Source of the DNA: Thermoplasmata archaeon
GTDB taxonomy: Archaea; Thermoplasmatota; Thermoplasmata; RBG-16-68-12
NCBI GenBank assembly: GCA_036395115.1
Contig: DASWDU010000037.1
Coordinates: 1-64,000, forward strand
Direction of reading: 5' to 3'
DNA: 64,000 nucleotides
Position 1 is the first letter of the stretch; each line of letters begins with the position of its first letter. The translations under genes and the position numbers were made by a program. Of the stretch, positions 1 through 64,000 are shown one piece after another. The notes under the pieces were generated by a model. The model made no database searches and was not told the DNA's origin. It saw only the letters and a program-made list of their open reading frames with translations.

Positions 1-2340
1 AGTGCTTGTGCAATTATGGGTGACGATCCCGGTCAGAGCATAGGTCTGTGTTCCTTCCACCTCGAAGTTCACCACGCTCGTTTCGTCATCAGTCAGTTGC
101 AGCGCACGAACCTGTGAGACCATGAACCGTCCCTGCAGAAGTTCTTTCAGCAGGGGGGATTCCAAGTATTCGTTCAACCGCGCGAGGGTTTGACAGGTTA
201 TCCCCCGCGTCGAGTCTTCGTACCTCGTTGAATATTGCATTTTCTTCCAAAGCCGATAGGCTGAGACACCGAGGTTCTGTCTTACAGTCTTGAGATACGG
301 TCCTAGGCCATAGTAGGTTTTCGGCTTGTTACCAAGGTTCAACGATCCTGCATCCTTGGCTTTGATGGACAACTCCGCAACGAGTCGGAACAATCTGGCC
401 TTGTCATCGCTGTACGCAATACTGATGCAGAAACCGTCTGCATGCATCCCGGTGGCTTTCCAGAGTTTCGGTTTGAATCCCATCGCAAGCATCGTGAAGA
501 GGAGATATTCCCTGTTGATGGGGTTGAAGGTCTCGAACTGTATCTGCTCAAGCCTGCCATTCCTGACTGCCAAACACCCATCCCCATCGAGATAGGTAGC
601 GAGAAAGGCGGCAGTGACATGCTCTTCGAGCGGAAGACTCCGCCAGAGATTCGACAGGAGATCAATCAGCGGCTTGGACGGGGCGTGCAAGACCATGGTA
701 GGTCGTTTGCTCTCGAAGGACTGTCTGCTCGTGGGCTGGGCCGCGGTACGCAGCGAGCCACCGTACACTTTCGAAAGGAACGAGTGGACTCGCAGGAGCT
801 TTCGCGTGTCCGAGTTAAAAAAGCGGAGATGTCGATCCCCATCGGACTTCTGAAATCCAAGCAGATAACCCAGCCCGGAATCCACCCAAGGTGGAAACGT
901 GTACTTGGTCTGGGTGGTGCTGAACTCAGTCAGCTTGAGCAGATCTTCATCGCCCAGGATCGGCCTGAGCTCAGCCAGCCTGGTGACCTTTTGTTTGGGA
1001 TACTTTCTTGGAAGCTCGTAGCCTAACGCCGCAACAGCGGAGTTCTTCACGAACAGATTTGGATAACGAAGCAACGTATGGGTGGCAACCTTTTTTCCCT
1101 CCACCTTGCCTACTGCGACCAAGGCGTCCCCGACTTTCAGCTCGCTTGCTGCCTTCCACGTGAAACCATTGGCGCCCAAGCATAGTATCGGATGATTTGG
1201 CGTGACTCTGAGCAATCCAAACTCGTGCTTCACCCGGACAAGCCGGGTGGCCGTCCGGGCGAATGTCTTCTTGACTGGTCGGAAGACTGTGCTATACGAT
1301 TCGGGATCATATGAGAGAACCTCGTCCCCGACCGCTACTTCCTTTGCGGCCTTTACGCCGTGAGAGGTAACTATGGGTTCATCGTGAGGTATGCAAACGA
1401 GCCCTTTGATTTCCCGGCCTTTGAAGCCCGCCTCGACCCGCTCCCGCTCCTCTCGCGGCAGGGAACCGTGGTGGACCGCGACGTCTTGGCGGACCATCGA
1501 CAGGCGGGAGCCGAGGAGCTCGGCGAGAGGACGGGCGTTCACGAAGACGAGCGTCGAGCGGCTCTCGTCGAGGGAGTCGTCGATCGCGGAGAGCCCCGCC
1601 GCAGCCTCCGGGGTGATGTAGAAGTCGCGAGCGGTCTCGAAATCCTTGTCGATGGGACGAGGCCATTCGACTCGGTACTCGTATCGCTTCTCGAGAGGTG
1701 CGAGGAGGATTTCGAGGGGTTTCTCGCCGCCGAAGAGCGAGGCTATCGCGTCCGGGTGGCCTACGGTGGCGGAAAGGCCGATTCGCTGGAAATCCCGCTC
1801 CGCGATTCGACGGAGTCGCTGGAGGCCGACCGAGAGCTGGATCCCCCGTCGGTCCTCCGCAAATTGATGGACCTCATCGACGACGACGTACCGCACCGCC
1901 TTCAGGTGACGTTGCATCAATTTCCCGGAGAGGATTGCCTGGAGGGTCTCCGGGGTGGTGATGAGGATGTCAGGTGGATTGGCGGCTTGCTTTCGGCGCT
2001 CGGAGGTGGGCGTGTCCCCGTGCCTCACGGCCGCGGTGAGGTGCGTGGAAGCGACGAGGCGCTGGATGCGGTCAATCAGATTCCGATTAAGAGCGCGCAG
2101 AGGCGTGACGTAGAGGGCCCGGACGCCGCTTCGATCCGTAGCCCCAAGTGCCTCGAGAATCGGGAACAGGGCGGCCTCTGTCTTGCCAGACCCGGTCGGT
2201 GCGACAATGAGAAGGTGCGAACCCGCTCGAATCTCCGATAGCGCCCGTGCCTGCATCTCGTTCATTTTCGAGATCTCGGCGCGATGGAGCAATTGGGTAA
2301 GCCCTGTGCCTCCTGCCTTGCCCTGACTCTTCGGGTCCAA
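1..2340 (-). CDS. Lhr-like superfamily 2 DNA helicase, intein-containing, 3' end outside window
   Basis: ATP-dependent helicase of the large helicase-related (Lhr/Ski2-like) type, predicted to unwind DNA or RNA-DNA structures in repair. The TTG start at 2340 is chosen because a TATA-like TTTTTAT lies about 30 nt upstream and an in-frame stop sits at 2395-2397. Visible motifs: Walker A APTGSGKT (residues 47-54), motif II DEVH (155-158), motif III SAT (190-192), and the start of the second RecA domain (STLVFVNARPLAELLGSRLS). After residue 315 (..REIKGLV) the frame runs into an intein, and host sequence resumes as CTST at 12-1, where Lhr proteins have motif V (CTSSLELGID-like). The rest of the helicase lies left of the window. 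Family confidence is high; the exact subfamily is less certain. Confidence 0.85.
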   Translation of the reverse strand, partial: MDPKSQGKAGGTGLTQLLHRAEISKMNEMQARALSEIRAGSHLLIVAPTGSGKTEAALFPILEALGATDRSGVRALYVTPLRALNRNLIDRIQRLVASTHLTAAVRHGDTPTSERRKQAANPPDILITTPETLQAILSGKLMQRHLKAVRYVVVDEVHQFAEDRRGIQLSVGLQRLRRIAERDFQRIGLSATVGHPDAIASLFGGEKPLEILLAPLEKRYEYRVEWPRPIDKDFETARDFYITPEAAAGLSAIDDSLDESRSTLVFVNARPLAELLGSRLSMVRQDVAVHHGSLPREERERVEAGFKGREIKGLVCIPHDEPIVTSHGVKAAKEVAVGDEVLSYDPESYSTVFRPVKKTFARTATRLVRVKHEFGLLRVTPNHPILCLGANGFTWKAASELKVGDALVAVGKVEGKKVATHTLLRYPNLFVKNSAVAALGYELPRKYPKQKVTRLAELRPILGDEDLLKLTEFSTTQTKYTFPPWVDSGLGYLLGFQKSDGDRHLRFFNSDTRKLLRVHSFLSKVYGGSLRTAAQPTSRQSFESKRPTMVLHAPSKPLIDLLSNLWRSLPLEEHVTAAFLATYLDGDGCLAVRNGRLEQIQFETFNPINREYLLFTMLAMGFKPKLWKATGMHADGFCISIAYSDDKARLFRLVAELSIKAKDAGSLNLGNKPKTYYGLGPYLKTVRQNLGVSAYRLWKKMQYSTRYEDSTRGITCQTLARLNEYLESPLLKELLQGRFMVSQVRALQLTDDETSVVNFEVEGTQTYALTGIVTHNCTST
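13..1395 (-). other. Intein with LAGLIDADG homing endonuclease inside the helicase gene
   Basis: A 461-residue in-frame insertion. It starts with Cys (CIPHDEPIVTSHGVKAAKEV), the N-terminal splicing nucleophile. It ends with a typical block F/G: VEGTQTYALTGIVTHN, then Cys+1 of the host protein. Penultimate His460 and Asn461 are present, so splicing looks competent. Two dodecapeptide motifs of a LAGLIDADG endonuclease are visible: LLGFQKSDG (intein residues 178-186) and FLATYLDGDG (264-273). Both keep the acidic residue expected for catalysis. The insertion site is directly before helicase motif V, a typical conserved-site location for inteins. The frame is continuous, with no stop. Confidence 0.88.
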
Positions 2341-2365
2341 TAACGCCAGTGACCGAATTCGGACG

Positions 2366-2372
2366 ATAAAAA
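2366..2372 (-). promoter_or_regulatory. TATA-like box for the helicase gene
   Basis: TTTTTAT on the minus strand, centred about 30 nt upstream of the proposed TTG start. This spacing fits archaeal box A with transcription starting a few bases before the start codon. No Shine-Dalgarno is seen in the short leader, consistent with near-leaderless translation. Confidence 0.45.
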
Positions 2373-2492
2373 CCGTTCGGAGGGTTGCGCGAACCTACAG
2401 GTCCACTCTGGCGCCCCCTGGGGGGTAATGTTCGAAACGGAGCCTACGAAACGTCTACGAAGGATTGGAGTGACTGGTCTGCGAAGCTGGGA

Positions 2493-3035
2493 TTATCGGC
2501 TAAATTGCGACTCGATGAGAGTACGTGTCTCCTGATCGGGCCCGTCTGTCTTCCAGATTGTCACTGCATACTGCTTGCCGTCAGTCCCGACGAGACGCAG
2601 GTCTATCCAGGACTCGCGTCGATCGAAGCTCCTCTTTTTCACGACGTTGAAATCCCGGGGGCGAATTTCACAGTACTGCCGTGCACCAAGGGACTTTAGC
2701 TTCTTGAGCCGAACTTCCTTTGCGGCGGCAGTCGGAACGCCTAAGGGTGTCAGCTCGCCCTTAAGTTCTCTCCAAGGGTCGATGTCGCGGACCAGCACGA
2801 TTCTCTTGTTTGTCACGAAGAGCTTGCTTGAGGCTCGCCCTGCGAATCCCATGAAGACGAATTTCGGGAGGAACCTCCGCCACGGAGACAGAACGTTCAT
2901 ATCCCATCCGGTCACCGCTTTCAGGATCTCTTCGTTGGTTTCCGTAATGAGCCCGCCCGTATCGGAGTATGTCCTCCTCAGACCGTCTAGGTCGCCTGCG
3001 CGGACAGGCCGATACGCCTGATCGTCTAATCCCAT
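2493..3035 (-). CDS. Small protein with PH-like domain (bacterial/archaeal PH type)
   Basis: A 180-residue protein. ATG 3035 follows the stop of the upstream gene by one base (TGA-A-ATG), so the two genes are probably co-transcribed and translationally coupled. The middle contains KLFVTNKRIVLVRD, the strand pattern of prokaryotic PH-like (bPH2/YdbS-type) domains. After it come a lysine-rich stretch (KEVRLKKLKSLGARQ) and a C-terminal WIDLRLVGTDGKQYAV strand pair. No signal peptide or membrane span is seen, so it is probably a cytoplasmic accessory to the large surface protein upstream. The function is not recognised; the PH-like call rests on pattern only. Confidence 0.6.
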   Translation of the reverse strand: MGLDDQAYRPVRAGDLDGLRRTYSDTGGLITETNEEILKAVTGWDMNVLSPWRRFLPKFVFMGFAGRASSKLFVTNKRIVLVRDIDPWRELKGELTPLGVPTAAAKEVRLKKLKSLGARQYCEIRPRDFNVVKKRSFDRRESWIDLRLVGTDGKQYAVTIWKTDGPDQETRTLIESQFSR

Positions 3036-3036
3036 T

Positions 3037-6000
3037 TCAAGGCACCAAGAGAATTGTTGGGTCCGGAGGATCAAGTGAGTTATCAAACCTTGCTGTATCG
3101 GCCAGAAAATTCAGAAGTTGGATCAATGCATCCTCTGCGATGTCCGATGGTATCTCGCTGCCGAACACATATTCGAAAAGGAACGTAATCGTGCTGCCGG
3201 GCGTGCTTACTATCTTCAGAGCGAGGGGGTCAGGCATAATACCAAGGAGAGCCTCGGCCCCAACAGTTATCGTCAGGCCGAGCTGCCAACCAAGCATCGC
3301 AGCGGCTCCATACAGAGGGACGACCGCGATGATCGTGTCGACGACAATGGTCCCCGCACTTTCGTAGTGTGAGAGCCTCTTGATTGGGTTGTCGGTTTGA
3401 CTGGCCTGGAAGACTTCGTAAGACGCCAAGATCCCACCGACAGCGATTGCTGCGGCAACGCCCAACCTAATCCTGAGGCCCGTCTTGAAGATTTGACCCC
3501 TGAAGAGTCCTTCAACAAGCACCTCGTCGGACTTCAATACGCCGAATACCGCGGTTGCGCCAGCGAGGACGTAAACCGTTCCCTTGACGACATCCCCATC
3601 CCGGAAAGCCAAGATGGCCTGGCTTCCGAATATCACGAGAGTCGCTCCAACCGCCGCCCCTCGCATTGCCGACCGAAGCTGCGTGTACTTCACGCCCGTC
3701 AGCAGGCGCGAGTCGTCTAAGTTGTCGACGATCTCGCCGCGAACCTCCTTCTCAAGGACACGGACCTCCGTGAGTTCGACGCTAGGGATCTCAGGGTGCG
3801 GCACTCGCAGCTTCACCGTTACCGCAGCCGTTTCCCCGACCACGTAGTACGGCTGGTCCGTCTCGAGGTTCGTCAGCTTCGTGACCGTGAACGTGGATCG
3901 GCCGAAGGACATCTCCTCCCGCGCGCCCGAGGGGACGTTCAGCACCGGGAACAGCATGTTCGCCGTGAGCTGGCTCGTGATGGAGATGCCCTGCCGGATC
4001 ATCTTGAATACTTTGAGGGCGATGCCGAAGCCGTCCACGGAGTTTCGGACCCACGCGTCTTCGGGGGCCCACGTGATCGTGTCTTGAAAGGATGCGATCT
4101 CCTCGGGGGAGTCCCCGAGCAGGTAGATGGCATCGGCGGAAGCCGGGGCCTCTGAATCGAAGGGATCGCCCATCCGGTAGACGTACACGGAGAACGGGTC
4201 GAACGAATAGAACCCGGTGACAAGGCCTTCGGTCGAATCGGGCAACGCGGCTTCGAGCGCCTCCATGTCCGTCGAGAGACGTGCGACGACGTACTCCGCC
4301 GATTCCTGGACTCGAACGAGGGTGGCCGCGACCGTCACGTCCGTGACGTTCAGCGCGGCTTTCGTGACGGAGAATCCGTCACTCGTGAGCCACACCGGAG
4401 TGAGGACGAGCGTGGCCGCCGGCACGCCTCCGACCTGGGTTGTGTTCTCCTCCGTCGCGACCTCCCGGGGGATCCGGAGTTGAAACTCGTACGCGTGGTC
4501 GTCGATCGCGGCGCCCACGGCGAGGTTCTGGTAGAACGGAGGCGCCGCGAGGAAGTCAGTCCCCCGGAAGAGGGAGTAGACGAAGGCCGGCACGGTCGTC
4601 CCGTCCGCCGTCTCGGTCCCGCGGTCTGCTTCCGGCCGAATCGAGAACTGCACGATGACGCCTTGCGGCTTTCCGAGGCGGATCGGGACATCCATGGAGG
4701 CGTGGTAGATTCGCTCGCCCGCATCGTCGCGGACCGGCACCTCCGCGACGTTCACGAAGTCCACGTCCGACGCATGGCTGTCTTCGATGTACTTGAACCG
4801 GTACTGACGCGGGCTCCAGACGTCGCAGTCGCCATAGTTGATCGCCCAGGTGCCCCAGCTGTCCTGCCCGAGGTCTTCCGCCTTCCTCGCGGTGAAATTT
4901 GTCTCGCCGCCTTCGGCGAGGACGTGGTTGATCGTCGAGAGGACGTCCTCGATCGACTCGTTGCTGCTCCGCGTCGCGTCGTCCGTGTGATCCGACAGGT
5001 ATACGCAGTCGTCCGCGTCGATGTTGTACGTCCAGATCGTCGCGGAGAGGCCGTGCACGCCAAGCGCGTGGAACCGCTGCGTGAACCGGACGAGGCCGGG
5101 TTCGAACGCGCCCCTCCATGGCGGACTCCAGAGTTCCGTCGGCGAGAGGTCGAGTCCGTCGACCACTCCGTCGCCGTCGGTATCGGAGAGGAGGGGATTC
5201 GTAGGCCTCCGGTTCAATCCCTCAAGTTCGTCGAAGTCGGAGAGGCCGTCCCGGTCCGTATCGGAATCCGTGGGGTCCGTGAGGAATCCGTATCTCGCTC
5301 GCCCGTCCCACTCTTCGTCGTCTCGCAGGCCGTCGCCGTCCGTGTCGGGTGCGATCGGAGATGTGACGAGGGACCGCTCGACCGGGACGCCGTCGATCTC
5401 CGTGCGGAACGGCCGCGGGGTCACCTCCTGGTAGTCGGTCAGCGTGTCCACGTCCGTGTCCGAGAGAGTCGGATCGGTCCCGTAAGTCAGGCGCTCCGGA
5501 CCATCGAGGAGACCATCGACGTCCGTGTCGGGATCGATCGGATCCGTCGGCCTCATGCCCTCGCCCGGGAGCAGCTCGAAGCCGTCCATGAGTCCATCGT
5601 CATCCGTGTCGAAATCGAGCGGGTCCGTGCGGATGATCCGATCGTACGCGGCGCCGTCGACGACGAAGCGCAGCGTGCGCGAAGCGATCTCCTCGCCGTC
5701 CGCCAGGAAGTCCCCGTCGGTGTCCGGGAGGACGGGGATCGTATGGGTCGTTGAACGTTCCACGGCATCGGAAATCCCGTCACGATCCGTGTCTTTCGAC
5801 CCCGGGGAGGTCCGGAACGCGAGGAGAATTGATGCGCTCGCGATTCGGCCACTCTCCGCGCCGTGGTTGCGCAGAACGACCTGCCACGACCGGACGCTGG
5901 ACAGATCCCCTGCGATGAGGTCGGAGCCGACGAGCCCGTCGGATTCGGCGAGGATTCGGGGCCGAAGGAGATCGAGGACGAGATGGACCCCGGTGTCCGT

Positions 6001-7656
6001 GCGGCTCACCGCGGGACGCCACGGCACCCGGAACGCTTCGGAGATTTCGAGGACGCCCCCTCTGGACAAAGGTACGGTCCGGCGGGAGGGATCGACGGTG
6101 AGGGCGGGCAGATCGCCCTGTGCGGTACCGCCCTCCACCCGGCACGCGGGCGAGCAAGGCGGCAGGGAAGCGGCCTCCCTGTTGCTCACGGTCGCCGTCA
6201 CGGTCTTGAGGGCCTCGTTGCCCGCGCGGTCTCTCGCCCGGACTTCGAACGTGTGGACGCCGTTCGCCAGATCGAGCGTATCGTACACGAACGTATACGG
6301 CTCCGCGTCCCGCTCATCGACCGGCGTGCCGTCAATCGAGAACGAGACGGCGGCGAGCCCCTGGTCGTCAGACACGGCCGCCTCGATCACGACGAGGCCG
6401 CTCAGCGTCTCGCCGGCCGTCGGCCTAAGCAGCGAGAGCTCCGGAGTCGTCCGGTCGACGAATACCGTGATTTCCCGGGAGAAGCGAGCGACGAACTCCC
6501 CGCCCTCATGGGCCTGCGCGATCACGTAGAGGCGGTGCGCCCCTTCAGCCCAGTCGTCGGAGTTCCACGGCAGCGCGAAGGAGCCCGTCGAGTCCCCTTG
6601 GGTGCCGTTGACCCAGATATCGTCCACCTGGAACTGGATGAGCGGATCGGGCCGCCACGCCTTCCCGCGGACCTCGACCGCCCCCCGGACGGCAGCCCCG
6701 TCGGACGGCACGAGGATCGCCGCGCCGCGGGCGTGGAACCCAGGATCCCAGAGCAGCTGCGCCCTCGGACCGTCGTCGCCGAGGAACGCGAGGCCCACGG
6801 ACAGATCATTCGACTGGGGATAGTCGATCTGCAAGTCGAGCGCGGCGGATGCAAACACGCCCGCCGCGGGCGGCGCCTCGATGTCGATCGTCGAATTCAT
6901 CGGACCAAATTCGACGGACCCGAGGCCGGGCGAAACGCGCGCGGCGTAGACCGTCGCCTCTTCCTCGAGGTCCCCAAGGCCGTCTCCATCGCTGTCTTGC
7001 GAGCCCGTGTCGATCAGGAAATCATCAAAGTAGAGGGAGTACCAGGCCCCCGTAAGCCCCGCGGCGCAGAGGAAGCCGACGGAGACCTTCACGAATTCCG
7101 CGGACGTCCAGGGCGCTGAGGGGAAGTCCGCGATCGGGCTGCGGCGGACGTCGGTCCATGCCGCCAGTCCGACAGGCGGCGAAAGGACCACATCCGAAAC
7201 GGTCGGTGCACATCGACCCGCGTTCCGACTCGCATGGTAGGCGGTGATGTACCGCACGCTCCCGAGCGGTCGGTAGCTGCCATCGAGGAAATCCAAAGCG
7301 ACGCCCGCGGCGTACGCGTCCCAGGGGGACGCCACGAGGTCCTGGAGTCGGTCGTACAGAACGGACAGTCGCAGCTCCGTAATCGGCGCGTTGCGAATCG
7401 GGAAGATCGCGTATCCGTACGCGGAACCGAAGTCGCGGACGGTCCATCCGCGAATCTCGACGTGAAAGGAGCGGCTCCCAGACCTCGCGAAGCTCGAGGA
7501 ATAGCCCGCGGACGCCCGGTCGCCGAGGTGGAAGTGGGTGAAGGGCAGCCAGGTGTCGTCCTCGAAGTCGTCGATGAGCGCCGAAGCCGGCGCGGAGCCG
7601 ACGAGCATGATGCCGACGAAGCCGATCGCTGCGACGAATCTCCAAGAGCCGCGCAC
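3037..7656 (-). CDS. Giant exported protein with Ig-like domain and thrombospondin-type-3 calcium repeats
   Basis: A 1,539-residue secreted or surface protein. The GTG start at 7656 has a GGAGGT ribosome site 7 nt upstream and opens a signal peptide (VRGSWRFVAAIGFVGIMLVGSAPASA). An N-terminal beta-rich domain follows (about residues 27-215, ligand-binding jelly-roll-like by pattern). Then come an Ig-like segment (about 400-490, YTFVYDTLDLANGVHTFEV) and a run of DxDxDG calcium repeats (about 620-845, for example DTDGDGLRDDEE, DTDRDGLSDFDE), with one isolated DSDGDG near 222. The long C-terminal half ends in hydrophobic segments (about 1395-1415 and 1435-1465) that could anchor it in the membrane. 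Likely a Ca2+-stabilised envelope protein; ligand unknown. Confidence 0.8.
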   Translation of the reverse strand: MRGSWRFVAAIGFVGIMLVGSAPASALIDDFEDDTWLPFTHFHLGDRASAGYSSSFARSGSRSFHVEIRGWTVRDFGSAYGYAIFPIRNAPITELRLSVLYDRLQDLVASPWDAYAAGVALDFLDGSYRPLGSVRYITAYHASRNAGRCAPTVSDVVLSPPVGLAAWTDVRRSPIADFPSAPWTSAEFVKVSVGFLCAAGLTGAWYSLYFDDFLIDTGSQDSDGDGLGDLEEEATVYAARVSPGLGSVEFGPMNSTIDIEAPPAAGVFASAALDLQIDYPQSNDLSVGLAFLGDDGPRAQLLWDPGFHARGAAILVPSDGAAVRGAVEVRGKAWRPDPLIQFQVDDIWVNGTQGDSTGSFALPWNSDDWAEGAHRLYVIAQAHEGGEFVARFSREITVFVDRTTPELSLLRPTAGETLSGLVVIEAAVSDDQGLAAVSFSIDGTPVDERDAEPYTFVYDTLDLANGVHTFEVRARDRAGNEALKTVTATVSNREAASLPPCSPACRVEGGTAQGDLPALTVDPSRRTVPLSRGGVLEISEAFRVPWRPAVSRTDTGVHLVLDLLRPRILAESDGLVGSDLIAGDLSSVRSWQVVLRNHGAESGRIASASILLAFRTSPGSKDTDRDGISDAVERSTTHTIPVLPDTDGDFLADGEEIASRTLRFVVDGAAYDRIIRTDPLDFDTDDDGLMDGFELLPGEGMRPTDPIDPDTDVDGLLDGPERLTYGTDPTLSDTDVDTLTDYQEVTPRPFRTEIDGVPVERSLVTSPIAPDTDGDGLRDDEEWDGRARYGFLTDPTDSDTDRDGLSDFDELEGLNRRPTNPLLSDTDGDGVVDGLDLSPTELWSPPWRGAFEPGLVRFTQRFHALGVHGLSATIWTYNIDADDCVYLSDHTDDATRSSNESIEDVLSTINHVLAEGGETNFTARKAEDLGQDSWGTWAINYGDCDVWSPRQYRFKYIEDSHASDVDFVNVAEVPVRDDAGERIYHASMDVPIRLGKPQGVIVQFSIRPEADRGTETADGTTVPAFVYSLFRGTDFLAAPPFYQNLAVGAAIDDHAYEFQLRIPREVATEENTTQVGGVPAATLVLTPVWLTSDGFSVTKAALNVTDVTVAATLVRVQESAEYVVARLSTDMEALEAALPDSTEGLVTGFYSFDPFSVYVYRMGDPFDSEAPASADAIYLLGDSPEEIASFQDTITWAPEDAWVRNSVDGFGIALKVFKMIRQGISITSQLTANMLFPVLNVPSGAREEMSFGRSTFTVTKLTNLETDQPYYVVGETAAVTVKLRVPHPEIPSVELTEVRVLEKEVRGEIVDNLDDSRLLTGVKYTQLRSAMRGAAVGATLVIFGSQAILAFRDGDVVKGTVYVLAGATAVFGVLKSDEVLVEGLFRGQIFKTGLRIRLGVAAAIAVGGILASYEVFQASQTDNPIKRLSHYESAGTIVVDTIIAVVPLYGAAAMLGWQLGLTITVGAEALLGIMPDPLALKIVSTPGSTITFLFEYVFGSEIPSDIAEDALIQLLNFLADTARFDNSLDPPDPTILLVP

Positions 7657-7888
7657 GGTCCTACCTCCGAGGCACAAGGACCGCGGCCCCTACGCCCCTC
7701 CGCGGCGGGCATCGCGCCCCCTACTATTTGGAGGCACATGTCAAATCCGGCCGTGCGCCCCGGGATGAGAGGTTGGGCGTCCCAGTACGTTACGGCGCGC
7801 GGAATCCGGACCATTCTCAAAAGGAATATCGATATGCGCAAGGGATATAACGGCGTAATACTTCGGGTCCAAAAACGAGGGGAATCCG

Positions 7889-8734
7889 ATGACGTACGCG
7901 CATCCCGAAGTCTTGGTCGACTCGAGTTGGGTCAAGGGAAACCTGGGGAGCGAGAACCTCCGGATCGCCGAGGTCGACTACGATCCGACGGCGAACTACA
8001 ACCTCGGGCACATCCCGGGGTCCGTGCTCATCGACTGGAAGAGAGACATCAACGATCCCGTGCGACGGGACATCGTTTCGAAGGAGGACCTCGAGGTGCT
8101 CTTCGGCCGTCTCGGGATCTCGAACGACCACCGGCTCGTCCTGTACGGCGACTTCAACAACTGGTTCGCCGCGTTCGCGTTCTGGGTCTTCAAGTATTAC
8201 GGCGTTGAGAACGTCGTCCTCCTGAACGGCGGCCGGAAGAAGTGGATCGAGGAAGATCTGCCCCTCACGAAGGACGTGCCCTCGGTTCCCACGACCACCT
8301 TCGCCGCGAAGGAGCCGGACGAGGACCTGCGCGCCTACCTGCATTACGTCCGGCAGACGTTCCGCGACAAGGACAAGGTCCTCGTCGACGTCCGATCGCC
8401 GAAAGAATTCACGGGCGAGATCCTCGCGCCGCCGGAATATCCGACGGAGCACGCGCAGCGCGGCGGGCACATCCCCGGGGCGAAGAACATTCCGTGGGGC
8501 CAGGCCGTGAACGAGGACGGGACGTTCAAGACGCCGGAGGAGCTGAAGGCCCTCTACGAGCCGAAAGGCGTGACGCCGGACAAGGAAGTCATCGCGTACT
8601 GCCGCATCGGCGAGCGGTCGTCCCACACGTGGTTCGTCCTGAAGTACCTCCTCGGCTACCCGAACGTCCGGAACTACGACGGCTCGTGGACGGAGTGGGG
8701 GAACCTCGTGCGGACGCCGATCGAGAAGCCGTGA
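7889..8734 (+). CDS. Thiosulfate sulfurtransferase (two-domain rhodanese)
   Basis: A 281-residue tandem rhodanese, the usual length. It is predicted to transfer sulfane sulfur from thiosulfate or 3-mercaptopyruvate to a thiophilic acceptor in the cytoplasm. The N-terminal domain (about 1-125) is catalytically silent: its loop reads YGDFNNW instead of a Cys loop. The C-terminal domain (about 150-281) has the active loop CRIGERSS with Cys238 and the conserved GHIPGAKNIPW. ATG 7889 follows a GAGGGG ribosome site. A TATA-like atataac lies about 45 nt upstream. This intact gene heads the island: its last 75-200 bp recur at least eight times downstream between accessory genes. The tail [20 protein letters not shown] marks all the better copies. 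Confidence 0.93.
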   Translation: MTYAHPEVLVDSSWVKGNLGSENLRIAEVDYDPTANYNLGHIPGSVLIDWKRDINDPVRRDIVSKEDLEVLFGRLGISNDHRLVLYGDFNNWFAAFAFWVFKYYGVENVVLLNGGRKKWIEEDLPLTKDVPSVPTTTFAAKEPDEDLRAYLHYVRQTFRDKDKVLVDVRSPKEFTGEILAPPEYPTEHAQRGGHIPGAKNIPWGQAVNEDGTFKTPEELKALYEPKGVTPDKEVIAYCRIGERSSHTWFVLKYLLGYPNVRNYDGSWTEWGNLVRTPIEKP

Positions 8735-8853
8735 GATTCGAAAACCGCCGCGCGCGTCCTCGAAGAACGCGATACGAACTGCGGCGGCCTCGAAACCGCC
8801 GGCGCTCTAGCCATACGTCGCGTGCAGTCCGGAAGTAACCTCTTGGGGTTCCG

Positions 8854-8863
8854 CTTAAATATT
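8854..8863 (+). promoter_or_regulatory. TATA-like box upstream of wHTH-Rhs pair 1
   Basis: cttaaatatt lies about 35 nt before the TTG start of the wHTH gene. The 163 bp between the rhodanese stop and that start hold no other recognisable feature. A similar box (tttaagttat, 27511-27520) precedes the second wHTH gene. Confidence 0.45.
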
Positions 8864-8897
8864 CGCCTCCAGATGTACTCCGTCGGGGGATCGGAGC

Positions 8898-9176
8898 TTG
8901 GTTTCTGCTAGCCGCTTGCGAGTCGAGGTCTACCGCGACATCCTCCGCTCGATCCACCAGCTCCGGCGCGCGGCCCAGGGGACGAGTGCCTCGCGCGTCG
9001 GTCAGCGGGCGAACGTGCCGAACGATCGCATCAAGCACCGCCTCACCGAACTAGCGGCGCGCGGCCTCCTCGACGCGCACGGATCCCTCACGGAGAAGGG
9101 CTACGAATATCTGGCCGATTACACGAAACACGTGGAACCGTTCCTCCGGAAATACAGGCTCGACGCAAACGAATGA
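8898..9176 (+). CDS. Winged-helix DNA-binding regulator (Rhs-linked, copy 1)
   Basis: A 92-residue cytoplasmic wHTH protein. TTG 8898 is preceded by GGAG and a TATA-like box. Helices with the pattern VYRDILRSIHQL .. ASRVGQRANVPNDRIKHRLTELAARGLL form the HTH, and a wing follows (LTEKGYEYLADY). It ends with VEPFLRKY. A paralogue at 27483-27836 has the same order and the same VxPFLRKYxL ending and also sits directly upstream of an Rhs gene. The pair therefore looks like a conserved regulator-Rhs unit. Likely a transcriptional regulator of the Rhs gene 150 bp downstream; the sensed signal is unknown. Confidence 0.75.
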   Translation: MVSASRLRVEVYRDILRSIHQLRRAAQGTSASRVGQRANVPNDRIKHRLTELAARGLLDAHGSLTEKGYEYLADYTKHVEPFLRKYRLDANE

Positions 9177-9329
9177 CCAGAGTGTCGCCTCGCGCGGCCG
9201 CTTCCGAGGCCTTCGGCGAGGGGGACGCACCGTCCGGACGCTGCGTCCGGACCTACTGTCCGTACCGTGGGTCCCGAACCGCTTTCTCCTCGCGGGTCGA
9301 TGCGCTCCGCGGCCTACGGAGGAATACTC

Positions 9330-12300
9330 GTGCACCCCCGAGCGTTCGCGGCGATCACCACTGCCGTCCTGATGTTAGTTTCGGTCAACGCGCTCTCGAA
9401 GCAGGCGACTGCCTCGGAGGTGCCGCTGGCAATGGTCGAGCCGCCGATGACGTACGGCCCGGGGTACGCGATCACGAACCTCCCGGACGGCTCCGTGCGG
9501 TTCGAATACCTGCCGACGTTCCAGCGCTGGGATGGGGCGTGGCGACCCACGAGCGCCCTCGACCGAGCCTTGGGCGAGTGGCCGTTCCTAGTCGAAGAGA
9601 GCTTGACGGACTTCCGGATCACCCGCCTCGGCCAGAGCTTCCGGCAGGTCAAGATGCCCCTCGCGACGTACGAAATCCTCTTGGACGGCGTGAAGGAGAC
9701 GTTCCCGATCATCCTCATCCCTCCTGAGCCCCTCCTCTCCGTCGTCTTCGAATCGAACTACTCCGTCGAGGTCGACGGCCTCGCGATTCGGCTCCGGGAT
9801 TCCAGCGGGGCCATCGCCTGGACGACGGCGCAGTTCCACGCGTGGGATTCGGCGGACCCGCCTCGGACGTGGGACCAGCCGATTACGTCCCTTTCTTACT
9901 CGACCGGCGTGGTGAGCCTCACCCTCAACGCGACGATGCTCGCGGAGGCCGCCTACCCGATCTTCGTCGACCCGACGTGGGTCACGAGCGCGTCGACGGG
10001 GTGGGCGAGCATTTCGACGCGGGACAACGTGACGGAGGACTACGGCGACCACAACTTCCGACTCGGCTGGTTCGCGGACAACTTCAACGACAACACGAAA
10101 GACAGCGTTTGGCTCACGGACACCGGCTCGTCGTGGGAGACAGGCGGGGCCGCACAGCTGAACCTTTCGACCCGGATCCGGGCGTCCTCAAGCCGATGGG
10201 ACACGAAGTTCCAAGGGAAAGTCACGATCACGAGCTCCTTCGCGAGCTTCCAGACCGCGCGGATGCTGTTTCGATGGCAAGACTCGCTCAACTATCACGC
10301 TTTGGAGATCGACCAGTTGAACGACATCATGGCTCTGAAGAGGGTGACCGCGGGAGCCGCGACCACGATTTGGTCCACCTCCAAGACGATCGCTCCCGGC
10401 GTGCCCTATCTCATCAAGATCGACGCCTTCGGGGGCGCCTTCACCGTCGTATGGGATGGCGCGGTCCTGTGGTCCGGGACGGACCCCGGTTCGCCGAACC
10501 CGGGCCCTACGGCGAACGTGGGGCTCGAGACGACAGGGGCCCCGATCACCGTCGACGACGTCCGAGCATGGGCTGCAGCCCTCGGGAGCGTGGAGACGGT
10601 CGTCCGAAACGCGGGCGCCAACGGGGCCGTCTCGATGCGAACGGCGCACACGGACTCCCTATTCGACCTCGTCGACCTGCAGGTCCGCTCCTCGCCCGAC
10701 AACGTCGTCTGGGGCGACCCGCAGTTCGTGAAGGCGGGCGCCAAGTCCGCGACGCTCGACGCCGACGCGTACAACATCCAGGACGACGATCGGAAACCGT
10801 ACTACCGGAGTGACGTCGTCCTCCGGAGCACGGACGACCTCTCGCCCGCGCTTTCCGAGGTCGCCACGGTCGAGGCGGCCGTCCAGACCGCGTCGTCGGA
10901 CAATTCCCAGCTCCTCGGGTACGAGCCGTGGCAGTACTACGTCGGCGGCATGGTCAACGTGGTCAACGGGAATCTCCTGCTGCAGGCCACGGACCTGCGG
11001 CTCCCTGCGAAGGGATGGAGCCTCGTGTTCACCCGATCATACAACAGCCTCAGCGGCTCGTCCGGACCGCTCGGGCTCGGATGGACGCACTCGTACAACG
11101 CTAACTTGGCGTTCCCAGGCGGGGGCGATGTAAACTTCAACGACGGCGACGGATCGACCCACTTCTTCAAGAACTTGGGCGGAGGCCGATTCGGTTCGCC
11201 GAGGGGCCTGAGCGGGACGAAGCTCATCCAGAACGGCGACCTGACGTACGCGATGTCCTCGAAGGACGGGACGAAGTGGACGTTCTCCTCGGCGGGCAAG
11301 GTGGCCGTGATGGACGATCGGAACGGGAACTCGCTCACGATGACGTACGACGGCAACGGCCGCCTGACGAAGATCGCCGACGAGTCCGGCGTCTTCCTCC
11401 TGTTGGCATACGATGCGAACGGCCGGATCATCAAGGTCGGTGACCAAAACGGCACGGTCAGCCAGCAGAGCCCGACGGCCCACACCGGCTCCTGGTCGAA
11501 CGGCCAGAACGGATTCAGTTCGAACAACTTGTACGCGACCTCCAGCACAGACGGGGCGACGCACCGTTACTCGTCGTACGGTTTCTCGGGGTCAGGGAGC
11601 GCGTGGATCACGAAAGTCGAGGCGTGCGTCGAGGCCAAGACAGCCGGAGACGACGATCTCGGCGTGAAGGTCAGCACGGACGCCGGCGTCACGTGGAGCG
11701 CGGAGCAAGTCGTGAACCTCCCGACCGCTGATACGTTCACCTGCCTCGACTTCACGTCCCATCGGTCGTCCTGGACGTGGACCGACCTGTCGAACACGAA
11801 CTTCCGCATCGAGATCCGGTACGTCAAGGTCGGCGGGACCGCGTCGACGGACTCCCTCGACTGGATCCCCGTCAAAGTCACGACGGCGAACCGATTTGTA
11901 TCGTACGCCTACGACGGTTCGGGCAACCTCGCAAGCGTGACGGATCCGCTAGGTCAATCCGAGCTGTTCCTCTATACCGCCAAGCTCGACAGATTCGTGG
12001 ATCGGGCTAACAAGAGCCTGCGGTTCGTCCGCGACGGCAGCTCGAAGACCACGGAAGTTTGGACCGGACTGTACAACCGGACGACATCCTCCATCCAGTG
12101 GGAGTTCCGGCAGTACCTGATCGCCTACGGCACGTGGCAGACCCGTCAGGCGACGGTGACGGACGCATCGGGCAACGTCACGACGATTACGTACGACCGG
12201 CTCGCGGGGCGCCCGACCCTGATCGACGGACCCCTCGCCGCCTCGGGGACCGGATGTTCTTGTTGCGGCTCGAGCGGAAACGAGAAGTGGACGATCCAAT

Positions 12301-14891
12301 GGAACGGGGAGAACAACTGGGTCTACAAGCTGGACGGCCGAGCGAGCCGCACGAAAGCCACCTGGGACGGGCGAGCGAATCCCGTACGGCAGACGGACAC
12401 CCAGGAGAAGTACACGGAGAACACGTGGCAGAACCGCGACAACGGCACCGTCTTCGATTCACTCGTAATGAAGCAACGGAACCGACGTGGGTTCACGACC
12501 TCCAACGCTTTCGACTGGGAGGGCAACCCTACCAAGACGACGGACGCGCTGGGGAATTTCACGCAGTCTGTCTACGACGCCTCCGGATTCGTGACGAAGA
12601 CGACGGACAGGCGCAACTTCAACACGACATACACGTACGACGTCCACGGGTGGCGGCTCAACACGACTGATGCTCTCGGCCACGTCACGAAGACCGAATA
12701 CGACACCGTGGGCCGGGTCGTCAAGACCACGACGGCCTTGGGCTTCGTGAGCCGCAAGGCGTACAACGCGAACGACTGGGTTGTCATCGAGACGAATCCG
12801 TTGGGCTTCACGACGAAATTCCAGTACAACGCGCGAGGGGACCGCACGGCCGTGGTGGACGCAAACGGGAACCAGACAACGTCCGTTGTCAACGTCACCT
12901 GGGGGAAGGTCCAGAAGAATTTCGAGGCGACGGGCGATGTGACGGAGAACACGTACGACAAGCTCGGTCGCCTCGGGCAGGTGAAGGATCCAGACGGCAA
13001 ACTGTGGACGTACGAATACGACAAGTTCAATCGGAAGACGAAAGAGAAGGACCCGTTCCTGCACCTCACCCAACGGGTATACGACGCCGCGGGAAACGTC
13101 GTCACGCGCATCGATGGAAACGCAAAGTACACGAACTCGACGTATGACACCTTGAACCGCCTGACCCAGGTCAGCTACCAAGACGGGAACACGTTGACGT
13201 ACGCGTACGACGCGAACGGGAACCGCATGACCGAGACCGGCTACGGCTTCACGCGGACGTCCGAGTACGATGCTCTCGACCGTCTCACGAAGATGACGTT
13301 CAACTTCGGCTCCTTCTTAAAGATCGTCCAATACACGTACGACCAGAACGGCAACCGGAAGACGATGGTCTATCCGGACGGCTTCACGGTCACGTACGTC
13401 TGGGACGCCGACAACCGGCTTGCGAACATCCAAATTACGGGGCAAACGTGGACGTTCACGTACGACGCGGACCACCGCCGCACGTCGGCGACGCATCCGA
13501 ACGGACTCCAGTTGAACGCGACGTACGACAACGCGGGACGCCTCACGGCGATCCGATCGAAGGACGCTGGGTCGACCGTCGAGGGATTCACGTACACGTA
13601 CGACAAAGTCGCAAACCGGAAGACGCAGGGACAAGAAGCGAACAGCACGAGTCTATCCTTCGCATACGACAAGGAGTACGAGCTCAATACGACGACATAC
13701 GAGGCCGGATCGAAGGCGTACTACCAGTACGACGCGAACGACAACCGCCTGTTCCGGAACGAGACGGGGAAGCAGACGAAGTACTTCTACGGCGTGGATT
13801 CATCGATCTCCCGGCGGGAGGAGTACGCGGGCGGGAGCCTGCGCGTCACGAACAACTACACGTACGACTCGAACGGCAACCGCGTCCAGAACGTCAAGGC
13901 CGTGATCGGGCAAGGCACGACGACGTACAACTACCAGTACGACCTCGAGAACCGACTCGTCAAGGTCCTCTCGGGGAACACAGAGATTACGTCGTACGCG
14001 TACTTCTCCGACGGCTCCCGAATCCGGCGAACGGCCTCAGGCGTGGCGACGTACTTCCTTTACGACTTCCGGGACTTCAACGGCTACAACGACATCATCG
14101 CGGAGTACGACACCTCCGGGAACATGGTCGCCCGCTACGTCCACGGCCCCGGCGACGACGAGCCCTTGGCGATGTCCCGTGGCGGCTCGTGGTACTACTA
14201 CCACATCGACGGCCTCGGCAGCGTGACGATGCTCACCCGCGCCGACAAGACGGTCGCGAACCGTTATGTGTACGACGATTTCGGAGGCTTCCGGTCGCGA
14301 ACCGAGGCGGTCGCGAACCCGTACACTTATACGGGGCGGGAGTACGACTCCGCCGTCGACCTGATCTTCTACCGGGCGAGGTACTACGACCCACTCACTG
14401 GGCGGTTCCTGACGAGGGACCCAGCGGGGATCGTGGACGGGGCGAACGTGTACGTGTACACGGGGAACAATCCAGTGAATCGCGTCGACCCAAGCGGCTT
14501 GTGCGGCTTCTGGGATATTGGCTGCGTCATCCGTGAAAACTTTTGCATGATCAGCTGCTCGTTCCTGCTCGGGCTGGGCGTCGCCGCTGTTGCAGCCGCC
14601 GGGGCAGCGAAGGCATGCTACGGGAACATATACTGCATTTTCGGCATAACGGCCCTCGCGGGGTTCTTCGCTGCTCCCGCGATTGGCGCGGCTTGCGCAG
14701 CTTTGTGCCACGCTCCGATAGGCGTCGGATTGCTAACGGGCTTGGTAACCTGGGCGTTCATCATGGCCTGCGTTCCTGCGCTGTGGTGGGACCCTCTAGC
14801 ACTTGCGATCTGCATTGGTCTGGAACTCTTGATTGGAGCGGTCTATGCCGCAATGCTTGCCAATCTTGCTCCTTACGGGGTCTATCCCTGA
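9330..14891 (+). CDS. Rhs/YD-repeat exported polymorphic-toxin-like protein 1
   Basis: About 1,853 residues. The GTG at 9330 has GGAGG 8 nt upstream and opens a signal peptide (VHPRAFAAITTAVLMLVSVN). The order is: an N-terminal beta domain, a concanavalin-like region (DNFNDNTKDSVW..., about 250-420), and a DUF6531-like entry to the Rhs shell (GGMVNVVNGNLLLQATDLRL). A long series of YD repeats (YDANGR-type) follows, then the Rhs core end (YYDPLTGRFLTRDPAG...NPVNRVDPSG). After DPSG, at 14499, a unique 130-residue tip begins: Cys- and Ala/Gly-rich with several hydrophobic segments. In known Rhs proteins the shell encapsulates a toxic tip; here a membrane-active tip is an inference. A membrane-protein gene (candidate immunity) follows at 14999. 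Confidence 0.88.
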   Translation: MHPRAFAAITTAVLMLVSVNALSKQATASEVPLAMVEPPMTYGPGYAITNLPDGSVRFEYLPTFQRWDGAWRPTSALDRALGEWPFLVEESLTDFRITRLGQSFRQVKMPLATYEILLDGVKETFPIILIPPEPLLSVVFESNYSVEVDGLAIRLRDSSGAIAWTTAQFHAWDSADPPRTWDQPITSLSYSTGVVSLTLNATMLAEAAYPIFVDPTWVTSASTGWASISTRDNVTEDYGDHNFRLGWFADNFNDNTKDSVWLTDTGSSWETGGAAQLNLSTRIRASSSRWDTKFQGKVTITSSFASFQTARMLFRWQDSLNYHALEIDQLNDIMALKRVTAGAATTIWSTSKTIAPGVPYLIKIDAFGGAFTVVWDGAVLWSGTDPGSPNPGPTANVGLETTGAPITVDDVRAWAAALGSVETVVRNAGANGAVSMRTAHTDSLFDLVDLQVRSSPDNVVWGDPQFVKAGAKSATLDADAYNIQDDDRKPYYRSDVVLRSTDDLSPALSEVATVEAAVQTASSDNSQLLGYEPWQYYVGGMVNVVNGNLLLQATDLRLPAKGWSLVFTRSYNSLSGSSGPLGLGWTHSYNANLAFPGGGDVNFNDGDGSTHFFKNLGGGRFGSPRGLSGTKLIQNGDLTYAMSSKDGTKWTFSSAGKVAVMDDRNGNSLTMTYDGNGRLTKIADESGVFLLLAYDANGRIIKVGDQNGTVSQQSPTAHTGSWSNGQNGFSSNNLYATSSTDGATHRYSSYGFSGSGSAWITKVEACVEAKTAGDDDLGVKVSTDAGVTWSAEQVVNLPTADTFTCLDFTSHRSSWTWTDLSNTNFRIEIRYVKVGGTASTDSLDWIPVKVTTANRFVSYAYDGSGNLASVTDPLGQSELFLYTAKLDRFVDRANKSLRFVRDGSSKTTEVWTGLYNRTTSSIQWEFRQYLIAYGTWQTRQATVTDASGNVTTITYDRLAGRPTLIDGPLAASGTGCSCCGSSGNEKWTIQWNGENNWVYKLDGRASRTKATWDGRANPVRQTDTQEKYTENTWQNRDNGTVFDSLVMKQRNRRGFTTSNAFDWEGNPTKTTDALGNFTQSVYDASGFVTKTTDRRNFNTTYTYDVHGWRLNTTDALGHVTKTEYDTVGRVVKTTTALGFVSRKAYNANDWVVIETNPLGFTTKFQYNARGDRTAVVDANGNQTTSVVNVTWGKVQKNFEATGDVTENTYDKLGRLGQVKDPDGKLWTYEYDKFNRKTKEKDPFLHLTQRVYDAAGNVVTRIDGNAKYTNSTYDTLNRLTQVSYQDGNTLTYAYDANGNRMTETGYGFTRTSEYDALDRLTKMTFNFGSFLKIVQYTYDQNGNRKTMVYPDGFTVTYVWDADNRLANIQITGQTWTFTYDADHRRTSATHPNGLQLNATYDNAGRLTAIRSKDAGSTVEGFTYTYDKVANRKTQGQEANSTSLSFAYDKEYELNTTTYEAGSKAYYQYDANDNRLFRNETGKQTKYFYGVDSSISRREEYAGGSLRVTNNYTYDSNGNRVQNVKAVIGQGTTTYNYQYDLENRLVKVLSGNTEITSYAYFSDGSRIRRTASGVATYFLYDFRDFNGYNDIIAEYDTSGNMVARYVHGPGDDEPLAMSRGGSWYYYHIDGLGSVTMLTRADKTVANRYVYDDFGGFRSRTEAVANPYTYTGREYDSAVDLIFYRARYYDPLTGRFLTRDPAGIVDGANVYVYTGNNPVNRVDPSGLCGFWDIGCVIRENFCMISCSFLLGLGVAAVAAAGAAKACYGNIYCIFGITALAGFFAAPAIGAACAALCHAPIGVGLLTGLVTWAFIMACVPALWWDPLALAICIGLELLIGAVYAAMLANLAPYGVYP

Positions 14892-14998
14892 CACGGCATC
14901 TCGATCAGAGCCCGGCGCAACAGGTCGAAGCGGCAAGCGCACTAAAGTGTCCAAGCATCGGCAATGCCCAGATGTTCCCGTCTTTGGTGTGATTCCCG

Positions 14999-15559
14999 AT
15001 GACAGATGGCGGCGCGAATCGTTCCAGCATCGGATTCCGCTTGTCCAGACGCATGTGGCGGTCATACGCGCCGCTCACCGTAGTCGCTGCAGCCATCTGC
15101 TTCTCGTACTTCGTCCTGCCCTCTCCACGAAGTGAGACGTGGGAAATCTTGTTCGTCGCGCTACGCTTCGGTGCAATTGGCTTCTTCTCCGTCACGCTTG
15201 GTTTGTTGGTATTAGGGCTTCGAGTGCGCAAGGTTTCGGTCGACGCGAAAAGTGTGCACTGGGAAGGCCGGTTCGGGGGAATGTTGGACTTGCAATGGGC
15301 TGACGTGGGGCGACTCGAATTCGCCGAGCTGCCGAAAGGTCCTCTTGCTCTTCTCACTAGGAGTCCACATATCATCATGATCGGTGTGTTCGGAAAGGCG
15401 GGAACGCTCAAGGTGTCGATGAGGCCGCGGGCGGATTTTGGTCGGGTGGATGGAGAGTCGCTCGAGTCTGCCGTGTTCTCCCAGGCACGCGAACATGGAG
15501 TTGAAGTGAAAAGAGTGGATTACCGAGATGTTAGACGCTGGAGAGGGTCTAACGAGTAG
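14999..15559 (+). CDS. Membrane protein with PH-like C-terminal region, candidate immunity protein for Rhs tip 1
   Basis: A 186-residue protein starting 108 bp after the Rhs stop. It has two adjacent membrane spans (LTVVAAAICFSYFVLP and LRFGAIGFFSVTLGLLVLGL). A cytoplasmic-looking region follows with beta-strand pattern (VSVDAKSVHWEGRFGGMLDLQWADVGRLEF), resembling membrane-tethered PH domains. In Rhs systems the gene directly after the tip normally neutralises it, and every other Rhs tip here is also followed by a small membrane protein gene. Immunity is therefore inferred from position and pattern only. Base composition is lower in GC than the Rhs shell. Confidence 0.6.
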   Translation: MTDGGANRSSIGFRLSRRMWRSYAPLTVVAAAICFSYFVLPSPRSETWEILFVALRFGAIGFFSVTLGLLVLGLRVRKVSVDAKSVHWEGRFGGMLDLQWADVGRLEFAELPKGPLALLTRSPHIIMIGVFGKAGTLKVSMRPRADFGRVDGESLESAVFSQAREHGVEVKRVDYRDVRRWRGSNE

Positions 15560-15617
15560 AAGTGCTGGGCCGATGAGTTGCTAGCGCAGTTTTGCAACGT
15601 CCACGACCAAGACGTAC

Positions 15618-15709
15618 GGGCTAGAAGCTTACGGAAGAAAACGATTCTTATTCGGCCTCGTGTCACCTCTTCTTCTTGGCGTACACATCACGGTCGCGGC
15701 TATCTTCTG
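15618..15709 (+). repeat. Dispersed 92-bp repeat, copy 1 (gene remnant)
   Basis: About 92 bp with a close second copy at 25745-25835. Here the open frame reads YGLEAYGRKRFLFGLVSPLL then LGVHITVAAIFC, which looks like part of a membrane protein. There is no start codon (an in-frame stop lies just upstream) and the frame ends soon after. The rest of 15560-15856 holds only a short open stretch ending QRLYFAFRAHAKK. Best read as a decayed membrane-protein gene, possibly an old immunity gene. Confidence 0.5.
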
Positions 15710-15856
15710 TGGTGCAACCTCAACGTTCTTGGCATTCCCCTCGCACTGAGTATGGACAGCGGCTGTACTTTGCCTTCAGGGCACACGCGAAGAAGCCGTT
15801 GAAGCGGAAACCGTGATGAGCGGCGTTCCGCGCACGGTGAACTCCATCAGGAGAAA

Positions 15857-16019
15857 CGCGTGACGCCGAAAACAGAGTGGTCATCGTCTACTGCCACAGC
15901 GGTCGTCGCACACGTGGTTCGTCCTGAAGTACCTCCTCGGCTACCCGAACGTCCGGAACTACGACGGCTCCTGGACGGAGTGGGGGAACCTCGTGCGGAC
16001 GCCAATCGAGAAGCCGTGA
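15857..16019 (+). repeat. Rhodanese 3'-end copy A
   Basis: Matches the rhodanese gene from about codon 227 to its stop. The Cys loop is damaged by a 9-base deletion (tactgccac-agcggtcg). The last 90 bp carry two mismatches to the intact gene, and the TGA is kept. It uses tcg for the Ser codon before His, where the intact gene has tcc; most other copies share this. Confidence 0.85.
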
Positions 16020-16062
16020 GACCCGTCTCTCGGGACCAGCCTGCCCCCATCGGCCGCAGCTT

Positions 16063-16488
16063 TCACAGGGCGCTCAAGAGCGACTTGACCTCAGCTGTGC
16101 CCAGAATCCGGGACCGCGATAACAACCGAGGTTCAGAGAAGTCTTTCGTGTTGAAGGTCCAGATGCCTTCGTTGTCCACGGCGAGGGCGAGCGCGACGAC
16201 AGGGACGTCATCGGGATCGCGAATCAGACCTGCGGCCTCGTCTTCCTTTTCCTTGTACGCGGACCTCGGGACGACGCTGACGAATTCGTCGGTGAGGAGA
16301 TCGAGAGCCTCCTTAACGAGGGTCTCCGGAACTTTCTTGCGGTTCCAATCGTCCCGGTTCTCCCACACCTCGCGGACGCACGCCTCCGCAGTCATGAAGA
16401 CGCCGGGACGGCGGAGAATCAGCTCCCGCACGATGCCACGCTGTATCAGGGCCGCAACGATCACGTTCGTGTCGACGATGATGTTCAA
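16063..16488 (-). CDS. vapC: VapC-type PIN-domain ribonuclease toxin
   Basis: About 141 residues, predicted endoribonuclease of a type II toxin-antitoxin pair. The TTG at 16488 is chosen because it overlaps the vapB stop (TTGA) and gives the usual PIN start LNIIVDTNVIVAAL; a GTG at 16512 is possible. Acidic PIN residues are present: D in VDTNV, E in AEACVREVWEN, the D pair in IRDPDDVPVVALAL, and the late motif GIWTFNTKDF. It is encoded downstream of its antitoxin, between rhodanese copies A and B, as a compact cargo unit on the opposite strand. A truncated close relative is at 36115-36198. Confidence 0.85.
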   Translation of the reverse strand: MNIIVDTNVIVAALIQRGIVRELILRRPGVFMTAEACVREVWENRDDWNRKKVPETLVKEALDLLTDEFVSVVPRSAYKEKEDEAAGLIRDPDDVPVVALALAVDNEGIWTFNTKDFSEPRLLSRSRILGTAEVKSLLSAL

Positions 16489-16730
16489 CGGCGAGCCTTC
16501 TTGGACCGCCACTCCCGGACCATGTCGACGATGTCATCTTCCCGGACGCCCTCGACGGTCAGGCGATCGAGAAGTCCTGCCGCCCGCTTCCGCTTCGCGT
16601 CTTCGAGGGCCTTCCGGATTTGCGCCCGGAACCACTCGTTCCTCGTCTTGAATCCCTCGGTCGAGAGGATTCGATCTAGGGCTTGGAGGAGTTCCCTCTC
16701 AACGCGGAACAGGACTTGTGTTTCGGCCAC
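16485..16730 (-). CDS. vapB: VapB-type ribbon-helix-helix antitoxin
   Basis: An 81-residue protein (GTG 16730). The N-terminal strand AETQVLFRVERELLQALDRI then GFKTRNEWFRAQIRKAL is the classic RHH fold for operator binding. The C-terminal half (LTVEGVREDDIVDMVREWRS) should wrap the toxin. The stop overlaps the vapC start. The promoter region contains GATATC-N5-GATATC (16738-16754), shared with the second copy of this antitoxin at 36195-36440, so autorepression there is likely. Confidence 0.85.
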   Translation of the reverse strand: MAETQVLFRVERELLQALDRILSTEGFKTRNEWFRAQIRKALEDAKRKRAAGLLDRLTVEGVREDDIVDMVREWRSKKARR

Positions 16731-16737
16731 GAAAATA

Positions 16738-16754
16738 GATATCTAGATGATATC
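16738..16754. promoter_or_regulatory. Predicted VapB operator (GATATC-N5-GATATC)
   Basis: Two GATATC hexamers five bases apart, directly before the antitoxin start and next to a TATA-like ttaaatg on the minus strand. The same arrangement with a different spacer sequence recurs before the second antitoxin copy (36448-36464). That conservation argues for a bound site. Confidence 0.55.
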
Positions 16755-16822
16755 ATTTAAGCTTTGCGTTTTGCACTCCCACGATGGGGATGTTCCAAGT
16801 GGGAGGCGATCTCAACGTCCTC

Positions 16823-17001
16823 CACGAGCCGAAAGGCGTGACGCCGGACAGAGAAGTCATCGCCTACTGCCGGATCGGCGAGCGCTCCTCGCACACGTGG
16901 TTCGTCCTGAAGCACCTCCTCGGCTACCCGGACGTCCGGAACTACGACGGCTCCTGGACGGAGTGGGGGAACCTCGTCGGACGCCGATCGAGAAGTCGTG
17001 A
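16823..17001 (+). repeat. Rhodanese 3'-end copy B
   Basis: Matches from about codon 224 (EPKGVTP) to the stop. The Cys loop [12 protein letters not shown] is intact at the protein level. A one-base deletion in cctcgt-cggacg shifts the frame shortly before the end. Several synonymous differences from the intact gene are seen, as expected for a copy that diverged as coding sequence in another lineage. It directly follows the VapBC unit. Confidence 0.87.
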
Positions 17002-17059
17002 TCGGTCGGCCAGGCCTGAAAGCCATCCATCGCCTTCGGGTGACCGAACCGGGGAGCCA

Positions 17060-17659
17060 CTAATGCCCTGGTTTCCGCGCCGCCACGACGACGCTCTCCG
17101 CCCCGAACGTCTTCGTGATTCGCTTTGTGCTCTCGGAGGACGACCGAGAGAAATAATCGAGTCGCTTCAGGATCCGTACGTCGTGGAACCCTGCCGACCC
17201 GATCGTTTCTAGGTACTCCGGCTCCACGGCAGCGCCCCCGATGCAGTCCGCCCAGAGTTGCGGGTTCAGTCCACAGACGTCGCCAACGTCCGACTGCACG
17301 ACGATGTCCGCAAGTTGCAGGCGCCCGCCGGGTTTCAGGACGCGGTAGATCTCGCGGAACGCGGAGGACTTGTCCGGCACGAGGTTCAGCACCCCGTTGC
17401 TCGTCACGACGTCCACGCTGCCATCCGGGAGCGGGATGCGCGTCGCGTCCCCCTCCAGGATTCGGACGTTCTTCACTCCCATCCGCTCGATGTTCGACTG
17501 CGCCTTGGCGATCATCGCGGGAGTGATGTCGAGGCCGTACACGTTCCCGGATGACCCGACCTTCAAGGAGGCGAACAGGATGTCCGTCCCGGAGCCAGAT
17601 CCGATGTCAAGCACGGTGTCGCCTGGCCGCATCGACTCCGCCAGGTGTGGGTACCCCAC
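17060..17659 (-). CDS. SAM-dependent methyltransferase (ArsM/UbiE-like), N-terminal part separated by a frameshift
   Basis: About 199 residues of a class I methyltransferase. Motif I is [16 protein letters not shown] and motif [36 protein letters not shown] follows. It resembles arsenite-methyltransferase/UbiE-like enzymes, but the Cys residues needed for arsenite binding are not evident, so the substrate is open. GTG 17659 is only the first in-frame start. The frame upstream of a single missing base near 17690 encodes the expected N-terminal lead ([18 protein letters not shown]) in continuity with the DsbA-like protein. The authentic product was probably a fusion. Confidence 0.75.
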
Positions 17660-18726
17660 GCCGGCGAAGGACTCCGTGGCGGTCGGCGGCAGCTTCCGAA
17701 GGTTTCCTCCGGATAGCCGAGATACCGGAGCGCGTCGAGGCCCAGCGGAAAGTGGTATGCTTTGTCCGGCCGCGTCGCGACCTCCGTATATAGAGATTGC
17801 ACAGCCTCCGTGACAATCGGCTTGAGGTCCGACAGACTCTCGACCTGGACCTCGGGAGGCACGTGGGAGACCCTCACGAGCTCCATCGGGAGCTTCTCTA
17901 CCTTCTTGTCGGCCCAGCGCCAGGCGGCGATCCCGTCGAAGGCATGCGCGGTCAGCAAACCCGCCGCCGCTAGGGTCTCTAGTCGATGTCGCGCGTCCTC
18001 GTCGGGAATCCGGAAAACTTCCGCAATCTCGTGAGCGGGGGTGAGGGCCCGGTGATGCTCCACATAGTCCAGGATGTCCGCCGGGCTCCGCTTCGGGAGG
18101 CCCGGCGCGAGGTCATCGATGATTGTCTCGAACGGCTTGGCGGTGAAGACCTCGCCTTCGATGACTTGCCGCCCATCGCGGTTCCGGACGAGGAGGGAGA
18201 GGAAGTTCACACCGCTCCGGTGCATCTCGTCCCGGTCCACGTCAAGGGCCTTTGCGACCGCCTCGGAGTGGGAATCTTTCCTCACCCGGCGCCCATCCAG
18301 GCCAATCTCCTCCGCGAGGCGAATGATCTCGTCGTCGGTTGCGGCTCGGCATTCGAGCCCGAAGGCTTCCATCATGCGACGCAGATATCGAGGCGCGAGT
18401 TCCTCGGACTGAAGCTGGGCAGCCTTGAAGGCACGGCATGCGGGATACGAACTCGTCGCACCCGTCCGAAAGTAGTAGTCCGGCCGGATGGGCATCTTCG
18501 TCAGCTCGATCGACTCGTGAATCCATTCCACCGTCGAGCGTTGGTCCACATCGTACTCCTCCATCCATCCCTGGAGGCTCTCGAACTGGCCGCCCATCTT
18601 GTACGTGACCTTCAGGTTCTCCCCGTAGACCTCCTTCAGTCGGTGGAGGACCGGCTCGAGGCCCCACGACCACCAGCACCACGGATCCGCGAAATGAACG
18701 ATCTCGACGGGCGATTCCGTTTTCAA
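17563..18726 (-). CDS. DsbA/FrnE-like thioredoxin-fold protein with wHTH domain, frameshifted at its 3' end
   Basis: Residues 1-215 are DsbA/FrnE-like (HFADPWCWWSWGLEPVL near the N-terminus). The usual CxxC is reduced to a single Cys in PWCWWS, so redox chemistry would be atypical. About residues 215-270 form a winged helix (ADILDYVEHHRALTPAHEIA..RHRLETLAAAGLL). The next segment (LKPIVTEAVQSLYTEVATRP) is the lead-in normally found before the methyltransferase core. After YLGYPEETF the frame turns to nonsense (GSCRRPPRSPSP). Restoring one base near 17690 joins it to the methyltransferase. Either a real pseudogene or a sequencing error. Confidence 0.7.
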   Translation of the reverse strand: MKTESPVEIVHFADPWCWWSWGLEPVLHRLKEVYGENLKVTYKMGGQFESLQGWMEEYDVDQRSTVEWIHESIELTKMPIRPDYYFRTGATSSYPACRAFKAAQLQSEELAPRYLRRMMEAFGLECRAATDDEIIRLAEEIGLDGRRVRKDSHSEAVAKALDVDRDEMHRSGVNFLSLLVRNRDGRQVIEGEVFTAKPFETIIDDLAPGLPKRSPADILDYVEHHRALTPAHEIAEVFRIPDEDARHRLETLAAAGLLTAHAFDGIAAWRWADKKVEKLPMELVRVSHVPPEVQVESLSDLKPIVTEAVQSLYTEVATRPDKAYHFPLGLDALRYLGYPEETFGSCRRPPRSPSPAWGTHTWRSRCGQATPCLTSDLAPGRTSCSPP

Positions 18727-18759
18727 CTCCTCAACCCCCGCCGAGTGATTCGTGAAGGG

Positions 18760-19452
18760 TCACGGCGATGCGGGCATGGCGCCGGACCGCCAAAGGTACG
18801 CGGAGGAGGCAAACATCCACACCAGCAGGAGGAAGAACCAGCCGATCCCCGCGGCAAGCGTCGCAAGCGAGAAGGGCAGGCCGAAGACCACGAATCCAAG
18901 GATGGCGGACAGGATGGCAACGTAGGCGAGCCAGTTCGGAAACCGCCCGCTGTTCCGACTTAGGACACCGAACAGCAGCACCCCGGTCGACAGCGCGATG
19001 AGGCCGAGGATCAGGAGGCCGTTCGTCAGGCCCAGAACCGCCTCGGCGGTGACGGCGGCGGCATCCCGACGGGCGCCGGTGTTCTGCGCGTAAATGTCTG
19101 CGAGGGTCCGAAGCCCTGCGACTTGGGCGAACAAGGACGCGGCCGTCACTGCAAAGCCGATGACGAGGAACGCAACGGCCGCATTCGCGAACAGCCGGTT
19201 CTGGTTCTCGAGGACATCCCGAAGCGTCAAGAAGAACGGGACGGCGAAGAACAGGACGAGGGAGAACACGACGAGGGTGGCCACCGCCGTCGGGCTATAG
19301 CTGGAGAATGATTGGAGGGTTTGCTCTCCCGTCATCGTGAACTGCGCCTGAGAAACGGAGAATGCCGCGAAGAACAATACGCCGGACACAAATCCGCAGA
19401 ACGCCCCGATCCGGTCGTTCCCCCACTTCGCCCGAACGCCGACACTCGCCAC
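18760..19452 (-). CDS. Six-span membrane protein, DUF4386/DUF998-like
   Basis: A 230-residue integral membrane protein with about six spans, for example IGAFCGFVSGVLFFAAFSV, TAVATLVVFSLVLFFAVPFF, LFANAAVAFLVIGFAVTAAS and LAYVAILSAILGFVVFG. The arrangement and the Asn/Gly-rich last spans resemble DUF4386-type proteins of unknown role. It ends about 30 bp before the DsbA-like gene and could be co-transcribed with it. No catalytic motif is seen. Confidence 0.7.
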   Translation of the reverse strand: MASVGVRAKWGNDRIGAFCGFVSGVLFFAAFSVSQAQFTMTGEQTLQSFSSYSPTAVATLVVFSLVLFFAVPFFLTLRDVLENQNRLFANAAVAFLVIGFAVTAASLFAQVAGLRTLADIYAQNTGARRDAAAVTAEAVLGLTNGLLILGLIALSTGVLLFGVLSRNSGRFPNWLAYVAILSAILGFVVFGLPFSLATLAAGIGWFFLLLVWMFASSAYLWRSGAMPASP

Positions 19453-19592
19453 GCACGTCCCCCTCTGAGGTCCCGATCTTGATGTCCTGACATTAAAGTT
19501 CCGGTCTGATGGGATGACCAGGCACGTAGGCCTCCGCGGGCCGCCGTCGGGCGCGGTTCGAGATGATTGAGGAGACGTCGGCGATCACGCGT

Positions 19593-22463
19593 CTATTCAA
19601 CCAATCGTAGGGCCTGTGCCGGTGGAAGCCGCGCAGCCCCCCGGGATGGCGGCACCGTGGCGAGAAGCCCGGCGAGGTAAGCGACGGCGGCGAAGGTGAT
19701 CAGGTCGCTCCACGGGACCACGAACGGGGTTTCCGGGCCCGTGGGGAACCGCTGGAGCATGAAGTACGCGAACGCGATTCCGAGGAGCATGCCGACCCCG
19801 ATGCCGAGGAGCGAGACGAAGGAGGTCTCGATCAAAAGATACTTGAAAATCATGGACCGTCGAAAGCCGATCGCGCGCAATGTGCCGATTTCGTTCTTCC
19901 GCTCGGCGACGTTTCGCATCGTGACGACCCCGAGTCCTGCGAGCCCGACGACCAGGCCGAGGGCGAGGAACGATTCCAAGATTCGGATGAAGGACAGGTT
20001 GACCTGCAGGATTTCTTCAATGAACTCCCGGAACACCGTCGCGTCCATCCCGTAGGCTGTGAAGTCCCGCTCGAGGAGACGATTCACCTCGTCTGGCGAT
20101 TCGCCGGAAGACACTTTGAACAGGAAACCGAGTGGCGCCTGCGCCGAGAAAGCCTCCGAGGCCACCGCGTCGCTCACGAACATTCCAGTGACGAGGAATT
20201 CTCTCAGGACGCCAGCGACCGTGAACGACCGGCATGGACCCGCGGCGTTCACAATGTCGAGGCGATCGCCCGCTACCGGACCGAGGTCTTGGATCCCGCC
20301 ATCGAAGATGGCCAGGCACGGATCCGCCGCGAGCGCCTCCCAAGCCTCTCTCGGCGTCTCGAATCGTGGCAGGAGGCTGAAGAACGGAAACGCGTTCTGG
20401 GCCGCGAAAGCCTCTCGAACGCCGAAGACGGGATAACTCACAAGTTTCCCTGTCGGGAGGGCGATGACCGCGATGGAACCGTTGAAAGCACTATAGTATG
20501 CGATCTTTGACGCTGCCGGTGCGGCACGAAAGTCCGCATCGAAGTTCGCCCCGGGCCTCGGAATGTTTGCTCGCGCCACGATGTCGTATCCTCCCGATTG
20601 ATCCACGATGGCCTGCTCGACGTTCCCTATGAAGAGGGTCGAGAACATCGAAACGAGAGTGATGATGAAGACCACGAGGGCGAAAGTTGCCAGGGTGAGC
20701 CCCGTGCGGCCCTTGCGCGCCAGCGGGTACGACACCGCCGTCTTCACGACCGGGCGGAGCGAGCTCCGGCCGCTCGCGAGCCTGGTCAAGCCGGCCAACA
20801 GGAAGCGGCTGTTGAGCACGATTACGACGATCGTTGACATCACGAGTAGCGTGCCGGCGGCGACGAAGCCGACATAGGCGCCCCAGTCGTCCGCGGAACC
20901 TTGGAGCCACCACGGGCGGACGGTCCAGACACAGACGGCCAGGGCCGCGAAGGTATACGCAGCGCGCGCGCCCACGACCCGCTGGATGAGCCCCGCCGCG
21001 CCGTAGGCGAGCAACGACGGCCCGAGCACGGATAGCACCGGGACTTGGGATCGACTCGCCTGCCACGTTGCAACGATTCCGAGGCTTAGGGAGACGGCCG
21101 CAAGCAGCCATTGGAGCCGCGTGCCGCGCCGAGCAAGGGGCTCGGGAATGTCTCGGATAGCTCGCACGATGTTGAGCCGGCTCACGCGCCACGAGGCAAG
21201 GGCGATTACGATCATCGTGATCAAGAATCCGAGGGAGAACGCGATGACGAGACTCGAAACCTCAAAGGCGAAGACCGGTTCGAGCTCGACACCGGTGCCT
21301 CCCCGGAAGAGAGGGGCCAGTCCGAAGAGGCCCATCACGGCGATGAAGAGACCTGCGACGGTCCCGATTGCGCTCGCAGCTAACGCATAAAGCGTCCCTT
21401 CGAAGACGAACGTCTCGGTCAAATGGGACCTGCGCATGCCGACGGCGCGGGAGATGCCCATTTCGCCTTTGCGCTCCTCCGCGAGGACGATGAAGATGTT
21501 CATGATCAGCAAGACGCCCGAGATCGACGTGAACGTTCCCAAGAGCCCGAAGATCTGGACGACAAAATCGACGTTCGTCTCCCCTTCCTCGATGGCCCGT
21601 TGCTTCACTGGGACGATGGTCTGTCCGGGTGGAAGCCACGGTTGGAGCTCCGATATGGCCTCGTCCGTGAAGGCCGAGGAATCGGCCGCTCCGCCCGAAT
21701 TCGAGACGAAGATTGCGTTGATCTGCCCGGGCGTGTCTAGGAGAGCTTGGGCGTCCGGAAGGCGCACGAACAGATTCGGCTGAACAAATAGCCCCCCCTT
21801 CCCAACGTCGTCAACAACGATGTGGACGTTCACGGTCGCGGTGCCGAAGGCGGTGTCGACCTTCAGGGCATCTCCGACGCGGGCGTCGAGTCGATCCGCG
21901 AGCTTCGCGTTCAGGGCCGCTTCGCCCGAGAGGATGTCCGTGGCCGCATACGGTCGCCCTCCCACCGAAAAGACGTCGAAGTCACGGATGGGGTCGAAAG
22001 CAACGAAGTCCGCTGCGGGCTCGACGTAGCCGGTTGCTTGGTCGGAGATCGCTGCGGGAAGGAGGATCCGAGGCGCGATTCCCTCCACATGCGGCATTTC
22101 GCCGAGGCGTCCTTCGACACCAGCGTACACGGACTCATTGAAGAAGGCACCGCCAAGGCCCGGAAAACGCTGGCTGAGATACGTCCCGGAGCCGCCGGGC
22201 ACCCAAGCGATTTCGTCGACAAGACCCAGCCCGCGAATCGCGAGCTCCCGGAAGGTGGCACGGAAGCTGTCGCCCATCACGAGGGTTCCGGAGATAATCG
22301 ATGTGGCGATAAACAAACCTGCCACCGCGAGCGCCACCTGGCCCTTCCGTCGGAGGAAGTTTCGAACGCCGATGCGCAGGAGGATTCGACGCCGGAAACC
22401 GAGGAGAAGTAAGGCGCCGATGACGACGAGTACGGCCGTCAAGTACGGCGTGAAGTCGATCAT
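19593..22463 (-). CDS. FtsX/MacB-type ABC transporter permease
   Basis: A 956-residue permease with two FtsX units. It has an N-terminal span, a conserved entry IGVRNFLRRKGQVALAVAGL, and a large extracytoplasmic domain with a MacB-core look. A first FtsX core follows (LLIMNIFIVLAEERKGEMGI, then SRAVGMRRSHL). The second copy ends with GVVTMRNVAERKNEIGTLRA then IGFRRSMIFKYLL. The EIGxxRAIGxRR coupling helices contact the ATPase. ATG 22463 lies one base after the stop of the ATPase gene (TGA-A-ATG), so the pair forms one operon and one exporter. The substrate is unknown: lipoprotein, peptide or lipid efflux are typical. Confidence 0.88.
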   Translation of the reverse strand: MIDFTPYLTAVLVVIGALLLLGFRRRILLRIGVRNFLRRKGQVALAVAGLFIATSIISGTLVMGDSFRATFRELAIRGLGLVDEIAWVPGGSGTYLSQRFPGLGGAFFNESVYAGVEGRLGEMPHVEGIAPRILLPAAISDQATGYVEPAADFVAFDPIRDFDVFSVGGRPYAATDILSGEAALNAKLADRLDARVGDALKVDTAFGTATVNVHIVVDDVGKGGLFVQPNLFVRLPDAQALLDTPGQINAIFVSNSGGAADSSAFTDEAISELQPWLPPGQTIVPVKQRAIEEGETNVDFVVQIFGLLGTFTSISGVLLIMNIFIVLAEERKGEMGISRAVGMRRSHLTETFVFEGTLYALAASAIGTVAGLFIAVMGLFGLAPLFRGGTGVELEPVFAFEVSSLVIAFSLGFLITMIVIALASWRVSRLNIVRAIRDIPEPLARRGTRLQWLLAAVSLSLGIVATWQASRSQVPVLSVLGPSLLAYGAAGLIQRVVGARAAYTFAALAVCVWTVRPWWLQGSADDWGAYVGFVAAGTLLVMSTIVVIVLNSRFLLAGLTRLASGRSSLRPVVKTAVSYPLARKGRTGLTLATFALVVFIITLVSMFSTLFIGNVEQAIVDQSGGYDIVARANIPRPGANFDADFRAAPAASKIAYYSAFNGSIAVIALPTGKLVSYPVFGVREAFAAQNAFPFFSLLPRFETPREAWEALAADPCLAIFDGGIQDLGPVAGDRLDIVNAAGPCRSFTVAGVLREFLVTGMFVSDAVASEAFSAQAPLGFLFKVSSGESPDEVNRLLERDFTAYGMDATVFREFIEEILQVNLSFIRILESFLALGLVVGLAGLGVVTMRNVAERKNEIGTLRAIGFRRSMIFKYLLIETSFVSLLGIGVGMLLGIAFAYFMLQRFPTGPETPFVVPWSDLITFAAVAYLAGLLATVPPSRGAARLPPAQALRLVE

Positions 22464-22464
22464 T

Positions 22465-23457
22465 TCAGCCCCCCATCCGCAGTTCGCGCTCGATCCGTCC
22501 GTTGCGCATGTGCACGATCCGCCCGGTCGCCCGGCTCACCTCGGGATCGTGGGTGACGATGAGGAATGTGCGGCCCATTTCTCGGTTCAATCGCCGGAGC
22601 AAGGCGACGACGTCGGCGCTCGTGTCGCTGTCCAAGTTCCCCGTCGGTTCGTCGGCGAACACGATGTCCGGATCGTTCACCAAGGCTCGAGCGATCGCCA
22701 CCCGCTGCTGCTGCCCCCCCGACATCTCCATCGGCCGCTTGTCCGCCTCGCCGGTCAGACCGACGGCCTCCAAGGCCCGGAGAGCCCGTTCTCGCGCATC
22801 CGCCGGATTCCGTCCAAGGACGAGCAGCGGCAGCTCGACATTCTCGACCGCGGAGAGGACCGGGAGGAGGTTGTACGACTGGAAGACGAACCCAATCCGA
22901 TTCGCGCGAAAGTCCGTCTTCTCGTTATCGGTCATCCTCCCGAGGGACCGACTGCCGATGAGCACCTCCCCCGAACTTGCGTCGTCGATTCCACTGAGGA
23001 CGTTGAGCAGCGTCGTCTTGCCGCACCCTGATGGCCCCATTATCGCGACCATCTCCCCCTTCTCGATCGCGAGGTCGATGCCCTGGAGGGCCGACACGCG
23101 GATGGCTCCGGTGTCGTACACCTTCGTGAGGCTTCGAGCGACGACGATCGGGCCCCCGTCCTCCCCGGCGGGCGGAGCGAAGGCCTCGGCCTCTGGAACG
23201 GGGGCCTGGGATCCCGCCGGCTTCCGGCGGAGGAGGGCGATGACGAGCCCCGCGGTGGGGAGCCAGAGCAGGCCGACCTTCACGCCGTCGGAGAGCTCCG
23301 GGAGGACGCGAACGTACAAGCCGGGGACCGTGACCCCCGCGATGACCTTCAATCCGTACAAGATCGTCGCGAGGGAGGTAACGGCGAACAAGACCCAGAC
23401 CGTCGCGCGAGCGACGCTGTGGCGCCCTCGTGTCGGCGTTCGCCGTTCGCTCGCCAT
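22465..23457 (-). CDS. ABC transporter ATP-binding protein with N-terminal membrane spans (LolD/MacB type)
   Basis: About 330 residues from ATG 23457 (a GGGAGG lies immediately before it, unusually close; longer in-frame starts exist). Two membrane spans come first ([19 protein letters not shown] and [16 protein letters not shown]), an unusual addition for this family. The ATPase follows: Walker [10 protein letters not shown] near residue 140, Q-loop [12 protein letters not shown], signature [15 protein letters not shown], Walker [15 protein letters not shown] and the H-loop VTHD. It powers the FtsX permease encoded directly downstream. Confidence 0.88.
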
Positions 23458-23680
23458 CCTCCCTCGGCCTGTCGAAGACCCCGCACGCGGAGCGTCTCGC
23501 GTCCCTACGAGAGAGTGACGGGCAGCTCGCGCGCGTCGCGCGTCCTCTGGCCCCCGAGCCATCATCCGGCGCCTAAATCTAGGTTTCGGCTCGTCCGAAT
23601 GACCTCGTGTCCCCGGCTTCTCCATCCGTCTCTCGCCTCCCGATCGATCCGTCCCGAGCCCGACTCGGAGCTTCCTCCGT

Positions 23681-24157
23681 TCATCGGATCGCTCGCGCGC
23701 GAGCGAATCGAGCCAGGCCGGGAACGAGGAGGAACTTCGAGGCGACGTTCGCCGCGAGGAATCCGAGCCCCGTAATCGCGAAGCCCGCAAAGATGAGCAG
23801 GTGCGGCGCCGCGAACATCGACTCCACCTCGGTCACCTGCTTCACGACCTCATGGACGTAGTAGTCCCAGCCGAGGCCGAGGGTCGTCGTCCCGAGGCCG
23901 GTCGCGATCGTCGCCATGGAGGCTTTCAGTCGGCGGAGAGCAGCCTTCGGGATCGACGCGAAAGGCTCCTCCTGCCTCGCCTGGACGACACGTTCTGCGG
24001 GCTTGACCCGGCCCGCTCGGGCGATCTCCGCGAGGACGGCCGATGCGTCCCCTCGGTACTCACACCGCACGTACGCTTGGAGTTCCTGGGACAATCCCTT
24101 GGAAGCCCAGGCGTCGCGCATCCGGCCCACTCCTTCTATAGTCGCTGTCGGGATCAT
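23681..24157 (-). CDS. Hypothetical membrane protein with two C-terminal spans
   Basis: A 158-residue protein (or 146 from the internal ATG at 24121). The soluble N-terminal half ([41 protein letters not shown]) is followed by two spans: [21 protein letters not shown] and [21 protein letters not shown]. The C-terminus is basic. No family is recognised. The gene is upstream of the ABC ATPase on the same strand and may share its transcript. Confidence 0.5.
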
Positions 24158-24346
24158 GGGTCAAGGGCAGGAATCGGTGGGGCAAGACGTCGCCCAAGTA
24201 GATACACGGTGTTTACTGTCTCGGAGCCTCCGAGGCAACGGAGACGAGGTCAAGTGCCAAAGATGGACATTCGGTAGGCCTCGTCTCGAGCTCCGTGAAC
24301 GATTGCCGGTCGACCGGCCGAGCGTCCGCCCCCGGCACTCTTCGAT

Positions 24347-25147
24347 TCAGGCGACCGTCATCTCGCCCGTCATCCCGCTATCCCGATGGGGGATGCACCA
24401 GAACGGGATCGTCCCCGCGGCGTCGAAGAAGACGAGGACCCGTGTGGTCGTATACGGCACGAGATCATGGGTGTAGAGTTTTCCGCCGAGTTCATACGTG
24501 AACGTGTGTAACGTACCATCGCGGTTCGTGATGACAATCTCCGTCAGGGTTTGGCGCGCAACGGTGAGCGCCGAGGGTGAGAACATGAAGTTTTCCGTGG
24601 TGAGCGTGACGGACGCCTGGGGCTCGAAGTCGACCCCTGTGCTCGGATGGCTCGCGGCATAGCTCCAGGCCGCCGCGCTCGTGAGGGCCGCGCCGATTGC
24701 GAGGAGGGCTACGCCGACCGAGTAGACGCCCTGCCAGCTGTGCCAACCCTCGCGAGGGGAAAGCTGGGGCCTCCCCTTACGTCCCCGGAGGAACGCGAGG
24801 ACGCCCGCAGGCAGAGCCCAAGCGACGGAGAGCAGACCCAACACGGTGCCTGCGTATTCGTACGGATTCGAGGGATTCGCCAAGCCCGCGATGACGAACG
24901 GGAGGAACAGGATGAACAAGTACGAAATCCCAATCCCGGCGGCGAGATGGGCCCAGGGTCTCGGTCTCCAGAGAAGGATTCCGACGAGGACGATGGGGGG
25001 AATGAGGAACGGCCCGACGAAGAGGAAGAGAATCGGGCTGAATGCGCCAGTCACGAGGAGGGCGATGAGCAGCTCGACGAACGCCATCACGATGATCATC
25101 CGGTCGAACGTCCAAGGCGTCCGGGCTTCGCTTCCAGGCGTCGCCAT
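24347..25147 (-). CDS. Membrane protein with C-terminal cupredoxin-like domain (copy 1)
   Basis: About 266 residues. ATG 25147 gives MATPGSEARTPWTFDRMIIV. Four to five spans fill the N-terminal two-thirds (ELLIALLVTGAFSPILFLFV, FLIPPIVLVGILLW and others). The C-terminal 90 residues form a cupredoxin-like domain outside the membrane (ASVTLTTENFMFSPSALTVA). Type-1 copper ligands are visible: His in LHTFTY, then Cys and His in WCIPH and Met in DSGMTG. Probably a copper electron-transfer or copper-binding membrane protein. A paralogue is at 50732-51922. A TATA-like ctatattatg lies about 105 nt upstream, implying a leader. Confidence 0.8.
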   Translation of the reverse strand: MATPGSEARTPWTFDRMIIVMAFVELLIALLVTGAFSPILFLFVGPFLIPPIVLVGILLWRPRPWAHLAAGIGISYLFILFLPFVIAGLANPSNPYEYAGTVLGLLSVAWALPAGVLAFLRGRKGRPQLSPREGWHSWQGVYSVGVALLAIGAALTSAAAWSYAASHPSTGVDFEPQASVTLTTENFMFSPSALTVARQTLTEIVITNRDGTLHTFTYELGGKLYTHDLVPYTTTRVLVFFDAAGTIPFWCIPHRDSGMTGEMTVA

Positions 25148-25441
25148 GTCCCCGCTCACAACGCTCGCCCCCACAACCAAGGCACCCAAAAATCAGGCGA
25201 ACCTCTCCCGGACTCCACGGTCTTCCCCCTCGGGGAGGAGACAGTCTGTGCCCATAATATAGCTTCGCTTCCGACCGCGCGCTTCCACCGGTCCCTTTCT
25301 GTAGAGGCCGATTTTGAGGAGGCTCGATGGGAGGAATAGGTCTGCGGACGACGAACCTAGATCCGGAACGACGCTCTACCCCGCATGACCGATGGAGCGA
25401 ACCATTAAGCCCGCGACCCAATTCCGGTCGGCGCGGATCCC

Positions 25442-25648
25442 ATGCGACGAAAGGCGAGTGCCCAGTGGAAGGGCGGGCTGAAAGACGGAAAGGGCGTAGT
25501 GTCCACGGCGAGCGGCGCGCTGCGAGACGTCCCCTACACGTTCTCGATGCGGTTCGAGGATGCGCCCTGGACGAACCCGGAGGAACTCGTCGCCGCCGCG
25601 CACGCGGGCTGCTTCTCGATGGCCTCGGAGCGTGAACGCGTCCCATCC
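25442..25648 (+). pseudogene. Truncated OsmC-family gene (5' fragment)
   Basis: The first ~61 codons match the intact OsmC gene at 46585-47007 (RKASAQWxGGLKDGKG.., NPEELVAAAHAGCFSMA), and the resemblance extends into the upstream ttaag box. The homology stops right after SMA. The frame then enters unrelated sequence (SERERVPS..), which is the 34-bp repeat also found at 37843. The first reactive Cys is retained but the second Cys and the dimer-forming C-terminus are missing, so the product should be inactive. Unlike the rhodanese copies, it is the 5' end that was kept. Confidence 0.75.
25615..25648 (+). repeat. Exact 34-bp repeat, copy 1
   Basis: Identical to 37843-37876. It begins ctcgatggcctcgg and ends cgcgtcccatcc, and it is read in the same frame (SMASERERVPS) in both places. 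Here it forms the breakpoint of the OsmC fragment; at 37843 it forms the breakpoint of an orphan Rhs 3' end. Confidence 0.7.
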
Positions 25649-25744
25649 GAAGCAATCGGGCGCCGTTCGGGAAGAACCATGAAACCAAGCTCCGGACTTC
25701 GTGAGACGAGTCCCGCAGGTCTCTGCTGCCATCGATAACCGATC

Positions 25745-25835
25745 GGGCTAGAAGCTGATGTAGGAAGGCGATTCTCATTCGGCCTCGTGTCACCTCTTCT
25801 TGACGTACACATTACGGTCGCGGGCTATCTTCTGT
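25745..25835 (+). repeat. Dispersed 92-bp repeat, copy 2
   Basis: Second copy of the remnant at 15618-15709. It retains FGLVSPLL and VHITVAG but with small deletions and a stop at once after. It lies between the OsmC fragment and an orphan VapB gene, about 300 bp before rhodanese copy C. In the first copy it also lies shortly before a rhodanese copy (A), so the two may have travelled together. Confidence 0.55.
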
Positions 25836-25855
25836 GAAGAAATCCGTGTCCGCGA

Positions 25856-26092
25856 TCATCGGCGAAGTGCGTTGGACCGCTTCCTCGTCGACGCATCGAA
25901 ATCGCGCCGCATGCGCCGGACCTCGCGCTCGACGTCATCGCCCCCTTCCGCGTCAAGCACCCCGATCAAAGTCTTCGCGGAAGGCCCCCCAAGAACGCGG
26001 TTGATGACGTCCGAGAAGGACTCTCCGCTGCGTTTCAAGCGGGCGAGCTTCCGATAGGCGTCCTCGGTTACCGTGATTGTCTTGACCGCCAT
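25856..26092 (-). CDS. vapB: VapB-type antitoxin (UPF0330/DUF217-like), no partner toxin visible
   Basis: A 78-residue protein. [20 protein letters not shown] then [13 protein letters not shown] is the standard N-terminus of this archaeal antitoxin family, and an acidic/basic C-terminal tail follows. The toxin gene would be expected just downstream on the minus strand, but 25649-25855 contains only the 92-bp repeat. The partner has been lost. The antitoxin encoded at 40199-40438 is related (DSAYVKLKAAKRPGESFSDV). A start-proximal TATA-like ttaaatg is at 26109-26115 on the minus side. Confidence 0.78.
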
Positions 26093-26137
26093 CGGTCAGT
26101 GTACATGCACTTAAACAGATAGCCTTTTCGTCCCAGG

Positions 26138-26280
26138 TCATGCGCTGCCGGATCGGCGAGCGATCGTCGCACACGTGGTTCGTCCTGAAGTACCTCCTCG
26201 GCTACCCGAACGTCCGGAACTACGACGGCTCGTGGACGGAGTGGGGGAACCTCGTGCGGACGCCGATCGAGAAGCCATCA
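26138..26280 (+). repeat. Rhodanese 3'-end copy C
   Basis: Starts within the active loop (gctgccggatcggcgagcga, about codon 237) and runs to codon 280. The last ~85 bases before the end match the intact gene exactly. The stop is lost: ccgtga is replaced by ccatca and the frame continues about 12 codons. It lies immediately downstream of the orphan VapB gene and upstream of the HicBA remnant. Confidence 0.88.
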
Positions 26281-26407
26281 AAGGGGCACATCGAGCGCGA
26301 ACTGACTCACCGATCAGCTTAGGCGAGGACTGTCCCTACCGAGAGGAGGGTAGCTTCGCATACCCCTCCTCGATACACTTAAGATTCGCCCAGCCCTACT
26401 CTCGGAG

Positions 26408-26632
26408 GTGAAGTACCGGGTCGTCATCGAACACGACACCGAAACGCGGCACTATAGCGCAACGGTCCCCGGCCTGCCTGGCTTGTTCCTAGACGCGAAG
26501 AGCGAACGCGAGGTCATCAAGCTCGCGAAGGAAGGGGTCCGGTTCTATCTGCAAGAGCTCGCGGCCCAAGGGGCTCGCGGAGGCCGGCGCGCCAAGCCAC
26601 TTTCTGCCAAGGTCGTGACGGTGGACGTGTGA
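26408..26632 (+). CDS. hicB: HicB-like antitoxin
   Basis: A 74-residue protein (GTG 26408; a TATA-like cacttaag lies about 30 nt upstream, so near-leaderless). YRVVIEHDTETRHYSATVPG then LPGLFLDAKSEREVIKLAKE is the HicB partial RNase-H fold, with the conserved Y-A-x-VP-x-LPG pattern. Only a short basic tail follows, without the usual DNA-binding module. It overlaps in reading order with a truncated hicA just downstream. Confidence 0.78.
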   Translation: MKYRVVIEHDTETRHYSATVPGLPGLFLDAKSEREVIKLAKEGVRFYLQELAAQGARGGRRAKPLSAKVVTVDV

Positions 26633-26716
26633 ATGGCCCGCCTGCCCGGCGAAATCAACGGGCGACGGTTCCTGCGTGCGATGGCCCGCTTCGGCTGGCT
26701 CGGGGTGTTGTTCTGA
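26633..26716 (+). pseudogene. hicA: HicA toxin remnant, truncated after 27 codons
   Basis: ATG 26633 follows the HicB stop directly. MARLPGEINGRRFLRAMARF then GW matches the first helix of HicA toxins (MxxLPxxxGxxxxxxLxxxGF). The frame stops before the catalytic His (normally in RGSH), so the toxin is dead. This leaves HicB alone. Inactivated toxins with retained antitoxins fit a decaying island. Confidence 0.6.
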
Positions 26717-26895
26717 AAACCGTCAAGATGGGCTACGCGTAGGTGCTTGGCATTCTTCCGCAACAAAGACCAAAAAAAGGCGGGATGTGGGTGCCTGAGG
26801 TTTCTGGACAAGAATTCACCCAACTCGGGGCCCTCGGCACTGAAGTCGCGCCGAGATGGCCCGGCGTTTTGGATGCCTCTCCAGGCAGACTTGTC

Positions 26896-27315
26896 ATGTT
26901 CATGCCAGCGCGCAGATATACTCACCCAGCACTGGTTGCGGGAGTCTCAATCGGCACCGGTTACCTTGTCCTCGCCGCCTATCTGCTTAGTGTGATCGGC
27001 CTGAACCAGTACCTTTTGTCAGGTTTGGTAGCAGGCGGGCTCGCCCTGGCGTACATCGTTGGCTACGTGGGAGATGCCGTGTTCAACAACGCGTTCATAC
27101 GCGCCACCGTCAGGCATCCAAAGGTCGTTCTTTCAATCGACCTGCTCTCGACGAATGGTCAGAGAATCCATGCCTGGTACAAATTTCCAATTCGAGTAGC
27201 AGGAGAAGGCTCGTACTCTCGGGAGGCCTCACACCTATGGATTCATGGCTTGAAAGCACGGCGCATCGCCTATGGTGGAATCGAGGAACGATCGTGCACA
27301 CGCGGTTCGTCCTGA
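26896..27315 (+). CDS. Small membrane protein whose 3' end is formed by rhodanese copy D
   Basis: [20 protein letters not shown] begins a protein with two or three spans ([40 protein letters not shown]). A soluble region follows ([20 protein letters not shown]). A longer in-frame start exists at 26785. The last ~18 codons are not its own: from 27262 the DNA is rhodanese copy D read in another frame. Either the gene was cut by the event that brought copy D, or it evolved a new end. It could be another orphan immunity-like gene; function unknown. Confidence 0.5.
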
Positions 27316-27403
27316 CGTACCTCCTCGGCTACCCGAACGTCCGGAACTACGACGGCTCGTGGACGGAATGGGGGAACCTCGTTCGGACGCCAATCGAGAA
27401 GTG
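27262..27403 (+). repeat. Rhodanese 3'-end copy D
   Basis: Matches from gcatcgcctat (about codon 235) to the stop. The active loop is degraded (ctatggtggaatcgagg). The last part differs from the intact gene at only a few positions and keeps a TGA after the Glu-Lys codons. It marks the left border of the second wHTH-Rhs unit. Confidence 0.85.
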
Positions 27404-27482
27404 AGCGGTCCTTCCTCCCCATCCACCCGAGCGGGCCCAATCGGCAGCACTCAAGCGCGCCTCGTCGCCTCCGCCATGGGAC

Positions 27483-27836
27483 GTGAAGGGGAACTTTGGA
27501 CCGTCGCCTTTAAGTTATCCTCTTCGGATACTCCTGCCGGGGGCGGTCGGCGCGACTGCGAGCGAAAGGCTGACCTTTCAGGTCTACCAAGACATCCTTT
27601 GCGAGCTCCATCTCCTCCACAAAGCGGGACAACAGGCCGTCCCGAGCCGCGTCGCGTATCAGGTCCGCCTGCCGAACGGACGCCTGATGGACCGGGTCGC
27701 GGAGCTCGTGGAGATGGGCCTCCTCGGCCCGGATTGGGCCGTCACGAAGAGGGGCTACGCATATTACGACGAGTACACGCGGAACGTGGCTCCGTTCCTC
27801 CGGAAGTACGGCTTAGGCGGCAAGGGCCGCCCGTGA
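27483..27836 (+). CDS. Winged-helix DNA-binding regulator (Rhs-linked, copy 2)
   Basis: Paralogue of the regulator at 8898-9176, with the same helices (VYQDILCELHLLHKAGQQAV then PSRVAYQVRLPNGRLMDRVA) and wing (VTKRGYAYYDEY) and the same VAPFLRKYGL ending. GTG 27483 is the first in-frame start. A TATA-like tttaagttat at 27511-27520 and comparison with copy 1 suggest real translation begins near 27540-27560, perhaps from a non-ATG codon, giving about 93 residues. It directly precedes the second Rhs gene and probably regulates it. Confidence 0.72.
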   Translation: MKGNFGPSPLSYPLRILLPGAVGATASERLTFQVYQDILCELHLLHKAGQQAVPSRVAYQVRLPNGRLMDRVAELVEMGLLGPDWAVTKRGYAYYDEYTRNVAPFLRKYGLGGKGRP

Positions 27837-27906
27837 CAGGCTCCCGTCGCGCGCATGAACTTAAGCTTTTGGGAACCACCGTCCGGACGCCGAGTCCGGA
27901 ACCGCC

Positions 27907-30900
27907 TTGCTTCCGCCGCCCCCCTCGCGGTGCGGGGGGAACTCGATTTCCGAAACCATCCGACGCGCCCGATCGTCCGAGAGAGCCGAGTCGACGCCTG
28001 CATTCGTGCGCCGCTTGCAGCGGCCGTTCGCCGTCTTCGCGGCGATCATCATGGTCCTGCTCGCATTCGGCGTCTTGTCCACGCCCGCGGCCGCCGGACC
28101 TTCGGTTACCGCCTCCACCATGAACGGAGGCACAACGGCCCAAGGGAACCAGACCGGTTCGGATACGGCCACTCTCTCGCCCGGCGGTTCGACCGGGGCC
28201 ACGCCGCTTTCGACATCCTTCCCGGCCGGCGTGATCTCCGGCCAGAACACCTACGTTTACACGTACGACACGTCCGCCGAGAGCTTCGCGGTCGTGAATC
28301 CGCAGCCGTACAGCGTCCTCAACTGGGACGCCACGAACAAACGGATCTCCGTTACCGCGGACCGTCGGGATGCGGGGGACGAGATGTTCGTCAGGAATCC
28401 CGTCACGCTGGATACGGCCGCGGACTTCACGGTCACCGCGCGATGGCGGGCGACGGTCCAAGGCAACTGGCAGTACGCCTTCCCGCTCTTCCTAATCCCG
28501 GCGTCGAATACGCAGGGGGACGCCGCCAGCAGCATCTACTTCCTGTACGCGGGACGGGACAACCATGCCACCCCCAGCTGCAATCCCATCTGCAACACTC
28601 CATACTACTACATGTACTACAAGGACGCGGGCGGAGTGCTCAGGATCAACACGTTCTATGAGGGCCAGACGCTGGAGGTAAACAGAGAGTACCACTTCCT
28701 GATCAACTACGACTCGTCGATCCAGATGCTCACGATGGAGATCCGGGACGCGAACGACGCGAGCCTGAAGCTCGCGCACTACCGGATCGGCACGAATGCG
28801 AACGACGGCTTCACCGTCGGCAGACTCGGCACTGCGTCCGATGGCCGATCGATCCCGTGCTGTGAACCTTACGCGGTCGCCTGGGTCGACGACGTCGTCC
28901 TGACGTACGCCACCGGCCTGTTCCGAGACGCGACCCAGGACAAGGGGGACCAGGCCACGAAGATCGGCTGGCTCTCGGACAACTTCAACGACAACCTGAA
29001 CGAGATTTGGACGAAGGAACTCGGGACGGTCACGTGGCAGTCCGGCGCGATGAAAATGAACCCGAACGCGGCGGTCCACGCGGGGACATCCTGGTACGAC
29101 CAGCGAGTCGAGACTCGGTTCACCTTCACGGCGGACGGCCCCGCGACCATGTTCACCCGGTACAAGGATGCCTCGAACTACTACGCGATCATCGTGTCGA
29201 GCGCGGGCGATTCGGTCACCTTCCAGAAGACCGTTGCCGGTTCCACCACGACGCTGGGCTCCTTCAATCCGACGATCAACCTGAACACCGCGTACCTCCT
29301 CAAGTTCGTGGCGAAAGGGAACTCCTTCGAGATGTGGTGGAACGGCATCCGGATGTGGACCGGGACGGACGCAAGTCCGCCCTCCGCGATCACGGGCTAC
29401 CTGCGGTTCAGCACGGGGAGCACCGCTTCCGTGAACCTGGATGACGTCCGCGTGTGGAACACGGACCGCGGGTTCGAGACGAAGGCGGTCCAGGACGCCG
29501 GCACGGTGAACAAGCCCCTCCGGACGCAGATCGCCGGGACGGTCGATTCGTACAACCAGGTCCACCTCCAGGTCCGCAGCTCCGCAAACAACGTCGCCTG
29601 GGGGCCGTGGACGAACCTCAAGTCGGACGTCATGGCGGGCCTCTACTACCCCCTCCCGGACCAAGACCGCCAGCGGTACTACCAGATCCGGGCGTGGCTG
29701 TCCAGCGGGGTGGAATCCACGCCATCCCTGACGAGCGTGACGACGCAGGTCGGGACGCCGGCGACGAATCCCACCTCGAACACGGGCTTCGAGCCGTGGT
29801 ATCCCTACGTCGGCGGCATGGTGAACCTCGTGAGCGGCAACCTGTATCACAGGACCACGGACATCGCGTTCCAGGGGAAGGGGTTCACGCTGGCGATCGT
29901 GCGTTCCTACAACAGCATGCGAGCCACCGTTCAGGGCGCCTTCGGCCTGGGGTGGACGTTCAACTACGGCCAAAGCCTCACCGTCAACCCGAACGGCAGC
30001 GTCACCGGGAACGGGCCCGACGGGTCCACGTTCCTCTTCATGGCGAAGGGCACGACGGGCGGGTTCTCGCCACCCGCAGGCGTGCCGGACCGGCTCGTCA
30101 AGAACGCGGACGGCACGTACACCATGTGGACGCCCGACGGCGGGAGCGAGCGCTTCAGCTCCGCGGGGCTCCTCCTCTCCATGGCGGACCGGAACGGCAA
30201 CACGCTGACGATGACGTACTCCACGGGCTCGCCGCCCCTCCTCCTGCAAGTCGCCGACGCCACCGGCAAGGCGCTGTCGTTCGCCTACGACGCCCACAAC
30301 CAGATCACGACGGTGACGGACCCCACCGGTCGTACGGTGACGTACGGATACACCTCGACGGTCCTGTTCACGGCGACGGACCCCCTCGGCTTCAAGAAGC
30401 AGTACATCTACACGAACGGGAACATCGCCGCCCTCCAGCAGATTATCGACCCGGTCGGGGGGACGACCTTCGTGAACTACCTCGCGAACGGCCAGCAGGT
30501 CGCCTCGCTCGATCGGCAGTCCGTGAACGTGAGCACCCTCAGGACGGACTGGCAGTTCCGGGAGTACACGCTCGCATACAATACGTCGACGACGCGGGCC
30601 GTGCAGGACGCCCGCGGCTCCTGGACGACCCTCACGTTGGACTCGTTCGGCAACGCGATGTCCGTCAACGGACCGCCGATCGGCTGCGCCTGCGACCCGA
30701 CGGGCAACTCTTCGTCGTACGTCTGGGACGGGGAGATGAACCAGATCTCCCGAGCAGATGGCGGCGGAGACACCTGGGCGATGAGCTACGGGTTCCGTAC
30801 CAACGTCGTGGGGACGGCGGACCCCGGAGGGAACGTTTCATGGCGGGCGTGGCTCGAGGCGAACAACGCGACGAACTACTTCGTCGTGCCGTCGGCGGGG

Positions 30901-33297
30901 ACCACATTCCGGGGCTTCACGACGACCTACGCATATGACTCCAAGGGCAACCAGCTCTCGGTGACGGATCCCGGAGGAAACGTCACTCGTACCGGGTACG
31001 ATGCCTCGGGTTTCCTCAACAAGACCGTGAGCGCCCGCGGCTACACGACCTGGTTCGTCTACAACGCGAGCGGGTGGCTGGTTCGGCAAGTCGATCCGAG
31101 GAACGACGTCACGCAGTACGCCTACGATGCGATCGGCCGGCAGACGTCCGTCACGGATCCGATGGCTTTCGTCACCACGAGGACTTACGATGACGACAGC
31201 CGCATGACGAAGGTCACGGACCCTCTCAATAACTTTACGAGCTACGTTTACAACGCGCGGGGCGATGTGATCAAGGTCATCGATCCTAACGCATACGCGA
31301 CGCAGTTCCAGATTAACGTGACGCTTGGCGCCAAGTCCAAGATTATCGAGACGGGCGGCAATTCTACGGTCTTCGGCTACGACACGCGGGGCAACCTCGT
31401 CACGGTCACGAATCCTCGCGGCTTCACGACGACGTACGAGTACGATCCGTACAACCGGGAGACGAGCGAGACGACGCCCGGGGGGAACGTCACTCGCGTC
31501 ACGTACGACCGGAGCGGCAACGTCGCGACCCGGACCGACGCGAACGGCAATCGGACCACGTACGCGTACGACAAGCTGAACCGCGTGACGAAGGTCACGT
31601 ATCCCGGCTCCGTCGTCGTCACGACGCAGTACGACGAGGACGGAAACGTGGTCCAGTTCGCAGGCTTCGGGTACACCCGCACGGAGACGTGGGACGTCCA
31701 CGGCCGGGCGACGTCCACGGTCGACAACTACGGGTCCTTCACGAAGACCCAGGGCTACCAATACGACGCGGACTCCGGCCGGACCCGGCTGACGTACTCC
31801 GACGGATCCTATGCCACGTACTTCTACAACGCCGCCGGCTGGCAGACGTACGAGAACCAAAGCGAGGGCCTCTCGTGGTCGTTCGGCTACGACATGGACG
31901 GGCGCCGCACGACCGAGACGCATCCGAACGGCGCCGTCGCGACGACGAAGTACGACAAGGCGAGCCGCGTCACGAACGTCTGGACGAACCGGAGCGGCAG
32001 CGGGATCGAGTCGTTCGCGTACACGTACGACAGGGCGGGCAACCGGCTCAGCATGACGGAGGCCAACGGCTCGTCGGCGAACTACCGGTACGACAACCTG
32101 TACCGGCTCCTGAACGAGAGCTATTCGAACGGCCGATCGATCGGCTACACGTACGACGCGGACGGCAACCGGCTGACGTCGCGGGAGATCAAGGTGGGCG
32201 GATCCCTCGTCGTCACGACGTACACGTACGGGAAGGAAGACCAGGTTCTGAAGGCCGTGATCGCGGGTGGGGCGACGACGACGTACACGTACGACCGGAA
32301 CGGCGATGAGAAGACGAGCGTCACCGGCTCGGCCACGACGACGTACGCGTACGACATCGAGAACCGCTTGACGTCGGTGACGACCTCCTCCGGCACGACA
32401 TCGTACGCATACTCGGCGGATGGCCGACGCCTGAAACGGGTGTCGGGCGGCACGACGACGTACTTCGGCAACGATCCCGTGAGCCGGAGCCGGATGGACG
32501 ACACGACCGAGGAGTACACGTCGACGGGCACGAAGACGGCGACGTACCTTCATGGAATCGTCGTCGACGAGATCCTCGGTTACAAGACGACCGCTTGGTA
32601 CGATTACCACCGGGACGCTCTCGGGAGCGTGACGCGGCTCACGGACGCCGCTGGCGCAACGCTGTCAACGTACCGCTACGACGCGTTCGGCGCGATGCGC
32701 TCTCAAACAGGATCGAGCAACACGTACGGGTTCACATCTCGAGAACGCGAGGCCACATTGGGTCTGTATTTCAACCGAGCGAGATACCACGATACGTCCC
32801 TCGGCCGGTTCATCTCGAAGGACCCTGTTGGACCGTGCGGCGGACAGAACTTATACGTGTATGCGGGCGGGAATCCCGTGAACCGGATTGACCCGTCGGG
32901 GATGTACTTTGATGGCGGCGGTGGCGGCGGGGGCAGCAGCTGGACGGGTCCCACCTGGGACGCTTATTGCCAGGACCAGGGCAGAATGCACTGCGGGGAA
33001 TGGTGGGAGTGGGCCTTCTTGTTTCCGTGGACCTGCCAGCATGTCATAAAGCACGTCGAGTGCGCCGTCCATTCTGGCAGGATGACACAAGCTCAATACA
33101 ACAGGGTGACTGATTGTGTGTATCTGAATGCCGGCATCGGCGCAGGGGTGTGTATCGCATCAATATTTATTGGAGCTGCCATTGCGGGGATTGGCGTAGT
33201 CGGCGGGGTCATCAGCTGCGGGATAGCGCTGATCGCGTCGGCCATTGGAATGTGCGGTTGCTTTAGGGACGCTTGTGTATATGACCTGCATTTGTAG
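27907..33297 (+). CDS. Rhs/YD-repeat exported polymorphic-toxin-like protein 2
   Basis: About 1,796 residues from TTG 27907; a GTG at 28006 just before the signal peptide (RRLQRPFAVFAAIIMVLLAF) is an alternative. Two concanavalin-like regions come first (about 90-320 and 350-520, with DNFNDNLNEIW as in Rhs1). The DUF6531-like entry (GGMVNLVSGNLYHRTTDI) follows, then a long YD-repeat shell and the core end YHDTSLGRFISKDPVG..NPVNRIDPSG. The unique tip starts at 32902 (131 residues): a Gly linker, a Trp/Cys-rich part, then a long hydrophobic segment (YLNAGIGAGVCIASIFIGAA). The DNA of its last shell part is nearly repeated in the three orphan ends downstream. Confidence 0.87.
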   Translation: MLPPPPSRCGGNSISETIRRARSSERAESTPAFVRRLQRPFAVFAAIIMVLLAFGVLSTPAAAGPSVTASTMNGGTTAQGNQTGSDTATLSPGGSTGATPLSTSFPAGVISGQNTYVYTYDTSAESFAVVNPQPYSVLNWDATNKRISVTADRRDAGDEMFVRNPVTLDTAADFTVTARWRATVQGNWQYAFPLFLIPASNTQGDAASSIYFLYAGRDNHATPSCNPICNTPYYYMYYKDAGGVLRINTFYEGQTLEVNREYHFLINYDSSIQMLTMEIRDANDASLKLAHYRIGTNANDGFTVGRLGTASDGRSIPCCEPYAVAWVDDVVLTYATGLFRDATQDKGDQATKIGWLSDNFNDNLNEIWTKELGTVTWQSGAMKMNPNAAVHAGTSWYDQRVETRFTFTADGPATMFTRYKDASNYYAIIVSSAGDSVTFQKTVAGSTTTLGSFNPTINLNTAYLLKFVAKGNSFEMWWNGIRMWTGTDASPPSAITGYLRFSTGSTASVNLDDVRVWNTDRGFETKAVQDAGTVNKPLRTQIAGTVDSYNQVHLQVRSSANNVAWGPWTNLKSDVMAGLYYPLPDQDRQRYYQIRAWLSSGVESTPSLTSVTTQVGTPATNPTSNTGFEPWYPYVGGMVNLVSGNLYHRTTDIAFQGKGFTLAIVRSYNSMRATVQGAFGLGWTFNYGQSLTVNPNGSVTGNGPDGSTFLFMAKGTTGGFSPPAGVPDRLVKNADGTYTMWTPDGGSERFSSAGLLLSMADRNGNTLTMTYSTGSPPLLLQVADATGKALSFAYDAHNQITTVTDPTGRTVTYGYTSTVLFTATDPLGFKKQYIYTNGNIAALQQIIDPVGGTTFVNYLANGQQVASLDRQSVNVSTLRTDWQFREYTLAYNTSTTRAVQDARGSWTTLTLDSFGNAMSVNGPPIGCACDPTGNSSSYVWDGEMNQISRADGGGDTWAMSYGFRTNVVGTADPGGNVSWRAWLEANNATNYFVVPSAGTTFRGFTTTYAYDSKGNQLSVTDPGGNVTRTGYDASGFLNKTVSARGYTTWFVYNASGWLVRQVDPRNDVTQYAYDAIGRQTSVTDPMAFVTTRTYDDDSRMTKVTDPLNNFTSYVYNARGDVIKVIDPNAYATQFQINVTLGAKSKIIETGGNSTVFGYDTRGNLVTVTNPRGFTTTYEYDPYNRETSETTPGGNVTRVTYDRSGNVATRTDANGNRTTYAYDKLNRVTKVTYPGSVVVTTQYDEDGNVVQFAGFGYTRTETWDVHGRATSTVDNYGSFTKTQGYQYDADSGRTRLTYSDGSYATYFYNAAGWQTYENQSEGLSWSFGYDMDGRRTTETHPNGAVATTKYDKASRVTNVWTNRSGSGIESFAYTYDRAGNRLSMTEANGSSANYRYDNLYRLLNESYSNGRSIGYTYDADGNRLTSREIKVGGSLVVTTYTYGKEDQVLKAVIAGGATTTYTYDRNGDEKTSVTGSATTTYAYDIENRLTSVTTSSGTTSYAYSADGRRLKRVSGGTTTYFGNDPVSRSRMDDTTEEYTSTGTKTATYLHGIVVDEILGYKTTAWYDYHRDALGSVTRLTDAAGATLSTYRYDAFGAMRSQTGSSNTYGFTSREREATLGLYFNRARYHDTSLGRFISKDPVGPCGGQNLYVYAGGNPVNRIDPSGMYFDGGGGGGGSSWTGPTWDAYCQDQGRMHCGEWWEWAFLFPWTCQHVIKHVECAVHSGRMTQAQYNRVTDCVYLNAGIGAGVCIASIFIGAAIAGIGVVGGVISCGIALIASAIGMCGCFRDACVYDLHL

Positions 33298-33320
33298 GAC
33301 ACGTTCTCCGGGGTGGTTCG

Positions 33321-33752
33321 GTGAGAAAGGACGTCAAGGTCCTGAAACTAGATCCTAGGCTTGCCTTGCTTGGACTTGCTTCGGTCCTGCTCTTGGTTCT
33401 ACTTCTCTTTGCTGCTACCCACGATAGTAGACTGGCGATCTGGCCCCGCTGGTGGACCAACGACTGGTTCATACTGACGGCCGCGTTGATCATCATATCC
33501 GGAGTAGTCTTAGCGAGATTCCGGCTGGCTGGTCCCGACGTCGTCTCCAACTTGACACCCACTGTCCGACTCGTGCTCGTCTTCGGACTCACAATGTGGC
33601 TTGCCCCGGGCGCTTACCTCGTTTGGGTGTATCCGTTCACTTGGTGGATCTATGGAGTCCATGTCGCAATCGCCCTTACCTTCGCGGGGTATATCCTTCT
33701 CCCGAAAGCTAGGAATGCAGACCCCGCCCCGCGCATTACGCGACCTACTTGA
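33321..33752 (+). CDS. Four-span membrane protein, candidate immunity protein for Rhs tip 2
   Basis: A 143-residue protein starting 23 bp after the Rhs2 stop (GTG 33321). Its spans include LALLGLASVLLLVLLLFAA, DWFILTAALIIISGVVLA, LVLVFGLTMWLAPGAYLVW and IYGVHVAIALTFAGYILL. The C-terminus is short and basic. The stop (TTGA) overlaps the start of the next orphan Rhs fragment. Immunity is inferred from position after the tip; no family is recognised. Confidence 0.6.
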   Translation: MRKDVKVLKLDPRLALLGLASVLLLVLLLFAATHDSRLAIWPRWWTNDWFILTAALIIISGVVLARFRLAGPDVVSNLTPTVRLVLVFGLTMWLAPGAYLVWVYPFTWWIYGVHVAIALTFAGYILLPKARNADPAPRITRPT

Positions 33753-34846
33753 GCGAAACGGAATCGATCGGCTACACGTACGACGCGGACGGCAACCGGC
33801 TCACGTCGCGGGAGGTCAAGGTGGGCGGATCCCTCGTCGTCACGACGTACACGTACGGGAAGGAAGACCAGCTCCTGAAGGCCGTGATCACGGGCGGCGC
33901 GACGACGACGTACACGTACGACAAGGACGGCAACCTGAAAACGAGCGTCACCGGCTCGGCCACGACGACGTACGCGTACGACATCGAGAACCGACTCACG
34001 TCGGTGACGACCTCGTCGTCCACGACCAGCTACGCGTACTCCGCGGACAGTCGTCGCCTGAAGCGGGTGTCGGGCGGCACGACGACGTACTTCGGGAACG
34101 ACCCCATGACCCCGAGCCGGATGGATGACACGATCGAGGAGTACACATCGACCGGAACGAAGACGACGACGTACCTCCACGGCATCGGCGTAGACGAGCT
34201 CCTCGGGTACAAGACGAACGTTTGGTATTCCTATCATGGGGATGCGATCGGCAGCGTGACGCGGCTCACGGACTCGGGCGGCGGAACGCCGTCGACGTAC
34301 CGATACGACGCCTTCGGGGCGATGCGGTCGCAAACGGGACTGGGCAACACTTACGGGTTCGCATCTCGAGAACGCGAGTCGGCCGGCTTATACTTCAGCC
34401 GGGCGAGGTATTACGACTCCGGATATGGACGGTTCCTGACACGGGACCCTGCGGGGATGGTCGACGGGACGAACCTATACTCGTATGCGGGGAACAACCC
34501 AGTGAACCGGATCGACCCGTCCGGAATGGCGTATCTCAGATTTTGGGTAGACTGCTGGTGGTGGTTCTGTGTCGCCAAGTACAGGCTGACTCTGAACGAA
34601 CCGGAGACTCAATCGTTCATAGGTATGTATTGGATGTTCTCAGCGGGTCTAGGAGCTACGGCGCTCGCTCTTGCCCTACTCGGCGTAACGGCTCCAGCCG
34701 CCGCCATTCCGGCCTTCATGGGGTTTGCGGCCGCGTTTACAGCTGGATACATTCAATGGGTGGACGGGCTGGGGGGGCTCAGGGGCGTATGGATAGAGAC
34801 ATGGCTAATTCCACCAAACAACCCGCATTTCATTTGGCACAACTAA
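33749..34846 (+). CDS. Orphan Rhs 3' end with tip 3
   Basis: About 365 residues. TTG 33749 overlaps the stop of the preceding gene. Homology to Rhs2 starts abruptly about six codons in (SIGYTYDADGNRLTSREVKV) and runs through the core to NPVNRIDPSG. A new 106-residue tip starts at 34526 (MAYLRFWVDCWWWFCVAKYR), with a strongly hydrophobic stretch (GLGATALALALLGVTAPAAA). There is no signal peptide and no N-terminal shell, so it cannot work as an independent exported Rhs. It looks like a displaced tip kept as a donor for recombination with the full gene, as known for orphan Rhs/CDI tips in bacteria. Confidence 0.75.
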   Translation: MSETESIGYTYDADGNRLTSREVKVGGSLVVTTYTYGKEDQLLKAVITGGATTTYTYDKDGNLKTSVTGSATTTYAYDIENRLTSVTTSSSTTSYAYSADSRRLKRVSGGTTTYFGNDPMTPSRMDDTIEEYTSTGTKTTTYLHGIGVDELLGYKTNVWYSYHGDAIGSVTRLTDSGGGTPSTYRYDAFGAMRSQTGLGNTYGFASRERESAGLYFSRARYYDSGYGRFLTRDPAGMVDGTNLYSYAGNNPVNRIDPSGMAYLRFWVDCWWWFCVAKYRLTLNEPETQSFIGMYWMFSAGLGATALALALLGVTAPAAAIPAFMGFAAAFTAGYIQWVDGLGGLRGVWIETWLIPPNNPHFIWHN

Positions 34847-35059
34847 CGCGGGCCGATTCGCGGAGTTAACGTATCATGGCCTTGACGCATGGACACCCAA
34901 TGGTGGAGCTTGGAATGCCGAGCAGAGGGAGTTTAGACTGCTACTCACTCGCGGACGGATTGAGAACGGTCTATGGACGCCCTAATGGAACGCCGAGGAC
35001 AAGGTTAACTTCATCCTCGCCGCAAAGGCGCAAGCCACAGCGGAGAAATCCTCTTAAGA
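34825..35059 (+). pseudogene. Broken reading frame after Rhs tip 3
   Basis: In the frame offset from tip 3 the DNA reads FGTTNAGRFAELTYHGLDAW and then WNAEQREFRLLLTRGRIENG. It is cut by a TAA and resumes as WNAEDKVNFILAAKAQATAE before a final TAA. The charged, protein-like composition and repeated WNAE suggest a decayed coding sequence. It may be the original C-terminal continuation of tip 3 or part of another tip. Low confidence; no homology is recognised. Confidence 0.3.
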
Positions 35060-35111
35060 AGGTCCGAGATTCAAGCACCCTCACCCGCCGGGTAAGGATG
35101 GTGATAGTTAG

Positions 35112-35447
35112 GTGGCTCTTGACTGGGTTACGATGAACCTGATTGGCTCTGTGGTCGTCATGGTGAATGCGGTAATATTTGGGTATAAGAACGTCCGTAT
35201 CCTCCTTAGTAAACCATTCACGATCCCCGTTTGGGTTTTTTTCTATCTAATCCTCTCTCTCCTTTTCTTACTTTTCTTGGAGACTCTAGGGGCGACTTAC
35301 TTCGGGATTTCCCAAACCGCTCCTGGCGCGGCGGCGGGCAACGCATTTCTTGTGTCCCTGATCCTCACCGACCCAGCGCAGTGGAGCCAACATGTAAGGG
35401 GTCGCGAGTCTTGGCAACGTTTCCTAAGGAAAGAACGAACGAACTAA
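35112..35447 (+). CDS. Small membrane protein, candidate immunity protein for Rhs tip 3
   Basis: A 111-residue protein (GTG 35112; ATG 35133 also possible). Two spans are clear: MNLIGSVVVMVNAVIFGYK and VWVFFYLILSLLFLLFLETL. A hydrophilic tail with many Arg/Lys follows. The coding DNA is notably T-rich compared with the Rhs shell, a sign of different origin. It sits 265 bp after tip 3, behind the broken frame. Function inferred from position only. Confidence 0.5.
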   Translation: MALDWVTMNLIGSVVVMVNAVIFGYKNVRILLSKPFTIPVWVFFYLILSLLFLLFLETLGATYFGISQTAPGAAAGNAFLVSLILTDPAQWSQHVRGRESWQRFLRKERTN

Positions 35448-35728
35448 GGAGAGCCGCATCCGTCCGCCGTCGGACCACAGTTAATGATGCGGGAAGCGAC
35501 TCCACTCAGGCCTCAGGCTTGCCAAGTCCAGGATCGAAGGCTTCATCGCCCAGGTCGTTGGGTGATTCGAGGAGCCATCTCGCTTACCGTCGTCTCCCGG
35601 AATGGGCTTGGCGCCGCGAGAAGCAGCGATCTGGAGTTCATCTTGCCGCCCACCTCCTCGTGATTGCTATCGTCCACCTGGTCACGAGCGACAGGGATAA
35701 GCCGATACTCAACAATGAAGGTCTCGAG

Positions 35729-36097
35729 ATGGCCCGCTTCGGGAGAATTGCCGCGACAGTTGCGAAACGGCGCCAGACGGTGCCCCCGTTGTGGATTCAA
35801 ATTAGGGGTTACAGTACGTTGTTGCTGATTCTCGGGCTGACTAGCGCGCTTGCCCCCCTGTGGATTCGGGGGCTCATCACCATTTTTCCCGGTCTGGTCG
35901 TAATGGAAGCCCTTGCTGTCACCTTCGGTCTCTTCGGCATTTTCGGATTGTCCGTCGCTGGCCACGTCCGCAAGGGCGTTACCACCGGCAATAGGTTCGA
36001 AAGGGGTTTTGTAAAGCTCTTCCTCCCCGCAAATGACGATGCGATGGCGAAGACGGGTCAGGAATTCTGGACAATCATCCGTGCAAGAAACAGATGA
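35729..36097 (+). CDS. Small two- to three-span membrane protein, possible orphan immunity gene
   Basis: About 122 residues from ATG 35729. Hydrophobic segments are YSTLLLILGLTSALAPLWI and LVVMEALAVTFGLFGIFGLSV. The C-terminus is polar (GFVKLFLPANDDAMAKTGQE). The frame is open further upstream but with atypical composition. The 280 bp between 35448 and 35728 hold nothing else I can support. It could be a leftover immunity gene from a lost tip; the start and reality are uncertain. Confidence 0.42.
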   Translation: MARFGRIAATVAKRRQTVPPLWIQIRGYSTLLLILGLTSALAPLWIRGLITIFPGLVVMEALAVTFGLFGIFGLSVAGHVRKGVTTGNRFERGFVKLFLPANDDAMAKTGQEFWTIIRARNR

Positions 36098-36114
36098 TAC
36101 GCCCGGTTCCGATT

Positions 36115-36198
36115 TCCGACGGTCGAGGATCAACTCCCGCACGATCCCCGCTGAATCAGGGCCGCAACGATCACGTTCGTGTCGACGATGATGTTCAA
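36115..36198 (-). pseudogene. Truncated VapC (second copy)
   Basis: The TTG overlaps the vapB stop exactly as in the complete pair at 16063-16730. The first ~18 codons (LNIIVDTNVIVAALIQRG) are identical. A one-base deletion then shifts the frame, with recognisable homology continuing to about 36117 (VRELIL) before it ends in unrelated sequence. The toxin is therefore inactive while its antitoxin gene remains intact. Confidence 0.75.
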
Positions 36199-36440
36199 CG
36201 GCGACCCTTCTTCGACCGCCACTCCCGGACCATGTCGACGATGTCGCCTTCGCTGACGCCTTCGACGGTCAAGCGATCGGGGAGCCCCGCCGCCCGCTTC
36301 CGTTTCGCGTCGTCGAGGGCCTTTCGAATCTGCGCCCGGAACCACTCGTTCCGCGTCTTGAATCCCTCCGCCGAGAGGATTCGATCCAAGGCCCGAAGGA
36401 GTTCCTTCTCCACGCGGAACAGGACCTGCGTTTCGGCCAC
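36195..36440 (-). CDS. vapB: VapB-type ribbon-helix-helix antitoxin (second copy)
   Basis: An 81-residue near-identical relative of the antitoxin at 16485-16730 (AETQVLFRVEKELLRALDRI, GFKTRNEWFRAQIRKAL). The same GTG start and the same GATATC-N5-GATATC operator lie upstream. Its toxin is truncated, so it persists as a lone antitoxin that could in principle neutralise or cross-regulate the intact VapC 20 kb away. This is an inference from sequence similarity. Confidence 0.82.
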   Translation of the reverse strand: MAETQVLFRVEKELLRALDRILSAEGFKTRNEWFRAQIRKALDDAKRKRAAGLPDRLTVEGVSEGDIVDMVREWRSKKGRR

Positions 36441-36447
36441 GGGAATG

Positions 36448-36464
36448 GATATCTAATTGATATC
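36448..36464. promoter_or_regulatory. Predicted VapB operator (second copy)
   Basis: GATATC-taatt-GATATC directly upstream of the antitoxin start, with a TATA-like ttaatg alongside on the minus strand. The hexamers and the five-base spacing match 16738-16754 while the spacer bases differ. Confidence 0.55.
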
Positions 36465-36527
36465 ATTAAGCTTTGGGTTTCGCCATTCGGTCCCCGCTTG
36501 GCCGTCGGGGCGCTATCGGAATGCGGG

Positions 36528-36602
36528 GCGCTCTACGGGCTGAAGGGCGTGACGCCGGACAGAGAGGCCATCGCCTACCGCCACACCGGGAGCGGTCGTC
36601 GA
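36528..36602 (+). repeat. Rhodanese copy H, fused at its 3' side to an Rhs core
   Basis: Matches rhodanese codons from about 222 (ctctacgggctgaagggcgtg) to the active loop, then switches at gcggtcgtcgacgag into Rhs DNA encoding VDELLGNKTTAWY. The bases gtcgtcg are common to both parents at this junction. It is the only rhodanese copy that lacks the gene's 3' end. Confidence 0.75.
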
Positions 36603-36663
36603 CGAGCTCCTTGGCAACAAGACGACCGCTTGGTACGACTCCCACGGCGACGCCCTCGGGAGC

Positions 36664-37194
36664 GTGACGCGGCTCACGGACGCCGCCGGCGCAACGCTGT
36701 CAACGTACCGCTACGACGCGTTCGGCGCGATGCGCTCTCAAACAGGATCGAGCAACACCTACGGGTTCACATTTCGAGAACGCGAGGCCGCACTGGGTCT
36801 GTATTTCAACCGAGCGAGATACTACGATACGTCCGTCGGCCGGTTCATGACAAAGGACCCGGCGGGGATGATCGATAGTCCGAACCCATACACCTACGCG
36901 AGGAACAATCCGGCCAGCTGTATAGACCCCTCTGGGAGTCACGCGTGTTCGTGGTGGGAGTACATCGTCATTGGCTACTGGTGGTGCCGGACCCACCACA
37001 CGGACTGGGGCTGCGTACTGAACTGCGTGATTACTCTGTCTGGCAATCGACAGTGGATATTCAACTGGTGTTGGTTCATCGCCGGTGCTGTCTGTGCCTT
37101 TGGCCGGGAGCCTCGGGCATGTGCGATCGCTCTGGCCGCGTGCGTGGGGATTGAAATAGGCATGTGCATTGACACATGTACCCCACGTTTCTGA
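36664..37194 (+). CDS. Orphan Rhs 3' end with tip 4
   Basis: The open frame begins just after 36550, but the first plausible start is GTG 36664 (VTRLTDAAGATLSTYRYDAF). The core part is about 96% identical in DNA to the end of Rhs2 (32640-32890 region) and ends at DPSG. A new 85-residue tip begins at 36937 (SHACSWWEYIVIGYWWCRTH). It is Cys/Trp-rich with a hydrophobic segment (FNWCWFIAGAVCAFG) and ends in CIDTCTPRF. Without a shell or signal peptide it is a tip cassette rather than a working Rhs. Confidence 0.68.
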   Translation: MTRLTDAAGATLSTYRYDAFGAMRSQTGSSNTYGFTFREREAALGLYFNRARYYDTSVGRFMTKDPAGMIDSPNPYTYARNNPASCIDPSGSHACSWWEYIVIGYWWCRTHHTDWGCVLNCVITLSGNRQWIFNWCWFIAGAVCAFGREPRACAIALAACVGIEIGMCIDTCTPRF

Positions 37195-37204
37195 GGTGCA
37201 CGCC

Positions 37205-37390
37205 GTGAAAAGTGGCCAATGGCGCATCATCTGGTTTGCGACGTTTTTCGCGTTGGTCGTCCTTGCGACCGTAGACCTATTCTGGGGGCAACGACCATCA
37301 TGGTTCCCGCTTGTGTTTTGGCTCCTAGCGGTGTGGTCTCTATCGCTGGCCGTTGCCGCAGCAAGCGGGAAGATTTCCATAAGGGCGTAG
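37205..37390 (+). CDS. Two-span membrane protein, candidate immunity protein for Rhs tip 4
   Basis: A 61-residue protein from GTG 37205, 10 bp after the tip 4 stop, with gaggtg ahead of the start. Two spans occupy most of it: IIWFATFFALVVLATVDLFW and FPLVFWLLAVWSLSLAVAAA. Its immediate position after the tip fits the pattern of the other tip-partner pairs. No family is recognised. Confidence 0.52.
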   Translation: MKSGQWRIIWFATFFALVVLATVDLFWGQRPSWFPLVFWLLAVWSLSLAVAAASGKISIRA

Positions 37391-37502
37391 TCCTCCGCTT
37401 TTGCGCGTGGTGGTGCTGGGAGGCAGCACGAGCGCGGTTGTGGACATTATGACCGGTCTTCCCATCCCATGGGCCCTCACCGGTTCTTGATGGAGACAGT
37501 GC

Positions 37503-37832
37503 TTGACGGAGAGCCCGTGGTGGGTGCTGCCGGGAGGATTTGCGGGGATCGCAGCGTCGATCCTCTGGCTGGCCTTGTGGTTCTTCCGTGTGAGACACTC
37601 GCTCGCTGAAAAGGGTGGGAAGTATACCTCCAAAGTTATGGTAGTTCTGTCGGTTCAACCGTTATCCGGCGGAGTGTACGTGGTGCTGCGAGAGTTGACG
37701 GTCATTCAACCAGGCAGCACGGTCGACGCCGCGCTGTCACGCGCCGTTGCAGCCCTGGGTTGGATTGCCCTAGGGACTGTGGCTGCAGGAATAATGCTCG
37801 ATGCATGGACAAGGACGCGCCAATCAACCTGA
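37503..37832 (+). CDS. Small membrane protein, possible orphan immunity gene
   Basis: A 109-residue protein from TTG 37503 with GGAG about 11 nt before. The first span is FAGIAASILWLALWFF. After a basic loop (RVRHSLAEKGGKYTSK) come a weaker span and a last one (AVAALGWIALGTVAAGIML). The stop overlaps the start of the next orphan Rhs fragment (TGATG), repeating the arrangement at 33749. No tip lies immediately before it, so its cognate tip may have been lost. Confidence 0.5.
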   Translation: MTESPWWVLPGGFAGIAASILWLALWFFRVRHSLAEKGGKYTSKVMVVLSVQPLSGGVYVVLRELTVIQPGSTVDAALSRAVAALGWIALGTVAAGIMLDAWTRTRQST

Positions 37833-39256
37833 TGTCGTTGCCCTCGATGGCCTCGGAGCGTGAACGCGTCCCATCCTATCCGAACGGCGCCGTCACGACG
37901 ACGAGCTACGACAAGGCGAGCCGCGTGACGAACATCTGGACGAACCGGAGCGGGAGCGTCCTCGAGTCGTTCGCGTACACGTTCGACAAGGCGGGCAGCC
38001 GGCTCAGCATGACGGAGGCGAACGGCTCGTCCGCGAACTACCGGTACGACAACCTGTACCGGCTCCTGAACGAGAGCTACTCGAACGGCCGGTCGATCGG
38101 CTACACGTACGACGCGGACGGCAACCGGCTCACGTCGCGGGAGGTCAGGGTCGGCGGATCCCTCGTCGTCACGACGTACTCGTACGGGAAGGAAGACCAG
38201 CTCCTGAAGGCGGTGATCACGGGCGGGGCGACGACGACGTACACGCACGACAGGGACGGGAACCAAAAAACGAGCGTCACCGGCTCGGCCACGACGACGT
38301 ACGCGTACGACATCGAGAACCGCCTCACGTCGGTCACGACCTCGTCCTCAACGAGCACGTACGGCTACTCGGCGGACGGCCGGCGCCTGAAGCGGGTGTC
38401 GGGCGGCACGGCGACGTACTTCGGGAACGACCCCATGAGCCCGAGCGGGTATGATGACACGATCGAGGAATACACGTCGACGGGCACGAAGACCGCCACC
38501 TATCTCCACGGGATTGGCGTCGACGAACTCCTCGGCTACAAGACGACCGCGTGGTACTACTATCATGGGGACGCCCTTGGGAGCGTCACGCGAGCGACAG
38601 ACTCGGCCGGGGCGATGTCGTCGACGTATCGATACGACGCCTTCGGGGCAATCCGGGCCCAGAGCGGAATTTCGAACACGTACGGCTTCACCTCACGGGA
38701 AAACGAAGCGTCGCTCCTGTACTACCGAGCTCGCTACTATGACCCATCCCCAGGCCGGTTCACCTCGTCGGACCCGTCGGGCATGGCGGACGGACCGAAC
38801 CTCTACGCGTACGCGGGCGGGAATCCCGTGAACCGCGTCGATCCGTCCGGACGGTGGTTCGAGGGCTGCAGCGGCTGGGAGTGCCACTATGGGACTGGAC
38901 AACCGGGTGGCGGAGGAAGCTCGGCTAGTTCGAGCGGTGAAACCGGGACCTACACGTCGGCGTACTGCGACGGATGGGCCGTGGCCCGTGGCCTCTGCAT
39001 CCCTTCAAACAACGCGCCGGACGCGTCTCTAACCTCGACGAGCAGCAGTGGGAGCGCGCCGAGGGGGACGTGCACGAACTGGGGCGCTGTCGCCGCAGGC
39101 GTGGGATTAATCGCGCTTGTTGTTTTTTTCGCAGTTGTGGCCACAATCTTCGCCCCGGAGATTTGGCTCGAACCTCACGTGTGGATTTTTTTCGGCGGGC
39201 TGGTCGTGATGGGGCTCCTTGCGATCGGTATCGGCATGAACCAGCAGTGCTCTTAG
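37832..39256 (+). CDS. Orphan Rhs 3' end with tip 5
   Basis: About 474 residues. ATG 37832 overlaps the previous stop (TGATG). The first 15 codons include the 34-bp repeat shared with the OsmC fragment (SMASERERVPS). Rhs homology then starts at YPNGAVTTTSYDKASRVTNI and matches Rhs2 closely through several YD repeats to NPVNRVDPSG. The 134-residue tip begins at 38852 (RWFEGCSGWECHYGTGQPGG): a Gly/Ser linker, a Cys-containing part and two C-terminal spans (AAGVGLIALVVFFAVVATIF, VWIFFGGLVVMGLLAIGIG). It is the longest orphan end here. Confidence 0.75.
   Translation: MSLPSMASERERVPSYPNGAVTTTSYDKASRVTNIWTNRSGSVLESFAYTFDKAGSRLSMTEANGSSANYRYDNLYRLLNESYSNGRSIGYTYDADGNRLTSREVRVGGSLVVTTYSYGKEDQLLKAVITGGATTTYTHDRDGNQKTSVTGSATTTYAYDIENRLTSVTTSSSTSTYGYSADGRRLKRVSGGTATYFGNDPMSPSGYDDTIEEYTSTGTKTATYLHGIGVDELLGYKTTAWYYYHGDALGSVTRATDSAGAMSSTYRYDAFGAIRAQSGISNTYGFTSRENEASLLYYRARYYDPSPGRFTSSDPSGMADGPNLYAYAGGNPVNRVDPSGRWFEGCSGWECHYGTGQPGGGGSSASSSGETGTYTSAYCDGWAVARGLCIPSNNAPDASLTSTSSSGSAPRGTCTNWGAVAAGVGLIALVVFFAVVATIFAPEIWLEPHVWIFFGGLVVMGLLAIGIGMNQQCS
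37843..37876 (+). repeat. Exact 34-bp repeat, copy 2
   Basis: Identical to 25615-25648 and in the same frame. It lies between the end of a membrane-protein gene and the point where Rhs homology begins, so it marks a recombination junction. Confidence 0.7.
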
Positions 39257-39271
39257 TGAAGGTCGGGTCTC

Positions 39272-39619
39272 ATGCTGGACGTGCTTGCTGCCGTGCTACT
39301 AACCGCGTGGGTGCTGGTTCTCCTATGGCAGGTTATGCGGGGTGCGGTCTCGCCAAAGGTTGTGTCCCGGCTGTCGGGCAATCCCAAGCTGATCGCGGGC
39401 TACTTCCGAGTGGCGCAGATTCTAGTATTTGCAGCGATTGGGCTAGGTATCGTTGTGGCCTTCCTGCTAATCCTCGTCCTGGAAAATTTTCCCGGAGTCG
39501 GCGTGTTATGGGGAGTAGCCGCCCTGAGCATCGGGGCGTACCTGCTGTCCCGGCGACTGGCCCAGACAGCTTTGGCGGCCGAGAGCGCGGGTGCCCCTCG
39601 TCAATCGCAAACGAAATGA
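39272..39619 (+). CDS. Three-span membrane protein, candidate immunity protein for Rhs tip 5
   Basis: A 115-residue protein starting 16 bp after the tip 5 stop. Spans: LAAVLLTAWVLVLLWQVM, ILVFAAIGLGIVVAFLLILV and VGVLWGVAALSIGAYLLS, with a polar tail (RLAQTALAAESAGAPRQSQT). A conserved-looking basic loop (SPKVVSRLSGNPKLIAGYF) separates spans 1 and 2. The role is inferred from tight linkage to the tip. Confidence 0.57.
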   Translation: MLDVLAAVLLTAWVLVLLWQVMRGAVSPKVVSRLSGNPKLIAGYFRVAQILVFAAIGLGIVVAFLLILVLENFPGVGVLWGVAALSIGAYLLSRRLAQTALAAESAGAPRQSQTK

Positions 39620-39684
39620 TCCGGCCGTTCCGAGCGATCAGACCGAAACCGGTCGTCCTTAACACATGACATCCTCCCGGGCCT

Positions 39685-39783
39685 CCTGCGTCCTGAAGTA
39701 CCGCCTCAGTACCAGGACATCCGGAACTACGACGGCTCGTGGACGGAGTGGGGGAACCTCGTGCGGACGCCGATCGAGAGGTG
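39685..39783 (+). repeat. Rhodanese 3'-end copy E
   Basis: The shortest 3' copy. It begins near the HTWFVLK codons (gcctcctgcgtcctgaagtac), has a small deletion after taccgcctc, and is then almost identical to the intact gene over the last 60 bp to a TGA. It separates the Rhs block from the next VapBC unit. Confidence 0.82.
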
Positions 39784-39792
39784 AGGATCGGC

Positions 39793-40260
39793 CTAGTACC
39801 CCTCGACGGTCAGGCCCACCGCATGCGAAATCTCCATGAGGTCTCGATCCCTCGTGACGAGCGTGTGCCCTCCTTGGATCACGATCCCCGCGATCATCGT
39901 ATCGAGGTGGCCTTTCGACCTTCCGAGCCGCATGAGCTCCGCGCGGATCTCCGCGGCCTTGACCGAAGCGCTTTCGTCGAACGGCAGCACGGTGAGGCGG
40001 GAGGCGAAGGCGCGGAAAGCAGCGGCCTCCGAACGGGACCGCGCGAAGAGGAGGCCCGCGGTGATCTCGTAGAGGACCGGGGCCGTGAGGAACCGAGTGT
40101 CGCCGCGCGTCTCGATCTCTTTCGCCTTTGCGACAGCGAGTCGGTCCGACCGGAGCAGGTCGATGATGAAGTTCGCGTCGAAGGTGATCCCCAGAGCCTC
40201 ACCGTCGAATTGGGGGCCGGTGCTCCTGCGCCTCGATATCCTCGTCCCGCATTCGAGCAA
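39793..40260 (-). CDS. vapC: VapC-type PIN-domain toxin
   Basis: PIN-domain ribonuclease of a toxin-antitoxin pair. Motifs: ITFDANFIIDLLRSD (first Asp), LYEITAGLLF (Glu), and HLDTMIAGIVIQGGHTLVTR then DRDLMEI (late Asp residues). ATG 40260 gives an N-terminal extension overlapping vapB by about 60 nt; true translation may start near 40200 at a non-ATG codon just before GITFDANF. It has the correct length and all acidic residues, so it is probably active. The unit lies between rhodanese copies E and F. Confidence 0.82.
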   Translation of the reverse strand: MLECGTRISRRRSTGPQFDGEALGITFDANFIIDLLRSDRLAVAKAKEIETRGDTRFLTAPVLYEITAGLLFARSRSEAAAFRAFASRLTVLPFDESASVKAAEIRAELMRLGRSKGHLDTMIAGIVIQGGHTLVTRDRDLMEISHAVGLTVEGY

Positions 40261-40438
40261 TCGCTGCAGCGAGCTGGTCCACGGACTTGCGGTCGAACAG
40301 CCCCCGGAGGTCGAGCAGGGACGGCTCGCGGCCTCCCAAGATACGGTTGATTACGTCGGAGAAACTCTCCCCCGGTCGTTTCGCCGCTTTGAGCTTCACG
40401 TACGCGGAGTCTTCGAGGGAAATCGTCTTCGTACCCAT
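40199..40438 (-). CDS. vapB: VapB-type antitoxin (UPF0330/DUF217-like)
   Basis: A 79-residue protein from ATG 40438 (MGTKTISLEDSAYVKLKAAK, then [16 protein letters not shown]). It is the same family as the orphan antitoxin at 25856-26092. Its C-terminal part (LDLRGLFDRKSVDQLAAAIA) contacts the toxin in related pairs. It lies upstream of vapC on the same strand, with a TATA-like box and ACAC-rich direct repeats about 20-30 nt before the start. Confidence 0.83.
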   Translation of the reverse strand: MGTKTISLEDSAYVKLKAAKRPGESFSDVINRILGGREPSLLDLRGLFDRKSVDQLAAAIARMRDEDIEAQEHRPPIRR

Positions 40439-40440
40439 GC

Positions 40441-40470
40441 ACCTGTGTATGTGTTTCTGTGTATATAACC
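40441..40470 (-). promoter_or_regulatory. TATA-like box and ACACA repeats upstream of vapB
   Basis: On the minus strand TTATATAC (40461-40468) is followed by repeated acaca/acacat motifs up to the start codon at 40438. These repeats overlap the expected transcription start and are candidate autorepression sites. Confidence 0.42.
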
Positions 40471-40491
40471 GTGTCGTGGACAAGCCTGCAC

Positions 40492-40658
40492 GGGTGACAC
40501 GGCCGAGGGGACACTATCGCCACCTCCCGGGTCGAAGACCGGTCGTCGTACACGTGGTTCCTCCTGAAGGACTTCCGCGGCTACCCGAACGTCCGGAACT
40601 ATGACGGCTCGTGGACGGAGTGGGGGAACCTCGTGCGGACGCCGATCGAAAGCCGTGA
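40492..40658 (+). repeat. Rhodanese 3'-end copy F
   Basis: Runs from about codon 228 (gtgacacggccgagg, degenerate) to the stop codon TGA. The loop region is diverged (ctatcgccacctcccgggtc). From tacccgaacgtcc onward only a few differences from the intact gene are seen. Confidence 0.84.
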
Positions 40659-40770
40659 GGCATCCGCAAAGCGTTTCGCCTCTCGCGAGATGACATCGGC
40701 TCGTGGCGGTTCCGGTAGGCCGCGCTTAGTCCGACCGAATCTGCTTGGGCGGTCCTGTGCGAACACTTAA

Positions 40771-40788
40771 GTACGTGACTACACGTAC
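40771..40788. promoter_or_regulatory. Palindromic operator upstream of vapB (GTACGTG-N4-CACGTAC)
   Basis: A perfect 7-bp inverted repeat with a 4-base spacer, between a TATA-like acttaagt and the ATG at 40797. Its position over the expected transcription start fits autorepression by the RHH antitoxin. Confidence 0.6.
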
Positions 40789-40796
40789 AATCCACG

Positions 40797-41039
40797 ATGG
40801 CCAATCTTACCCTCAGCGTCCCCGACGACCTCTACGAGGAAATGAAGAAACATCCCGAAATCCGCTGGAGCGAGGTCGCCCGCCAAGCACTTGCAAAGAA
40901 ACTCGAGGACCTGCGCCGGCTCGATGCCTTGCTTAGCGGAAGTAGGCTCACAGAGCGGGACGTCGGGGACGTCGCCGACTCGGTCAAGGAGGGCGTCTGG
41001 AAGAAGCATCGGAAGAGGAAGAGCACGGGGTCTAGGTGA
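40797..41039 (+). CDS. vapB: VapB-type ribbon-helix-helix antitoxin
   Basis: An 80-residue protein: MANLTLSVPDDLYEEMKKHP then EIRWSEVARQALAKKL is a clear RHH DNA-binding fold with a conserved Trp-Ser-Glu turn. The tail (LTERDVGDVADSVKEGVWKK) should occupy the toxin active site. It has its own palindromic operator and is followed by a damaged PIN toxin gene on the same strand. Confidence 0.85.
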   Translation: MANLTLSVPDDLYEEMKKHPEIRWSEVARQALAKKLEDLRRLDALLSGSRLTERDVGDVADSVKEGVWKKHRKRKSTGSR

Positions 41040-41045
41040 TGAATC

Positions 41046-41467
41046 CTGAAGCTCGTGCTCGACGCGAACATCCTCATCGCAGCCTTGCTGCGCGACTCCA
41101 CGACCCGACGTCTCGTAGTCGTCGGCGGCCACGAGTTGCATGCACCCGACTACTTGTTCGACGAAATCGACGCCCATCGCGACGAGCTGTCGAAGCGTAG
41201 CGGCCAGCCTCCGAACGTCTTTGGGAAGCCCTGCGAATCCTTCGGGCGCACGTTGTCGAACACGAAGCGGCGGACTACGACAATTGGCTCGAGAAAGCCC
41301 AAAGCCTCCTCCGAGGTCGAGATCCGAAGGACATTCCGTATGTGGCTCTTGCCCTCGCGCTCCAAGCGGATGGGATCTGGACGGAGGATAGAGGGCTCGT
41401 CGCTCTGGAAGGCCTCCCTGTATACCGGACCGCGGACCTAGTTCGCCTCGGATCGCGCAGCGGATGA
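41046..41467 (+). pseudogene. Frameshifted VapC-type PIN toxin
   Basis: The first part in one frame reads LKLVLDANILIAALLRDSTT; the usual start codon is absent (CTG at 41046, GTG at 41055). Near 41205-41212 the coding frame changes, and continuity resumes as ERLWEALRILRAHVVEHEAA, then DPKDIPYVALALALQADGIW and TEDRGL, ending at 41467. Together the two frames make a normal-length PIN protein with all acidic motifs, so a single indel has broken it. A sequencing error cannot be excluded. Confidence 0.72.
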
Positions 41468-41495
41468 GGATGTGACCTGAGGTGGCCCGGGATTG

Positions 41496-41692
41496 GACGA
41501 GCTGAAGGCGCTATCCGCGCCGAAAGGCGTGACCCCGGACAAAGGAGGTCATCGCCTGTTGCCGGATCGGGGAACGGTCGTCGCACCCGTGGTTCGTCCT
41601 GAAGTACCTCCTGGGCTACCCGGACGTCCGGAACTATGACGGCTCGTGGACGGAGTGGGGGGAACCTCGCTCGCACGCCGATCGAGAAGTGA
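41496..41692 (+). repeat. Rhodanese 3'-end copy G
   Basis: The longest copy, from about codon 217 (gacgagctgaaggcgc) to the stop. Single-base insertions (gacaaaggaggtc; gtggggggaac) break the frame. The loop CRIGERSS is recognisable as tgttgccggatcggggaacgg. It is the last good copy; PIN/AbrB genes follow. Confidence 0.86.
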
Positions 41693-41714
41693 AACGACTT
41701 CCAAGCTACGGAAC

Positions 41715-42122
41715 CTACGGCGGCGGCCAGACCCGGAGGAGCCCCGAAACCCGGTCGAACACCCGGTCCTCAGAGAGAATCTCCCTTTCCCCCGCTTCCA
41801 GCGCAGCCGCGGCGTGGATTGAATCCCTCGGGCGCATCGGCAACGATCGGTAGAGGTCCGCTGCGCGGCGCAACACGGCGAGGTCCACGCGGAGCCAGGT
41901 GAGATTCGGGAACACCAGCAGCTCCGCCCCCTTCGCAATCGAATCTTCGGGCCCGAGCAGACGACGCACGACGTAGACGACCTCGTCCCACGTCAGGGTC
42001 GCCGTGGATACTTTTCGGGCCCCGCTCGCAAGGGATTCGAGGAATCGTGCCGCCGCCGGGACCGGGGGGATGCGCTCTGTATGGAGGACGGGCACAAGAA
42101 AGAGCCCCGCATCCGCGTACAT
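41715..42122 (-). CDS. PIN-domain toxin paired with AbrB-type antitoxin
   Basis: A 135-residue PIN protein from ATG 42122, which shares its A with the stop of the AbrB gene (TGATG). Motifs: [16 protein letters not shown] (first Asp), [16 protein letters not shown] (Glu/Asp), and [20 protein letters not shown] then LSEDRVFD (late acidic residues). Predicted RNase toxin translated by coupling to the antitoxin. It looks intact and is not on the same strand as the neighbouring VapBC pair. Confidence 0.83.
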
Positions 42123-42211
42123 CAACGGCCCGAGTCCTTGTACTCGTCATCGAGGACCGATTTCCAATTCACCCGCTTCCGGAGCTTCTTCCCTTTGACG
42201 GAAAGGAAGCG
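42122..42211 (-). repeat. Shared 90-bp 3' gene tail, copy 1 (end of AbrB gene)
   Basis: Encodes RFLSVKGKKLRKRVNWKSVL then DDEYKDSGR and stop. The end of the unrelated gene at 44154-44243 encodes RFRSVKGKKRRKRADWKSVL then DDEYKVPGR and stop, in the same orientation, with clear DNA similarity. Confidence 0.75.
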
Positions 42212-42364
42212 CGCGACGAACTCCTGAGGGCTCGGCTCCGGTCTCACCACGATCGTGTCGTCCTCGACCTCGAAGTTGAGGATCGCGCCCTCCGTGAGGC
42301 TGAGCCTCTCACGGATGTCCTTCGGGATCACAACCTGGCCCTTCGGCCCGAGCTTGCGCTTCAT
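42122..42364 (-). CDS. AbrB/SpoVT-type antitoxin
   Basis: An 80-residue protein. MKRKLGPKGQVVIPKDIRER then LSLTEGAILNFEVEDDTIVV is the swapped-hairpin AbrB DNA-binding domain. The tail from about residue 52 (RFLSVKGKKLRKRVNWKSVL then DDEYKDSGR) contacts the PIN toxin in such pairs. The same tail ends the nucleotidyltransferase-like protein at 44154-44840. ATG 42364 lies just behind a set of TTCCTAC half-sites that probably form its operator. Confidence 0.85.
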   Translation of the reverse strand: MKRKLGPKGQVVIPKDIRERLSLTEGAILNFEVEDDTIVVRPEPSPQEFVARFLSVKGKKLRKRVNWKSVLDDEYKDSGR

Positions 42365-42391
42365 TCCTACCCAGAAGTAGGAATTCCTACT
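42363..42391. promoter_or_regulatory. TTCCTAC half-sites forming the AbrB operator
   Basis: A perfect 16-bp palindrome (agtaggaattcctact, 42376-42391) plus a third half-site (attcctac, 42363-42370) that makes a second inverted pair with it. All lie just upstream of the antitoxin ATG and beside a TATA-like tatttgta on the minus strand. Multiple half-sites suit cooperative autorepression. Confidence 0.6.
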
Positions 42392-42445
42392 ACAAATACC
42401 CTCTCCTCCCGACGGCTCGGCCGGAGATCGCATGCCCCTGGCTGA

Positions 42446-42476
42446 GAGGTCATCGCCTCTTGCCCGCTCGGGGAGC
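42446..42476 (+). repeat. Possible rhodanese relic I
   Basis: About 30 bases (gaggtcatcgcc..gctcggggag) resemble the loop-coding region of copy G with about four mismatches. It is too short to be certain. The surrounding 42392-42573 holds no gene I can support. Confidence 0.3.
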
Positions 42477-42573
42477 CATGAGCGACCCGCGATGGACCAC
42501 GATAGGCTCGGTGCCCGAGAATTCAGGTAGCGCTTAAGAGAACGAACCGCATGCCTCGAGACAGCGAGGGCGT

Positions 42574-43638
42574 ATGATCGCGTCGCCGAAGGACGCATCG
42601 GGTCGGTTCCTGCGCATCGGCTGGCGAGCGATGGCCGTGTGGGGGATCGGCGTCGCGGCGCTCGGCGTTTCCGTCGCGGTCGTCAACCACATCCTCTCGC
42701 CGCAGCTCCTGCTCTACACGACAACCGATGAGCAATTCACGGGCGTGTCGTGGGCACAGATCCAGGGGATGGGCCCGAATTTCCCCCTCTGGCTGAGCCT
42801 CTTCTACGACACGACCGCGACGATGATGGCCGCCTACGGATTCCTGACGGCCCTCGTGGCGATGACCGCCTTCCGCTCCGGGGAACGGTGGGCGTGGCTC
42901 AGCCTCCTGGCCTCGTTCCTCGTCTCCTCCGGATACCTGGTCGGCACGGCCGCGCCGTTCCTCGGCCGAGGTCTCCTCGGGATCTCCGGAATCTCGATCG
43001 GCGTGCCGGGCATCGTGCTCGTGGCCGCCTTTCTGGTCGTCGGCTTAGTCCTCCCCGGACTCGATCTGAGGAACGCGCCCGCTCCGTCCACCCCGCTCCC
43101 CACGAAACGCTCGAAGCGGTGGAGCTTCAGCTGGATCTCGCTCGCGGTCGTGGTGGGCGGACTCAACATCCTCTTCGCAATCTTCGTCCCCTTAACGGAC
43201 CACCTCTCGCTGTCCGGTGCGCCGCCGACGTACATGACGTCCGATGCGGCCCTCAGCGGGGTCCCGTGGGACACGATCGCCGCTTCGAGTCCCGGGCTGT
43301 CCCTCTGGATCGTCCTGCAGATGGACAACATGTGCGCGCGGATGATGGGGACGGGCATCCTCGCCGCCGCCGTCGCGGTCAAGGGCTTCCGGGGCTCTCG
43401 GCGCTGGGCGTTCGACGGCCTCCTCGTGGCGTCCGTGGCGTACTGGGCGGGCCTCATCGTGGCCTCGATCCCCTCGTACGAAGCGGGCATCGGCGATCCG
43501 AGCGCGGTCTCCGTCGGAGCGCTCTGGGATGCGCCGGGCGTGCCGTTCACCGCACTCCTCGTCTTGAACGTCATCCCCCTCGCCCTGTCGTACCCGTACT
43601 TCCGAGGGATGTCGCGGGGAGCGTCCCCTGTCGGCTGA
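42574..43638 (+). CDS. Multi-span membrane protein of unknown function
   Basis: A 354-residue protein with about eight to nine spans in two similar halves. The first half contains MAVWGIGVAALGVSVAVVNH, LWLSLFYDTTATMMAAYGFL and GVPGIVLVAAFLVVGLVLPG. The second repeats the layout (WISLAVVVGGLNILFAIFVP, LSLWIVLQMDNMCARMMGTG). Each half has a related loop (TDEQFTGVSWAQIQGMGPNF and TSDAALSGVPWDTIAASSPG), so it arose by internal duplication. It is inserted between the two genes that share a 3' tail. No transporter motif is recognised. Confidence 0.75.
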   Translation: MIASPKDASGRFLRIGWRAMAVWGIGVAALGVSVAVVNHILSPQLLLYTTTDEQFTGVSWAQIQGMGPNFPLWLSLFYDTTATMMAAYGFLTALVAMTAFRSGERWAWLSLLASFLVSSGYLVGTAAPFLGRGLLGISGISIGVPGIVLVAAFLVVGLVLPGLDLRNAPAPSTPLPTKRSKRWSFSWISLAVVVGGLNILFAIFVPLTDHLSLSGAPPTYMTSDAALSGVPWDTIAASSPGLSLWIVLQMDNMCARMMGTGILAAAVAVKGFRGSRRWAFDGLLVASVAYWAGLIVASIPSYEAGIGDPSAVSVGALWDAPGVPFTALLVLNVIPLALSYPYFRGMSRGASPVG

Positions 43639-43766
43639 CGCTTCGGGCTCCAGCCGGCCTCGCTCCGAGGCCCGAAAACCACGAATCGGAGGGGCAACCG
43701 CGCCAGAGTCGGATTCCGCGAGCGACGGTGTTTTGTAGCTTCGCCGTATGAAGGGTCACGACGGCT

Positions 43767-43994
43767 GTGTCGAACGCATCCGAAATTGTGGAAGAACACT
43801 CGCGACCCCCGATATTTTGTGAGGGGTGCGGAAGAGACATTCGGCTCGGGTTGCGGGTGCTAATCGGCCGTGGGAGATGCCCTGACTGTGGAAAGGCGAT
43901 TCCGCGTCCCAGCTTCCGCGTTGTCCCCTGGTGGATCATCCTCCACTTGAGGTCACCGACCGCGCCCGAGCGCCGCTTCAGGGACAGTTGGTAG
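43767..43994 (+). CDS. Small zinc-ribbon protein
   Basis: A 75-residue protein (GTG 43767). Two CxxC knuckles, FCEGCGRDIRLGLRVLIGRG then RCPDCGK, form a zinc ribbon. A hydrophobic stretch follows (FRVVPWWIILHL) and a basic end. The start and reality are moderately supported by the clear knuckles; no function can be assigned. Confidence 0.5.
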   Translation: MSNASEIVEEHSRPPIFCEGCGRDIRLGLRVLIGRGRCPDCGKAIPRPSFRVVPWWIILHLRSPTAPERRFRDSW

Positions 43995-44153
43995 ACCGAC
44001 CGATCGCAGCCCGCGAGGGCGCAGGAAGGGGCAAGACGCGACTTGCAATACCCTGTTCAAGGTTCCGCGATAGCGGCACGGCACCGCCATCCCGGCGGAA
44101 GTATCCCGTCGGGCATGAGGTGTCGGCAGGAAAACAGCTCGCGGCCTCGTACA

Positions 44154-44243
44154 CTATCGACCGGGGACCTTGTACTCGTCATCGAGGACGGATTTCCAGT
44201 CCGCGCGCTTTCGCCGCTTCTTCCCTTTCACGGAGCGGAATCG
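44154..44243 (-). repeat. Shared 90-bp 3' gene tail, copy 2 (end of nucleotidyltransferase-like gene)
   Basis: Pairs with 42122-42211. The two repeats are direct and flank the interval containing the AbrB domain, the membrane protein and the zinc-ribbon gene. Confidence 0.75.
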
Positions 44244-44840
44244 CTCGACGGCGTCGGCGCTTCGGAGCCGCTCGATGTCCGCGAGGTCTTGCAGGGTCCC
44301 ACGACCGGCCTTCCGCTCGGTGAGGTCCCGTGCCGAGATCACATCGATGACACGATTGCCGAACCGCCGGCGCACCGCGCGCGCGGACAACGCATCGAAG
44401 TCCGCGTCGAAGAAGAAGTCGATCAGCCAGCCTGCGAGGTTGAACGAGACGTGACGAGCGTCCTTTCGGATGGCCAGGTCCGCGGTCCGCGGCCCCGGAT
44501 GTGCCGGGAGGCCCCCGAGACCGTCCATCACCTTGTAGACGGCCCGGACCGTCTGCGGTCCCAAGGGGACGAGGAAATCCACATCCCGCGTCGCCCGCTC
44601 ATATCCGTACGCGGCCATCGCGAATGCGCCATGCAGGACAATCCGGATGCGCGCCCGCCGGAGCGCGTCGACGACATCGGCGTACGCCTCGAGGAGCGTC
44701 CGCTGAACCTTCGGGCGGGGGTTCGCCATCCGGTGGACCCCCTCGACGAGGTCGAAGTACGGTTCGCGGGCCATCGCGAGACCCACGTCCTCGCAGGCTT
44801 TCAACCCTTCGGGAAGACCCTGGATCTGGATCGCGTCCAA
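44154..44840 (-). CDS. Nucleotidyltransferase-fold protein (AbiEii/MNT-like) with borrowed C-terminal tail
   Basis: A 228-residue protein. The N-terminal part (VVDALRRARIRIVLHGAFAM then AAYGYERATRDVDFLVPLG) matches the nucleotidyltransferase pattern: helix, hG, then DVDF for metal binding. This is typical of AbiEii/MNT-type toxin or substrate-modifying enzymes. A C-terminal region with NRVIDVISARDLTERKAGRG then TLQDLADIERL is also typical of such proteins. The last 29 residues match the tail of the AbrB antitoxin 2 kb away and look acquired. The partner antitoxin is not evident. Possibly a further toxin-like gene of the island. Confidence 0.72.
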   Translation of the reverse strand: MDAIQIQGLPEGLKACEDVGLAMAREPYFDLVEGVHRMANPRPKVQRTLLEAYADVVDALRRARIRIVLHGAFAMAAYGYERATRDVDFLVPLGPQTVRAVYKVMDGLGGLPAHPGPRTADLAIRKDARHVSFNLAGWLIDFFFDADFDALSARAVRRRFGNRVIDVISARDLTERKAGRGTLQDLADIERLRSADAVERFRSVKGKKRRKRADWKSVLDDEYKVPGR

Positions 44841-44875
44841 AGGCGGTTAAGCGCACTTCTCTCACGACGCAGCGT

Positions 44876-45505
44876 TCAGTACGCAATCGCCGGCATCTCG
44901 CGCACGAACTCGTCGGCCGTCAGCTGGCCCATCATGAAGTCGGCGACGTCCGCGCGTGTGATGCGGAAGCCCCATCGCGGAATCCCTTCGACGGCCACTC
45001 GGTAGCGGCCTTTCGCGGGCCCTTTCGCGAGGAGGGGCGCCCGCACGACGATCCAATCCAAGCTCCGCCGCCGAATCTCCTCGAGCATCTTGCGGTGCTC
45101 CTCGTACACGCTTCGCAAGGCCAGTCGAAAGAAACGGATGCCCAGGTTGCCGACGAGGAATCCCGCAGGCTCCCGGAGCGCGCCGGCCGCGGACAAGACC
45201 ACGATCCGCTTCACCCGATGTGTCTCCATGGCGTCGAGGATGTGGCGCACGCCCTGCGAAAGGACCGGGGGCGGCTTGTGGGCGGCCGTCCCGAGGACGC
45301 TCAAGACGGCATCGCGTCCTGCGACCGCTCCATCGACGGAGGCCGGGTCAAGCACGTCGCCACGCTGTACCCGCAACCGGTCGTCCACCACGGTCACGCG
45401 GGCCGGATCCCGCGCGAAGGCGGTGACATCGTGGCCTGCCCGGATGGCTCGCTCCGCCAGGATGCAGCCGGTCCGACCCGAGGCCCCGAAGAGGACGATC
45501 TTCAC
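44876..45505 (-). CDS. NAD(P)-binding oxidoreductase (NmrA/SDR-a5-like)
   Basis: A 209-residue Rossmann protein: MKIVLFGASGRTGCILAERA has the GxxGxxG dinucleotide motif. FARDPARV suggests NADP preference, and RDAVLSVLGT with VKRIVVLSAAGALREP follow. This is the atypical SDR/NmrA-like family, acting on unknown small molecules or as a redox sensor. The classic YxxxK is not clear, as is common in this family. It ends 35 bp before the start of the nucleotidyltransferase-like gene on the same strand. Confidence 0.83.
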   Translation of the reverse strand: MKIVLFGASGRTGCILAERAIRAGHDVTAFARDPARVTVVDDRLRVQRGDVLDPASVDGAVAGRDAVLSVLGTAAHKPPPVLSQGVRHILDAMETHRVKRIVVLSAAGALREPAGFLVGNLGIRFFRLALRSVYEEHRKMLEEIRRRSLDWIVVRAPLLAKGPAKGRYRVAVEGIPRWGFRITRADVADFMMGQLTADEFVREMPAIAY

Positions 45506-45706
45506 GATCTTGACTTCCGGAGGCTTAATGGGACAGGCCGGCTCAAGAGCCTGCGGCGATTGCGGACCCGCTTACGAGCGTCCGGTCATGGAGCGCCGTG
45601 CGGCCTCTCGAACCCGTGAAGACTCCAAGGCGTAGCCCGAGCGGACCTCCCCCCTCTGGGCTCGGCCGTCCGACTCCTCGAGCTCGCCGTTGCGGCCTCA
45701 GGGCCA

Positions 45707-46186
45707 CTACACGGGCCGCTCGAGGTCCTCGGCTTTGAATCCGGATAATTCGTTAATGGGCACTCCGAACACCTTTCGTCCCGACATCGCGCCCCCATCC
45801 TTCGGCGGAGCGAAACGGTACGACGTGGGACGTCCCAATTGGGTCCGTCGAGTCGCCTCCACACAGCCGTTCTCGATGAGGTACTCCATCATCCGCTCGC
45901 GGCCCCCGCCCGACATGTCGGGGAACCGTCCATACGCCAATTTCGATAACACAGGCGTGGAGAGTTCCCTCCCAGCGAGATCCCGGGCGAATTCGAACAC
46001 GTCGTACGCGTCGTAGGGATCGAAAGGCCGGTCCTCATTTGACAGACGTTCCGCGTCGTTCTCCACGATGAACCCATCGGCTCGATCGACTCTCTCCTGA
46101 AGCTCGAGGAACTGCAGTTCGAGCTCCGCGGTCCGCGCCGCATGCTTAGATTGGATAACCCTGTCGAAATCCTTCGGCGAGTACAT
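45707..46186 (-). CDS. Hypothetical protein with possible winged-helix C-terminus
   Basis: About 159 residues from ATG 46186. The N-terminal half is a charged helix region (KHAARTAELELQFLELQERV). The second half (STPVLSKLAYGRFPDMSGGG then RERMMEYLIENGCVEATRRT, RPTSYRFAPPK) has the helix-turn-helix-wing order of a winged helix. It shares a divergent promoter region with the small gene at 46346: ttaaatatgg on the minus strand near 46228. Possibly a regulator of its neighbour; not recognised. Confidence 0.55.
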   Translation of the reverse strand: MYSPKDFDRVIQSKHAARTAELELQFLELQERVDRADGFIVENDAERLSNEDRPFDPYDAYDVFEFARDLAGRELSTPVLSKLAYGRFPDMSGGGRERMMEYLIENGCVEATRRTQLGRPTSYRFAPPKDGGAMSGRKVFGVPINELSGFKAEDLERPV

Positions 46187-46345
46187 AGACAAGTCCCTTC
46201 CCTTCTAGCACCGGGAAGAGTAGTAGGCCATATTTAATAGTGTCTATGCCCTTGGTGGAGACCGTCTATCCTGTACATGATATACACTATGAAACTTATT
46301 TACCTCACCGCAATTCCGGGGCGAGGCGGGTTCCTTTTGCATCGA

Positions 46346-46468
46346 GTGATCACCGTCTTTGGCAAGCAGGAGTTCAAGGAAGTCGCCACCTATTGTAAGC
46401 GCAAGAAGATGAGCCTCTACGCCCTTGCCAAGGCGGCCATCCGAGAATACATCGTACAGCATCCCTGA
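46346..46468 (+). CDS. Short ribbon-helix-helix-like protein
   Basis: About 40 residues from GTG 46346, or 63 from ATG 46277. VITVFGKQEFKEVATYCKRK then KMSLYALAKAAIREYIVQHP has the beta-helix-helix spacing of RHH proteins. A TATA-like ttattta at 46298 would favour the shorter form. It faces the wHTH-like gene across a 160-bp divergent promoter. It could be a solitary antitoxin-like regulator. Confidence 0.42.
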   Translation: MITVFGKQEFKEVATYCKRKKMSLYALAKAAIREYIVQHP

Positions 46469-46584
46469 AGAATTGAGACCCCGCGGGTCCCCGCCTGGCG
46501 GCCTCGACGCTGCTCGGATGAATCTCTCGCGGCAGGCGTGCGCAACGTTAAGAGTCGTATGCGATTCCTCCTTCCGGTGATCCG

Positions 46585-47007
46585 ATGGACCGAAAGGCGA
46601 GTGCGCAATGGATCGGGGGCCTGAAGGATGGGAAGGGCACGGTGTCGACCACGAGCGGCGCCTTGAAGGCCGTCCCGTACAGCTTCGCGATGCGCTTCGG
46701 AGACACGCCGGGGACGAATCCCGAGGAGCTCGTCGCCGCCGCGCACGCGGGCTGCTTTTCGATGGCCCTCTCGGGCGAACTCGAGAAGCTCGGGTACAAG
46801 CCGGAGCGAATCGAGACGAAGGCGACCGTGAACTTCGACAAGACCGACGCGGGCTGGACGGTCAAGTCCAGCCACCTCGATGTGACCGCAAAGGTCGCGG
46901 GGGCGGACTCCGCGAAGTTCCAGGCCGCCGCGATGGCCGCAGAGAAAGGGTGTCCCATCTCCCGCCTGTTGAGGGCGGACATCACGATGAGCGCGAAGCT
47001 CGTCTGA
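46585..47007 (+). CDS. OsmC/Ohr-family peroxide-reducing protein
   Basis: A 140-residue protein with both reactive cysteines of the OsmC fold: Cys57 in AAAHAGCFSMA and Cys123 in AAEKGCPISRLL. Predicted thiol peroxidase for organic hydroperoxides in the cytoplasm, acting as a dimer. A ttaag box lies about 35 nt upstream of the ATG. The first ~61 codons and this upstream part are duplicated, in diverged form, in the fragment at 25442-25648. Confidence 0.9.
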   Translation: MDRKASAQWIGGLKDGKGTVSTTSGALKAVPYSFAMRFGDTPGTNPEELVAAAHAGCFSMALSGELEKLGYKPERIETKATVNFDKTDAGWTVKSSHLDVTAKVAGADSAKFQAAAMAAEKGCPISRLLRADITMSAKLV

Positions 47008-47039
47008 AATCCCGTGCGGCTCAAGCGTCGCCCCGTTCC

Positions 47040-47741
47040 TCATCCCGCGAGCCGGGCCGTGATCCACCGGAGGACGGCGTCCCAGACCTCGGGGAAGGCG
47101 TCCCGCTTCGCCCCGCGTGGCTCGAACGAGTGGCCCGCGTTCGGGATCACGACGAGCTCATGCGGCGCCGGCAATCTCGTCATGTCTTCACGGAGGCGCG
47201 CGAGGTCGCAGAACGGATCCCGGTCGCCCTGCACGAACAACGCAGGCTTGAGGAGCATGGGCCACTCCGGCGGGTTGCGGAGCTCCGGACGGAACCGGGG
47301 GTGCAGCGGATAGCCGAGCGCGATCACGCCGGAGACGTCGGGATCGCTCGACGCTCGGGCGCACACCCGCGCGCCCATCGACGCCCCCGCGGTGAAAATC
47401 GGTGCGGCGGGCAGCTCGCCGCGCAGGAAACGGACCGCGCCACGAAGATCCCCCTCCTCGCGTGACAAGTCCCTGGACGCCATCATGCCCTCGTCCACGT
47501 AGCGGAAATTCATCCGCAACGCGAGGAGGCCGGCATCCGACGCGGCGCGTGCGATTCGAATCAACGATGGACCCTTCATGTCGCCCGACCGGCCGTGCGT
47601 CACCACGAGTCCTCCGAGGCGTGCCCCGCCGCCTCGATGGACGACGCCGCGGACCTCGCCCGACCCCTCGGCGGAGAGGAACCGCACAGGGACCTCCTCG
47701 ATTCCCGCCACGGCACGAAGATACGCAACGAATCGCATCAA
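47040..47741 (-). CDS. Alpha/beta-hydrolase (dienelactone hydrolase/KANL3-Tex30-like)
   Basis: A 233-residue hydrolase. The nucleophile elbow GASMGARVCA carries the catalytic Ser; an Asp follows in VQGDRDPFCD and the His in NAGHSF. The N-terminal region (GLVVTHGRSGDMKGPSLIRI) supplies the oxyanion hole. It belongs to small serine hydrolases with Tex30-like length; the substrate is unknown. The start could be 47741 or the second Met at 47738. Stops of this gene and OsmC converge. Confidence 0.83.
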   Translation of the reverse strand: MMRFVAYLRAVAGIEEVPVRFLSAEGSGEVRGVVHRGGGARLGGLVVTHGRSGDMKGPSLIRIARAASDAGLLALRMNFRYVDEGMMASRDLSREEGDLRGAVRFLRGELPAAPIFTAGASMGARVCARASSDPDVSGVIALGYPLHPRFRPELRNPPEWPMLLKPALFVQGDRDPFCDLARLREDMTRLPAPHELVVIPNAGHSFEPRGAKRDAFPEVWDAVLRWITARLAG

Positions 47742-47882
47742 CCTACGCGGATTGAAGCCGGACGGAGAGACCGCACACGGGGGACCGCTCGGTACGGGGG
47801 CGAGCGCATCCGAGCGGGCTTCTCCCCGATGGATGGCAGTAGGCCACGCCCACCAGCAGAGATCGGTCTCTAGGCCGGGTGC

Positions 47883-49766
47883 TTAGAAGCTCCCGGAGGC
47901 GGTGACGATGTCCTGTTGGCTGATCGTCGTGGGAACGAACTCGAACCCGAACCACCACGTCACCGACTGCCGGTTGTTCGTGTCCGTCCAGACGGCGTGG
48001 AACGCGTTGTCGGAGCCGACCGCCAGGCTCGTGTAGTCCCCGATGAACCCGCCGCCGAATCCGTGGCGCGAGTTGATCGGATTCGTGGTCACGGTCTGCG
48101 TGACGTCCGTCGTCAGATCGGTCACGACATAGTCCAGGCGGGCGTTGTGCACGTAGTTCCCGAGCTCGAGACAGTTGATCCGACCGACCGCGGTCGGGGT
48201 CGCGGGGGTCTTGCACGTCTGCCACGGCGAGACCACATCGGCCGCGTACGCGGACATGTACACCTTGCCGGACGGCGAGACGCCGACGGCGGGCCAGAAC
48301 GAGTCGACGCGGCGCGCCGCGGGCGCGTCGAGCGTGCTCCCGTCGGGGTTCGTGACCGGGTAGCCGATCGCCGTGCGGGTCAATCCATCGAGCGCCGAGA
48401 GGATCGGCACGGGCGTGCTCCAGGTGGCGCCGCCGTCGGTCGACTGGCTCCACACCGCGGACGAATGGCAGTTCGCGTAGACGGACGGCCTTCCGGCGAG
48501 GAAGAACGCGCAGACCCGGTCGGCGCCGTACGTCGTCGCGTCGTTCTTCACCTCGGAGGACCAGGCGGCGTACAGCGTCCCGTCCGGCGCGATGTCGGCC
48601 GCCGGGAAGCTGTTCACTCGGAACGCGGTGTTGGAGGGCGGGATGATGTCGGCGAGGGGAGCCACCTCGACGGGACTGCTCCAGGTGACGCCGCCATCCC
48701 CGGACTTCACCATCCAGATGCCGTTGAATGTCGCCAAGCGGGTGGAGCCCTCCCAGAAGACGTACACGGTGCCGTCCGCTCCGACCACCACCCGCGACCC
48801 CTGGTCGTACAGGACGTCGCCGACGATGAGCTGCGGATCGCTGAACGTCGAGCCCCCGTCGCTGGAGAACGCGAACATGATCGGGCCCTGGACGTATCGG
48901 CCGTTGTGCGGATTGAAGAGGAACCGCGTCCAGCTCACGTAGACGCGGTCCAGGAACGGACTCCCGGCATGCGTGTCCACGCCGATCCACTCCTTGTCGT
49001 TGAGGATCGCGGGCGCGGTCGTCTGGCCGATGAACGTGGGCGGCCCCCAACTGAGGGCGCCGCTGCCGTCGAACGTCCCCTTGTTCACCGCGATCGTGTT
49101 CGGCGGAGCGGTCCGGTCGAATCCCAACCCGGCGAAGTAGACGTGACCCTGGCTGTCAAACGCGAGCGAGGGATCGCCGCCGGCATCGTACGGTCCTCCG
49201 GTCAGGCGCTCCACGCCGGGGATGATCGTGCCGAGGTGCGACGGGTCGCTCGACGTGCAGCACCAGGTTGCCCCGCCGTCGTTCGAGTAGTACGTCCCGG
49301 AATACGCGTCGCCCAGCTCGCTGCACGGGGTCCCGGCCACGGTGCACGTCCATGTGCGGGACACGTAGTCGTTGGACCCGACGACGATGCGCATGGGATT
49401 GTTCGGGTCGACCGCGATCGCCGGCTCATTCTGCGGCGCCCCCGCCGCGTCGACGTTCACGGTGACCGCCGGGGCCGCCACCGACGTCCCGTCGAGCGGA
49501 CTCGAGAGGACGTACGTGGGCGTGATCGGCGGCGCCAATGGACTCGGAGCGGCAATCGCGTCACTCGCGTCCGCTTCCTCCTCAAGGAACGCCGATGCAC
49601 GGAGATACAAGCCCTCGGTCGCGCGGATCGACGCCATCTTGCCCGCCAACGTAGTGATGTCGAACGTCGGCGAGGACGAACCCGGCGGCGCGGCGGACAC
49701 GGGAGTCCCAACGGCCATCAGGGCGAAGCCCACGACGAGGAACACGATCGGAACGGAGTATCTCAT
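47883..49766 (-). CDS. Exported BNR/sialidase-like beta-propeller protein
   Basis: A 627-residue protein with a signal peptide (MRYSVPIVFLVVGFALMAVG, cleavage near VSAAP). Repeated Asp-box/BNR motifs S-x-DGG-x-TW/F occur: SNDGGATW, SSDGGSTF, KSGDGGVTW, STDGGATW. These form a six-bladed propeller as in sialidases and similar exported proteins. Sialidase catalytic residues (the FRIP Arg, Tyr-Glu pair) are not evident, so binding or structural roles are as likely. Several Cys pairs (WTCTVAGTPCSE, WCCTSS) suggest disulfides outside the cell. Confidence 0.82.
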   Translation of the reverse strand: MRYSVPIVFLVVGFALMAVGTPVSAAPPGSSSPTFDITTLAGKMASIRATEGLYLRASAFLEEEADASDAIAAPSPLAPPITPTYVLSSPLDGTSVAAPAVTVNVDAAGAPQNEPAIAVDPNNPMRIVVGSNDYVSRTWTCTVAGTPCSELGDAYSGTYYSNDGGATWCCTSSDPSHLGTIIPGVERLTGGPYDAGGDPSLAFDSQGHVYFAGLGFDRTAPPNTIAVNKGTFDGSGALSWGPPTFIGQTTAPAILNDKEWIGVDTHAGSPFLDRVYVSWTRFLFNPHNGRYVQGPIMFAFSSDGGSTFSDPQLIVGDVLYDQGSRVVVGADGTVYVFWEGSTRLATFNGIWMVKSGDGGVTWSSPVEVAPLADIIPPSNTAFRVNSFPAADIAPDGTLYAAWSSEVKNDATTYGADRVCAFFLAGRPSVYANCHSSAVWSQSTDGGATWSTPVPILSALDGLTRTAIGYPVTNPDGSTLDAPAARRVDSFWPAVGVSPSGKVYMSAYAADVVSPWQTCKTPATPTAVGRINCLELGNYVHNARLDYVVTDLTTDVTQTVTTNPINSRHGFGGGFIGDYTSLAVGSDNAFHAVWTDTNNRQSVTWWFGFEFVPTTISQQDIVTASGSF

Positions 49767-49861
49767 CCCCTTCCCCCACGGCTGCGCCCCGTATCGGCGA
49801 GGGGTCCTTAACCCTGTCGCGGCCGGACGCTTCCGGGCGAACCTTCAAGCGAGCCCCGTCG

Positions 49862-50254
49862 ATGGCCTCCCGAGGCTCCGCCGTGAGGTACACCTACACG
49901 GGCATCGAGGTCAGGGACCTGGACGAGTCGATCGCGTTCTATCGCGACGTCCTCGGGATGGAGTACGTCGGCCGGAGCAAGATCGAGGCGACCGGCGGGG
50001 AGGTCGCGGCCCTGAAGAGCAAAGGATCGGAACACGTGCTCGAGCTCAACTGGTATCCGAACGCAACGTACCGGGAGGGGAGCGAGATGGACCACCTCGC
50101 CTTCGAGTGCGAGGACGTCGAGCAGGATACGCGCCGCCTCCTGAGCGCGGGCGCGACGCTCGCGCGTCCGGTCGAAGTGCGGCCGAAGTACGTCGTCGCT
50201 TTCGTCAAAGATCCGAACGGAATCTGGCTCGAGCTGTATCAGGCGCGGACCTGA
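49862..50254 (+). CDS. VOC-family (glyoxalase/dioxygenase-like) protein
   Basis: A 130-residue protein with two beta-alpha-beta-beta-beta modules. TGIEVRDLDESIAFYRDVLG then MEYVG starts the first and MDHLAFECEDVEQDTRRLLS the second, which ends with FVKDPNGIWLELYQ carrying the C-terminal metal Glu. The first-module metal position is less clear (the entry is TYTGIEV rather than a His). Length and ends fit lactoylglutathione-lyase-like enzymes; the substrate is unassigned. Confidence 0.87.
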   Translation: MASRGSAVRYTYTGIEVRDLDESIAFYRDVLGMEYVGRSKIEATGGEVAALKSKGSEHVLELNWYPNATYREGSEMDHLAFECEDVEQDTRRLLSAGATLARPVEVRPKYVVAFVKDPNGIWLELYQART

Positions 50255-50316
50255 GCGCGACGGCCGCCGCGCGCATTAAATAGGCCTCGCTTGTTGGGTG
50301 GTACGGAGGAGTTTCG

Positions 50317-50607
50317 ATGCCCCATTACATCAGCCTCGTGAATTGGACGGAGCAGGGAGTCCGGACGGTGAAAGAGTCGCCGAAGCGGGTGGACGCGGTG
50401 AACGCCCTCGCGAGCAAGCTCGGCGCGAAGATGGATATCTTCTACACGATGGGCGAGTACGACGTCGTGGCCGTTACGGAGGCGCCGAGCGATGATGTCG
50501 CGATGCAGCTGCTCCTCGAGATCGGCAAGATTGGGAACGTGCGGACGAAGACGCTGAAGGCCTGGACCGTCGCCGAGGCCACGAAGGTCCTCTCGAAACT
50601 ACAATAG
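50317..50607 (+). CDS. GYD-domain protein
   Basis: A 96-residue protein matching the GYD family: MPHYISLVNWTEQGVRTVKE at the start, then GAKMDIFYTMGEYDVVAVTE with the family's signature turn (here GEYD), and VRTKTLKAWTVAEA near the end. A small ferredoxin-like fold of unknown biochemical role, common in archaea and soil bacteria. GGAGG stands about 7 nt before the ATG. Confidence 0.88.
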   Translation: MPHYISLVNWTEQGVRTVKESPKRVDAVNALASKLGAKMDIFYTMGEYDVVAVTEAPSDDVAMQLLLEIGKIGNVRTKTLKAWTVAEATKVLSKLQ

Positions 50608-50731
50608 GCTTCTCGGGGGCGGACGGAACCGTCGCTTGCTGCAGCAAGCGCGTTGCCTGGCTTGAAGCCGTAGAGACTGCCTAGCTCTTCGGACGATCCG
50701 CTTCTCTGGCTCGACTGAGCCCGGGGGCCGC

Positions 50732-51922
50732 CTACGCGATGCTCCACGTTCTTGTCTGGATCACGCTGCCGTCGCTCCAGAGCAGGTAGAACGTGTAGCT
50801 ACCCGACGTCAGGGCGACGTTGTTGCCCGACACCCGGAACTGGTCGCCTTCATTGATGGTGTTCCCACCACCGATGTCCGTCCAGTAGATCCGGTAGACG
50901 GTGCTACCGACGGTGACGCTGACGTAATTCCCGCCCGTCGTCGGCATCGCAACGGCCGTTCCCGCGCTGGTGCCGATCTGCAGGTTCACCTTGTAGTTCG
51001 CTGGGCCGACCGCCTGCGTGACGCCCGCGACCGCGAACGTCGCGTTTCCTGGACTTGCACTCAGGTCCACGCCACTGAACGTCACCTGGGGTCTGCTCAC
51101 GGGTGGCGGGGGTACCGTGATCGTGCCAACCATTCCGGAAGACTGATGCGGGATACACCAAAACGGGATCACACCCGCGGAATCGAAGAACACGAGGAAC
51201 CGGGTCGTGCTGCCCGGCAGGAGATCGTGGCTGTACTGCGTTCCTCCAACGACGTACGTGAAGGTGTGAAACGCCGAATCCTTGTTCACCACGACGATCT
51301 CGGTGAGCGTCTGCCGCGCGACCGTGAAATTAGCCGGGGAGAACGCGAAGTTTTCGGCGGTGACCGTCACCGACGCCTGAGGCAGGAAGTCGTAGGCGCC
51401 CCCCGCGGACTTGCTGGCGGCATAGTTGTAGGCGGCGACGCTCGTGAGGGCCGCGCCGATCGCCAGGAGGGCGACGCCGACCGAGTAGATGCCCTGCCGG
51501 CTGTGCCAGCCCTCGCGGGCCGAGAGCTGCGGCCTCCCTTTGCGCGCTTGCATGAAAGCGAGGACGCCCGCGGGGAGGGACCAGGCGATCGAGAGTAGGC
51601 CCAAAACGGTGCCGCCGTACGCATACGGATCTGCGGGGTTCGCCAGGGCCGGGATGGTGAACGGGATGAAGACGACGAAGAGGTAGGAAATCGCGATGCC
51701 CGCGGCCAGATGGACCCACGGCTTCGGCCGCCACAACAAGATGACGGTGAAGATGACCGCAGGGATGAGGAACAGGCCAACGAAGGCAAAACCGCCCAGC
51801 GAAAAGCCGGTCGAGACGGACAAGGCGATGACCAAATCGACGAAAGCCAGCACGATGATCATGCGATTGAACGTCCACGGCGCAGGCCGCGTCGTTCTAC
51901 CCTCGGTCTCATTCGCTTCCAT
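50732..51922 (-). CDS. Membrane protein with cupredoxin-like domain and extra C-terminal beta domain (copy 2)
   Basis: About 396 residues from ATG 51922 (MEANETEGRTTRPAPWTFNR). The layout matches the protein at 24347-25147 (FNRMIIVLAFVDLVIALSVS), with four to five spans. A cupredoxin domain follows with His (FHTFTY), Cys and His (WCIPH) and Met (SSGMVG) copper ligands. This copy carries an added ~110-residue C-terminal beta domain (VTFSGVDLSASPGNATFAVA) resembling archaeal flagellin/pilin-like or Ig-like extracellular modules. Probably a copper-dependent redox or sensing protein facing outward. Confidence 0.8.
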   Translation of the reverse strand: MEANETEGRTTRPAPWTFNRMIIVLAFVDLVIALSVSTGFSLGGFAFVGLFLIPAVIFTVILLWRPKPWVHLAAGIAISYLFVVFIPFTIPALANPADPYAYGGTVLGLLSIAWSLPAGVLAFMQARKGRPQLSAREGWHSRQGIYSVGVALLAIGAALTSVAAYNYAASKSAGGAYDFLPQASVTVTAENFAFSPANFTVARQTLTEIVVVNKDSAFHTFTYVVGGTQYSHDLLPGSTTRFLVFFDSAGVIPFWCIPHQSSGMVGTITVPPPPVSRPQVTFSGVDLSASPGNATFAVAGVTQAVGPANYKVNLQIGTSAGTAVAMPTTGGNYVSVTVGSTVYRIYWTDIGGGNTINEGDQFRVSGNNVALTSGSYTFYLLWSDGSVIQTRTWSIA

Positions 51923-52117
51923 CGTCGAACCACCATCGGGCTCCGCTGAGCCGGATTTCCAAGTCTCCCTTCCCCCGGCCATCGACGAACCCCTCTTCGC
52001 GCGGGAGCCCACAATCCGTCAAGTACATTTCGGTCCGGCCGCGGCGGGGACAAACCCCGACATCGACTCTTCGGAGTCGGCCAAACCGTTTTGTGCCGGG
52101 CCCACCTTGGGAGAGGC

Positions 52118-53143
52118 GTGCGTGCGATCCGGTTCGAGCCGGGCGGAGCCATAAAGCTCGTGCAGGTCCCGAATCCGCAACCGGGACCGGAGGACGTCTT
52201 GCTCCAAGTCCTCGCCGCGGGCGTATGTCATACGGACCTGCACCTCCTCGACGGGATGAAATCGGGCGACCGCCCGCCGATCGTCCCGGGCCACGAGATC
52301 GTCGGTCGGATTACGAAGGTCGGCGGCGACGTGTACTCGGCGAACGTCGGCGACCGCGTCGTCGTCCACTTCGGACAGCCATGCGGCCGGTGCCGACAGT
52401 GCCGGCGCAAGCGCACGAACCTCTGCGAGGAAGGGCACATGCTCGGTTTCGATCAACCCGGCGGGTACGCCGAGTTCGTCGTCGCGAAGCAATCCACCGT
52501 CCTGCCGCTTCCTCCCAACGTGCCCCCGGCCGTCGCCGCGCCGCTCGGCTGTAGCGGGGCCACCGCACACCGTGCCGTCGTGACCCAGGGCGAGGCGGAC
52601 GAAGACGACCTCGTCGTCATCATCGGCGCGGGGGGCGTGGGGCTGTCCGCCGTGCAGATCGCGAAAGTACAGGGGGCGAAAGTCGTCGCAGTCGACACAC
52701 GGGAGGAGGCGCGCAAGGCGGCCCTGGATTCCGGCGCCGACGAAGCGGTGGCTCCCGCAGAGGCGGCCAAGGCGGTCCGAGGACTCGTGAACGAGGCCGG
52801 GGCCGACGTCGTCGTGGACTTCGTCGGAAAGAGGAGCACCTTCGACCTCGGTCGCTCGCTGCTGGGATTCGGCGGACGATTCGTCGCCGTGGCTCCTGGG
52901 GACGAAACGACGACGGTGCGGGCGAACGACCTCGTCAATGGCGGCAAGTCGTACCTCGGCGTCTATTCGTCCACGATGGCGGACCTCGCGCGGGTGATCG
53001 CGCTCGCGGAGGCGAAGCGGCTCACGCCCGTCGTGACTCGGAAGGAGCCGCTGGCGAGCGCCGAGGGCGTCCTCAAGGACCTCCGAAACGAGCGGATCGT
53101 TGGCCGCGCGGTCCTCTTCCCCGGGCCAACGGACCCGGACTAG
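52118..53143 (+). CDS. Zinc-dependent alcohol dehydrogenase (MDR family)
   Basis: A 341-residue medium-chain dehydrogenase from GTG 52118 (GGGAGAGG before it). Catalytic zinc ligands: Cys in GVCHTDLHL, then His-Glu in GHEIVGRI. Structural zinc Cys occur in PCGRCRQCRRKRTNLCEEG. The NAD(P)-binding motif is GAGGVGLSAVQIAK, followed by VAVDTREEARKAAL, with the Asp suggesting NAD. Predicted to oxidise alcohols or reduce aldehydes in the cytoplasm. Complete and of normal length. Confidence 0.92.
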   Translation: MRAIRFEPGGAIKLVQVPNPQPGPEDVLLQVLAAGVCHTDLHLLDGMKSGDRPPIVPGHEIVGRITKVGGDVYSANVGDRVVVHFGQPCGRCRQCRRKRTNLCEEGHMLGFDQPGGYAEFVVAKQSTVLPLPPNVPPAVAAPLGCSGATAHRAVVTQGEADEDDLVVIIGAGGVGLSAVQIAKVQGAKVVAVDTREEARKAALDSGADEAVAPAEAAKAVRGLVNEAGADVVVDFVGKRSTFDLGRSLLGFGGRFVAVAPGDETTTVRANDLVNGGKSYLGVYSSTMADLARVIALAEAKRLTPVVTRKEPLASAEGVLKDLRNERIVGRAVLFPGPTDPD

Positions 53144-53251
53144 GTCCCGCCTCCCCCGGAGGCCCAATCGCCGACGTGCGCTCGTCCATACATCACGTGC
53201 CACACGCGGAGATCACGCACATCGGGGCTCCCCGCGGCTTCGCGGATCGGA

Positions 53252-53941
53252 TCAACGCGCTCTCCGGACGAGGAAGTGGAACAAGTTCCCCTCCTTTCGC
53301 TCGTCGATCACCGGCTGGCTCGTCTGGTCTGACCACCGCACCATTTCAATCGGCGCTGTCGGATCGTCCGTCACGAGGTGGACGACCTCGCCGATCGGAA
53401 TCTGCGCGAGCAGTTCGTTCAGCTTCACGAGAACCGCGGAGCACTCGACACCGATCTCGAACATCTCGTGATCCGGGAATGCAGCGAAGCACCGAACCCG
53501 CAACGCCTTGATGTTCTTCGCGAGTGTGTCCCGCGCGTCCCGCGTCGCCTCCAACGCACTCCGGTCCGCCCGATTCGTCGGATGGAGGCGCGCAAACCAT
53601 CCGTCACCGTACGGCGCGTCGACGATCGTCCGCGGCTTCGCGAGGACCGCTCCGTTGACTTCCTTCAAGATCCCGCCGACCGGCGCCCGAATCGGGCCGA
53701 AGTACTTCGCGCTCTCGACGAGCCCGATCGCCGCGCCAGCCGGATACTCGAGGTCGAGCGGCTTCGCCCTGATTCGCGTAATCAGGCCTGCGACGGCGAC
53801 GTAAATGCTCGTGATGCCCACGGCGACATCGCCCGAGTCCAAGAGGCGGGCCCAAGTGAGGCCGTCCCGTTCGTACAGGAGGTCGTCCGGGAAATCGCAG
53901 TGCTCGATCTCCACCGGAGGTCCCTCAGCGAAGGAAGACAT
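53252..53941 (-). CDS. GcvH-like lipoyl carrier fused to a TusA-like sulfur carrier domain
   Basis: A 229-residue two-domain protein from ATG 53941. Residues about 10-125 are a GcvH-like fold: LDSGDVAVGITSIYVAVAGL, then PAGAAIGLVESAKYFGPIRA with the lipoyl-lysine position in ESAK. Residues about 150-229 resemble TusA: FEIGVECSAVLVKLNELLAQ, IGEVVHLVTDDPTAPIEMV and EGNLFHFLVRR. The CPxP signature is CSAV, keeping the reactive Cys but not the prolines. The fusion suggests lipoate-linked sulfur handling like lipoate-binding proteins of the sHdr pathway, or just a scaffold. It overlaps the pirin gene by 17 bp. Confidence 0.75.
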   Translation of the reverse strand: MSSFAEGPPVEIEHCDFPDDLLYERDGLTWARLLDSGDVAVGITSIYVAVAGLITRIRAKPLDLEYPAGAAIGLVESAKYFGPIRAPVGGILKEVNGAVLAKPRTIVDAPYGDGWFARLHPTNRADRSALEATRDARDTLAKNIKALRVRCFAAFPDHEMFEIGVECSAVLVKLNELLAQIPIGEVVHLVTDDPTAPIEMVRWSDQTSQPVIDERKEGNLFHFLVRRAR

Positions 53942-54641
53942 CTGCAAGGAGGAGTTCCGCATCCGAGTCGGCGCGAACGCTCACGGCCGGTTCGCCCACG
54001 ACCCTCGCCGCGCCGAGCGCTGGAACGGCCTTTCCGTTCACGCGGACCGGGCCGCCGCTCAAGACGTAGAGGTATGCACCCCGGTGATCCTCGAGCGGAT
54101 GCGAGACCGTCCGGTCCGCCTCCAGGAACGAGGAGAACACGCGCGCATCTGACAGGATCGTCAGCGCGTTCCGGTCGTCGTTCGAGACGAGCGAGAGCAA
54201 CCGATTCGTGCGGTCCGCCTTCCGGACCACCTTCTGTTCTACGGACGGCTCGAGGCCCGGGGTCGACGGAACGTACCACATCTGGATGAAACGCATTGGG
54301 AGGTCCTTCCGATTGTTGATCTCGCTGTGCCACATCCCGCGCCCGACGGTCGTGTGCTGCGCCCATCCCTCCTTCAGTACCCCGCCCTCGCCATTCTCGT
54401 CCGCGTGCCGGAACTCGCCGGCCGCGCAGTATGTGACGACCTCGATTTCGCGGTGCGGATGCAACGGCCAGACGGCGCCCGGCGTGAGCGTGTCGTCGTT
54501 GAAGACCCGCAACGTGCCGAACCGTACCCACTCCGGGTCGAAGTACCGATCGAACGAGAAGTGCCAACGGCCGTGGGCCGAGCCTCCATCGATGGGCACG
54601 TCCGTCTGGAAGATCGACTCGGGGCTCCGGACCGTGATCAT
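53925..54641 (-). CDS. Pirin-like bicupin protein
   Basis: About 238 residues from ATG 54641 (MITVRSPESIFQTDVPIDGG). The N-terminal cupin has FGTLRVFNDDTLTPGAVWPL then HPHREIEVVTYCAAGEFRHA, with two His and a Glu for metal binding, and HTTVGRGMWHSEINN after it. A shorter C-terminal cupin follows (YLYVLSGGPVRVNGKAVPAL). Pirins act as quercetinase-like dioxygenases or redox-dependent cofactors. It is upstream of, and overlaps, the GcvH-TusA gene. Confidence 0.88.
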   Translation of the reverse strand: MITVRSPESIFQTDVPIDGGSAHGRWHFSFDRYFDPEWVRFGTLRVFNDDTLTPGAVWPLHPHREIEVVTYCAAGEFRHADENGEGGVLKEGWAQHTTVGRGMWHSEINNRKDLPMRFIQMWYVPSTPGLEPSVEQKVVRKADRTNRLLSLVSNDDRNALTILSDARVFSSFLEADRTVSHPLEDHRGAYLYVLSGGPVRVNGKAVPALGAARVVGEPAVSVRADSDAELLLADVFLR

Positions 54642-54792
54642 GGGGACGATTCGAAGGCGGCGGATGACTTTGAAGGTTTGGCGGCCCCGCCACCGGAACA
54701 ATCGACCGAAACGCTTTAGCGCCCGCCGACCGCGTACGGGACCGGATCGTATGGCGCGTCACCATCCCCCGCCAGCCGAAGGAGGAGAGCGC

Positions 54793-55233
54793 GTGACGGC
54801 CGTCTACCTGTTTTACCGGACTGGAGAGCCCCTCGTCGCGCTCGCGGCCGGCCGCACCCTCCCGATCGAGGCGGAGCAGCTCGAGAGCCTCCTGTCCGTC
54901 GTCGGGGACTTCGTGGAGACGAGCGTCTCCGGGCCCCGCGGATACGCCGCGACGGCGATGCGGTACGAGAACCTCGCGATCGTCGCGGTCCGCGGCGAAT
55001 TCACGATCGCCGTCGCGGTCTACGACGGACAAGCGTCGGAGGCGTTGCGGGCCGACCTCCTCCGGACCGTGCAGACGTTCGAGGAGCGCCGGTGGCGGGA
55101 CCTCGGCAGCTGGGAGGACGCGACGAAGGTCGCCGAGGACGCGGCGGCGGAGTTGGGGAACTTCCTCGGCCCCCGGGCGGGGCGGGCGACGACGCGATTC
55201 CGGAGAGGGCGTCCCGCGGACGTCCGGCCGTAG
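54793..55233 (+). CDS. Roadblock/longin-like small protein
   Basis: About 146 residues from GTG 54793 with GGAGGAG upstream; ATG 54751 is an alternative. [20 protein letters not shown], then [20 protein letters not shown] and [20 protein letters not shown] has the beta-beta-helix-beta-beta plan of roadblock/LC7 proteins. These act as scaffolds or GTPase partners in archaea. The same plan appears at the cytoplasmic end of the large surface protein at 62289-64000. The function here is unknown. Confidence 0.68.
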
Positions 55234-55279
55234 GCAGAGACCTTATCCCGCGGACGGACCATGGTCCCGTACGGGCATC

Positions 55280-55678
55280 ATGGAGCGGCGGAACATCGCC
55301 TCCGGGGCGAAATGGGAGCCGATCGTCGGGTACTCGCGGGCCGTCCGAGTGGGGCCGTGGGTCTTCGTGTCCGGGACGACCGCGACGGACGCGAACGGCC
55401 GGGTCGTCGCCCCGGGAGACGCGTACGGCCAGGCGGCGTACGTCCTCCGCAAGATCGAGGCGGCCCTGGAGAAGGCAGGCGCGCGGTTGGAGCACGTCGT
55501 CCGGACGCGCATCTTCGTGACGAACATGGACGACTGGGAGCGGGTCGGCAAGGCGCACGCGGAGTTCTTCGGGGACGTCCGGCCCGCCCTGACGCTCGTC
55601 CAGGTGAGCCGACTCGTCGCGCCCGAGCTGCTCGTCGAGATCGAGGCCGACGCCGTGATCCCGGAGGCACCGGCGTGA
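55280..55678 (+). CDS. RidA/YjgF-family protein
   Basis: A 132-residue member of the RidA family, which deaminates reactive enamine/imine intermediates. [20 protein letters not shown] is the N-terminal signature. ILRK-type helix [20 protein letters not shown], then [20 protein letters not shown] contains the conserved Arg (RTRIFVTN) that binds the substrate carboxylate, and the ending is VEIEADAVI. The stop overlaps the start of the MOSC gene (GTGA). Confidence 0.9.
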
Positions 55679-56190
55679 GTCGCGGGACCGGCGAAGTCGT
55701 CTCGATCCACGTCGCCCCGCAGGCGGAGGCCGAGATGCGCTCCCTCCGGACGGTCCGCGCGGTCCCGGGGCGAGGCCTGGAAGGGGACCGCTATTTCATA
55801 GCCGCAGGCACCTACTCGAACCAGCCGGGCCCCGGCCGCGAGGTCACTCTCATCGAGCTCGAGGCGATCGAGGCGATGGCCCGCGACAACGAGGTGCGGA
55901 TCGCCACCGGAGACGCGCGGCGGAACGTCGTGACGCGCGGGGTCGCGTTGAACCACCTGGTCGGTCGCGAGTTTCGGGTGGGCGGGGTTCGGCTGCGCGG
56001 CGTGCGACTCTGCGAACCGTGCTCCCATCTGGAGGGCCTGACGCGACGGGGCGTCCTCGGAGGGCTGGTGCACCGCGGCGGGCTCCGCGCGCAGATCCTC
56101 TCGGAGGGCGACATCCGCGTCGGGGATCCGATCGAGCCGCTGGAGGGCGCGCCGGTGGGCTTCGGACTCTCCGGCGCCGCCGACCACTGA
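55675..56190 (+). CDS. MOSC-domain protein
   Basis: A 171-residue protein (GTG 55675, overlapping the RidA stop). A single MOSC beta-barrel: [55 protein letters not shown], and the conserved Cys in [19 protein letters not shown] domains bind the molybdenum cofactor or carry sulfur. The Cys is retained, so a sulfur-carrier or Moco-binding role is plausible. Confidence 0.88.
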
Positions 56191-56249
56191 ACGAACCGAA
56201 TCGTGGGACAACCGCATCCTTATTGTCCCGACGCGCCCTCTGCCATGCC

Positions 56250-57911
56250 ATGCAGGAGCCGCAGACCGAGACGGAGCGCGCGGTGTTCGACCTGTGGACG
56301 GAACTCCGGCCCGACGAGGCGTTCATCCAAGGGGTCGAGTCGTGCGCGGGCCGGTTCTTCGTCCCGACGCCCTCGAGGGTCCGACGCATGCTCGATCGGA
56401 TCGCACGGATCCAGAGGGCCACGGACGACCCGACGGAACGGAAGCTCCTCGCCTCGTTCCGCGCCCGGATCGAACTGCGCGAGCCTGCGCTCCTACCGGA
56501 AGCGCTCGTCGAGTCCCTGTTCGGCTACATGGTCAAGGAGGGCGTGAGGCCGGAGCACATTCGCGGCCTCGCGAACGACGGGCGCAAGGCGCTCGACGCG
56601 CGGCGGGCCCAGCTGCGGGGACGCACTCCGGCCGGGATGCGGGCGCTCGTGCAGCTCGCCTGCAACGGTCTCTCGCAGATCCTCGAGACCATCGATGCGG
56701 AACTCCGCGAGCCGAGCGCCCGGACCGCCGTGAAGGCACTCAAGGCCGCGAACGCTCGATACGCCAAGGCGTTCGATCTCCGGGGCTTCCGACCCGAGGC
56801 GACGTTCGACGAGACGTACGCGTTGTTCCGGAAGACCGGGGCGGAGCTCGGCCGATCGCGGTCGTACGGGCGCGCGCTGCGGGACCTCTGGGACTACAAC
56901 GAGACGCCGGCGCAGGTGGAGGCCGCGGGCCTCCGGATGCTGCGGCGGGAGCTGCCTCACTTCAAGTCGCTCATCCGCCGGTCCGCGAGTGAACTCCGCT
57001 GCAAGCCGACCGCGGAGGCGGTGAACGAGAAGCTGAGGGTGCGGCGCGGCCTGCGACCCGATCAGGTCCTCCCGTTCCTGAGACAGGTCCGAGAGCCCGC
57101 GATGCGCGTCGCACACCGGCACGTCGTGGCGATTAACCCGGCCTACACGACGGAGATCATCGAGACGCCGCCGTACATGGTGAACGTCACCCCCTCCGGA
57201 GCCGCATTCGAGGTCGACGCCCTCACCGACCATTCGAAGGAGATCTTCCTCGCGACGACCGACGAGCGGAGCGCCGCGAGACCGCCGCCGGGGGAGCTCC
57301 TGAACCTGCTCGTCCACGAGGAGTACGGCCACTGCGTGCACGGATCCAACTCGGCGCACGCGTTCGCCGCGACGCCGCGCGCCCTCGACATCATCAACTC
57401 GACGTTCGTCTGCGTCTCAGAAGGCATCGCCTTCCAGAGGGAGTTGGAATTCCTGCCGGTCCTCCAGGAGATCGCCGCGGGCAAGCTGTCGGGCGAGGCC
57501 GAGGACGCGTTCGCGGAGGCGCTCGAGCCGTGGGGCGGGATCACCGCCGCGAGCCGCGAGTACGAGTTCCTCACACAGCTCTGGCGGATGGTGCGGTTCC
57601 TGCGGGTGATCGGCGACGCGCGCATCAACTCGGGAAAGCAAGACCTCGTGGGGTTCGTCGAGTGGGCGCACCGGACGACGGGCCTCGAGCGGGCGACAGT
57701 CTACTACCAACTCTTCCCCGCCCACCAGGTGATCGGGCCAGGGTACGCGTCGACGTACGCGATCATCGGGGAGCGGATTCGGGCGTTGCAGCAGGACGCC
57801 CTGAGCCGCGGCAAGACGCTCCGGGACTTCAACGCGTACGCGAGCTCGCTCGGCTGGCCGCCGAAGTCCGTGTTCGAGGAGAAACTCGAGGCGTGGGTTC
57901 GCGCGGCCTGA
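56250..57911 (+). CDS. Large HExxH zinc metallopeptidase (DUF885/M3-like)
   Basis: About 553 residues from ATG 56250; a TATA-like ccttattg about 30 nt before suggests a leaderless transcript. A long helical N-terminal region leads to LVHEEYGHCVHGSNSAHA, with the zinc motif HEEYGH, and downstream helices supply a Glu (FVCVSEGIAFQRELEFL) as third ligand. The all-helical clam-like architecture resembles M2/M3/M32-type carboxypeptidases and DUF885 proteins. No signal peptide, so a cytoplasmic peptidase is predicted. Confidence 0.82.
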   Translation: MQEPQTETERAVFDLWTELRPDEAFIQGVESCAGRFFVPTPSRVRRMLDRIARIQRATDDPTERKLLASFRARIELREPALLPEALVESLFGYMVKEGVRPEHIRGLANDGRKALDARRAQLRGRTPAGMRALVQLACNGLSQILETIDAELREPSARTAVKALKAANARYAKAFDLRGFRPEATFDETYALFRKTGAELGRSRSYGRALRDLWDYNETPAQVEAAGLRMLRRELPHFKSLIRRSASELRCKPTAEAVNEKLRVRRGLRPDQVLPFLRQVREPAMRVAHRHVVAINPAYTTEIIETPPYMVNVTPSGAAFEVDALTDHSKEIFLATTDERSAARPPPGELLNLLVHEEYGHCVHGSNSAHAFAATPRALDIINSTFVCVSEGIAFQRELEFLPVLQEIAAGKLSGEAEDAFAEALEPWGGITAASREYEFLTQLWRMVRFLRVIGDARINSGKQDLVGFVEWAHRTTGLERATVYYQLFPAHQVIGPGYASTYAIIGERIRALQQDALSRGKTLRDFNAYASSLGWPPKSVFEEKLEAWVRAA

Positions 57912-58009
57912 ACCGCTCCAATGGCCATGACGTGCTTGGATGGAATTCTTTATGGGCACCGCTCCGATAGCCGCGCGCTTCCCCGCCTCGGGGATTCGGA
58001 GACTCGACG

Positions 58010-59209
58010 ATGGCCAAGCGGAAATCGGCACGTAGGAGGGCGACCAAGACGGCCGCGCGGAAACGGAAGCTCTACGACATGGCGCTCATCCAGCGCGGCG
58101 CACGCCTGCGGCGGTCCCCGTTCTTCGACAAGACACTCGAAGCGGGCTGCAAGTCGTATACGGTCTACAACCACACGTTCCTGCCGAGCTACTTCGACGA
58201 CCCCGTGAAGGAGTACTGGCACCTCCTGAAGCACGTCGCCCTCTGGGACGTTGCCGTGGAGCGCAACGTGGAGATCAGCGGTCCCGACGCCTTCGCCTTC
58301 ATGCAACTCCTCACGCCCCGGGACATGCGGAACTGCAAGGTCGGCCAAGGGAAGTACGTCCTCATCACGGACGAGGACGGGGGCATCCTGAACGACCCCG
58401 TGCTCCTGCGCCTCGAGGAGAACCGATTCTGGATTGCCTTGGCGGACAGCGACATCCTCCTCTGGGCCAAGGGTGTCGCCTACCACTCCGGAATGGACGT
58501 CAAGATCACGGAGCCGGACGCGTCGCCCCTTCAGGTCCAAGGTCCAAAGTCGAAGGCACTCATGACGGATCTGTTCGGGGAGAAGGTCACTTCCCTCCCG
58601 TACTACTTCTTTACGCGGGCGGACCTCGACGGAATCCCGCTCGTCGTCACGCGTACCGGCTGGACCGGGGAGGTTGGCTATGAGCTGTACCTCCTCGACG
58701 GATCCCGGGGCGGGGACCTCTGGGACGCGGTCGTGAAGGCCGGAAAGCAGTACAACCTTCGGCCCACGGGTCCCTCGGACATCCGCCGGATCGAGGCGGG
58801 CATCCTGAACTACGGCGCCGACATGACGATCGAGAACAACCCCTATGAGGTCGACCTCGGCCGGCTCGTGGACCTCGACAAGTCGAGCGACTTCATCGGC
58901 AAGGAGGCCCTCCAGCGAATCAAGGACGAAGGCCCGAAGTGGAGGCTCATTGGAATCGAGATCGACGGAAAGCCGATCGAATTCAACATGACGAAGTGGA
59001 CCGTGACGGCGGGAGGCCGCCCCGTTGGCCGCGTGACCTCCGCGATTCACTCCCCTCGGCTCAAGAAGAACATTGGATACGCGATGCTACCGATCACGCA
59101 CGCAGACCTTGGGATGGAACTCACCGTGGAACACCCTGACGGACCGCGGCCCGCCACGGTCGTGAAGAAGCCGTTCATCGACCCGGGGAAAGAAATCCCG
59201 AAAGGCTAG
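58010..59209 (+). CDS. GcvT-family folate-dependent enzyme (aminomethyltransferase/DmdA-like)
   Basis: A 399-residue protein with a basic N-terminal extension (KRKSARRRATKTAARKRK). The GcvT fold begins at FLPSYFDDPVKEYWHLLKHV. Folate-site features: LWDVAVERNVEISGPDAFAF, KVGQGKYVLITDEDGGILND, VVTRTGWTGEVGYELYLLDG and GPSDIRRIEAGILNYGADMT. The last matches the GxxARDxLRxEAGxxLYG region of GcvT/DmdA. Likely transfers a one-carbon unit to tetrahydrofolate or a pterin from glycine-, DMSP- or methylamine-like donors. No other glycine cleavage genes lie beside it. Confidence 0.85.
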   Translation: MAKRKSARRRATKTAARKRKLYDMALIQRGARLRRSPFFDKTLEAGCKSYTVYNHTFLPSYFDDPVKEYWHLLKHVALWDVAVERNVEISGPDAFAFMQLLTPRDMRNCKVGQGKYVLITDEDGGILNDPVLLRLEENRFWIALADSDILLWAKGVAYHSGMDVKITEPDASPLQVQGPKSKALMTDLFGEKVTSLPYYFFTRADLDGIPLVVTRTGWTGEVGYELYLLDGSRGGDLWDAVVKAGKQYNLRPTGPSDIRRIEAGILNYGADMTIENNPYEVDLGRLVDLDKSSDFIGKEALQRIKDEGPKWRLIGIEIDGKPIEFNMTKWTVTAGGRPVGRVTSAIHSPRLKKNIGYAMLPITHADLGMELTVEHPDGPRPATVVKKPFIDPGKEIPKG

Positions 59210-59332
59210 GCGCGCATCCTACTTGTTCTGCGTCTGCAGGGTCAGCGGCAGCCCCCGGTAGACCGTCGCGTTCAAGAGGGTGGCGCGTTCCGCACCGCAA
59301 ACCGGTAATCGGAGGGAGCCCATGGACGGGAC

Positions 59333-59665
59333 GTGGCGGAGGACGTCCGCGAGGCATTCGTCCGTCGCGTGAAGCCGATCGACCCGCTCTTCAAAGGGGG
59401 AGACCTCGAACGTTTCTGGACGATGCTGCGCGACCTGGTGGCGATGGCCCCGCAGCGGGTTGATTTGTCGCAGAAAAAATCCCACTATTTGGCGAGCCTC
59501 GCGGCTCGCTCCCTCGCCCGCGACGACCCTCGTTCCGCCCTGCGGTTCCTCGAGTTCGCAGACCGTTCGGTCGATCGGAGCCATCTCACTCCGTTCCTCC
59601 TGACCGAACGGGAAGAATTCCGACGGCAAGCCGAGGCCGCCCTGGGCCCCGCACCCCGTCCGTAG
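59333..59665 (+). CDS. Hypothetical small soluble protein
   Basis: A 110-residue protein (GTG 59333). It is helical and charged, with KPIDPLFKGGDLERFWTMLR then SHYLASLAARSLARDDPRSA and LRFLEFADRSV. The opposite strand has a comparable open frame, but the codon pattern here (G/C at third positions with charged helices) favours this one. Family not recognised. Confidence 0.5.
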   Translation: MAEDVREAFVRRVKPIDPLFKGGDLERFWTMLRDLVAMAPQRVDLSQKKSHYLASLAARSLARDDPRSALRFLEFADRSVDRSHLTPFLLTEREEFRRQAEAALGPAPRP

Positions 59666-59672
59666 CGCAGCC

Positions 59673-60284
59673 CTACGGCCGTCCCGACTTCAGGATCGCC
59701 GCGATCCGCTCGCCTCGGAGCGGTTGGCTGGCGCGCCCCATTCCCGGAAAATCGATCATCTGCACCTCGATGCCTCCGAGGTCGGCGGCGTAGCCCAGGA
59801 CGGACTCGCGGTACTCGAGGGAGAGAAGGTCGACAACGGTACTCGGCCGGACCGCGCGAAGATACGCGGCGAGGATGTCCGGAAGCCCACGATCGTGCCA
59901 CCAGCGGTTCAGCTTGCCGAACGGCGGCATCGGCTCCGCCATCGAGTGGACGTACGCCGGAATCGGATCGCGCGACGCGACGACGCCTCGGAACCCCGAG
60001 GCGATGACGACCTCGACGTTCGCCGCGCGCTTCTCCCAGGCGTCGTCCGGGATGGAGCGGTACATGTTGCCGTCGTACCGGCGGTAGGCGGCCAAGAGGC
60101 CGCGTGCGGCATCGACCGAACTTGCCGCACTCCCCGCCCGGATCTCGCTTCGGAGGTCCTCCAGCCGCTTGTGGGAGGCGTCGGGAAGCGCATCCGCAAT
60201 CGCATCCGCTTCCGCCATCGAAGTCCCCCCTTTCCGTTTGCGCGTGCTCTCGGGAATCAGGACGACGATCTCCGGAGAGGCCAT
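59673..60284 (-). CDS. YaaA-like (UPF0246) peroxide-stress family protein
   Basis: A 203-residue protein starting MASPEIVVLIPESTRKRKGG, the typical opening of YaaA/DUF328 proteins (a loop rich in Ser/Lys/Arg near the N-terminus). AYRRYDGNMYRSIPDDAWEK corresponds to the conserved RYxGxxY segment, and VDLLSLEYRESV to the late NLxSxEY segment. YaaA limits iron-driven damage in E. coli during peroxide stress; in archaea the role is inferred. A shorter start exists at MAEADAIADAL. Confidence 0.75.
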   Translation of the reverse strand: MASPEIVVLIPESTRKRKGGTSMAEADAIADALPDASHKRLEDLRSEIRAGSAASSVDAARGLLAAYRRYDGNMYRSIPDDAWEKRAANVEVVIASGFRGVVASRDPIPAYVHSMAEPMPPFGKLNRWWHDRGLPDILAAYLRAVRPSTVVDLLSLEYRESVLGYAADLGGIEVQMIDFPGMGRASQPLRGERIAAILKSGRP

Positions 60285-60413
60285 CGCGGACGAGGAGAGC
60301 GCTGTGAGTCATAGCCCTTTGGCCCGTTACGGAGGACACCGCCGCCAACCAAGATCTTGGTTCAAGATATCCTTAACTAGCCGGTCCGTTTTGGCCCGTC
60401 CCGGGGTCACCAC

Positions 60414-60836
60414 ATGGTGCACATACATGATGACGGAGTGTTCGACGCGCCGATCGAGAAGCTCTGGAGATACGTCCAGGACAACGACGCCCATCAGCAC
60501 GGGGCCTTCGTCGTGCAGAAGGTCCTCGAGCAGAAGGGCAACGCGCTGACGATCGAAGCGAAGCTGGGCAACCCGGACGGCTCGTTCAGCGTCGAGAAAC
60601 TTCGATGGACGATGAACCCGCCGAAGGGGTTCGACCTGGAATACCTCTCGGGGCCGTTCCGCGGCACGAAGCACACGCACACGTACACGCCGCAAGGCAA
60701 TCGGACGAAGGTCGTCGTCGACGGCGAGTTCGTCGTGCCTCCGGGGATGACGGAGAACGCGGTCCGCAAGGGCGCGCTCGACTACTTCGCCAACGCATTC
60801 GAAGAGGACAACACGGCGCTGAAGAGCTACGACTAG
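60414..60836 (+). CDS. SRPBCC/START-like lipid-binding-fold protein
   Basis: A 140-residue helix-grip protein: VHIHDDGVFDAPIEKLWRYV opens the fold, strands such as TIEAKLGNPDGSFSVEKLRW and GTKHTHTYTPQGNRTKVVVD line the cavity, and the long C-terminal helix is ALDYFANAFEEDNTALKSYD. Ligand unknown. It is preceded by a TATA-like ccttaacta about 40 nt before the ATG. Confidence 0.8.
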   Translation: MVHIHDDGVFDAPIEKLWRYVQDNDAHQHGAFVVQKVLEQKGNALTIEAKLGNPDGSFSVEKLRWTMNPPKGFDLEYLSGPFRGTKHTHTYTPQGNRTKVVVDGEFVVPPGMTENAVRKGALDYFANAFEEDNTALKSYD

Positions 60837-60854
60837 GCGTCATCTGGCCCGTCC

Positions 60855-61406
60855 CTACACGGGACGCCGACGGCCGGGACGGACCGCGAGCCACCGGGCC
60901 ACGACATCCTCGTGGCCTCGGGCGTACTCGCTGGCTGAGAGGCCCTTCGGATCGTGCCACCGCATCTCCGTGTACCACGGAAGCGCGTGCGCCTCGTAGG
61001 CGGCCGGCGGCGTCGCGTCGACGAAGAACCAGATGTCGTAGTGCATCTCTCCCGGGACCATCTTCGAGGGGTAGAGGTCGACTTCGCTCCGCGGCTCCGC
61101 ATAGCGCGCGCCTTGCATTTGCAGGATCTGCTCCCCGACCCGCCTCGCGGTCTCACGCGGATCCTCGCCGAACTTGAGGTGGGACGCGGGAATCGTCCAG
61201 CCGTTCGCGTTCGTCTGCCGGCGCTCCGGGTCGAGCCCGGCGAGCTCCTCCCACGTCGGGTCGTCGGCGTATTTCCCGAGGAGGATGCGACCGTTTCTCG
61301 TGACGAAGAGAAACGCGCACACGCACATCCCGCCCCGGGGAAGATCGGAGAACCCGGCGGGCGGCGCTTTCTTCGACAGCCAGAGGAACGGACCTCGATC
61401 GTTCAT
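60855..61406 (-). CDS. Nudix-fold protein with degenerate Nudix box
   Basis: A 183-residue protein. MCVCAFLFVTRNGRILLGKY then GWTIPASHLKFGEDPRETAR and RVGEQILQM follow the Nudix layout (W-x-P, then a G/E-rich loop and helix). However, the REUxEE residues that bind Mg2+ are altered (RRVGEQ), so pyrophosphohydrolase activity is doubtful. The C-terminal part (MHYDIWFFVDATPPAAYEAH, ALPWYTEMRWHDP) supports the fold. It could be a nucleotide-sugar or NADH-binding relative. Confidence 0.7.
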   Translation of the reverse strand: MNDRGPFLWLSKKAPPAGFSDLPRGGMCVCAFLFVTRNGRILLGKYADDPTWEELAGLDPERRQTNANGWTIPASHLKFGEDPRETARRVGEQILQMQGARYAEPRSEVDLYPSKMVPGEMHYDIWFFVDATPPAAYEAHALPWYTEMRWHDPKGLSASEYARGHEDVVARWLAVRPGRRRPV

Positions 61407-61453
61407 GCGCTCCGCACGTCGGTGAAAGGCAAAAGCTTTGGGCTCGCATCGCG

Positions 61454-61891
61454 GTGCGAGCGGACCTCACCGAGGCAACCGACCTGATTCCTCCGCCCAG
61501 CACGCGGGATTTTCAGAAGCCGCGGAGCGAGCGGACGACGGCCCTACTCGTGGTCCTCGCAATCGCCCTCGTGGTAGTCACCGCAATCGTGGTCCCACAA
61601 CCGCGCATCCGACTCGCGGGCGTTCGGTACGAGACGGCTCCGTGCGATTCGGTGACCATCAGCTTCGTCGCAAGGGCGATCGTGACCCTCACGAACGAGG
61701 GAGAGGGCGACGGGGCCATCGTCGTGCGCTTCTACGTCGACGGACGACTCGGGACGAAGGGAACCTACCTTGTATCCGCACAGAGTACGACCCAGAGGGC
61801 CCTGGACATCGTAATCGCGGGTTGCTCGCCCCATCGGTATTCTGTCGATACGTGCATCCCAGCAAGCAACGGATCCTCCTTCGCCTGCTAG
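61454..61891 (+). CDS. Single-span membrane-anchored extracellular protein
   Basis: A 145-residue protein (GTG 61454). A cytoplasmic N-terminus, one span (TTALLVVLAIALVVVTAIVV) and an outer beta domain (VTISFVARAIVTLTNEGEGD then GAIVVRFYVDGRLGTKGTYL) of the CARDB/Ig-like kind follow. Three or four Cys may form disulfides. A box caaaagctttgg lies about 25 nt before the start. Function unknown. Confidence 0.6.
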   Translation: MRADLTEATDLIPPPSTRDFQKPRSERTTALLVVLAIALVVVTAIVVPQPRIRLAGVRYETAPCDSVTISFVARAIVTLTNEGEGDGAIVVRFYVDGRLGTKGTYLVSAQSTTQRALDIVIAGCSPHRYSVDTCIPASNGSSFAC

Positions 61892-61917
61892 CCCCAACGA
61901 CCGTTGAGCGAATCGCA

Positions 61918-62160
61918 TCAACGGTGGCCGAGGAGATTCGAGATCGACTCGTACAGGAAGGGGAGCTCTGGGAGGCGGCCCCCATTGCAATAGATCGTGC
62001 CGCTACGGTAGCCGGTGAATACCGTCTTCTCGATTCGAACCCGCCACGCCTCATGAGCGTTGCTCAGTTCCTTATCCTCGATCGCACCACGCCTTAACAA
62101 GAGCTCCCGAACCCCCGCGAGCGCCTCGGGACTCGCCCCTTTCCACGTCTTCCCCTGCAT
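61918..62160 (-). CDS. Hypothetical 80-residue protein
   Basis: ATG 62160, ending at 61918. MQGKTWKGASPEALAGVREL then LLRRGAIEDKELSNAHEAWR, with the segment YRSGTIYCNGGRLPELPFLY, looks protein-like (balanced charges, one Cys). It does not match a family I can name. A TATA-like ctttagac is about 25 nt before the start. It converges with the membrane-anchored gene on the other strand. Confidence 0.5.
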   Translation of the reverse strand: MQGKTWKGASPEALAGVRELLLRRGAIEDKELSNAHEAWRVRIEKTVFTGYRSGTIYCNGGRLPELPFLYESISNLLGHR

Positions 62161-62288
62161 GGAGTTGCGACAGTCCTGAAAGTCTAAAGCGCTTGCTGGG
62201 AAGAGGGTTAGGTTCCTCGTCTCGGGCCTTCAAGACCGAAGCTCCGGGCCCCCTCGAGCGGGGTCGAATGCGGGCTGGTGACAGCCCC

Positions 62289-64000
62289 TTACCGGGCCTC
62301 TTCCCGAATCTCGGCCGAACCCGTTTCGGTCTCCGCATTCTCGCCTCGAGATTGGCCCGTCTCGCGCGGCCCAATTTTCGTCTTCGCTTCGAAGAACTTC
62401 TCCAAGTACGTCCGGATCTCGCCCACCTCGTCGACGAAGCCCGACCAGTCCTTCAGCGGTTCGCCGAAGCGGGCTTCTAGATCCTGCAGGACCGCCTCCG
62501 CCCTCCGCCGGACGCGGCGCTCGGCGAGCGGGTGCGCGCTCCGAAACAGGACGGCGAGGTACACGTTCGTCCCGCGGGCGACCGTCAGCCGATGGTCCCC
62601 GAAGCTCATCCCTTTCATCTCCCCGCCGGTGACGGGCCCCATCGACTGCTTCGCGAACAACTGGACGACGGTGAACATCCCCGAGAGGACGTCCGCGTCT
62701 CGGTCGGGGGTCAGCGTCCGGGACAGGTGGGCGACGAGCACGCCGCTGTTGTGGACGAGGAACACCTCCTCGATTCGAGTGCGGAGGAGCCTCGAGACCA
62801 CGACGAGACACACGCCGATCAATGCCGCAACGACGGCGGGCAGGAACGGGAGCAGCGGGTTCGGGCCGATCACCTCGACCTCGATGACCGCCTGTGCGCT
62901 CAACTGGCCGTCCGACACGGCGACGGTGACCCATTCGTGGAGCGAGGCCTGCGAGTAATCGAACACGAGGAACAGCCCCGCGGGCCGCACCCGAGGATTC
63001 CCGACGACCGAGAGGACGAGGTCCGATCGCGGGCTGTCGGAGTCAGTGACGAACGGCGTCAGGTCCAGGATCCACGTACCGAATCCGAACAGAGTCTGCT
63101 TCGGCAACGGGAAGATCACCGGCGCGTCGTTCACGGGCGTCACGAAGACGTTGATGCTGTCTTCCGCGAAGGCACCTCGCTCGTCGATCGCGCGGAACGT
63201 CACGACCTCCCGTCCGCTCCAGTTTTCGCGGGCGCCCAGGTCGACGGTGTGGTCCGCGTTGATCGTGACCCGGACGTCCGTCGACTGCACGGCGTACCCG
63301 AGGATGGGTCCGTCGATGTCGACGAAGTACGCGTCCAAGTCGAAGACGCCCGCCCGGGTCGTATCCTCCGGGAACCTCTCGTCCGGCAGGGTCTTCGAGA
63401 GCCGCGGCGGGAAGTTGTCGCTGACCGCCACCGACGTGTTCGTCGATACCGCGGTCCGGGCGTCCCGAACGGTGATCGTGAGCGGGACGGTATAGGGGGC
63501 GGTGAGGGAACCCAACTGGGCGGGGTACAGCAGAGTGAGGACGTGTCCCGTCACCGTGACGTTCGCGGGATTCGACGTGTCCACGGCGAGCGCCTCGAGC
63601 GGCGTGTCCGGGTCGCTAAGGTATGGCGTCAAATCGAAGTCGAACGGGTAGTCGTAGTGGACCGCGAAGGGGAGCAACGGCGCGATGCTCGGCGGATCAT
63701 CAATCGGGATGACCGTCACCAGGATCGTGTCCTCCGCGATCGCGCCCGTCGGATCCTCCGCCCGGAACGTGACGTTCTCCTGGCCCGTCCACTCCCCCGG
63801 CGCGCTGATGTTGACCGAGTGATCCGCGTAGATCGTGAGCGTGAGATGCGTGTACCCGTACGTGAAGAATAGGGAGTCGGTGTCCGGATCGGTGAAGTAA
63901 TCGTCCAAGTCGAAGACGATCTGCCACTGGCCCTCGAAGAGGAGGACATCGGGGAGGGGGCGATCGAGCTTCGGAGGATAGTCGGACGTGACCTTGATCG
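62289..64000 (-). CDS. Large surface protein with cadherin/Ig-like repeats, membrane span and cytoplasmic roadblock-like domain (N-terminus outside window)
   Basis: At least 570 residues; the frame enters the window open from the right. Repeated modules of about 110 residues carry the tandem pattern DLDDYFTDPDTDSLFF .. SVNISAPGEWTGQENVTFRA, then ITVRDARTAVSTNTSVAVSD (Ig/cadherin-like, with acidic calcium-type turns). They are followed by a membrane span (PLLPFLPAVVAALIGVCLVV). The cytoplasmic end (EEVFLVHNSGVLVAHLSRTL .. HRLTVARGTNVYLAVLF) has the roadblock/longin plan, then a charged tail rich in Glu/Arg. This joins outside adhesion to an inside scaffold. Confidence 0.78.
   Translation of the reverse strand, partial: IKVTSDYPPKLDRPLPDVLLFEGQWQIVFDLDDYFTDPDTDSLFFTYGYTHLTLTIYADHSVNISAPGEWTGQENVTFRAEDPTGAIAEDTILVTVIPIDDPPSIAPLLPFAVHYDYPFDFDLTPYLSDPDTPLEALAVDTSNPANVTVTGHVLTLLYPAQLGSLTAPYTVPLTITVRDARTAVSTNTSVAVSDNFPPRLSKTLPDERFPEDTTRAGVFDLDAYFVDIDGPILGYAVQSTDVRVTINADHTVDLGARENWSGREVVTFRAIDERGAFAEDSINVFVTPVNDAPVIFPLPKQTLFGFGTWILDLTPFVTDSDSPRSDLVLSVVGNPRVRPAGLFLVFDYSQASLHEWVTVAVSDGQLSAQAVIEVEVIGPNPLLPFLPAVVAALIGVCLVVVSRLLRTRIEEVFLVHNSGVLVAHLSRTLTPDRDADVLSGMFTVVQLFAKQSMGPVTGGEMKGMSFGDHRLTVARGTNVYLAVLFRSAHPLAERRVRRRAEAVLQDLEARFGEPLKDWSGFVDEVGEIRTYLEKFFEAKTKIGPRETGQSRGENAETETGSAEIREEAR

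Follow-up and report, generated by a model that had tools for sequence, protein, structure and literature searches.

What would an archaeon do with a single protein that joins the fold of a lipoyl carrier to that of a sulfur carrier? The question is raised by a gene on the minus strand of the window, i.e., the whole stretch of 64,000 nucleotides of Thermoplasmata DNA analyzed here. The original prediction had proposed that this gene fuses a GcvH-like lipoyl carrier with a TusA-like sulfur carrier, that it would be a short cut in the sulfur-oxidizing heterodisulfide-reductase-like (sHdr) pathway, where the two kinds of carrier work together, and that a rhodanese encoded at 7889 could feed sulfur to it. 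The gene (53252–53962) codes for 236 aa when read from its first ATG at 53962, the start given originally (53941) being Met8 of that chain. Because most orthologues begin at the position of Val17, which is encoded here by a GTG at 53914–53912, this GTG may be the true start and yield a 220-aa protein. Such a start would also remove the overlap with a pirin-family gene located directly upstream on the same minus strand (53925–54701), an adjacency kept only among close relatives.

That one chain combines a lipoyl-domain fold of the GcvH/LbpA type with a TusA fold is confirmed, as Pfam, AlphaFold2 and Foldseek agree on both halves. Residues 36–148 (53519–53857, minus strand) match Pfam GCV_H with an E-value of 6.3e-19, and residues 171–234 (53261–53452, minus strand) match Pfam TusA with an E-value of 3e-7 and a score above the curated cut-off (30.6 vs 28.6 bits). 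By the NCBIfam gcvH model, the protein scores 36.8 bits, below the cut-off of 115.85. An AlphaFold2 model computed from an alignment of 44 natural relatives of the fusion is confident (pLDDT 91.8, pTM 0.81), with both domains folded. Foldseek aligns the N-terminal half with GcvH (1onl, target TM 0.92) and the C-terminal half with TusA (3lvj chain C, target TM 0.88); the latter half also weakly matches YeeD/TsuB (8j4c), a protein that works with the YeeE/TsuA thiosulfate channel, and no YeeE-type gene was noticed on inspection of the genes adjoining the fusion. The ESAK and CSAV motifs lie where they had been predicted, i.e., around Lys86 at the lipoyl-lysine position (53705–53707, minus strand) and Cys174 of the TusA half (53441–53443, minus strand). 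A chance reading frame or an assembly join is ruled out since full-length, stop-free copies occur in dozens of independent genomes.

In all, 71 distinct (non-identical) fusions were gathered from Thermoplasmata and Thermoproteota. Their hosts are known from metagenome-assembled genomes of soil and other Thermoplasmata and from Thermoproteota, including one Candidatus Nitrosocaldus and two Nitrososphaeraceae records. Among the sampled Thermoplasmatota, 19 of 390 genomes carry the fusion, spread over three families. The phylum to which the Nitrosocaldus record belongs yielded 56 genomes that match the fusion profile at 1e-30 among 398 sampled, and slightly more than 30 of these matches span both halves. 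A search of open-access papers found no published description of a GcvH/LbpA-TusA fusion.

Three cysteines are kept in all 71 fusions: Cys22 (53897–53899), Cys158 (53489–53491) and Cys174, the codons of all three lying on the minus strand. The last of these, foreseen as the reactive residue of the TusA half, stands at the N-terminal end of the helix 174–187. Its surroundings read EC[S/A]A[V/I/T] and form the C-terminal part of a larger chain, whereas E. coli TusA (3lvj chain C), which has the same fold and likewise begins its first helix with an invariant cysteine, bears the motif CPxP; the missing prolines count against the reading of the protein as a sulfur carrier. A standalone TusA with CPYP is encoded elsewhere in the genome of the window (L087). 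The other two cysteines correspond to those of LbpA, the lipoate-binding protein of the sHdr pathway, which, unlike GcvH, has a cysteine close to its N-terminus and another that follows the domain (PMC6067878). The same pair is found in one group (SNCEIPEN…KLQC) of the standalone LbpA-type proteins. Standalone proteins of the LbpA type score about 105–126 bits (about 1e-35) against the fusion profile, roughly twice the 45–66 bits or so of true GcvH proteins against the window protein. On account of these scores and of the two extra cysteines, the N-terminal half, although it shares its fold and the ESxK context with GcvH, is better described as LbpA-like than as GcvH-like. The loci of these standalone proteins carry LplA-like and TusA-like genes, named by reading their sequences, and look like the surroundings of sulfur oxidation of the Sulfolobales type. 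A tree built on the N-terminal half, from which the lysine column was excluded, places the standalone proteins on one side with a support of 86; it is weakly rooted, leaves one fusion (L129) without a placement and does not decide between LbpA and GcvH as the source of this half. The unplaced sequence (6450–7157 of its locus) is a second fusion copy in its genome (G364); its TusA motif, GGECPET, comes closer to the classical form, and the fetched stretch around it showed no rhodanese.

The gene most often associated with the fusion is a rhodanese. The window encodes a tandem-domain rhodanese of 281 aa on the plus strand (7889–8734), with two Pfam rhodanese stretches and a CRIGERS loop, whose relatives include CysA2/CysA3 of M. 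tuberculosis and the Thermus rhodanese 1uar. The CRIGER loop, also present in CysA2/CysA3, and the motif CRxGx(R/T) characterize thiosulfate sulfurtransferases (PMC6856128), and by this loop and its two domains the rhodanese is of that type; what sets it apart from CysA2/CysA3 and 1uar is the linkage of its gene to an LbpA-TusA fusion. Most other genomes with the fusion have next to it a gene for a tandem rhodanese of 280 aa that shares 62–80% identity with the product of 7889–8734. The two genes are less than 100 bp apart in 44 of 73 loci, being either convergent, tail to tail (37 loci), or on the same strand with the rhodanese directly upstream (seven loci, gaps of −42 to 63 bp, including some 4-bp overlaps); neighboring genes were called with a simple GC3-based caller, and gene edges are approximate. 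Six further loci have a convergent rhodanese beyond 100 bp. In the remaining 23 of the 73 it was not seen, mostly in the genus of the window, in short fetched stretches or at contig ends; around the fusion in four Thermoproteota-type loci (L130, L132, L157, L158), no rhodanese lies within some 6 kb. In the genome of the window the genes are separated by 45 kb, and they are not adjacent in most of the genus, where an alcohol-dehydrogenase gene (52091–53143 in the window) often occupies that side of the fusion. This neighbor, together with the order fusion, dehydrogenase, rhodanese in one relative (L009), suggests that the rhodanese moved away from the fusion in this genus. A further open reading frame of the window (16784–17209, plus strand), 8 kb from the full copy, encodes a piece of the C-terminal part of this rhodanese and looks like a truncated paralogue or a remnant.

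Occurrence across genomes points in the same direction as gene linkage. Both genes were found in 20 of 61 genomes, the fusion alone in two, the rhodanese alone in three and neither in 36 (Fisher p = 5.7e-11), counts that overstate independence because the genomes are related; with the family of the window excluded, the corresponding figures are three, one, one and 34 (p = 0.002). The rhodanese is thus very probably the functional partner of the fusion, and its proposed role as sulfur feeder became the best-supported of the original guesses.

The answer that we favor, and consider fairly probable on the basis of sequence comparison, is that the fusion serves as a cysteine-based carrier of sulfane sulfur supplied by the rhodanese of 7889–8734, for which lipoate would be optional. 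A donor, for instance thiosulfate, would give up sulfane sulfur to the rhodanese, which would hand it directly to Cys174 in the TusA half, and the LbpA-like half would then, via Cys22 and Cys158, store this sulfur or relay it to an acceptor. Lipoate on Lys86 would be at most an optional extra in some lineages. Published sulfur chemistry connects rhodanese, TusA and LbpA (PMC6067878).

The main alternative keeps the lipoyl arm at the center. The fusion would be a lipoyl carrier joined to TusA, in which a dihydrolipoyl arm on Lys86 would take over the sulfur of the TusA half and later be reoxidized by dihydrolipoyl dehydrogenase. Rhodaneses do pass sulfur to dihydrolipoate in vitro (work cited in PMC6067878), and the window protein has its lysine in the proper context. 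The genome of the window, estimated to be 98% complete, encodes LipB (L095:7498–8211, found with PF21948); the gene adjoins others that, by their sequences, would encode an E2 and a dihydrolipoyl dehydrogenase, and the same region (L165) contains an apparent LipA fragment and an E1 of a 2-oxoacid dehydrogenase. A match to PF03099 was rejected as a lipoate ligase, as it looks like a biotin ligase beside carboxylase genes. Since this genome has both LipB and a separate true GcvH (L088:8744–9124), lipoylation of Lys86 is possible in the window's own protein.

For the family, however, the lysine is dispensable. Of the 71 fusions, 24 have Lys and 43 have Arg at this position, while Thr, Ile, Asn and Val occur once each; the lysine is thus replaced in 47, even within the genus of the window (Arg in L005, Thr in L007). 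Arginine is not lipoylatable, and lipoate therefore cannot be the common function of the fusion family. In LbpA the lipoyl lysine is, by contrast, strictly conserved, and the standalone proteins keep it in 22 of 23 cases, the exception (L060) being a fusion cut by a contig end. The tree of the N-terminal half implies 14 switches between Lys and other residues, at least nine of which are forced by well-supported branches; for instance, two fusions with Lys (L014 and L150) cluster with two with Arg (L147 and L149). The fusion also persists where no LplA/LipB domain passes the family cut-off, as in 11 of the 20 fusion-bearing genomes tested. Four of these (G261, G279, G386 and G414) carry the fusion on one contig of 1.6–3.4 Mb each, and three others (G332, G410 and G281) retain it likewise; G061 and G332 have Lys at the site and yet are among the 11. 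The idea of a conserved lipoyl carrier did not withstand these observations, which, together with the missing sHdr cluster described below, make the lipoyl-arm mechanism unlikely. The N-terminal half thus combines LbpA's cysteines with freedom from LbpA's lysine rule.

The pathway in which the fusion had been placed was not recovered either. LbpA is encoded with an sHdr cluster, whereas the fusion, besides being joined to TusA and occurring in genomes with no detectable lipoate ligase, has no sHdr genes alongside: family and stretch searches detected no sHdr-type cluster near the fusion or in the genome of the window. The four CCG-domain loci of this genome all have other contexts and do not provide the B1/B2 plus C1/C2 set, and sHdr membership was rejected. 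According to their sequences, they encode an HdrD-like protein with electron-transfer flavoprotein genes close by, a GlcF-like protein adjoining a SUF region, an HdrB-like protein downstream of a cytochrome b, and a LutB-like protein. The HdrB-like gene belongs to a row on contig 41 of the same genome (L085, 7294–10243, minus strand) in which Rieske and cytochrome b type genes precede it and a gene for a membrane protein with two ferredoxin-type motifs, with GlcD/GlcE-like genes nearby. Glycine cleavage was likewise rejected as the main role of the fusion, given the separately encoded true GcvH and the lack of a second GcvH-type match in G061, G062 and G064. The window also encodes a GcvT-family protein (58010–59209, plus strand) that passes the NCBIfam cut-off for dimethylsulfoniopropionate demethylase (424.8 vs 410 bits), in what is a soil-type archaeon.

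A second alternative, which we regard as quite improbable, would have both proteins, fusion and rhodanese, work for an ABC-2 type transporter of a sulfur compound or of a sulfur-modified product. Five Thermoproteota-type loci (L130, L132, L136, L157 and L158) have an ATPase and a permease of one ABC-2 type subfamily downstream of the fusion, and one of them (L136) has rhodanese, fusion, ATPase and permease in a single row; many Thermoplasmata also have such genes in the row that contains the rhodanese. One such row (L033, 8001–12632) and its relatives comprise an ABC ATPase, two permeases, a SUI1/eIF1-like gene and the rhodanese, followed by the convergent fusion. The genome of the window has an orthologue with 68% identity (C23:43216–44139), but the transporter is unlinked to the fusion there, in the genus of the window at large and in the Nitrososphaeria loci; it is also present in G056, a genome without the fusion, and the substrate of such transporters is not readable from sequence. 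The association is thus weaker than that with the rhodanese.

Least probable of all, in our opinion, is that the fusion regulates or scaffolds the rhodanese, by docking, sensing or protection, and itself carries no sulfur, a role that would suit the tight linkage to a single enzyme and the degenerate CPxP motif but leaves the invariance of Cys174, at a helix N-terminus as in TusA, and of two more cysteines corresponding to those of LbpA without a purpose.

The cysteine-based carrier thus stays the preferred reading, and it bears on a question that is unsettled in the sHdr pathway itself, namely what the lipoyl arm does and what the two additional cysteines of LbpA are for. Here, a natural LbpA-like protein fused to its proposed sulfur donor, TusA, retains the cysteines and dispenses with the lysine, and in two archaeal phyla its gene stays next to that of a sulfurtransferase. 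This points to a sulfane-sulfur system in ammonia-oxidizing and soil archaea for which no description was found in the open-access literature. The fusion lets the cysteine chemistry be studied separately from lipoate. A more tentative and rather doubtful extension would see in these archaea a self-contained, lipoate-independent relay that consists of the rhodanese and the fusion, joined in some lineages by a dedicated ABC-2 type transporter, with an LbpA-type domain working via its two cysteines alone; if this were true, the cysteine pair, rather than the lipoyl arm, would be the core function of such LbpA-type proteins.
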